Notes under the pieces: model-generated
What the model saw: the letters and a program-made list of their open reading frames with translations, nothing else
Told to the model about the DNA's origin: nothing
The model's database searches: none
Source: a virus
Direction: 5' to 3' (one strand)
DNA: 26,432 nt
Virus record (IMG/VR): IMGVR_UViG_3300032224_002712
Coordinates: 1-26,432 of that record
Position numbers and translations under genes: made by a program
Shown here: in pieces, positions 1-26,432 of the stretch
How the letters are laid out: each line of letters begins with the position of its first letter
How positions within the stretch are numbered: position 1 is the first letter of the stretch

Positions 1-432
1 ACTACTAATCTTTATTACACTAATGCCCGAGTAGCTACACACGTTAATACTTTAGCTATTGCTAATTTCGGTGGGGTATTTTCAGGTACTCCCACTACTG
101 GAACTATTCCATCTGTAGATGCCAATGGAAAATTAGCTTTTGGTAACCCAGTCCCTTTACAAGAATTTAAAGCAGTCACGGGGAGTTACTCTGTACTTGC
201 AGAAGATCATGGAAAAATGGTAAGGATTACAAATACAAGCACAGTAACGCTTCCTACAGGATTATCTACAGGATTTCAAGTTACGCTTTTCAACGAAACT
301 AATAGCACGATTACTTTTTCTAGTACCGGAACAATTAAGGCTAAAGCTACTATTTGTGCTAATCAATATGGAGCTGTTTACGCTACGCACCAAGGAAGTA
401 ATGTATGGATTTTAGTAGGAGACTTAGGCTAA
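1..432 (+). CDS. Phage tail-fibre-like protein, C-terminal part (5' truncated)
   Basis: The reading frame is open from base 1 and ends at 432, giving 143 residues with no N-terminus, so the gene begins outside the window. The first residues (TTNLYYTNARVATHV) match the TTNLYYTxxR motif common in phage tail-fibre and tail-spike shafts. The rest is rich in T, S, G and N, with short beta-strand-like segments ending in a VWILVGDLG tail, as expected for a trimeric fibre tip or baseplate appendage. An internal ATG at 217 is only a secondary possibility, because coding-like sequence continues upstream of it. The next gene starts immediately after the stop (TAA then ATG), which implies translational coupling. 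Seen: the open frame and motif. Inferred: a role in host recognition. Confidence 0.7.
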   Translation, partial: TTNLYYTNARVATHVNTLAIANFGGVFSGTPTTGTIPSVDANGKLAFGNPVPLQEFKAVTGSYSVLAEDHGKMVRITNTSTVTLPTGLSTGFQVTLFNETNSTITFSSTGTIKAKATICANQYGAVYATHQGSNVWILVGDLG

Positions 433-1584
433 ATGAGTAAGCGGATAGGGATAGGGAAGGCAACTAGGCTAGCCAGAATAGGAGAAATGGTTAGTGTCGC
501 CATAAACGGGACAACCATTACGGCAAAAGTTGCTAGAAACTTGTCTAGCACTAAAGTACTTGTTTTATTTGATGGTCGCACGTATCACGCTTACCCAGAA
601 AGTCAAAGAACTACTCTTAAAAACGGTATAACCGTATTAGCCAAACACGAAAGAAGAAAACAATACTCAAAAGCCACTACAAGTATTGCTATTTTGTTTG
701 AAGTTGCCAATTATAGTGGGGTTTTTCCCAGGGAAAATGATAGTCACAGTTATTACGTATCTGTAGATGGCTCTGAGCCAAGGCACATTCTTACTATTCC
801 TATTAGAATTAGAGTCCCAATTCTAGGAGGAAGTGGAACTGGTTTAATTACAATTAGTCCAATAGCTAGCTCTACTTTAACTTACTTTGGAAGGGGTCGT
901 TATAGAGGTTCAATAAGGTATGGAGTACGCCAAATTAGGAGGGAAATAGATGATAATTTTTATACAATAGATTTTTCTACAAACATGGTGGTATTTACTG
1001 AATCATCTATAGAAACTTATGGGTTATTTGGAGACATTCCGCCTGCACCAGAAGACTGGCAAGACATGAGACTAAGAGATAGGTTTGTTGGAAGTTATAC
1101 TATCGAGCGGTTTCTTTATGATAGTCTTAGGGGTAAAGCCGCTCAGACAAGAGACTGGGATTATATAAGAAATTTGTATCTTAGCAACGTGGGCGATATT
1201 GCTAGTGTTCATCCTTGTTTTTGGGAGGACTATGCCGGAAATGGTTTTGACACCTTTTTGCCACAAGGAACAGGACGATCCGCATATGCCCTTCAGTATA
1301 ACATTGACATGAAAAATCAAATTATATTTGCAGTAAATTCGTCAATAACATCATTTGATCAATACACAACAACAGGGGCTACTTTACAAATTCAAGCATG
1401 GAACTATGGCAAAATTTCATCAGAAGAACATATTTCTTATGATGCTTGTACTATGTCTAGACAGAGGATTAATGATAACTATTCTGCTAATCATATTTTT
1501 TCAAAAATAGAAATACCGTCTGGGTCGATAGTTGGGCACAACATCGCTGGTTTTATTACTTGGTCTAATTATAGATTGGCTTAA
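433..1584 (+). CDS. Unknown probable phage structural protein (383 aa)
   Basis: I do not recognise this family. The protein has a basic N-terminus (about residues 1-80, rich in K and R, with a beta-rich VSVAINGTTITAKVARN segment). Residues 90-383 are beta-rich and aromatic, with no signal peptide, membrane segment or catalytic motif that I can see. It begins directly after the stop of the tail-fibre-like gene and is followed 5 bp later by a Mu F-like gene, so it sits inside a co-directional virion-gene block. Position and composition suggest a receptor-binding or baseplate-associated protein. That is inference from context only. A minus-strand frame at 1072-1320 overlaps it and looks like a shadow. 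Confidence 0.6.
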   Translation: MSKRIGIGKATRLARIGEMVSVAINGTTITAKVARNLSSTKVLVLFDGRTYHAYPESQRTTLKNGITVLAKHERRKQYSKATTSIAILFEVANYSGVFPRENDSHSYYVSVDGSEPRHILTIPIRIRVPILGGSGTGLITISPIASSTLTYFGRGRYRGSIRYGVRQIRREIDDNFYTIDFSTNMVVFTESSIETYGLFGDIPPAPEDWQDMRLRDRFVGSYTIERFLYDSLRGKAAQTRDWDYIRNLYLSNVGDIASVHPCFWEDYAGNGFDTFLPQGTGRSAYALQYNIDMKNQIIFAVNSSITSFDQYTTTGATLQIQAWNYGKISSEEHISYDACTMSRQRINDNYSANHIFSKIEIPSGSIVGHNIAGFITWSNYRLA

Positions 1585-1589
1585 ATAAT

Positions 1590-2219
1590 ATGGAAAATTA
1601 TAAATGGGATGGTCAAGTACAGCGCTATCGAAATAAGCAAACAGGGCAATTTGTCAAGACGGAAACAATCTTAAAATTAACTGAACAGAATATGCAGCAA
1701 AAAACAGAGAGGATGTTGCAATCTTTTGATGATGTTAAATCAGGGAGAATAAGTCTAAGTGAATATCAACGAGAAAACCTGGAAATAATTAAATATCTTC
1801 ATACTCAACAATATCTAGTTGCAAAAGGGGGATTTAGAACTACGACTCCTGAGGATTATTTAGAAATAGCTAGAGAGCTAAAAAATCTTCATTATCCAGC
1901 TTTTAGAGATTTTACTCAGCAGCTACAAGAGGGGACGTTAACAGAAGGGCAAGCCCGGGCGCGTATTCGTAGCTTTGGCAAAGCTTCTGAAACCTTGGCA
2001 GATTTAGGACACAGGTCAAGTGCTAAGCAAAATGGACTTACTTGGGCGAGAAGGTATTTAAGTGCCGTTGAGCACTGCTCTGATTGCCCTATTTATGCAG
2101 CTATGGGAGCAGTTACCATTGATAATCTTATTCTTCCTGGGAGACAGTGTGAGTGTAGGTTTAACTGCAAATGTTACGTTAGATATTTTAAAACCAGAGA
2201 AGAGGCAATCCGATCTTAA
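1590..2219 (+). CDS. Mu F-like minor head / head morphogenesis protein
   Basis: 209 residues. The start ATG lies just after an AATAAT leader, with no strong ribosome binding site. The N-terminus (YKWDGQVQRYRNKQTGQFV) and the C-terminal cysteine cluster (HCSDCPIYAA, then CECRFNCKCYVRY) resemble phage minor head proteins of the Mu gpF type, whose C-terminus carries CxxC followed by a CRCxC-like segment. The helical middle (residues 40-165) also fits. The six clustered cysteines could bind a metal, which is inference. In other phages this protein is normally encoded next to the portal and helps procapsid assembly. Here the portal is 4.4 kb away, which is unusual. The assignment rests on motif pattern, not on a search. 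Confidence 0.6.
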   Translation: MENYKWDGQVQRYRNKQTGQFVKTETILKLTEQNMQQKTERMLQSFDDVKSGRISLSEYQRENLEIIKYLHTQQYLVAKGGFRTTTPEDYLEIARELKNLHYPAFRDFTQQLQEGTLTEGQARARIRSFGKASETLADLGHRSSAKQNGLTWARRYLSAVEHCSDCPIYAAMGAVTIDNLILPGRQCECRFNCKCYVRYFKTREEAIRS

Positions 2220-2237
2220 TTTCAAGCAAGAAAAATT

Positions 2238-2966
2238 ATGTTTACCCGATCAGGAATAATTAATCAAAATAATTTAGGCTTTACTGAGATAGCCATACTA
2301 AGGTTATTGAATCCTAGTCTTTTTTATGCTCCAAGACAAACAGCAAGGTTTCAGAACCTAACATCTAGCTCTAGCCATTTTTTAAATTTTACTGGGTATA
2401 GCAACATTACTAGTCAATCTCACTTAACTAATGGGTTTCGTTTTTCGTGGGATTATGATACTAGTGGATGGAACACAAATAACATTACAGAAAAATACTT
2501 TCCCCAGACCTTTAGTTCTGCCGGAAATATGTCTTTTTTCATGTATATAAAATTACCTACAACAATTCCAATCAATATTGTTACTTTTTTTTCTTTTAGA
2601 TCTGGTTCTAACCCCACTCAATATGATTTTGATATTGAACTACAAAAAAGTAATTTAGCGTTTTTCTCTGCTATGAGAACATCTACTTCTACTCTTTTTC
2701 CTTGGATAGGGAATGGAAATAACAGCAATATTTTGAACAAAACTTGTCTAGTTATCTATAGAAGAAGTGGATCAACTCATAATTTATTTGTGAATAATAA
2801 CACAATGCTTAGCTATACCTATACTCCATTGGCTATTAGTACGAATCCTACTTATACATACGGAGTCAACGAAGGGATGAGATATCAATGTTTTGGGTTT
2901 TGTAACTACAGCATTTCAGATAGCCAGGTAACAAGCTTGAAGACCCTGCTACCGTCGGGACTATAG
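2238..2966 (+). CDS. Putative concanavalin A/LamG-like phage appendage protein
   Basis: 242 residues, rich in N, S, T, F and Y, with alternating hydrophobic strands and no signal peptide. The C-terminal half has a pattern typical of LamG/concanavalin-like beta-sandwich domains: a CLVIYRRSG strand, a LFVNNN turn, then a conserved FGFCNYSISDSQVTSLKTLL tail. That tail is the common form in which such domains close with an N-x-x-hS-D helix. This suggests carbohydrate binding by a tail appendage. The gene is the last of the co-directional block 1-2966, and its stop overlaps the convergent subtilase gene by 6 bp. The fold is inferred from sequence pattern only. Confidence 0.5.
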   Translation: MFTRSGIINQNNLGFTEIAILRLLNPSLFYAPRQTARFQNLTSSSSHFLNFTGYSNITSQSHLTNGFRFSWDYDTSGWNTNNITEKYFPQTFSSAGNMSFFMYIKLPTTIPINIVTFFSFRSGSNPTQYDFDIELQKSNLAFFSAMRTSTSTLFPWIGNGNNSNILNKTCLVIYRRSGSTHNLFVNNNTMLSYTYTPLAISTNPTYTYGVNEGMRYQCFGFCNYSISDSQVTSLKTLLPSGL

Positions 2967-4343
2967 TATAAAATGGCTAAGACTATTCAATGTTCCAGCA
3001 CTAGTATCCACTAAAGTAGCCAATACATGAGGTTGCCCAATTCCTGTTCCATCTTTATCAATACTGATGACAGTATTGGTGACATCAGACACCCCTAGCT
3101 TAATTGTTTGGTCAGCAAGTGGATTACTGCCGTTGTATCCCATTTTATCTAGTAGTTTCGAGACATCTATTTTATCTTTACCTGGGGTAAAGTTTATTAT
3201 TTCGTCTCGACCTTCGGCAATACCATTATAGCTAAATATGTTTTCTCCAGTTCCCCCTACGAGTAAATCACTGTTTATTCCACCACCAGCTACGAAGGTA
3301 TTGGAAACAGCAGATCTTCCTGTTAAGACATCGAATTGATATCCGCCATAAAGGGATTGTGCGCTTTCTAGTAATTCTGTTGATGGGACATAAGATTGAT
3401 TTGTTAAGAGTCCAGTTCCTAAAGTATTAGGCGCTGCTCCTGTGGCGATACTATGGATTCTGTTTGCAGCATTAAATACGTTAATTTGTTCGTAGCCTCC
3501 CACTGTTCCAGTTAAGCTGGTATCTGTTTGTTTAATCAAATTTTTCATCTCAAGGGGAGTTAACTCTCTATCTAAATATCTTTCCGCGACCCCTTGTAGC
3601 AATGCTATTGACCCTGAAACAAAAGGAGTTGCAAAACTAGTGCCAGCACCTCTGACCACAGAGTTAGTACCATGGAAAACGGGAATATTTGACCCGGGAG
3701 CAGCAATTAAATCTGTGCGGCGCTGGCTAGTATTCCGTAAGGAAAGAGAATCTGACACTCCGTCCCCATTAGTACTCATGACACCGATAACATTGTTATT
3801 CCCCGCGATCTCGCTAGACCCTTGGGTTCGATATTGCTGATAATAATTTCCGGCAGCTGCAACAACAGTAATTCCTTCTTTTTCAGCTTTTCCTATAGAA
3901 GTATAGACTGGGTTGGTATTTGATGTAGGGAGAGTGGCTAAAGTATTCATTGTATCACTCAATGAAATATTAACCGTACTTATTTGATACCTTTCTTTAT
4001 TTTCACTTACCCAGTCTATAGCTGATGACATTTGTAAAGTGGTATTGACTTGAATAGGAATAATTTTTATTCCTGGAGCAACACTGAATGCCACACTAGC
4101 TACTCTCATTCCGTGAATATCTCCATCATTCACAGAATTTCGAGAACTAGTAAAATCTAAGTCTTTTCTATAAAAAGCATCTCTGACACCGTCATTATTG
4201 TTGTCTACACCAAATCCTACGTGGTTTAGATTAAACCCTACATCAATTACGGCTATTGTCTGTTCTTGCCCATTTATTCCAGCAAACCTGGAATCGGAAT
4301 AAAATTGTTTCAGTCCATTACTGGTATAATTAATATAGTTCAT
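2961..4343 (-). CDS. S8 subtilase with RTX-like C-terminal secretion domain
   Basis: 460 residues. The catalytic triad is visible: D34 in AVIDVGFN, H77 in DGDIHGMRVAS, and S236 in GAGTSFATP. The oxyanion-hole asparagine is N166 in AAAGNYY. Residues from about 350 carry an RTX-type calcium-binding/M10-type C-terminus (SDLLVGGTGENIF, then DEIINFTPGKDKIDVS) and the protein ends SLSHFIL, as in type I secreted proteins. There is no Sec signal peptide, consistent with a C-terminal secretion signal. ATG 4343 is preceded by AAAGGAG nine bases upstream, a good ribosome binding site. Subtilases of this build are common in cyanobacterial genomes. In phage context it may be cargo or a virion-associated protease. 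The 3' end overlaps the neighbouring plus-strand gene by 6 bp. Confidence 0.9.
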   Translation of the reverse strand: MNYINYTSNGLKQFYSDSRFAGINGQEQTIAVIDVGFNLNHVGFGVDNNNDGVRDAFYRKDLDFTSSRNSVNDGDIHGMRVASVAFSVAPGIKIIPIQVNTTLQMSSAIDWVSENKERYQISTVNISLSDTMNTLATLPTSNTNPVYTSIGKAEKEGITVVAAAGNYYQQYRTQGSSEIAGNNNVIGVMSTNGDGVSDSLSLRNTSQRRTDLIAAPGSNIPVFHGTNSVVRGAGTSFATPFVSGSIALLQGVAERYLDRELTPLEMKNLIKQTDTSLTGTVGGYEQINVFNAANRIHSIATGAAPNTLGTGLLTNQSYVPSTELLESAQSLYGGYQFDVLTGRSAVSNTFVAGGGINSDLLVGGTGENIFSYNGIAEGRDEIINFTPGKDKIDVSKLLDKMGYNGSNPLADQTIKLGVSDVTNTVISIDKDGTGIGQPHVLATLVDTSAGTLNSLSHFIL

Positions 4344-4426
4344 TTTAAGTAGCTCCTTTAAGCCCTCTTCTTTAGTGTAATCAAGCTTTATTGGTTGTTA
4401 TAAAAAGACGAGGAGGGGTTTTTACA

Positions 4427-4442
4427 TAAGTAAAATTACTTA
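4427..4442. promoter_or_regulatory. Perfect short palindrome, possible operator
   Basis: TAAGTAA-AA-TTACTTA is a perfect 7-bp inverted repeat with a 2-bp centre in the divergent gap between the subtilase (-) and the 4597 gene (+). Its size and symmetry suit a dimeric repressor. Nothing in the sequence proves binding. The remainder of the 4344-4596 gap contains only AT-rich leader and the promoter listed separately. Confidence 0.3.
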
Positions 4443-4539
4443 GAAAAAGATTTAAAAGCTTTTATTAGATATTTATATTGTTTTTGCAGAATCATCAATG
4501 CTTATGAAAATATTAAGATTTTTTTGCCTATAAAAGTAC

Positions 4540-4568
4540 TTGACACTTTTAAAAAGACAAACTATTAT
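4540..4568 (+). promoter_or_regulatory. Sigma70-type promoter, copy A of a shared family
   Basis: TTGACA (4540-4545), a 17-bp spacer, then TATTAT (4563-4568), 28 bp upstream of the 4597 start. The block following the -35 (CTTTTAAAA) and the downstream AGTAAAC are also found at the promoters near 9082-9110 and 11381-11409 on the other strand. Confidence 0.75.
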
Positions 4569-4596
4569 AAAAAAGTAAACCAAACAGGTAATCTTC

Positions 4597-4986
4597 ATGA
4601 AAAACTTAAGAGACAGTCTAATCACAGCAGCTTCTCAGTACGTTGTTGATATGCTTGAGCCTCTATCCCCTTTGTGGATGGTAGGGTTAGAAGTTGTCAA
4701 AGAGGGCGAAGATTTTTCTCATTGTAATTTTGATGAAAATGATTTAATTACAATACTTATCGACAACCTAGAAGACGCGCTAATGGATAAATGGAGTGGA
4801 GATGAACCATTCAACCCTTCTACATATACAGCTTTATGCGTTTTGTTGTCAGACGTTGAATGGGAGGCAATTCTATATGAATTTATCCCGCAATGGCATT
4901 ATTATCTTGAGCGTCAAAAAGAAGAAATAGCTCAAAAAAGATTGCTTCAATTGTTTGCAGATGGTGCAGCAGCTTCTGAGTTTTAA
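4597..4986 (+). CDS. Small acidic protein of unknown function (129 aa)
   Basis: I do not recognise this protein. It is strongly acidic and largely alpha-helical by pattern, with an aromatic-rich stretch (EFIPQWHYYLERQ) near residues 92-104. It has no signal peptide or membrane segment. It sits alone between a strong family promoter (4540-4568) and a strong hairpin terminator (5006-5053), so it is a monocistronic unit. Small acidic proteins with their own strong early-type promoter are typical of phage host-takeover or anti-defence genes. That is an inference from context and composition, with no motif to support it. Confidence 0.7.
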   Translation: MKNLRDSLITAASQYVVDMLEPLSPLWMVGLEVVKEGEDFSHCNFDENDLITILIDNLEDALMDKWSGDEPFNPSTYTALCVLLSDVEWEAILYEFIPQWHYYLERQKEEIAQKRLLQLFADGAAASEF

Positions 4987-5005
4987 AACGTTTAAAAATT
5001 AATCA

Positions 5006-5053
5006 AATACGAAACCCCTTTAAAGACTATTGCTCTAAAAGGGGTTTCGTATT
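5006..5053 (+). terminator. Strong stem-loop terminator
   Basis: A perfect 16-bp inverted repeat, AATACGAAACCCCTTT (5006-5021) with its complement at 5038-5053, and a 16-nt loop. It lies 20 bp after the stop of the 4597 gene. The U-rich part is within the stem rather than after it. Confidence 0.75.
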
Positions 5054-5119
5054 GGTGCTCGACAACCATTGTTAGTTTAACGCGATCGCTCTATTTATTT
5101 TGTTAAGATAAAAATCAAT

Positions 5120-5137
5120 TTAATAACAGCAAGTAAA
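5120..5137 (+). promoter_or_regulatory. Partial copy of the shared promoter block before nrdB
   Basis: TTAATAACAGCAAGTAAA differs by one base from the 18-bp block at 14327-14344 and at 11383-11400 (minus strand). Those two contain the spacer and the start of the -10 of family promoters. No clear TTGACA is present here, so this is either a weak promoter or a conserved operator half. Confidence 0.45.
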
Positions 5138-5147
5138 TAATTAATAG

Positions 5148-6182
5148 ATGTTAATCAATAATGCAATCTTCAACCCCAGTGGAAACGATAGCATAGAGCA
5201 TCGGTCAATCTGGTTTGGAGACACCACAAACTTGATGCAACTCAACGATGTGAAGTATTCATGGGCAATAAGCCTATATAACCAGTTGAGAGAAAACTTT
5301 TGGATACCGCAAAAGCTTGACGTTACCCAAGACGTTACCGATTACAAGTTACTCACAACAGAAGAGCGACGCGCATTTGATGGCATATTGTCTTATTTAA
5401 CGTTTCTTGATTCCATCCAAACTTGCAATTTACCCCACTTAAAGAATGCTATAACTGCGCCAGAGGTTAGTATGTGTATGGTAGAGCAGCTTTCTCAAGA
5501 AGCTATGCACAATGCTAGCTATCAATACATGATTGAGACAATTATCCCGTCAGATAGACGGAATAGTGTTTACGACTTTTGGCGAGAGGATAAAGTACTA
5601 GCTAATCGCTGTAATTATATAGCGGAACAATACCAGGCTTATCTAGAAAATCCTAGTGGAGAAACTTACTTTACTTCGTTATTAGCGGATTATATCCTAG
5701 AATCTTTACTATTCTATAATGGGTTTACATACTTTTATACCCTATCATCTCGAATGTTAATGGCGGGTAGTTCAGATATCTTCAAGATGATTAACCGAGA
5801 TGAGTTAAGCCACGTTAGACTATTTCAGAAGATGTTGCCAGAAGCCATGGATACCTTTGTACATTCCAAGGAACAAGTTTATGAGATGTTTGATACTGCG
5901 GTACAAAACGAGATTCTTTGGACTAATCATATTATTGGGACAGATATCTTAGGAATTACCGAAGAAAGTACGGAACAATATACTAAATATCTGGCAAATA
6001 TTAGATTAAAAGCGATAGGTCTAGATTACCTGTATGATGAAGAAAAATTCAGGAAATCCCCATACTCTCATCTAGAAAGGTTCGCGGACACAAAAGCAGA
6101 AGGGAACACTAAGGCTAATTTCTTTGAGTCTGGAGTCACTAGCTATAGTATGTCTTCAGGTATTTCCGGTTGGGAGTTTTAA
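5148..6182 (+). CDS. nrdB: Class I ribonucleotide reductase small (beta) subunit
   Basis: 344 residues, the usual length for the radical-bearing beta subunit that works with NrdA to reduce ribonucleotides. All expected cofactor residues can be aligned: D88 (FLDSIQ), E118 and H121 (QEAMHNASY), the radical tyrosine Y125, E185 (ILESLLFY), and E219/H222 (NRDELSH). The C-terminal tail ends SGISGWEF, the position used to dock on the alpha subunit. No alpha subunit gene is in the window, so it must lie elsewhere in the phage or be supplied by the host. The start has no clear ribosome binding site. NrdB and NrdF cannot be separated with certainty by eye. Confidence 0.92.
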   Translation: MLINNAIFNPSGNDSIEHRSIWFGDTTNLMQLNDVKYSWAISLYNQLRENFWIPQKLDVTQDVTDYKLLTTEERRAFDGILSYLTFLDSIQTCNLPHLKNAITAPEVSMCMVEQLSQEAMHNASYQYMIETIIPSDRRNSVYDFWREDKVLANRCNYIAEQYQAYLENPSGETYFTSLLADYILESLLFYNGFTYFYTLSSRMLMAGSSDIFKMINRDELSHVRLFQKMLPEAMDTFVHSKEQVYEMFDTAVQNEILWTNHIIGTDILGITEESTEQYTKYLANIRLKAIGLDYLYDEEKFRKSPYSHLERFADTKAEGNTKANFFESGVTSYSMSSGISGWEF

Positions 6183-6198
6183 GCAAAAAATAGGAATT

Positions 6199-6545
6199 TC
6201 CTTTATGGAGTTCTAAATGTTTACAAAGTTTTAAATACATATATTCTTGGATGTCCTAACAGGAGTTTTAGACAAAGAAATTGCATTTCCTTTATGGAGT
6301 TTTAAATGGTTGTAGTAGTATCAATTTTCTTTATGAGTTTTACGTATTTCTCCAGTGAATTTCCATGATGGAGTTTTAAAATCTTTTCTTGAATCCGCTA
6401 GGAGTTTTCTCTGTTGTCTCCCTGAAAAAGTTTAATAGCTTTCAATACTTTAAGGGATTTTTGAAGTTTTTACTTTTTCTATCAGGTTTTTGTTTTTATC
6501 CATTTAAGGATTTTCTTGAGCTGTACTTATCCTTTTAGGGTTTTT
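6199..6545 (+). repeat. Array of mini-palindromes, TCC-N5-GGAGTTTTAAA type, in a non-coding gap
   Basis: The 420-bp gap between nrdB and portal has no convincing ORF but contains repeated short units. The best are TTTCCTTTATGGAGTTCTAAA at 6198-6218 (quoted short here as TCC 6199, GGA 6207), TCC 6254/GGA 6262, TCC 6288/GGA 6296, TCC 6362/GGA 6370, TCC 6394/GGA 6401 and TCC 6499/GGA 6508, with TCC 6530/GGG 6538 and several degenerate copies near 6330, 6419, 6446 and 6479. Each is a tiny inverted repeat followed by GTTTT(A). Unit spacing is mostly 30-55 bp. Related elements occur before tail tube and terminase. Confidence 0.6.
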
Positions 6546-6605
6546 AACTACTATTTGTACATTTGTAGCATTTAATTATTGAATCGTTGAATCAGGACCA
6601 ATATA

Positions 6606-7841
6606 ATGTCGGAAAATACTGGAAAATATAGAATAAACAAAGACAGCCTAAGTCGGTTACTGTCTCAGTCAGGGGGGCTAGGAAATGGACAATATGACCC
6701 CCTAGAATCGATTAGTATAAATAAACCCAGAAAGTATAGCGCAACAGAGCTAACTGATGCCTATAGAAGTATCTGGGCTTGTAGAAAGATTTGCGACTAT
6801 CTCCCTCGCATGATGGCTCGTGGGTGGGGAAAAATTAATCTTTCTAACAATATTGAACTGGAAAATAAGTTAAATAAAGAGTTATCTTTACTTCGTCATC
6901 AATATAGGGAAGGGCAAAGACTGGCTAATTTATATGGCGGTGCGGTAATTATACGTATAGTGGAAGATGGGCGAGAATACTCAGCACCAATAAACAAAGA
7001 AGTAAGTAACCTGCGCTATTCTCGTGTTTTTACCCCGTGGGAAATTTACCCTAAAGTAGATGGTGGTCAAGATATTTATTCTCCCGAATATTACGAGATG
7101 AACGCATCTATCGAAGGACAACAAACAGTATTTAAGATTCACAGCGATCGCATTATACGCTTTAGTGGTGCAGCTACGGATCATGAGTCAATGCGATTTA
7201 ATCGAGGCTACGAGGACTCTCTCTTAGTTCCATTCCTAGACCCTTGCCTAAGGTATTTAACCGCAGTTAGTTATGTTGGAGCTTCGGTTAGTAGTTTTGA
7301 ATTTATTATACATAAGTTGCAAAATCTGTTTACTGAATTGGAAAACGAAGAATCTCAGTTACACTTAGCTGAACGGTTGAGAGTTGCCCATAATTCTCTT
7401 AGTGCGTTAAGGGGAATGGTCGTAGACAAAGAAGAAGAAGACGTAGCAGTAGTGAGCAGAAACTATGCAGGAGTCACGGAAATTATTGCCACACTGCTAG
7501 ATGAAATGATTGCAGCCTCTGGTTTAACTAAACCTCAATTTATTCAGGAGCACCCATCTGGATTAGCTGCTACAGGTCAAAGTGAACGATTAGCTGAAGC
7601 CGATAATATTAGGGCTTTGCAGGAAGAAAAATGGGGGCAACTAATAGAAGCAGACTGCCAATTGGTGTTGAAGAAGCATAAATACTATCTCAACAACTGG
7701 AAGTGGGAATGGGCTAGCCTATTTCAGTTAAGCCCGTTAGAAGAAGCAGAGTTATATCAAGTGCAAGCTAATTCGGACGCAACTAGAATTAGCTCAGGAG
7801 TATTGACCCCAGAAGACGTGAGGAAACGGAGAGACTTTTGA
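6606..7841 (+). CDS. Phage portal protein (DUF1073 type)
   Basis: 411 residues. Hallmarks of DUF1073-type portals are the N-terminal motif around residues 45-75 (ATELTDAYRSIWACRKICDYLP), the YGGAVIIRIVEDG strand near 109-121, the SDRIIRFSG segment near 179-187, and a C-terminal helical part with SGLTKPQFIQEHPSGLAATGQSE. The portal forms the dodecameric ring at one capsid vertex through which terminase packages DNA. It is preceded by the mini-palindrome array and followed by a gene-poor stretch. Its usual partners (terminase, minor head protein) are scattered elsewhere in the window. It is a little shorter than many members, but both ends look intact. Confidence 0.9.
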   Translation: MSENTGKYRINKDSLSRLLSQSGGLGNGQYDPLESISINKPRKYSATELTDAYRSIWACRKICDYLPRMMARGWGKINLSNNIELENKLNKELSLLRHQYREGQRLANLYGGAVIIRIVEDGREYSAPINKEVSNLRYSRVFTPWEIYPKVDGGQDIYSPEYYEMNASIEGQQTVFKIHSDRIIRFSGAATDHESMRFNRGYEDSLLVPFLDPCLRYLTAVSYVGASVSSFEFIIHKLQNLFTELENEESQLHLAERLRVAHNSLSALRGMVVDKEEEDVAVVSRNYAGVTEIIATLLDEMIAASGLTKPQFIQEHPSGLAATGQSERLAEADNIRALQEEKWGQLIEADCQLVLKKHKYYLNNWKWEWASLFQLSPLEEAELYQVQANSDATRISSGVLTPEDVRKRRDF

Positions 7842-7897
7842 TTTATACTCTTTCTTCTATTCTTAAAGTTTTAACCGGGGATGAGTCTAAACATTAA

Positions 7898-8035
7898 TTA
7901 GCGATCACTCACCGGGATAATCAATCTTTGCAGTGCTTCATTAGCTGCCTTTAGTGGATAAAGCCCCTCTCTATCAATCAAGCGACTGGTCAGCGATTCC
8001 GCTTCTGCCACATAGGATAGCTCAGTAGCTTGCAA
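7898..8035 (-). pseudogene. Remnant of an unidentified protein gene
   Basis: In the 7842-8128 gap a minus-strand frame of 45 codons is open from 8035 to a TAA at 7898-7900. It reads as ordinary protein (LQATELSYVAEAESLTSRL, then LKAANEALQRLIIPVSDR) but has an in-frame TAG directly before it, no ATG and no ribosome binding site. It looks like the C-terminal end of a helical protein left after deletion or stop mutation. A TTG start at 8035 is possible but weak. The parent family is not recognised. Confidence 0.3.
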
Positions 8036-8071
8036 CTACTTTTGTTCGTGGTGATTGAACAATCGTAACAC

Positions 8072-8113
8072 AAAAACTCTCCCTTTTGTGCACATACAAA
8101 AAGGAGAGTTTTT
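8072..8113. terminator. Bidirectional stem-loop terminator
   Basis: An 18-bp inverted repeat with one mismatch (8072-8089 and 8096-8113) and a 6-nt loop, with the GGAGAGT core followed by T6 on the plus strand and T-rich DNA on the minus strand. It closes the minus-strand operon 9051-8129 and could also stop portal-derived transcripts. Confidence 0.8.
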
Positions 8114-8128
8114 TATATTTCACTTTTA

Positions 8129-8341
8129 CTAGATTGAAAATTCGCTAATTGCGGTAGATAGCCTATCTATTTCAGCTAACTTATAGTGGGGAATAACTAA
8201 GACTAGATCATCTCCAGTTCCACTGGTTTCCATGGTCACCACCCAGTTTTTCCATGTCTTTTTCACGTCTAACACTCTTGAAATATCTATATTTAGTTGG
8301 TCTGCAATTATTTGTTTCCGGAGATTTTGATTGATTTTCAT
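8129..8341 (-). CDS. Small unknown protein (70 aa)
   Basis: Not recognised. The N-terminal half is helical and basic (MKINQNLRKQIIADQLNID), followed by a two-strand segment (WVVTMETSG, then DLVLVIPHYKL) and a C-terminal helix. No membrane segment. It is the last gene of a minus-strand run of three small genes (9051 to 8129) that starts at a family promoter and ends at the 8072-8113 hairpin. Likely a phage accessory protein of unknown role. Confidence 0.6.
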   Translation of the reverse strand: MKINQNLRKQIIADQLNIDISRVLDVKKTWKNWVVTMETSGTGDDLVLVIPHYKLAEIDRLSTAISEFSI

Positions 8342-8400
8342 GATTATTCGTTTTTGAAGATTTTGATATAGATTTATCGTTGTAAGTTGTACTAGATTAA

Positions 8401-8673
8401 TTAGGTTTGGCTAAAACATTGGTTTATTGATGGACTATCTGACCCTAACCAGTTAGCCGTATTACTGCCTTTTATTGCGATATACCATTCTTTACTAACT
8501 AAAGTAGTATAAATATAAACAGTATAAACTGTTGTTAAAAAAAAACTTCCTCCATAAATTTCATCAGGCATCCGTAAATAAAAAGTATCGTGTTCAAGAC
8601 TTATTTGATAATATTTATCTACAAGGTTTTCTCCGGAAAAACTTCCAACAATTTGAAGTTTTTGATTATTCAT
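8401..8673 (-). CDS. Small unknown protein (90 aa)
   Basis: Not recognised. Rich in Y, T and S, with a beta-strand-like centre (FFLTTVYTVYIYTTLVS) that is too polar for a confident membrane helix. It is the middle gene of the minus-strand operon 9051-8129. A hairpin in the upstream spacer (TTGCCAG 8703-8709 paired with CTGGCAA 8720-8726) may stabilise or partly terminate the transcript. Function unknown. Confidence 0.6.
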   Translation of the reverse strand: MNNQKLQIVGSFSGENLVDKYYQISLEHDTFYLRMPDEIYGGSFFLTTVYTVYIYTTLVSKEWYIAIKGSNTANWLGSDSPSINQCFSQT

Positions 8674-8702
8674 GATTATTTGCTGTGGTAAGTGTTTATT
8701 GA

Positions 8703-8726
8703 TTGCCAGCCAAGTATGACTGGCAA
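8703..8726. other. Intergenic 7-bp hairpin
   Basis: TTGCCAG and CTGGCAA form a 7-bp stem with a 10-nt loop in the 57-bp spacer between two minus-strand genes. No T-run follows, so it is more likely an mRNA processing or attenuation hairpin than a full terminator. Confidence 0.35.
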
Positions 8727-8730
8727 GATT

Positions 8731-9051
8731 CTACATGATAAATAGTTCTAAAGCGGCTCTAATCCTGTCATAGTAGTTTTCTACAGCGGGGCGATACTTG
8801 AATGATTCTATTGCCCCGATTTCTTTTTCTTCAAAATCATCCCAGATAAAAGCAGTATAGACACTATATGGTTTGCAATACCGTTGAGCTGCAAAATCTA
8901 CTCGGGATAGTACTACCCAGTACTGCTCAGAAAGCTTTGAACACAACAACCATGTTGGGTCTTCAATAGTTTTTGACGGACGAGCAACTAGAGGGGCTAA
9001 TTTAACGGAAGTTCGTGAAATGATTGGTAAAGTTGGTGTTAATGAATTCAT
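8731..9051 (-). CDS. Small unknown protein (106 aa)
   Basis: Not recognised. The N-terminus is proline/serine-rich (about 1-30), followed by an aromatic and acidic core (WVVLSRVDFAAQRY, then TAFIWDDFEEKEIG) and a C-terminal helix. No signal peptide or membrane helix. It is the first gene of the operon driven by the promoter at 9082-9110 and so is probably expressed early. The role is unknown; a host-takeover function is possible from position only. Confidence 0.6.
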   Translation of the reverse strand: MNSLTPTLPIISRTSVKLAPLVARPSKTIEDPTWLLCSKLSEQYWVVLSRVDFAAQRYCKPYSVYTAFIWDDFEEKEIGAIESFKYRPAVENYYDRIRAALELFIM

Positions 9052-9081
9052 TTGATTGCCTGTTTTTGTGTTTACACTTTT

Positions 9082-9110
9082 ACAATAGTTTACTCTTTTA
9101 AAAATGTCAA
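9082..9110 (-). promoter_or_regulatory. Sigma70-type promoter, copy B of the shared family
   Basis: On the minus strand TTGACA (9110-9105), a 17-bp spacer and TATTGT (9087-9082). The spacer begins TTTTTAAAA and ends AGTAAAC, nearly as at 4540-4568. It reads into the 9051 gene. Confidence 0.75.
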
Positions 9111-9206
9111 GTGTTTTTTATAAAAAATTTTTTTCTATTTCTGGTAAACTAGAAACTAGCCTTGAATTCTCGAGTTAATCGAGATTCCTGTTTTGTTTAC
9201 AGATTT

Positions 9207-9237
9207 ACGGCGATCGCTACAGCCGTTTTCTTTTTTT
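9207..9237 (+). terminator. Orphan plus-strand intrinsic terminator
   Basis: ACGGC (9207-9211) pairs with GCCGT (9222-9226) and is followed by TTTCTTTTTTT. It is oriented to stop plus-strand transcription, yet the flanking genes are on the minus strand, so it may end a small RNA or an antisense transcript. The loop contains a HIP1 octamer. An inverted repeat TCTCGA-GTTAA-TCGAGA lies upstream at 9168-9184. Confidence 0.45.
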
Positions 9238-9565
9238 ACCATCGCGAGTTAATCGCTTCATATATAAGCTCCATCCATAACTCAGTTATCATCTTGCACG
9301 ATAATTGGAACACTAGGTAGCCATGATATTGAGCAAGATTATATTTTTCATAGTCTCGGTCTAACCCTACTCCAGTTCCGTGGGCTTTAGGTGAGCGAGA
9401 ATAAGTCCCACCCTGTATCTCTATCACTACTTGAGACGGCTTGTGGACAAAGTCAAATCTAAACTTTCTACTAGGGATAAGCTGTACCTCTCTATCAAGA
9501 ATCGCCAGAGGGTATGTCTTTTTCCATAATGTTAAAAATTTTTCTTCTATTTTTGATGGAGGCAT
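9236..9565 (-). CDS. PD-(D/E)XK nuclease-like protein
   Basis: 109 residues. It has the build of a small PD-(D/E)XK endonuclease: E8 in the first helix (IEEKFLTLWK), D38 in KFRFDFVH, and E49-x-Q51 in VVIEIQGG, followed by a conserved-looking HGTGVGLDRDYEKYN segment (62-76). The E-x-Q in place of E-x-K occurs in Vsr-like and related small nucleases. No separate DNA-binding domain is seen. It could be a free-standing homing-type or Holliday-junction-type nuclease used in recombination or host DNA degradation. Fold assignment is by motif only. It is transcribed divergently from the 9643 gene. Confidence 0.65.
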   Translation of the reverse strand: MPPSKIEEKFLTLWKKTYPLAILDREVQLIPSRKFRFDFVHKPSQVVIEIQGGTYSRSPKAHGTGVGLDRDYEKYNLAQYHGYLVFQLSCKMITELWMELIYEAINSRW

Positions 9566-9642
9566 GAATGTTTATTATTTTAAATATTATTTAGCAGTAG
9601 TTACTACCAATATAGCTTTAGTAATACTAAACCTTCAATATC

Positions 9643-9939
9643 ATGATAATTAGAACTATTCAATTATTTACCCAACACACTAACCATCGATATATCACGG
9701 AATCTTATAATCATATATCTAAATCATGGACACCCATAGAAGAATGTCATCACCATTACAAAGAAGCAAAAGTAAGAATTAACGAGGGAATTGTTTTTTT
9801 AGTTGGACATAGCATAGAGAATGAAAAAGAATTGAGTAATTTTACGGTTGATTTTTTAGGGCAATCTGTTGACTGGAATGATGATATAAAGATATATAAA
9901 TATATTGAATGGGTTGATTTTTTTAATGCCTATTATTAA
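9643..9939 (+). CDS. Small unknown protein (98 aa)
   Basis: Not recognised. A beta-rich protein with a histidine-rich stretch (ECHHHYKEAK, near residues 34-43) and an aromatic C-terminus ending DFFNAYY. The HHH cluster with a nearby C could bind metal, which is speculation. It stands alone between a divergent nuclease gene and the intrinsic terminator at 10004-10035. Confidence 0.55.
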   Translation: MIIRTIQLFTQHTNHRYITESYNHISKSWTPIEECHHHYKEAKVRINEGIVFLVGHSIENEKELSNFTVDFLGQSVDWNDDIKIYKYIEWVDFFNAYY

Positions 9940-10003
9940 GTCTTGAATAATGTTATATTTTTTGTAAGCAATATTTGTTAAAAAACAATCTTTTATGATT
10001 TAC

Positions 10004-10037
10004 CCCTCGCAGGAAAGTCTGTGAGGGTTTTTATTTT
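10004..10037 (+). terminator. Rho-independent terminator
   Basis: CCCTCGCAG (10004-10012) pairs with CTGTGAGGG (10019-10027), including one G-U pair, with a GAAAGT loop and a long T-run. It follows the 9643 gene by 64 bp. Confidence 0.85.
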
Positions 10038-10127
10038 TTTATAAAAAAAGCACGAAAATTAACTGAAAAACAAGGCTTAATTCATCAAAACACTTAATTA
10101 GCTATTTATTCTGATTACGTCCAGTCG

Positions 10128-10177
10128 CCTTTATCTATAAGGGTTCTTAAAATTATATGTGACATAAAATTTAAGAA
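10128..10177 (+). promoter_or_regulatory. Leader of the tail tube gene with palindromic element and inverted repeat
   Basis: CCTTTATCTATAAGGGTTCTTAAAA (from 10128) resembles the TCC-N-GGAGTTTTAAA element of the 6199-6545 array. It overlaps an 8-bp inverted repeat, TTCTTAAA (10144-10151) with TTTAAGAA (10170-10177). The rest of the 9940-10185 gap holds only the terminator and AT-rich DNA. Confidence 0.4.
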
Positions 10178-10185
10178 TTAAGCTT

Positions 10186-10653
10186 ATGGCTACTAATTTT
10201 TTGGTAGGGGGCGGTAATAAAGTAACTGTCCTTGTTAAAGCAATTGACGCAACCGTTACAGATTTATCATCTATGAACGGTGGAATAACTCGCTTAAACG
10301 GAGGTACTCAGGCTGGTTTTAATATTTCAGCCGATCAAACAGACTCTAAGGTTTTTGAAGACGAGTTAGGTTTTGCTTTTGGAATCGTTACTGGTCAGTC
10401 TTGGGATGTTCCTTGGACAGCTAACCTTATAACCGCTGACACTGGTCACGGAATTGTAAAAACAGCTGCCATCGGGGCAGTAAGCGGGAAAAAAGTAGGA
10501 ATTACTGTAGAAGTTCAAAACAATGCAGATACTGTAATTTCAAAATTAGAAGGGGTTGCTATAGTTACCAACTATTCAGAAGATTACCCCGCAGACGGAA
10601 TCCTAACTTACAATTGCACCTTCACTGGGTACGGGACTCCTGTCTTGTCATAG
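10186..10653 (+). CDS. Phage major tail tube protein
   Basis: 155 residues. The beginning (MATNFLVGGGNKVTVLV), the GG-rich second strand, and the ending in PADGILTYNCTFTGYGTPV are typical of siphophage and myophage tail tube proteins, which end with a -dGxvtfs-xFtGsG-type strand. It polymerises as stacked hexamers around the DNA channel of the tail. Length is normal. It is transcribed from its own leader after an intrinsic terminator and is followed 38 bp later by a small virion-type gene. The assignment is by end motifs and composition. Confidence 0.75.
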   Translation: MATNFLVGGGNKVTVLVKAIDATVTDLSSMNGGITRLNGGTQAGFNISADQTDSKVFEDELGFAFGIVTGQSWDVPWTANLITADTGHGIVKTAAIGAVSGKKVGITVEVQNNADTVISKLEGVAIVTNYSEDYPADGILTYNCTFTGYGTPVLS

Positions 10654-10691
10654 TTTTACAACAATCAACAATAACAACGAGGCAATTTTAA

Positions 10692-11015
10692 ATGGCTAAT
10701 ATTAGACCCACCACTATCTTTGGCGGATATACTGCAGATGGAACTGGTTTAACTATTCCTTTTTCTGCAATTCCTGGACTTACTGCTGCTGAAGCTCATC
10801 CTACCACTGGAGACGCTAGAGAAATCATACGTCTTATCCTGGAAAAATACTTTATTGCTATACAAGCTTTACCAGTTGCTGATAGACCTATTTCGATGAG
10901 TATTAACAGAGGTAGTTTGGTTGGCTTGGATTCCGTCACTGTTCGTCGTAGCTATCAACTGTCCTTTGACGAATCTGTTGCAGCTAATGCAACCGCTATG
11001 AAGGCTGAACCTTAA
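10692..11015 (+). CDS. Small phage structural-type protein (107 aa)
   Basis: Not confidently recognised. The sequence (IFGGYTADGTGLTIPFSAIPGLT, residues 9-31, here abbreviated by position) is G/T/A-rich. A helix follows (AREIIRLILEKYF, 42-54), then strands (ISMSINRGSLVG, then VRRSYQLSFDE). It lies 38 bp after the tail tube gene and is co-directional with it, with AACGAGG as ribosome binding site, so it is probably co-expressed as a tail or decoration component. It ends before the symmetrical terminator at 11042-11084. Confidence 0.55.
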   Translation: MANIRPTTIFGGYTADGTGLTIPFSAIPGLTAAEAHPTTGDAREIIRLILEKYFIAIQALPVADRPISMSINRGSLVGLDSVTVRRSYQLSFDESVAANATAMKAEP

Positions 11016-11041
11016 TTTTTAATTGAGAAATATTATTTGTA

Positions 11042-11084
11042 AATAAATAAACTCCCGTTACCAAAAAAAGAGAGTTTATTTATT
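11042..11084. terminator. Bidirectional terminator between convergent genes
   Basis: A perfect 13-bp inverted repeat, AATAAATAAACTC (11042-11054) and its complement (11072-11084), with a 17-nt loop. It lies between the plus-strand tail genes and the minus-strand 11096 gene. Confidence 0.7.
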
Positions 11085-11095
11085 ACATTGGTTGT

Positions 11096-11353
11096 TTAAA
11101 ATTCGGCAGATGGATTATCCGGAAAATAGTCTATATAGTCTGTTAAAGGAACATAAATTGTTCGCTCGTAAACAGGCTCATAATAAGAGTTGGACGAGTA
11201 GCCTTCGTCTTCATTATGGTCTATCCAATCATGCTTCTCGACATCTTCTTCAATTTTGATGCTTTTTAGTGCTTCATAAAATGCGTCAAAAGATTGACGG
11301 AATAGGGCTAATACTTCTTCTAACTCTTGAATTGTCTGAGTATTCGGATTCAT
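11096..11353 (-). CDS. Small very acidic protein (85 aa)
   Basis: Not recognised. The N-terminal half is helical (IQELEEVLALFRQSFDAFYEAL, about 8-29), and the C-terminal half is D/E/Y-rich (HNEDEGYSSNSYYEP, then ending NPSAEF). Highly negative charge and small size are features shared with DNA-mimic anti-restriction proteins, but no family motif supports that, so function stays unknown. It is driven by the family promoter at 11381-11409. Confidence 0.65.
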   Translation of the reverse strand: MNPNTQTIQELEEVLALFRQSFDAFYEALKSIKIEEDVEKHDWIDHNEDEGYSSNSYYEPVYERTIYVPLTDYIDYFPDNPSAEF

Positions 11354-11380
11354 AAGGGTTGTTTGTTTGTTTACTCTTTC

Positions 11381-11409
11381 ACTTTACTTGCTGTTTTTAA
11401 AAATGTCAA
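11381..11409 (-). promoter_or_regulatory. Sigma70-type promoter, copy C of the shared family
   Basis: On the minus strand TTGACA (11409-11404), a 17-bp spacer and TAAAGT (11386-11381). It contains TTAAAAACAGCAAGTAAA (complement of 11383-11400), identical over 18 bp to 14327-14344. Confidence 0.75.
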
Positions 11410-11446
11410 GTGTTTTTGCAAACAAAATGCACAACCCAACTAACCA

Positions 11447-11851
11447 CTAAAGCTCAAAGGATAACTGAGTTACCTTTTCTTTTTTTTTAGCCAATAAAAG
11501 AACAAGTGCAGTAATTAGGTCGGTAGTTTCCTCATCAGTCAAGGTATCAGCCTCTTTAAGCGTTCTTTCAATCAAACTAGGCTTGTCTTGGTCGTCTTGA
11601 GTCTTAGTGTTATTAAGATAATTAATTAAATCTGATGGAGGCAGTTGCATTAATTTTGCCATCATATAAATAGACTTATTCGTGGGGTAGGATTTTGCTT
11701 GTTCCCAAAAAGTAACAGTAGATGTAACGACATCAAACCTTTCAGCTAATTCCCTGCGCACCCAGTGGCGCTTTAAGCGCTCTTCCCGACAAATAATCGC
11801 CCATCTCTGGTTTGGGGTTTGTTCTTCGTATGGAATATTAATTTTACTCAT
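11447..11851 (-). CDS. XRE-family helix-turn-helix regulator
   Basis: 134 residues from the ATG at 11851; a TTG five codons upstream (11866) is the only earlier alternative and is less likely. Residues about 20-68 form a Cro/C1-type HTH: RREERLKRHWVRRELAERF, then a recognition-helix region with TSTVTFWEQAKSYPT. An acidic linker and a lysine-rich C-terminus (LLLAKKKEKVTQL) follow. The divergent replication gene lies across a 190-bp control region, as in a lysis-lysogeny or early-gene switch, so it probably represses or tunes the replication promoter and perhaps its own. No peptidase or ligand domain is seen. Confidence 0.8.
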   Translation of the reverse strand: MSKINIPYEEQTPNQRWAIICREERLKRHWVRRELAERFDVVTSTVTFWEQAKSYPTNKSIYMMAKLMQLPPSDLINYLNNTKTQDDQDKPSLIERTLKEADTLTDEETTDLITALVLLLAKKKEKVTQLSFEL

Positions 11852-11922
11852 ATCTGTATTTGTCAAATTAAATCTTTTATAGGTTTATTCTAATTCAAAT
11901 TTTGCAAAGTAACTCTAATTTA

Positions 11923-11951
11923 TTGACAATTTATACACATACATATATTCA
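11923..11951 (+). promoter_or_regulatory. Promoter of the replication operon
   Basis: TTGACA (11923-11928), 17 bp, TATTCA (11946-11951) upstream of the replication gene. It does not share the TTTTAAAA block of the other family promoters. GCAAAGTA occurs twice nearby (11903-11910 and about 11959-11966), which could be regulator sites. Confidence 0.55.
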
Positions 11952-12041
11952 CTACAAGGCAAAGTACAAATTTTTGTTAGTAGATTGTTAAAAAAGTAGC
12001 CATGCTCAATTAAAATGAAGAAACGTATCAGAGGAAAATTT

Positions 12042-12866
12042 ATGCTATTCCCACTTAATCAATTGAACATAACTCCAGACTCGTTTAGGCTATTGTACGC
12101 CATTATAAGTGAGGCGTATTATGATAAGATGTGGGATACCACTCACGGGATTTTAGAAAAAAAATCAAAACTTACTCGTTACAAGGTACGAGCATCTCTA
12201 GGCGAATTAAGATCAGAAGGACTTATTACAACTAAAACTAGTACCGATGGTATAAAGATAATTCTTGGGCAAAAAATAATTGAAATGATTTATCTAGACT
12301 ATACTCGAAAAGGGGCTAGCCAAAGAACTAAGAACATGGCTGAGATAAAAAAGTCTCAACCTCCCAAACAGGAGGGAAGAGCTACGAAGAATTGCCGGAC
12401 ATCATCGACGCAGACCTCGACTCCGAATACCCCCCAGAATATTTCAAAGCCTTCTTTGAAAAGCACTTCCAAGAAAGAAGTTTTGACAGAGACAAAGAGT
12501 CAGACTCCACAACAAGTACAGACAGCTCCACAAAAACCCCCGACGAAACCACCAACAACCAAACGCCCATCAACAAACCCACCGACAAGCCAAAAGCTAA
12601 AGGCTTCGGATAAAAAGCCTTATATCACTACTAGAGGGACTCTCTATAAGTTTTTTGAGGATTGGCTTGGATATTACGAACAATTAAGCCCACTGGATAT
12701 CATCTGTATCAAAAACGATGACCAGAAAATGATGCGTTATTGGAAGGGATTCCATGATTATGCTCGTTGCTGGTTGAGTCGTAATCGTCAGATAGAGAGA
12801 CCTGAAAAAAACATAAACAAAATTAAGATGATGAAACAATTTGCTGCACTAGCAAAAGTTAGTTAG
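12042..12866 (+). CDS. Phage replication initiator / helicase-loader-like protein (frame-0 product)
   Basis: 274 residues from the ATG at 12042, chosen because GAGGA (12031-12035) lies 6 bp before it; the ATG at 12015 has no clear ribosome binding site. Residues about 1-85 look like a winged helix (LNITPDSFRLLYAIISEAY, then LTRYKVRASLGELRSEGLI). Residues about 95-200 are a low-complexity K/T/P/Q/S linker. Residues 205-274 are a separate aromatic, basic domain. This build, directly upstream of DnaB, is typical of phage O-like or DnaD-like proteins that bind an origin and load the helicase. The linker is dual-coding: the -1 frame is open and protein-like, and a slippery site is present at 12347-12353. 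Confidence 0.75.
   Translation: MLFPLNQLNITPDSFRLLYAIISEAYYDKMWDTTHGILEKKSKLTRYKVRASLGELRSEGLITTKTSTDGIKIILGQKIIEMIYLDYTRKGASQRTKNMAEIKKSQPPKQEGRATKNCRTSSTQTSTPNTPQNISKPSLKSTSKKEVLTETKSQTPQQVQTAPQKPPTKPPTTKRPSTNPPTSQKLKASDKKPYITTRGTLYKFFEDWLGYYEQLSPLDIICIKNDDQKMMRYWKGFHDYARCWLSRNRQIERPEKNINKIKMMKQFAALAKVS
12347..12381 (+). promoter_or_regulatory. Candidate -1 ribosomal frameshift site (A AAA AAG plus stem-loop)
   Basis: In the zero frame the codons are ATA AAA AAG, which places the heptamer A AAA AAG at 12347-12353 in exactly the phase used by dnaX. Six bases later CCTCC (12360-12364) pairs with GGAGG (12371-12375) around a 6-nt loop, and CTC (12355-12357) can pair with GAG (12379-12381) to extend the stem. 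An AGGAGG Shine-Dalgarno-like sequence lies within the stem. Frameshifting itself is inferred. Confidence 0.6.
12353..12613 (+). CDS. Alternative C-terminus of the replication protein read in the -1 frame
   Basis: After a -1 slip at 12353 the frame stays open for 86 residues to the TAA at 12611-12613. The fusion would have 104 shared residues plus 86 new ones (190 aa). The new part is much more protein-like than the frame-0 linker over the same bases: GGKSYEELPDIIDADLDSEY, PPEYFKAFFEKHFQE, then an acidic S/T/D tail. In this frame many codons end in C (GAC, ATC, TAC, TTC, CAC), unlike the rest of the window. Those C bases are the second codon positions that give Ser/Thr/Pro in frame 0. Independent start at TTG 12392 is possible but AGGAGG is 16 bp away. 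Confidence 0.5.
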   Translation, partial: VSTSQTGGKSYEELPDIIDADLDSEYPPEYFKAFFEKHFQERSFDRDKESDSTTSTDSSTKTPDETTNNQTPINKPTDKPKAKGFG

Positions 12867-12939
12867 CTTTTTTTCTCGAAACAAGCGATAATGTTTTTTG
12901 TCTCAACAAGTTTGTGAATTAATAAATAAAGAGGTTTGC

Positions 12940-14295
12940 ATGACAACGCAAGGGCAATTACCCCCCAACTCATTATCAGGAGAGGAAGGTCTATTAGGAC
13001 TACTACTAATGAATAGTGATAACCTTCTCGCCATTATCCAAGAATTAAATGTTAGTGATTTCTATTCACCAGCCCACCAAAAGATTTATGCAGCGATAAA
13101 GCGATTGCACCAAGAAAATAAACCAGTAGACTTGATGACGGTCACACTGGCTTTAGAAACAGTAAATCATTTGACAAGTGTGGGAGGGAAGCCCAAGCTT
13201 GCTAGTTTAGTGGAACAAGGCTATATGTGTTACAACCCTTTAGAGGTTGCTTATGTTATTAAACATAATAGCATAAAACGGAAGCTATTATCTGCAACAC
13301 ATGGACTAGCTGGCGAACTTTACGACCCAACTACAAACGCTTTAGATTTAATCCAAGAATATACGAAGTTTTTTCTTGAGCTGGGAGATAGGTTGCGTCC
13401 TACAGCAAATGGACTGCGAGATATTGAGACAATAATGCCAGATGTATTGGATGACATCGAAAAACTGAATAGCGAAGAAGATATTGCCTCCCTCAAGACG
13501 GGTCTATATGACTTAGACAAGCTTACGGGTGGATTACCAGGCAGCACTCTTACTCTTGTATTAGGTCGTACTGGAATGGGAAAAACAACGACTTCGGTAC
13601 AGATGGCAATAAATCTAGCTGAACAAGGTAAGAACGTTTGTTATTTTTCTATAGAGATGTCAGCCGTTCAGCTAGTCAAGAAAATAATGGCAAGAACGAT
13701 AGCAGGGAACGACCCTCGCCCAAAACTTAGTGCATCAAGTCTTTTCCGCAGCCAAGGGTTAAAAGATGCTCGAGATCTTGAGATTTTTATTTCTGCTATT
13801 CCAGATGCAACGAAACTGAGTCTTTTGATAGACGATTATGCTAAAACAACAGTCAGTCATGTCCGGAATGAATTAACCAAACTAGTTCAAAGAGGACTTA
13901 AACCTGATGCTGTCTTTATTGATTATATAGGCATCATGAAAGGCGAATCAAAGAACCAGAACAGGGTGTTAGAATTAGACAATACCCTTAGAGAATTAAA
14001 CGTAATTGCGAAGGAGTTTGACGTGGCGGTTGTTGGATTAGCTCAAATCAATCGAGCCGTAGAGTCTCAATCTGATAAACGTCCAGGATTAAAGGATATC
14101 CGAGAGTCGGGTGGATACGAACAAGAAGCAGCTCTTGCTATAGGCTTATACAATGCTGACTACTATAAATCCGAGGACTCCCCTGATACAGGAATTCTAG
14201 AGATGATCGTGCTTAAAAACCGTTTTGGTCCAACTGGGACGGTTAAGGTAGGTTTCCAGCCACAGTACAACCGACTTCTCAACTTAGGCTTGTAA
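12940..14295 (+). CDS. dnaB: Replicative DNA helicase DnaB
   Basis: 451 residues, the normal DnaB length. ATG 12940 is chosen because AAAGAGG lies 5 bp before it and the protein then begins with the family pattern MTTQGQLPPNSLSGEEGLLG; a TTG at 12898 would add 14 unlikely residues. N-terminal primase-interaction domain about 8-110. RecA-like domain: Walker A GRTGMGKT (209-216), catalytic E239 in YFSIEM, Walker B VFIDY (D328), the AQINRAVE/DKRPGLKDIRESG segment (369-391), and R428 in KNRFGPTG as the arginine finger. It unwinds DNA ahead of the fork as a hexamer, probably loaded by the upstream protein. No intein or insertion. Confidence 0.95.
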   Translation: MTTQGQLPPNSLSGEEGLLGLLLMNSDNLLAIIQELNVSDFYSPAHQKIYAAIKRLHQENKPVDLMTVTLALETVNHLTSVGGKPKLASLVEQGYMCYNPLEVAYVIKHNSIKRKLLSATHGLAGELYDPTTNALDLIQEYTKFFLELGDRLRPTANGLRDIETIMPDVLDDIEKLNSEEDIASLKTGLYDLDKLTGGLPGSTLTLVLGRTGMGKTTTSVQMAINLAEQGKNVCYFSIEMSAVQLVKKIMARTIAGNDPRPKLSASSLFRSQGLKDARDLEIFISAIPDATKLSLLIDDYAKTTVSHVRNELTKLVQRGLKPDAVFIDYIGIMKGESKNQNRVLELDNTLRELNVIAKEFDVAVVGLAQINRAVESQSDKRPGLKDIRESGGYEQEAALAIGLYNADYYKSEDSPDTGILEMIVLKNRFGPTGTVKVGFQPQYNRLLNLGL

Positions 14296-14305
14296 TATTG
14301 CTATT

Positions 14306-14351
14306 CAAATTGTTTACTTGATATTATTAAAAACAGCAAGTAAACAATTTG
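14306..14351 (+). promoter_or_regulatory. Promoter copy D embedded in a perfect 15-bp inverted repeat
   Basis: CAAATTGTTTACTTG (14306-14320) and CAAGTAAACAATTTG (14337-14351) are exact complements with a 16-nt spacer. The -35 TTGATA (14318-14323) and the -10 TAAACA (14341-14346), 17 bp apart, overlap the two arms, so a dimer binding here would occlude polymerase. The hairpin could also end the dnaB transcript. Confidence 0.65.
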
Positions 14352-14361
14352 AGAGCTAATA

Positions 14362-14658
14362 ATGAAAAAAGCAGAAACAGGGCAGGAAAGCTACCAAACA
14401 ATATATCAACGCAGCAAGTACGCCCCCATAAAAAGAGAAATCGCGAGAAAAAAGAAAAATAATTTCCTTTCTCGCTACCCTAACTGGGAAAAACAGAAAT
14501 ATAGCCTTACTGATGAAGAAAGATATATTCTCGACAATTATTACTGTCTTAATGGGCAAAGACTTTTTAATAGAGAAATAGCTCGGAAACTTAACATAAC
14601 TACGCAATGGCTATACGAGAAAAGAAAAAAAATAGAAGCTAAGTTAGAGAAGAGCTAG
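14362..14658 (+). CDS. Sigma-region-4-like HTH protein (98 aa)
   Basis: A basic protein. Residues 49-96 follow the pattern of sigma70 region 4: LTDEERYILDNYYCLNG, then REIARKLNITTQWLYEKRK, then KIEAKLEK. Spacing between the first helix, the HTH and the terminal basic helix agrees with sigma factors. No region 2 is present, so it is not a full sigma factor. It may act as a transcription regulator contacting -35 elements or as an anti/co-sigma. It sits right behind a palindromic family promoter, which suggests autoregulation. Its 3' end overlaps the convergent thyX by 20 bp. Confidence 0.65.
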   Translation: MKKAETGQESYQTIYQRSKYAPIKREIARKKKNNFLSRYPNWEKQKYSLTDEERYILDNYYCLNGQRLFNREIARKLNITTQWLYEKRKKIEAKLEKS

Positions 14659-15457
14659 TCTCTGCTAGTCCAAAAGCTTCAAGAGATAACTGAAAAGGAT
14701 TCTCGGGAATACATTGAATCAAAGATAGCATCATCTGTGCTATCTTTTGTATTTCTAACTGAGCATCAGAAGAGTTCCGTAATCGCTGAAAATGAACAAA
14801 GCTTCTAAAGTTAAAAGTAACATCAAAGTCTACTTGCTTGCAATAAGGAAGGAAATACCTACTGCATTCTTTTGCTCTTTTTCTTCCCACTACTGGGGTT
14901 AGTCTAGAGCAGGTCAAGTGATACAACCTGTGTCCCAACTCCGCATAAGAATTAAGCAAATCAATGATATCTTCAGCTTTGTTAAATTCTGGAAACTCAG
15001 TTAAATCTTCTGATAAATCGTTTGCTAAATGAATCTCTGTCCCGTCAAATGTAGCCCAATCTGATGGGAGATACCACTTATCCGGAAGTTCTTTATATCT
15101 AGCAGATTCTGTGTTAATAGAGACCCCAATACGATGCTTAAGAAAATGAATGTGACTGGCAATATCAGCTCTTACCTGAAAATGCAGAGTACTTTTCTCA
15201 AAGGGAGTATGATGTCCTGCACTAGCTAAATAAAATAATAATTCTTTTGGCGATCGCTTTCTGTTTGCTTTTGCATCTTCAAACAGCGAATGAATCCATG
15301 TATTTTCTCCAGACTTATCTTTCATCGATTGTTCGTATAGAGAGGAGAGAGAGTCTACATTGTCTAAACAAGTAGACTGCCAGGCTGATAAACAATGGGT
15401 TTCGTCCCCACCATAGTAACCAATTAAAGAAACCAAATTTTGATGCGTATATTCCAT
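14639..15457 (-). CDS. thyX: FAD-dependent thymidylate synthase ThyX
   Basis: 272 residues. The ThyX signature is present in slightly altered form: KHRIGVSINTESARY (107-121) in place of RHRxxSxNExSxRY, with Lys for the first Arg. The supporting motifs are AGHHTPFEKS (80-89) for the usual GHxSPFEH and NFRSFVHFQRLRNSSDAQLEI near the C-terminus. The enzyme methylates dUMP to dTMP with methylene-tetrahydrofolate and FAD. The ATG overlaps the dcd stop by one base (TAATG), so the two are translationally coupled. Dcd makes dUTP, which after hydrolysis is its substrate. Confidence 0.92.
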   Translation of the reverse strand: MEYTHQNLVSLIGYYGGDETHCLSAWQSTCLDNVDSLSSLYEQSMKDKSGENTWIHSLFEDAKANRKRSPKELLFYLASAGHHTPFEKSTLHFQVRADIASHIHFLKHRIGVSINTESARYKELPDKWYLPSDWATFDGTEIHLANDLSEDLTEFPEFNKAEDIIDLLNSYAELGHRLYHLTCSRLTPVVGRKRAKECSRYFLPYCKQVDFDVTFNFRSFVHFQRLRNSSDAQLEIQKIAQMMLSLIQCIPENPFQLSLEAFGLAETSSSLT

Positions 15458-16041
15458 TAAACTTTTGAAAGTATTACTGTTTGTGGTTGATCTTGATATT
15501 TACCTTTTCGGTCGGAATAGGAAGTATTGCAGCTTTCCCCTTCAAAAAAAAGAACTTGAGCTATCCCTTCATTAACATATAATCGACAAGGCGTGTTAGA
15601 CGTGTTTGCAAATTCTAGAGTAAGATAGCCACACCACCCAGCTTCTAACGGAGTCATGTTGGCAATTATCCCGGCTCTTGCATAGGTTGATTTTCCCATA
15701 CATACCCCTGTTACGTTCTCCGGCATTTTAAAAGCTTCTACAGAGACACCTAGAGCATAGCCATGAGCTGGGATAACAAAAAATTCGCCATTGTTATCTA
15801 CTAGACTGGGTAATGGTTCAAGAGAATCATCTTTAAAGCGCTTAGGGTCGTTAATCTTTTTGTCTTGAGCTTTGAATATCCGAAAATCTTTCTCGGATAA
15901 CCTGATGTCATAACCATAGGAGCTTAAGCCATAGCTAATTACTTTACGATTATTGACGTGAGAAATCAGTTGTTTTTCAAACGGAGTAATCATTCCTACT
16001 GTATTAGCTAGATGATTTATTTTTTTATCATTCAGCACCAT
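15457..16041 (-). CDS. dcd: dCTP deaminase
   Basis: 194 residues. The start at 16041 is preferred over an ATG at 16056 because GGAGG (16052-16048 on the minus strand) lies 6 bp upstream of it. Dcd hallmarks: SSYGYDIRL (40-48), VCMGKSTYARAG (113-124), and TPLEAGWCGYLTLEFAN with catalytic E143, then NEGIAQVLFFEGE and a C-terminal YSDRKGKYQDQP segment that closes over the nucleotide. It deaminates dCTP to dUTP as a trimer. Without a visible dUTPase, either a host dUTPase or a bifunctional activity gives dUMP. It overlaps the upstream gene by 14 bp and thyX by 1 bp. Confidence 0.92.
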   Translation of the reverse strand: MVLNDKKINHLANTVGMITPFEKQLISHVNNRKVISYGLSSYGYDIRLSEKDFRIFKAQDKKINDPKRFKDDSLEPLPSLVDNNGEFFVIPAHGYALGVSVEAFKMPENVTGVCMGKSTYARAGIIANMTPLEAGWCGYLTLEFANTSNTPCRLYVNEGIAQVLFFEGESCNTSYSDRKGKYQDQPQTVILSKV

Positions 16042-16516
16042 TGTCAACCTCCGCATTATTAATTAATTCTGCAAAGCTAGATAATTTACTAGACAACTTT
16101 TTTTGGTTAATTATGTTGTCAGCATAAGCATTGATAAATTCATCTCCTTTGCTTATCAACACTTTTAATTTACTTGACTCCAATAAAGCGGCTTCCATTG
16201 CTTCATTAATATTTTTGCGCGATATAAGAATTACTATTATCATCACACGCGCTTGTGATTGTTGCCAGGGTTCTGGATAAATTAACTTAAGCGCTCGAAC
16301 CAAGTAAGAAAAGGAGGGAAGTGGCTCATACATTTGCAACTCAGTTATCCATTCTTTGGTTTTATGTACTAGAATTACTTCTTGTAAATTGAGAGATACG
16401 TCTAAATAATGTTTGAAATCATGAGATTTTTTTAATATATTTACCAAAGGAATTAAAATATCTTCATTCCCAGTATAAGTATCTTTTAGTTGCGACAATC
16501 TAATTTCTGTTATCAT
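16028..16516 (-). CDS. Unknown protein at the head of the dcd-thyX operon (162 aa)
   Basis: Not recognised. Mostly helical by pattern, with a hydrophobic segment near residues 90-100 (RVMIIVILISRK) that is probably a buried helix or strand rather than a membrane span. It ends with an N/E-rich tail. It is the first gene of the minus-strand run leading to dcd and thyX and overlaps dcd by 14 bp, so it is probably translated with them. Its link to nucleotide metabolism is by position only. Confidence 0.6.
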   Translation of the reverse strand: MITEIRLSQLKDTYTGNEDILIPLVNILKKSHDFKHYLDVSLNLQEVILVHKTKEWITELQMYEPLPSFSYLVRALKLIYPEPWQQSQARVMIIVILISRKNINEAMEAALLESSKLKVLISKGDEFINAYADNIINQKKLSSKLSSFAELINNAEVDNGAE

Positions 16517-16551
16517 TTTAGTAATTACTCTAGTTGCGAGAAATGTATTAA

Positions 16552-17097
16552 ATGATTATAGCTGTAGAGGGAATCAATGGAAGTGGAAAAACAACTTTAA
16601 TTAATAAGCTAAAACAGACTTTTAAAAACCAAAATCCTATAATTACTCATCATCCCAACATTTGTTCTTTTGAGGGAGAAAAAGCCTTAGATTATTTTGG
16701 AGAAAACAATAACTTAGAGGGGGGATTATGGGCGTTAGAAGATATTAATCGCTCTTATGCGATCGCTAAGCAACACCCCGAAAATCTTCATATCTGGTCG
16801 CGGTGTCAAATGTCTACACTGGTTTATAACGGCAAATTTCACAGAGATTTTACCGCATTAAAAAATAAAATATTGAGAGATAAGTCTTACCCAACTTGTT
16901 TAATTTATCTTGATATTCTCCCCGATATTTGCTGGGAAAGAGTAGTTAGCCGGAATCGATCTAGAGACATGGACTTGACATTAGAAAAACTAAAAATAGA
17001 TTATTTTCGGTATCAAGAAATAAAAAAAATATTTAAAACTCTTCATGATGAAAATAAAATCGAGTATTATTTTGAATATAAATTAAGCAATAAATAG
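16552..17097 (+). CDS. Thymidylate kinase-like (deoxynucleoside monophosphate kinase)
   Basis: 181 residues, slightly shorter than typical Tmk. The P-loop is GINGSGKTT (7-15). THHPNICSFEGEKALDYF occupies the substrate-binding region. IWSRCQMSTLVYNGK corresponds to the Tmk DR-motif region, but with S-R in place of D-R. LIYLDILPDICWERVVSRNRSRD is the lid region with a basic cluster. It most likely phosphorylates dTMP to dTDP, finishing the dTTP branch begun by the divergent dcd-thyX operon. The missing aspartate in the DR motif leaves substrate specificity open. Confidence 0.75.
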   Translation: MIIAVEGINGSGKTTLINKLKQTFKNQNPIITHHPNICSFEGEKALDYFGENNNLEGGLWALEDINRSYAIAKQHPENLHIWSRCQMSTLVYNGKFHRDFTALKNKILRDKSYPTCLIYLDILPDICWERVVSRNRSRDMDLTLEKLKIDYFRYQEIKKIFKTLHDENKIEYYFEYKLSNK

Positions 17098-17099
17098 TT

Positions 17100-17453
17100 A
17101 TGAAGATATTTGAAGAAATTTTTTATTGTGATATTCCCTTGTTGGAAAATCATCCAGAAACCAAGCTAAAATGTTATGCTTACAAATACAATGACAATAC
17201 TTTAGGCGTAAATGGCTATTATGAATTTTCGGTTGACGAAGATGAGTATCAAGACTATCACTCAAAATGTCAAATAAAAACAAAAGACGACGAAAACATC
17301 TGGGTAAGCAACATATTTTGTGCTTTTGCAAATCAGATTGAACAGCAATATTATATAGCTGTTGATATATGTGATGAACAAGGGTACTGGGATTTTAACT
17401 GTTTTCCTAAATTTGTTCTTAGCTATATCTATAACGCTTACGATGATTTGTAA
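17100..17453 (+). CDS. Small acidic unknown protein (117 aa)
   Basis: Not recognised. Rich in D, E, Y, C and N, beta-leaning, with four-plus cysteines spread along the chain (YCD, LKCYAY, SKCQIK, NIFCAF, DICDEQ, FNCF). It starts 2 bp after the kinase stop and is thus co-transcribed with it. No membrane or signal segment. The unusual number of cysteines in a small protein could mean metal binding, but the spacing is not a standard zinc motif. Confidence 0.6.
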   Translation: MKIFEEIFYCDIPLLENHPETKLKCYAYKYNDNTLGVNGYYEFSVDEDEYQDYHSKCQIKTKDDENIWVSNIFCAFANQIEQQYYIAVDICDEQGYWDFNCFPKFVLSYIYNAYDDL

Positions 17454-17470
17454 AAATCTAAAGCGCAACC

Positions 17471-17690
17471 AACTCTAAAAGAGTTTCGGTAAAGAATGTA
17501 TATTATTTAAAACCCTTAATAGGAAAAATTTATTAGCTTTAAGCATATTTAAAACCTTTGACTTTACCAGAAATAACAAGTCTTCTCGGGTAAAAAACCC
17601 CTTCTCGGGAATACATTATCAACTTTTGATTAATGACCACGGTTACAGCAAACCCCTCCAGGAATAATGTAAAAGAACGGGGTTTTAGAC
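17471..17690 (-). repeat. Non-coding gap before terminase with reversed mini-palindromes
   Basis: The 291-bp gap 17454-17744 has no convincing ORF. At 17471-17485 AACTCT-AAA-AGAGTT is a compact hairpin after the 17100 gene. Read on the minus strand, several units match the element upstream of portal: TTTCCTATTAAGGGTTTTAAA (complement of about 17505-17526), a TGG...AGGTTTTAAAT unit (about 17546-17572), TTCCCGAGAAGGGGTTTTTT (about 17589-17608), and TTCCTGGAGGGGTTT (about 17653-17667). CTTCTCGGG is directly repeated at 17581-17589 and 17600-17608 approximately. No clear terminase promoter was seen. Confidence 0.45.
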
Positions 17691-17744
17691 CCATTTTTAT
17701 AACAAGGATAGTGAGGCTACAAACTCTAATCAGAAATTAATTAA

Positions 17745-19289
17745 GTGCATGAGAAAACATCACTGCTTTTGCCAACTCTTTTCAAGAATCAAGCAATTTT
17801 AAAAAATCCTCTCAAAGATCTAAAGATCAGTCAACGGGTTAACCCAATCCCTTTTAGAGATGATTTTCGATTAAACCTTGACAAACCATTACTTGTATTT
17901 ATCATGTTAATTCCGTTAATTCCGTCAATTGAGACTTTTGTCACCGAACCCTATCTAATAGGTAAAGATATCACCTTTCGCCCCATTCAAAAAGAAATAA
18001 TATATGACTTCTGGAATAAACCCTATACGATGGGAGTTTGGTGTTTAGGTAGAAGAAGCGGTAAAACTTTTTGTGCAGCTGCTAGCGCGGTTTATGCCTG
18101 TACAGCATTAGCTCCTGTCTTCAAAAAATATATTAGAGCCAATGAAAGTTATTATGTCTTATTCGTAGCTAATAATGAAGAGCAAGCAAAGATTGCTTTA
18201 GACCAGGTAAAAATATTTTTAGAAAATTCTCCCATTCTTAAGATGCTGATTAAAAGCAATAACGCAACTTCAGTTACGCTAAAGAATGGGGCTATTTTTA
18301 AGGCTGTCCCCAACACTGCTAAAGGAGTACGTGGCTACTCTGTGGCGTTAGCTATCTTTGACGAGGCTGCGCACTATAGGACAGGATATGGGGAACAGAC
18401 AGGGGAGCAACTTTATCAAGCGATCGCACCATCTATTGCTCAATTCGGCGACTATGGTCGGTTATTAATGATTAGTACCCCCTGGACTAAGCAAGGAATA
18501 TTCTATGATAACTACCAAAAAGGTTTATCTGGAGAATACCCAGAGATTCATGTAGCTAATTACCCCACTTGGGAGGTTAACCCCACTATTTCGGAAGCGT
18601 TCCTAGCCTCGGCAAAAAAAAGAGACCCTATCATGTATGAGGTTGAATATGGAGCTAACTTCTCGGTAGACTTTGCAGCATTTCTTGATGTGGATAAAAT
18701 TAGGGAATCAGTTACCTTGCCTGGGACAACACCGCCACAGAAAACTTATCGCAACAAGTATTTCTTGGCTCTTGACCCTGCACTATCTGGAGATGCTTTT
18801 ACTGCGGCGATCGCTCATCAAGAAGGGACTAAATTAGTTATTGATTATCTTTACGAGTTTCTCCCGTCGTTTCATCAAGGGAGTAAAAAGGTCGTGGACA
18901 TTAGCAAAGTAGAGGAATGGATCTTAGCTCGACACCAGGATTACGGATTTAAAAAGATAGTGCTTGACCAGTTTCAAAGCGCTTCTACCATTCAGCGACT
19001 CAGTGCAAAACTAGGCTCTAAAATTGCAGAATTAACTTGGACACATAACAATAAAATTATTGCCTATGGCTATTTAAAAGAATTGTTTAACCTCAATCAA
19101 ATCGCTTTATATCCCCACGATAAAACTATTAGCCAGTTAACTAACTTGCAGGTTCATTATAACAAGTCAGGCTCTTGGACTGTGTCTGGTGGAAGTGGAT
19201 TACAAGTAGATGATTATTGTTCGGTATTAGCTGCTTTAGCTTTTATTTCTAAGGACAGTAAAGATGTTAGTTGGTCAAAATATGCCTAA
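17745..19289 (+). CDS. terL: Terminase large subunit
   Basis: 514 residues from a GTG at 17745; an in-frame TAA lies immediately upstream, so no earlier start exists, and no good ribosome binding site is seen. ATPase: Walker A GRRSGKT (102-108), Walker B LAIFDEAAH (D206, E207), coupling motif ISTPW (243-247). RNase H-like nuclease: D344 in LALDPALSG, D408 in IVLDQFQ, D489/D490 in LQVDDYCS. The enzyme cuts concatemeric DNA and drives it into the procapsid through the portal. Both domains appear intact. The small subunit is not adjacent; the 23316 gene is a candidate. Confidence 0.93.
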   Translation: MHEKTSLLLPTLFKNQAILKNPLKDLKISQRVNPIPFRDDFRLNLDKPLLVFIMLIPLIPSIETFVTEPYLIGKDITFRPIQKEIIYDFWNKPYTMGVWCLGRRSGKTFCAAASAVYACTALAPVFKKYIRANESYYVLFVANNEEQAKIALDQVKIFLENSPILKMLIKSNNATSVTLKNGAIFKAVPNTAKGVRGYSVALAIFDEAAHYRTGYGEQTGEQLYQAIAPSIAQFGDYGRLLMISTPWTKQGIFYDNYQKGLSGEYPEIHVANYPTWEVNPTISEAFLASAKKRDPIMYEVEYGANFSVDFAAFLDVDKIRESVTLPGTTPPQKTYRNKYFLALDPALSGDAFTAAIAHQEGTKLVIDYLYEFLPSFHQGSKKVVDISKVEEWILARHQDYGFKKIVLDQFQSASTIQRLSAKLGSKIAELTWTHNNKIIAYGYLKELFNLNQIALYPHDKTISQLTNLQVHYNKSGSWTVSGGSGLQVDDYCSVLAALAFISKDSKDVSWSKYA

Positions 19290-19342
19290 TTTTTTGTGTT
19301 AAATTTAAATCAAATTGTGTTGCTAAAATCTTAGACTAAATC

Positions 19343-19975
19343 ATGAAGAATATTTTAAAATTTTGCTTGCTATTAGGTGGGGTATTTGTAGATATGAATT
19401 CTTGTCCTGCTATGGCTGCTACAGTAGGGCGCATTACTATCGCCGGAGATGCTAGTTTAACTCCCACACAATTAAAATTTGCCAACAATTCCGCCATCCT
19501 GACATCTTCGTTTTTTTCTGGTGGGATAGACACAGACGGGAATCTACTACCCAATTTAAGGCTTAATGGATTTGTGGCTATTCAACCTATCAACTTGTCT
19601 CCATTGGGAACTGTAGGAGGTGGACGACCTAGCGCTATTAGCCCATTAATCGCCAATAATCTTTATTTTTACCCTCAAAACCCTGGCGAAGATGGAACTA
19701 ACTTTATCAGTGGCAGTCAACAATTTATTGGGGCTACCTTCAATGGAAATTGGAAAATTCCTACTGCAAATGGAGTTTATAAATTTCCTGGTCAAATTAG
19801 TATAAGTGCACAGGGAATCCCTACTAATCAAAGTTTTTCTATTAGCGGAATAGCTTTATCTCCTGTAGAATTTATCGAGGATGAAACTATACCCGAACCC
19901 AGTATGATTCTAGGCTCTTTATTTGGAATTAGTTTAATTTCTATCCTGCGTACTTCGTTGAAAACTAATAATTAA
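19343..19975 (+). CDS. PEP-CTERM sorting-domain protein
   Basis: 210 residues. N-terminal signal peptide (MKNILKFCLLLGGVF, likely cleavage after CPAMA near residue 25). The middle is a beta-rich secreted region without known motif. The C-terminus has the full PEP-CTERM tripartite signal: IPEPS (183-187), a hydrophobic stretch (188-202) and a basic end RTSLK. Such proteins are processed by exosortase and attached to the surface or released into the extracellular matrix, and are frequent in cyanobacteria. It follows terminase by 54 bp on the same strand and ends at a terminator. Its presence among phage genes suggests host-derived cargo. Confidence 0.85.
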   Translation: MKNILKFCLLLGGVFVDMNSCPAMAATVGRITIAGDASLTPTQLKFANNSAILTSSFFSGGIDTDGNLLPNLRLNGFVAIQPINLSPLGTVGGGRPSAISPLIANNLYFYPQNPGEDGTNFISGSQQFIGATFNGNWKIPTANGVYKFPGQISISAQGIPTNQSFSISGIALSPVEFIEDETIPEPSMILGSLFGISLISILRTSLKTNN

Positions 19976-20055
19976 ACCCCTTGCCATGCGATCGCGTGTT
20001 TTAGCAAAATAAGCACAATTGGCTTTAATTGGTTATTTAATTAGACATGATAAAA

Positions 20056-20087
20056 CCCGCCAACCAAGAGCAGGTTAGCGGGAAAAA
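20056..20087. terminator. Stem-loop terminator between convergent genes
   Basis: CCCGCCAACC (20056-20065) pairs with GGTTAGCGGG (20073-20082) with one mismatch and a 7-nt loop, flanked by AAAA and TTTT on the appropriate strands. It separates the PEP-CTERM gene (+) from the 20104 gene (-). Confidence 0.75.
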
Positions 20088-20103
20088 GAAGCTTTAGTTG
20101 TAT

Positions 20104-20445
20104 TTAGTTCATACGGTTAATGCAACGGCGCATAGCTTCATAGGGTTCTAGTCCCATCTCGATAGCTAATCCGATAGATTCTTGAGTAGTTGTCAGCTTT
20201 ACTAGCATCTCATTATCCAAATCATCTCGCGTGCCATCTTCGATTCTTAGCCCGGCTTGCATCTCATGGATAAATTTACCGTACTGCCAATTTTCTGTGT
20301 CCCCATAAGCTTTTAGAGAGTCAGTCAGATATTTTTTAAATGTTGTCTTTGAGCGATCTCGGTTAAATATCCATGCTTGACGCTCTTCTGTTTCAAACTT
20401 GACATGAAAAGCATCTGAGAATAACTGCTGGAGAGAAAGTCCCAT
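20104..20445 (-). CDS. Unknown protein (113 aa) fused at its 5' side to a repeat-protein remnant
   Basis: Not recognised. It appears to be a compact helical protein: SLQQLFSDAFHVKFETEER, then TFKKYLTDSLKAYGD, then EPYEAMRRCINRMN at the C-terminus. The ATG at 20445 lies exactly where a degraded Ig-like repeat sequence ends, and an in-frame TAG is three codons upstream. The start may therefore be natural with GGGGG as a poor ribosome binding site, or the N-terminus may have been cut by the recombination that placed the repeat fragment here. Confidence 0.5.
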   Translation of the reverse strand: MGLSLQQLFSDAFHVKFETEERQAWIFNRDRSKTTFKKYLTDSLKAYGDTENWQYGKFIHEMQAGLRIEDGTRDDLDNEMLVKLTTTQESIGLAIEMGLEPYEAMRRCINRMN

Positions 20446-20803
20446 CCCCCACTAATATCAGTCCAATTAGTTCCATCACTACTTAACTGCCATTGGTAAG
20501 TAATGGTTTGATTGATACCAATAACTACTGCTGCCAAGTATTGCCCTCTGACTAGCCTACTTGCAAGAAATTTTAACGCGATATTTTCACTAGTAATAGA
20601 AGCAGTAGCTAAACTAGTTAGAGATTTATTATCACCAAAACTATCAGTATAACTAGCAGTTACCCTGACTTTTTTTCCTACTAATGAGCTAATTAATGGA
20701 AGGGTATCACTAGTTGCATCACCAATATCAGTCTAATTAGTTTCATTAGTGGTGGATTGCCATTGATAAGAAGCCTGACGAGTCGCATCTATATCATCAG
20801 TAA
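20446..20803 (-). pseudogene. Fragment of an Ig-like repeat protein with an in-frame stop
   Basis: The minus strand encodes about 119 residues clearly related to the repeats of the 24933 gene: VTDDIDATRQASYQWQS, a broken TNETN*TDIGDATS where TGG has become TAG, then LVGKKVRVTASYTDSFGD, and a second unit with TITYQWQLSSDGTNWTDIS. The frame has no start, contains a stop and is cut off at both ends by unrelated coding sequence (20104 gene and 20804 gene). It is about one and a quarter of a 94-residue unit. It most likely arose by recombination between fibre genes and then decayed. Confidence 0.8.
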
Positions 20804-21520
20804 CTATTTTACTCCCTTAAATAATGGTTCTCCGTTTTCTATTTCTGCTAATTTTGAAAAAAAGTCAAGTACAGATGAACCTTCAGTGTCATTTTCCACT
20901 GCGTTAACCATAGGAGCTGATAAGCACGGACTATTACCGCTCAAGTTTTCTAGTAAACATTTTACAACCTGAGGAACTATGTCTTTCCATTCAAAGCATA
21001 TTCCTTTATCAATGTGCAGTCTGTATTTGTTGATAAAAGTTATTTTTACTACCCCTCTAATGTTTTCAATTTTTTTAGACAGTGAAATTACAGGTTCAGT
21101 ACCAAAGCCTTCAGGAAGAATCAGGGTAGTATCAAGCCAGGCAACAGTTTTACCTAGACTATCGTTTGGAATTTCAGTAACCTGAAATTTTTCACCTGAA
21201 TCAAAATAAACTGTGCACTGAAATACTGTTTCTTCCTGGGTTTTGGTGAGATCGTCCATGTTTTTTACCAAAATATTGACAACCTGGTCAGCTATTTCTC
21301 GCGTTTCAAAACATTCCCCTTTGTGTATATTTAATTCATATTTACTAGAAAATTCAACTATTATTACGCCTTGAATTTCTTCAATTTGTTGTATCCACAT
21401 TAAAGAAATATCATTATCTGTAGGCAGAACCATCGTTGTATTGACGTAAATAAGATTTCCAATTTCAGTAAACTTAAATGTGTGTCTTGAAGCATTAACA
21501 GTGTATTTAAAGTCGCTCAT
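20804..21520 (-). CDS. Unknown protein with internal tandem duplication (238 aa)
   Basis: Not recognised as a family. It contains two copies of a ~75-residue domain: residues about 15-88 and 111-192. Matching landmarks are FSSKYELNIHKGECF (57-71) and FINKYRLHIDKGICF (162-176), each preceded by an IEEIQGVIIVE / IENIRGVVKIT strand and followed by an xxQVVxxLxxN helix. The C-terminal 45 residues are acidic and end at the junction with the Ig-repeat remnant, so the tail may be altered. No signal peptide or membrane segment. Cytoplasmic function unknown. Confidence 0.65.
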   Translation of the reverse strand: MSDFKYTVNASRHTFKFTEIGNLIYVNTTMVLPTDNDISLMWIQQIEEIQGVIIVEFSSKYELNIHKGECFETREIADQVVNILVKNMDDLTKTQEETVFQCTVYFDSGEKFQVTEIPNDSLGKTVAWLDTTLILPEGFGTEPVISLSKKIENIRGVVKITFINKYRLHIDKGICFEWKDIVPQVVKCLLENLSGNSPCLSAPMVNAVENDTEGSSVLDFFSKLAEIENGEPLFKGVK

Positions 21521-21582
21521 GATGTTTTTCCTATTTTTTGTTAGAAAACAAGCAACCGCGCAAAATTTGTTAAAATCTTAAA

Positions 21583-21660
21583 CGTCGGCTAGTGCTTTTA
21601 GCTGGCTGCGCTGAATGCGATAGGCGGTAGCGCTAACTGCCTCCTTGTTCGCGGCGCATA
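21583..21660. repeat. GC-rich structured patch, possible interspersed repeat
   Basis: The 21521-21703 gap contains about 80 bp that are much richer in G and C than their surroundings, with GCGCT...AGCGC and TAGCGCTA inverted elements and GCGGCGC near 21652-21658. It has no ORF. It looks like a short cyanobacterial interspersed repeat or structured RNA element. I cannot match it to a named repeat from memory. The rest of the gap is AT-rich leader. Confidence 0.4.
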
Positions 21661-21703
21661 AAATAATATTAGCAGAGATTTGTGAAAAAATAAACTAAGT
21701 CAA

Positions 21704-22012
21704 TCAATGCTTAATAATTTTTAACCAATTTTTCCGTAACTGCAAAGCCCCTGGGGAAAAGTTTTTAGGATCTGCAAGGACATACTCATCAATCAAAAAC
21801 TTGATCTGCTCCTTAGTCTCGTGTAATAACTTTTTTTTGTTTCTTGCAATAGCACATATATTGAGTCTAGGATCATCGATAATTAGTAGCGGGGATTTTC
21901 CTGCGTTGTCATCTTGGGAGTAAGGGAATAAGATTATCTCTGGCTTAAACCAGTAAGTTTTTTTGTTCAGCTCAACACGGTCAATGGCAAGGCAATTATC
22001 AATGTCTGGCAT
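21704..22012 (-). CDS. Unknown protein after the tail chaperone extension (102 aa)
   Basis: Not recognised. Sequence starts MPDIDNCLAIDRVELN and ends with a basic helix (QLRKNWLKIIKH). It overlaps the end of the chaperone extension ORF by 14 bp and is probably translated with it. In many phages the tape measure gene follows this position, but this protein is far too short for that, and no tape measure is in the window. Confidence 0.6.
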   Translation of the reverse strand: MPDIDNCLAIDRVELNKKTYWFKPEIILFPYSQDDNAGKSPLLIIDDPRLNICAIARNKKKLLHETKEQIKFLIDEYVLADPKNFSPGALQLRKNWLKIIKH

Positions 22013-22703
22013 TAGGTAACCCTCTTACAAGATTTGTCATTACTAAGTAATAGTTAGAGTAGCTCATGGTAACAATGTTGGATTCACTTTCAGGAGTAAC
22101 GATCCGAATAATGTTATCTGGGTTATCAACAGATTTAAGCAACATCGACGGGTGCTCATTTCTATCAACTTCCCAGATAGCCAAAAACCCACAGAAAAGC
22201 TTCTGTCCTACTATTGCAGGGCAAATAACTAATACATTACAATCAACTCCGACAAACGCCCTTTTTTTAGCTATTCTCCCTTTATCTTTGAGTGCAGCTA
22301 GTTCTTTTATTGGTAGCAATCCCACAACCCAATTAGATAAGACTTCATCTTTTACTAATGAGAAAAAGGTAGTAGCTACATCTGGGCTAATATCTGAGGT
22401 GGCATCAGGTTTAAAGTAGAAGAAATCGGACGGCGTAACCCCAGAGCCCTTCTTGGGGTCTTTATTGGCATTAACAAAATAGCTGGTGAGTGTCGCCAGA
22501 CCAAGCTCTTGGTAATGCAGGTCTTCCTTGTAAAATCTGTGTCCATACTCTAGTGCCTGAAAAATAATATTGATGGGAGTATTACCGAAATTCTCATAAT
22601 TAAATCTTGGGTCGTGAGGAAAATACTTGTGTACTCTCCAAAAAATCTCGACCCAATCTATATCTATGCTGCTGCTTCCTCCTCTACTTTCACCCCTTTG
22701 ATT
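21999..22703 (-). CDS. Tail assembly chaperone frameshift extension (gpT-like, no own start)
   Basis: In the -1 frame relative to the 22664 gene, sequence is open from 22703 to the stop at 21999 (234 residues), with in-frame TGA codons just upstream of the slippery site. The first 110 codons have no ATG, GTG or TTG that could serve as start, yet read as good protein (IDWVEIFWRVHKYFPHD, then ALEYGHRFYKEDLHY, then KKGSGVTPSDFFYFKP). The first usable start is GTG 22325, which would discard half of it. This is the arrangement of lambda G and G-T, where -1 frameshifting makes a fusion needed for tail assembly. The fusion would be 179 + 234 = 413 residues. Confidence 0.7.
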   Translation of the reverse strand, partial: NQRGESRGGSSSIDIDWVEIFWRVHKYFPHDPRFNYENFGNTPINIIFQALEYGHRFYKEDLHYQELGLATLTSYFVNANKDPKKGSGVTPSDFFYFKPDATSDISPDVATTFFSLVKDEVLSNWVVGLLPIKELAALKDKGRIAKKRAFVGVDCNVLVICPAIVGQKLFCGFLAIWEVDRNEHPSMLLKSVDNPDNIIRIVTPESESNIVTMSYSNYYLVMTNLVRGLPNARH

Positions 22704-23239
22704 TTTTTTACTGTCACCGCTTCTTCAATATCATCCGCGTCTAACTCTTCTAGAGGGAGTTTTCCTCTATTCATTTCTTTTATGCAGAATAACTCTAAAT
22801 GTCTCAATAACCGAGTTGGGACTAAGTTAGGATTTCCTACGTCTTTTATTGTCCATTCTGCACACTCAGGACATCTGAACCTTAACATAACATATGCGTA
22901 AATAAGTCGTTTAATCCCCGCGTTTTCTTCTTGGACTCGGCGTAATCCCATTAGTCCTTCCATATCGCCTTTCATCAGTTTGGAAGCGTCGTTATTGCGA
23001 ACGGACTCCCAAACCTCTTCTACAGGAGTTCCCGTCTTTTCCGAAATATTATTTACCAACTTAATGAGCATTTGCTCAGTATCTGGCAATTCTTTTATTT
23101 CTTCATCAATCATCATTTTCTCGTTAGGAGTAAGGTCATCGTAACGAGGTAATGCAATTGTCCCAGACCGTTCATCTCCAATAATCACTAAATCTTGTTT
23201 AACCGGCTTAGTAACAAAAGGAAGTGACTTAACTGCCAT
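22664..23239 (-). CDS. Phage tail assembly chaperone (gpG-like)
   Basis: 191 residues. Helical and acidic, with a pattern seen in phage tail assembly chaperones: LTPNEKMMIDEEI near residues 36-48, then AYVMLRFRCPECAEWTIKD and LLRHLELFCIKEMNRG toward the C-terminus. A CPEC pair is present. The last ~12 codons include VTVKKIKG, where GTA AAA AAA forms an A AAA AAA slippery heptamer. It is transcribed divergently from the connector operon at 23316. Such proteins bind the tape measure and recruit tail tube subunits. The assignment combines sequence pattern and frameshift architecture. Confidence 0.65.
   Translation of the reverse strand: MAVKSLPFVTKPVKQDLVIIGDERSGTIALPRYDDLTPNEKMMIDEEIKELPDTEQMLIKLVNNISEKTGTPVEEVWESVRNNDASKLMKGDMEGLMGLRRVQEENAGIKRLIYAYVMLRFRCPECAEWTIKDVGNPNLVPTRLLRHLELFCIKEMNRGKLPLEELDADDIEEAVTVKKIKGVKVEEEAAA
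22703..22709 (-). promoter_or_regulatory. Candidate -1 frameshift slippery site A AAA AAA
   Basis: On the minus strand, codons GTA AAA AAA ATC contain eight A in a row with the heptamer in the correct phase. It lies 12 codons before the stop of the zero-frame gene and leads into the start-less ORF down to 21999. A purine-rich GAGGAGG sequence follows about 20 nt downstream; no strong stem was seen. Confidence 0.65.
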
Positions 23240-23315
23240 AAGAAAACATCTCCAATAAGATTAGCTATAATGAAAACAAACTATTTATATATTAATTTAA
23301 TAAAATAAAAGTAAG

Positions 23316-23885
23316 ATGCTATCTAACGAAGCTTTTGAGGATCTAGTAGAAGGTCTCATATTCCAACAGAAAACTAAAGAAGAAATTTTAAAAAAAACAA
23401 AAGCAAGTAAAGAGAAAATCTCTCAAACGACACGAAATCTCCGAGATAGATGGTTAAATGAATCTAGCCATAATTACAGCCTACAATCTAATCTTGCGTA
23501 CACAGAATCTCAGATTAATTATTTAATCAAGATAGCTTTTCAATCTTTCTTGCTTAGCCAACGGAGAAAAGTGGTTGTCTATAAGAACGATGTCACCAAC
23601 CAAAAAGGACCTACAATAGAAACTCACCGAATTGAGCCCACTAACGCTGGGGATGTTTCTTTCTTAAGATTAATTCTTGAACTTATTAAGCAAAGAATTA
23701 CGCTTAATAAGTTAGATAAAATTAATTACGAAGGAAATGATTTAGACCCAGAAACACTCATGGAGTTTTTTGAGTGGAAGGCGTTGGCAAGAAAGTCACA
23801 AGAGTTAGGAATAAAGCAAGACTTAACCCCTCAACTTTTAGAAGAATTTTTGAACTGGCATCATCAGCAAGAAAATGCAAAGTAA
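23316..23885 (+). CDS. Unknown HTH-containing protein, candidate small terminase
   Basis: 189 residues, helical. The N-terminal ~50 residues look like an HTH (KTKEEILKKTKASKEKISQTTRNLRDRW), the centre is basic with a KVVVYKN strand, and residues about 110-140 form a leucine-rich helix (SFLRLILELIKQRITLNKL) suitable for oligomerisation. These are the parts of a small terminase subunit: DNA binding then an oligomerisation core. But no sequence motif is decisive. It is first in a plus-strand connector operon, overlapping the next gene by 11 bp. TATAAT at 23266-23271 may be its -10. Confidence 0.5.
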   Translation: MLSNEAFEDLVEGLIFQQKTKEEILKKTKASKEKISQTTRNLRDRWLNESSHNYSLQSNLAYTESQINYLIKIAFQSFLLSQRRKVVVYKNDVTNQKGPTIETHRIEPTNAGDVSFLRLILELIKQRITLNKLDKINYEGNDLDPETLMEFFEWKALARKSQELGIKQDLTPQLLEEFLNWHHQQENAK

Positions 23886-24060
23886 TTACGAAATTCAACA
23901 AGCAATCAAAAGAATACTAGACTCAAGAACTCCAAAAATAACGCAGTCCTATGACTCTAATTTAGGGAGAAATTTAAAAGTGACGATGAAAAATCAAACA
24001 ATCACAATCTCTACAGAAATGAATTCTCCAAAAGTAAATAAAAGAGGGAGCTTTAGGTAA
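23875..24060 (+). CDS. Small unknown protein in the connector operon (61 aa)
   Basis: Basic and N/T/S-rich, not recognised. It overlaps the upstream gene by 11 bp and its stop overlaps the next start by one base (TAATG), both signs of real coupled translation rather than a chance ORF. Confidence 0.5.
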   Translation: MQSNYEIQQAIKRILDSRTPKITQSYDSNLGRNLKVTMKNQTITISTEMNSPKVNKRGSFR

Positions 24061-24479
24061 TGGATGAAATAGAAAAATTAATTGAGGAAGCATTTGGTCA
24101 AACAGTTGCTGACTATAATGTCTATGTAGATGAAGTGATTGAGTCTACTGAAGAATTCGGAGATATAGGATTTTCTGGGCAAGACATTGTAGATACTGGA
24201 AGATTGCGAGATAGCAAGATTGTCGACGCAACATCCAATGAAGTGACACTAGAATGGTCGCCTAAAGATCCTGAATCTGGGTTTAGTTACGCCCCAGCTG
24301 TATGGGCTGGGTTTCATCCTTACGGTGGGGAGAAATTTGTTCCCGGTCGCCATTGGGGAGAAAGAGCAGCTAAAAAACTAAATGGAGTAGGAGTTACTAG
24401 GGCTTTTGTTGCTTACCTTCAACAACAAGGGCTAAGTGCAGAAATTGTAAACAATGGGGATGAAGAATTAGATGACTAG
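24060..24479 (+). CDS. HK97 gp10-like neck / tail completion protein
   Basis: 139 residues. The centre and C-terminus have the familiar arrangement of gp10-like proteins: DTGRLRDS (46-53), then SYAPAVWAGFHPYGG, then FVPGRHWGERAAKKL. In such phages this protein joins head and tail or completes the tail. It overlaps the upstream stop by one base and the downstream gene by 8 bp. The N-terminal acidic helix (EIEKLIEEAFGQ) is also usual. Confidence comes from the DTGxLRDS and YAxxVexG-like patterns together with position before a tail-terminator-like gene. Confidence 0.7.
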   Translation: MDEIEKLIEEAFGQTVADYNVYVDEVIESTEEFGDIGFSGQDIVDTGRLRDSKIVDATSNEVTLEWSPKDPESGFSYAPAVWAGFHPYGGEKFVPGRHWGERAAKKLNGVGVTRAFVAYLQQQGLSAEIVNNGDEELDD

Positions 24480-24933
24480 TGCTACTCCCTTGTTTTTGAC
24501 TCCCATGTTTTTGCGCACATTAATAATCAATGCTTTAGGAGATAAGTTAGGAGTTTATTTTCTACCCAAAGCAACATCATCAACTTTAGCGATCGCTGTT
24601 ATCCCTGATAAGATTTATGGTTCTAACTATCCCCCCCCTGAAACAACCGTATCGGGGATTGAAGTAGTTATTCACCGACCAAGACCAAGTGCTACAGCAA
24701 TGCTAGGGAATGACAGTATGCGTACTCGCAAGTGGGAGATTTACCTCAATCAATGGGACGGGAATGGAGAATTAAATGCAGCAGTTGAAGTTTTAATAGA
24801 TGCGTTTCAGGACAATCAACTTAGATTTACTTCTCCCGTTTTCCCTGATTACAACTTAGCTGCTGGCATTGTTCCTTATTGCAGAATAGCCATTATAGAA
24901 AAATTCTTAAGAGTTGTGGAGGGACTTGAGTAA
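24472..24933 (+). CDS. Tail-terminator-like / minor tail protein
   Basis: 153 residues, alpha/beta. GIEVVIHRPRP, then RKWEIYLNQWDGNG, then LNAAVEVLIDAF are consistent with the gpU/tail terminator fold, where a strand-helix order with a W-x-hxhxQW segment is common. It follows the gp10-like gene, as tail terminators usually do, with an 8-bp overlap, and its stop overlaps the next ATG by one base. No motif is fully diagnostic, so the product name is an inference from order and pattern. Confidence 0.55.
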   Translation: MTSATPLFLTPMFLRTLIINALGDKLGVYFLPKATSSTLAIAVIPDKIYGSNYPPPETTVSGIEVVIHRPRPSATAMLGNDSMRTRKWEIYLNQWDGNGELNAAVEVLIDAFQDNQLRFTSPVFPDYNLAAGIVPYCRIAIIEKFLRVVEGLE

Positions 24934-26432
24934 TGCCAGAATATACGTTATTTAATACCAGCATACTTGTTCCTACTGGAACAGCTGCTTATATTGGCCA
25001 GAGAATACAGGGTAGAACTTTTTCGAGTAGCGTTCCCGGCTACATCTTAGCGTTACGTCATTTTAGAGACAATATTGACCCATCAACTTCTCACATAGGT
25101 AGGCTTTGGGACAAAGCGACTCAAACAGAACTCTTTAACGTAACATATCAAAATCAAACTGCTCTTGGATGGCAAGAGCAACGACTAGCTACCCCTTATT
25201 ACATAACAGCTAATACTGTTTATGTAGTCTCAGTTAACTTTGCTACACGGGTTCAAATAAGAGCCACTATCTCGCCTCCATTTACCAATGGCTTTTTATC
25301 TAGTGTAACTAGCTCTGGATCTTTAAACTTCAATCCTTCTGGATTTCCCCCGGATAACGCAACTGGGTTATTTTTTGTAGATATTGTATTTGTTCCAGCG
25401 TTTAATGGTGGAGTTCAAATAATAGGCAACCCTAGTACAGGGCAAGTTTTAACTGCTGCGGTTAGCGACATGAATGGAGTTAATCCTGCTAACGTTAATT
25501 ATCAATGGCAATCGAGTACCAATAATGGAGTCTCTTGGAGCAATATATCAGGAGCTACAAGAGCAGGATTATTGCTCTTAAAATCATTTGTCAATAATAG
25601 AATTAGGGTTTTATCCTCTTATACCGATTCGGAAAACTTTACTGAAAGTCTTACAAGCTCTGCAACTACTTCTATTGTCAATGTTAATGATGCTGGAACA
25701 GTAATTATTGCAGGTGCGACAGTCCTAGGCTCGACTTTATCTGCTTCAATTACAGATGCAGATGGTCTTTCTGGGGTTACAATTAATTATCAATGGCAAT
25801 CAAGCAGTAACAATGGAGTCTCTTGGAGTGATATTAGTGGTCAAACAAGCCCTACATTATTGCTAACTACTTCATTGGTAGCAAGAAGAATAAGAGTTAT
25901 TGCTTCCTATACTGATTTACTAGGGTCCAGCGAAAGCCTTACCAGTGCTTTTACATCCATAGTTACTAATATAAATGTTACTGGTTCAATACTTATAGCA
26001 GGTAGCCCTGAAAGGGGGCAAAAATTAACTGCTATTGTAATTGACGCTGACGGGACACTTAACATCAGCTATCAATGGCAATCTAGTAGTAATGGGACTA
26101 ACTGGTCAGATATTAGTGGCGCAACATCATCTACTCTTGTCTTAACTGGTTTACTAGTAGGGAGACAGGTTAGGGTAACAGCTTCCTATACTGATAACTT
26201 TGGTACAAGTGAAAATCTAACTAGCACTGCTACCAGTACTATTACCAGTACAAATACCCTAGGTTCAATAGTGGTAGCAGGTAGTCTTACTAGGGGTCAA
26301 ACCTTAACGGCAGTAGTTACCGATGCTGATGGCATTACTGGAAACATCAGCTATCAATGGCAATCTAGTAGTAATGGGACTAACTGGTCAGATATTAGTG
26401 GCGCAACATCATCTACTCTTGTCTTAACTGCT
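24933..26432 (+). CDS. DUF4082 plus Ig-like repeat protein, 3' truncated by the window
   Basis: The frame is open for 500 codons to the window end. ATG 24933 overlaps the previous stop (TAATG). Residues about 1-160 match DUF4082: FNTSILVP, GRTFSSSVPGYILALRHFRD, SHIGRLWDKATQTELFNVTY, GWQEQRLATPYYI, and a closing FFVDIVFVP strand. Then come Ig-like repeats of 94-96 residues, with YQWQSS at residues about 190, 286, 380 and 474, each with W-x-x-I-S-G-A-T and VRVTASYTD. DUF4082 is otherwise found in secreted bacterial proteins with Ig/FN3 modules. Here the coupling to connector genes suggests a fibre or virion-decoration protein for carbohydrate or host-surface contact. The last two repeats share identical DNA. 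Confidence 0.8.
   Translation, partial: MPEYTLFNTSILVPTGTAAYIGQRIQGRTFSSSVPGYILALRHFRDNIDPSTSHIGRLWDKATQTELFNVTYQNQTALGWQEQRLATPYYITANTVYVVSVNFATRVQIRATISPPFTNGFLSSVTSSGSLNFNPSGFPPDNATGLFFVDIVFVPAFNGGVQIIGNPSTGQVLTAAVSDMNGVNPANVNYQWQSSTNNGVSWSNISGATRAGLLLLKSFVNNRIRVLSSYTDSENFTESLTSSATTSIVNVNDAGTVIIAGATVLGSTLSASITDADGLSGVTINYQWQSSSNNGVSWSDISGQTSPTLLLTTSLVARRIRVIASYTDLLGSSESLTSAFTSIVTNINVTGSILIAGSPERGQKLTAIVIDADGTLNISYQWQSSSNGTNWSDISGATSSTLVLTGLLVGRQVRVTASYTDNFGTSENLTSTATSTITSTNTLGSIVVAGSLTRGQTLTAVVTDADGITGNISYQWQSSSNGTNWSDISGATSSTLVLTA

Follow-up and report, generated by a model that had tools for sequence, protein, structure and literature searches.

Does a phage gene predicted to act in the initiation of DNA replication encode a second protein in an overlapping reading frame and, if so, by what route would ribosomes reach that frame? 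The gene occupies positions 12042-12866 of the window, the whole 26,432-nt stretch of DNA that was analyzed (positions 1 to 26,432 of IMG/VR virus record IMGVR_UViG_3300032224_002712). A first-pass annotation, made from the sequence alone, had proposed two proteins sharing one winged helix, the shorter of them produced by a programmed -1 frameshift, and the comparisons reported here support that proposal. That the -1 product is real, is under selection and is made by ribosomal frameshifting is very likely, with a probability of about 0.87; the frameshifting itself is inferred, there being no expression, ribosome-profiling or mass-spectrometry data. All comparative results rest on five related, uncultured sequences from one phage group. 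The features of the locus are these:

12042..12866, plus strand: frame-0 gene, predicted to encode a full-length winged-helix replication initiator or DnaB recruiter of 274 aa; open in the five homologous sequences
12042..12353, plus strand: N-terminal winged helix and long helix, residues 1-104, predicted in both products (AlphaFold2, Foldseek, omega)
12347..12353, plus strand: slippery heptamer A_AAA_AAG (codons ATA AAA AAG, 12345-12353), identical in 5/5
12353..12613, plus strand: -1 reading frame, an 86-codon alternative C-terminus, VSTSQTGGKSYEELPDIIDADLDS...KAKGFG, with the same stop in 5/5
12354..12611, plus strand: frame-0 basic linker rich in K/T/P/Q/S over the overlap DNA, predicted disordered (pLDDT <50, residues 110-190)
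12360..12375, plus strand: hairpin CCTCC-CAAACA-GGAGG, 6 nt after the heptamer, the minimum-energy structure in 5/5
12386..12475, plus strand: conserved core of the -1 tail, from alignments of homologs
12599..12613, plus strand: invariant KGFG-stop, C-terminus of the predicted -1 product, in 5/5 sequences
12624..12866, plus strand: frame-0 C-terminal four-helix domain, missing from the predicted frameshift product (AlphaFold2 helices, residues 199-273, pLDDT about 70)
12940..14295, plus strand: DnaB-type replicative helicase, likely partner of the initiator (Pfam DnaB_C, E 3.3e-58; DnaB, E 4.6e-21)

The gene, its relatives and its neighbors

Homologs were sought in phage and plasmid collections, genome contigs and IMG/VR, using the initiator, the -1 tail, DnaB and the major tail protein as queries. 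Four IMG/VR contigs, L004 (the same as L001), L005 (the same as L002), L006 and L013, bring the set to five sequences with the window included, and their frame-0 products are 77, 77, 70 and 64% identical to that of the window, respectively. Beyond these four contigs, no initiator gene was found in the collections searched, and no relative of it was seen in those examined, a subset, of the more distant DnaB contigs (L014-L027). The phages, all uncultured and belonging to one group, are probably cyanobacterial, the nearest named phage by terminase being Synechococcus phage S-CBS4 at 38% identity; the host is not established. S-CBS4 encodes a RecA-family ATPase, and its annotation includes no counterpart of the initiator.

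A common gene order is found in all five contigs: a tail-protein pair, a divergent HTH regulator, the initiator, and then dnaB directly downstream of it, after which come a small helix-turn-helix-like ORF and a gene on the minus strand. L013 differs in lacking an additional small minus-strand gene beside the HTH regulator. Frame 0 of the initiator gene comprises 274 open codons beginning with the ATG at 12042. An upstream ATG at 12015 is not conserved, and the start at 12042 is preferred because L001 and L002 carry TAA as the second codon after that upstream ATG. The longest-ORF start at 12015 misleads, and annotation of the initiator should begin at 12042.

Profile searches returned no Pfam match for the initiator and only marginal PHROG matches, to O-like and DnaD-like phage replication proteins (PHROG 678, 186, 345; E 0.002-0.05). 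The earlier label of helicase loader is tentative. An AlphaFold2 model built on the five-sequence alignment places residues 1-80 in a block with pLDDT of 63-91 and secondary structure H-E-H-H-E-E, followed by a helix spanning residues 77-104. Foldseek matches to the model are winged-helix DNA-binding proteins, with weak viral matches that include phage replication initiators. Taken with gene order, the predictions describe an N-terminal winged helix, a linker and a C-terminal domain, with DnaB adjoining. The heptamer occupies codons 102-104, which places the slip site where the long helix, and with it the winged-helix unit, ends. That the gene product is a winged-helix, O/DnaD-like initiator or replisome organizer remains possible on weak profile matches only; a role in replication is supported by the position of the gene and by the place at which the domains are cut, and rests on those same weak matches and on gene order.

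The end of the winged helix, at 12257-12326 (residues about 73-95 of the initiator), exists in two versions. One, LGQ.IIEMIYLDYT, occurs in the window and L005; the other, LMPVLV[DE]MIYKD[YF]KR, occurs in L004, L006 and L013. This distribution may cross the overall relatedness of the sequences, which suggests recombination or two DNA-binding types.

Selection on two overlapping frames

The -1 frame has 86 codons (12353-12610) before its TAA stop at 12611-12613. All five sequences keep it open and share the position of its K-x-KGFG-stop ending, and the indels that separate the homologs in the overlap all come in multiples of 3. The most informative homolog is L013, in which the tail is just 50% identical yet retains YESVPEILNADLDSESPPDYFKAFFTRHFQE. 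Conservation is concentrated in a core with the pattern Y-E-x-x-P-[DE]-I-[IL]-[DN]-A-[DE]-LDSxxPP-[ED]-YFKAFFx-[KR]-HFQE. The tail is predicted to be disordered except for a weak helix at PPEYFKAFFEKHF (tail residues 29-39), and the peptide SYEELPDIIDADLDSEYPPEYFK belongs to the predicted short product. No Pfam, PHROG or PDB relative of the -1 tail was found, PDB matches at E 1.1 being chance, and the five records hold no second copy of it.

The two frames encode regions of opposite charge. In the window, the -1 tail has 18 D/E vs 11 K/R while the frame-0 linker has 4 D/E vs 16 K/R, and across the five sequences the ranges are 13-18 D/E vs 6-11 K/R for the acidic tail and 2-5 D/E vs 16-18 K/R for the basic linker. 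Codons ending in C account for 42 of the 86 in the -1 frame, as against 13 of 101 in the winged-helix part of the gene.

Selection was assessed by omega, from our own likelihood fit of a codon model to each region of the five sequences. Frame 0 is under strong constraint on either side of the overlap, with omega of 0.074 in the winged helix and 0.091 downstream. For the first 42 codons of the overlap, frame-0 omega is 3.1, as for an unselected frame, and it is the -1 frame that yields a low value, 0.154, and omega=1 fits worse there by 16 log units. Over the remaining codons of the overlap, omega is 0.36 for frame 0 and 1.4 for the -1 frame, so that, KGFG apart, no purifying selection was found on the second half of the -1 tail. 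As a control, 30 windows of the dnaB alignment gave -1 omega values from 1.8 to 20, never below 1.8; the value of 0.154 is therefore far outside the range for an unused frame here. Variability in the core at -1 codon positions 1, 2 and 3 is 0.138, 0.076 and 0.31, with the -1 wobble position holding 16 of the 28 variable sites (columns 13-41). The regional omega values and this wobble pattern together indicate that the hidden frame governs the sequence over the first half of the overlap, and that over the second half frame 0 is the main influence. Synonymous change in frame 0 is likewise reduced: among codon pairs that encode the same residue, the proportion with a synonymous difference drops to 0.25 in the overlap, from 0.52 upstream and 0.48 downstream. 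Conservation is seen in both frames, and selection on the -1 frame as a protein covers its first half.

Several calculations bear on how often such a frame would arise without selection. Across the 6182 frame-0 codon positions in the genes of the window, only 0.065% precede 86 or more -1 codons without a stop. When synonymous codons were redrawn without altering the frame-0 protein, 0-0.25% of trials kept the -1 frame open, and the average number of stops was 5.6-8.1; when evolution was simulated under a frame-0-only codon model, 0-0.3% of runs preserved the open -1 frame in every one of the four relatives. The most distant homolog is identical at 26 of 42 core -1 columns, compared with a simulated mean of 10-14.

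What the first-pass annotation had said of the overlap thus held: an 86-codon, D/E-rich open -1 frame, an abundance of C-ending codons within it, and a sequence that both frames shape, now divided between the -1 protein in the first half and frame 0 in the second. It had also named outcomes that would refute it, namely stops in the -1 frame of homologs, loss of the heptamer phase, or homologs that join the acidic sequence to the C-terminal domain in one frame, and none of these was observed. Compensating indels are rejected on the last of these grounds.

The route into the -1 frame

The codons ATA AAA AAG are kept in the window and in all four homologs, and they set A_AAA_AAG at 12347-12353 in the frame-0 phase used by dnaX. 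With amino acids held fixed, the three codons came out identical in all five sequences in only 0.035% of simulations (chance 0.00035), and ATAAAAAAGTCTCAA (15 nt) ranks among the two longest stretches of the initiator gene without variation. Among the in-phase A_AAA_AAG sites in the genes of the window, only this one precedes a -1 frame of more than 2 codons. Downstream, the stem is formed by CCTCC (12360-12364) and GGAGG (12371-12375), and the minimum-energy hairpin starts 5-6 nt past the heptamer in all five sequences. Its outer pair varies on both sides, being C-G in three sequences, U-A in L006 and G-C in L013. The earlier claims of a heptamer in dnaX phase and of a stem 6 nt beyond it both held, and both elements are kept in 5/5.

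Structures 5-8 nt downstream of a slip site are typical stimulators (PMC4066793), and A_AAA_AAG combined with a structure at that distance is an established bacterial -1 signal (PMC4066793, PMC3711429). The hairpin here is small (5-6 bp) and of modest stability, with z of -0.4 to -2.0, many shuffled sequences being equally stable. Inspection of the aligned homologs by eye found no conserved Shine-Dalgarno-like stimulator just upstream of the heptamer. Such an element occurs in E. coli dnaX and is optional, -1 frameshifting in general not requiring one. Because the hairpin is unexceptional against shuffles and no upstream stimulator is evident, the efficiency of frameshifting may be moderate.

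Ribosomal -1 frameshifting is the best mechanism because two of the five homologs have no start codon at the sole candidate internal start. The rival that this observation addresses treats the -1 frame as a separate small gene, in which ribosomes would bind at AGGAGG (12370-12375) and start at TTG 12392. In its favor, AGGAGG is a perfect Shine-Dalgarno sequence and is followed by TTG in the window and L004 or by GTG in L005. The candidate codon is TTC in L006 and GTC in L013, however, with no other ATG, GTG or TTG there in the -1 frame, which excludes an internal start for at least two homologs. In addition, the spacing from AGGAGG to the codon would be 13-16 nt, L013 carries AGAGGGGG in place of AGGAGG, and residues ahead of the candidate codon (V-S, Y) are conserved too. 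We consider this explanation very unlikely.

It is also very unlikely that RNA polymerase, rather than the ribosome, slips on the A run and adds an A, giving the same fusion protein by programmed transcriptional realignment. The product and the A-rich site would be identical, and some dnaX genes do use slippage (PMC3711429). Against this, the run is six A in all five sequences, whereas slippage-prone runs of A or T are reported to be longer than 7 (PMC3711429), and the codon phase, the final G and the hairpin at 5-6 nt are kept in 5/5, as ribosomal slippage predicts.

A third rival, similarly improbable, holds that what is conserved in the overlap is a DNA element, a replication origin inside the initiator gene for example, and that the open -1 frame is a by-product. 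Initiator genes of the lambda type carry the origin inside gene O, and synonymous sites in the overlap are indeed constrained. An origin leaves unexplained, however, why variation in the core tracks -1 codon positions, and the -1 stop is in the same place in all five sequences. A search of 11900-12960 found no iteron-like repeats, only one 10-mer direct-repeat pair attributable to chance.

The weakest rival attributes the open -1 frame to chance, given the composition of frame 0 (a linker rich in Thr, Pro, Ser and Lys, with C as the second codon base). It is all but excluded: second-position C does remove many possible -1 stops, but the frame stays open in no more than 0.25% of codon resamplings and 0.3% of simulations, and its amino acids are conserved beyond the simulated mean.

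Proposed working and known parallels

Under the frameshifting model, two proteins would be made from one start. Most ribosomes would remain in frame 0 and complete the initiator with its flexible basic linker; this full-length form would bind origin DNA, and its C-terminal helical domain would recruit the DnaB encoded by the adjoining gene. Some ribosomes would slip back one base at A_AAA_AAG, aided by the hairpin 6 nt downstream, and terminate 86 codons later, giving a winged helix with an acidic tail and without the C-terminal domain. What the short form would do is a matter for speculation. On the same origin DNA it may tune or end initiation, or it may instead bring in another partner through the conserved YFKAFFxKHF helix, and it could compete with the full-length form or join mixed assemblies. 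The earlier idea that the acidic tail is a partner or regulator of DnaB likewise remains speculative, with no binding data, and a regulatory role for the short form is a conjecture that we are slightly more inclined to doubt than to accept. In a bolder reading, the phage would use frameshifting to set the proportions of two isoforms of the initiator, one a full-length helicase recruiter and the other a winged helix with an acidic tail that mimics DNA or binds a partner; this we offer tentatively, the balance tipping a little against it. If it were true, shared origin binding would make the efficiency of frameshifting a built-in control on origin firing.

The closest parallel is bacterial dnaX, the tau/gamma gene, which has the same heptamer in the same phase and a downstream hairpin, also within a gene for DNA replication, and in which gamma, the shorter product, retains the N-terminal domains and loses the C-terminal domain, as predicted here. 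The differences are that the proteins are unrelated, that the -1 frame runs for 86 conserved codons here as opposed to a near-immediate stop in dnaX, and that the initiator has a smaller hairpin and no conserved upstream Shine-Dalgarno-like stimulator that we could see. A frameshift in the initiator would thus be a counterpart of the dnaX device in a gene with a separate origin.

Ribosomal frameshifts in tailed phages have been documented mainly in tail and capsid genes (PMC5009743). The lambda G/GT tail chaperone and the phage capsid extensions (PMC5009743) resemble the present case as -1 shifts in tailed phages that yield a minor alternative C-terminus, but they involve structural or assembly genes whose protein is extended past a nearby stop, whereas the shift proposed here shortens a replication protein over dual-coding DNA. 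Potyvirus P3N-PIPO (PMC5009743) offers a similar arrangement, with a common N-terminal part and an alternative C-terminus drawn from an overlapping frame in mid-gene; it belongs to an RNA plant virus and arises by polymerase slippage, unlike this DNA phage gene with its ribosomal slip signal. Phage O-like and DnaD-like initiators and replisome organizers, represented by the PHROG families matched above, share the winged helix, flexible linker, C-terminal helices and adjoining DnaB; their sequence similarity to the present protein is marginal, and our searches turned up no frameshift product reported for any of them. In the open-access literature searched, we found no description of frameshifting in the gene for a phage replication initiator or helicase loader. 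Within the limits of that search, this would be the first conserved frameshift in a replication initiator whose dual-coding DNA also specifies an alternative tail under selection. The overlap also offers a tidy natural example of DNA partitioned between two reading frames.

Three other loci in the window drew our attention. On the minus strand at 21999-23239, a 191-aa ORF has an 8-A run near its end (codons GTA AAA AAA A..., about 22702-22709), after which the -1 frame is open for 234 codons with no early start codon. The pair resembles a G/GT-type frameshift or slippage pair of tail assembly chaperones; PHROG assigned it no function. The ORF at 19343-19975 has a signal-like N-terminus and a C-terminal segment, PEPSMILGSLFGISLISILR, that resembles a PEP-CTERM sorting signal; it has no PHROG match, would be unusual cargo for a phage, and gives a hint of a cyanobacterial host. 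Finally, 10186-10653 encodes a very conserved protein (FNISADQTDSKVFEDELGFAFG...) with a weak match to major tail protein (PHROG 1407, E 1e-7), a good marker for this phage group.
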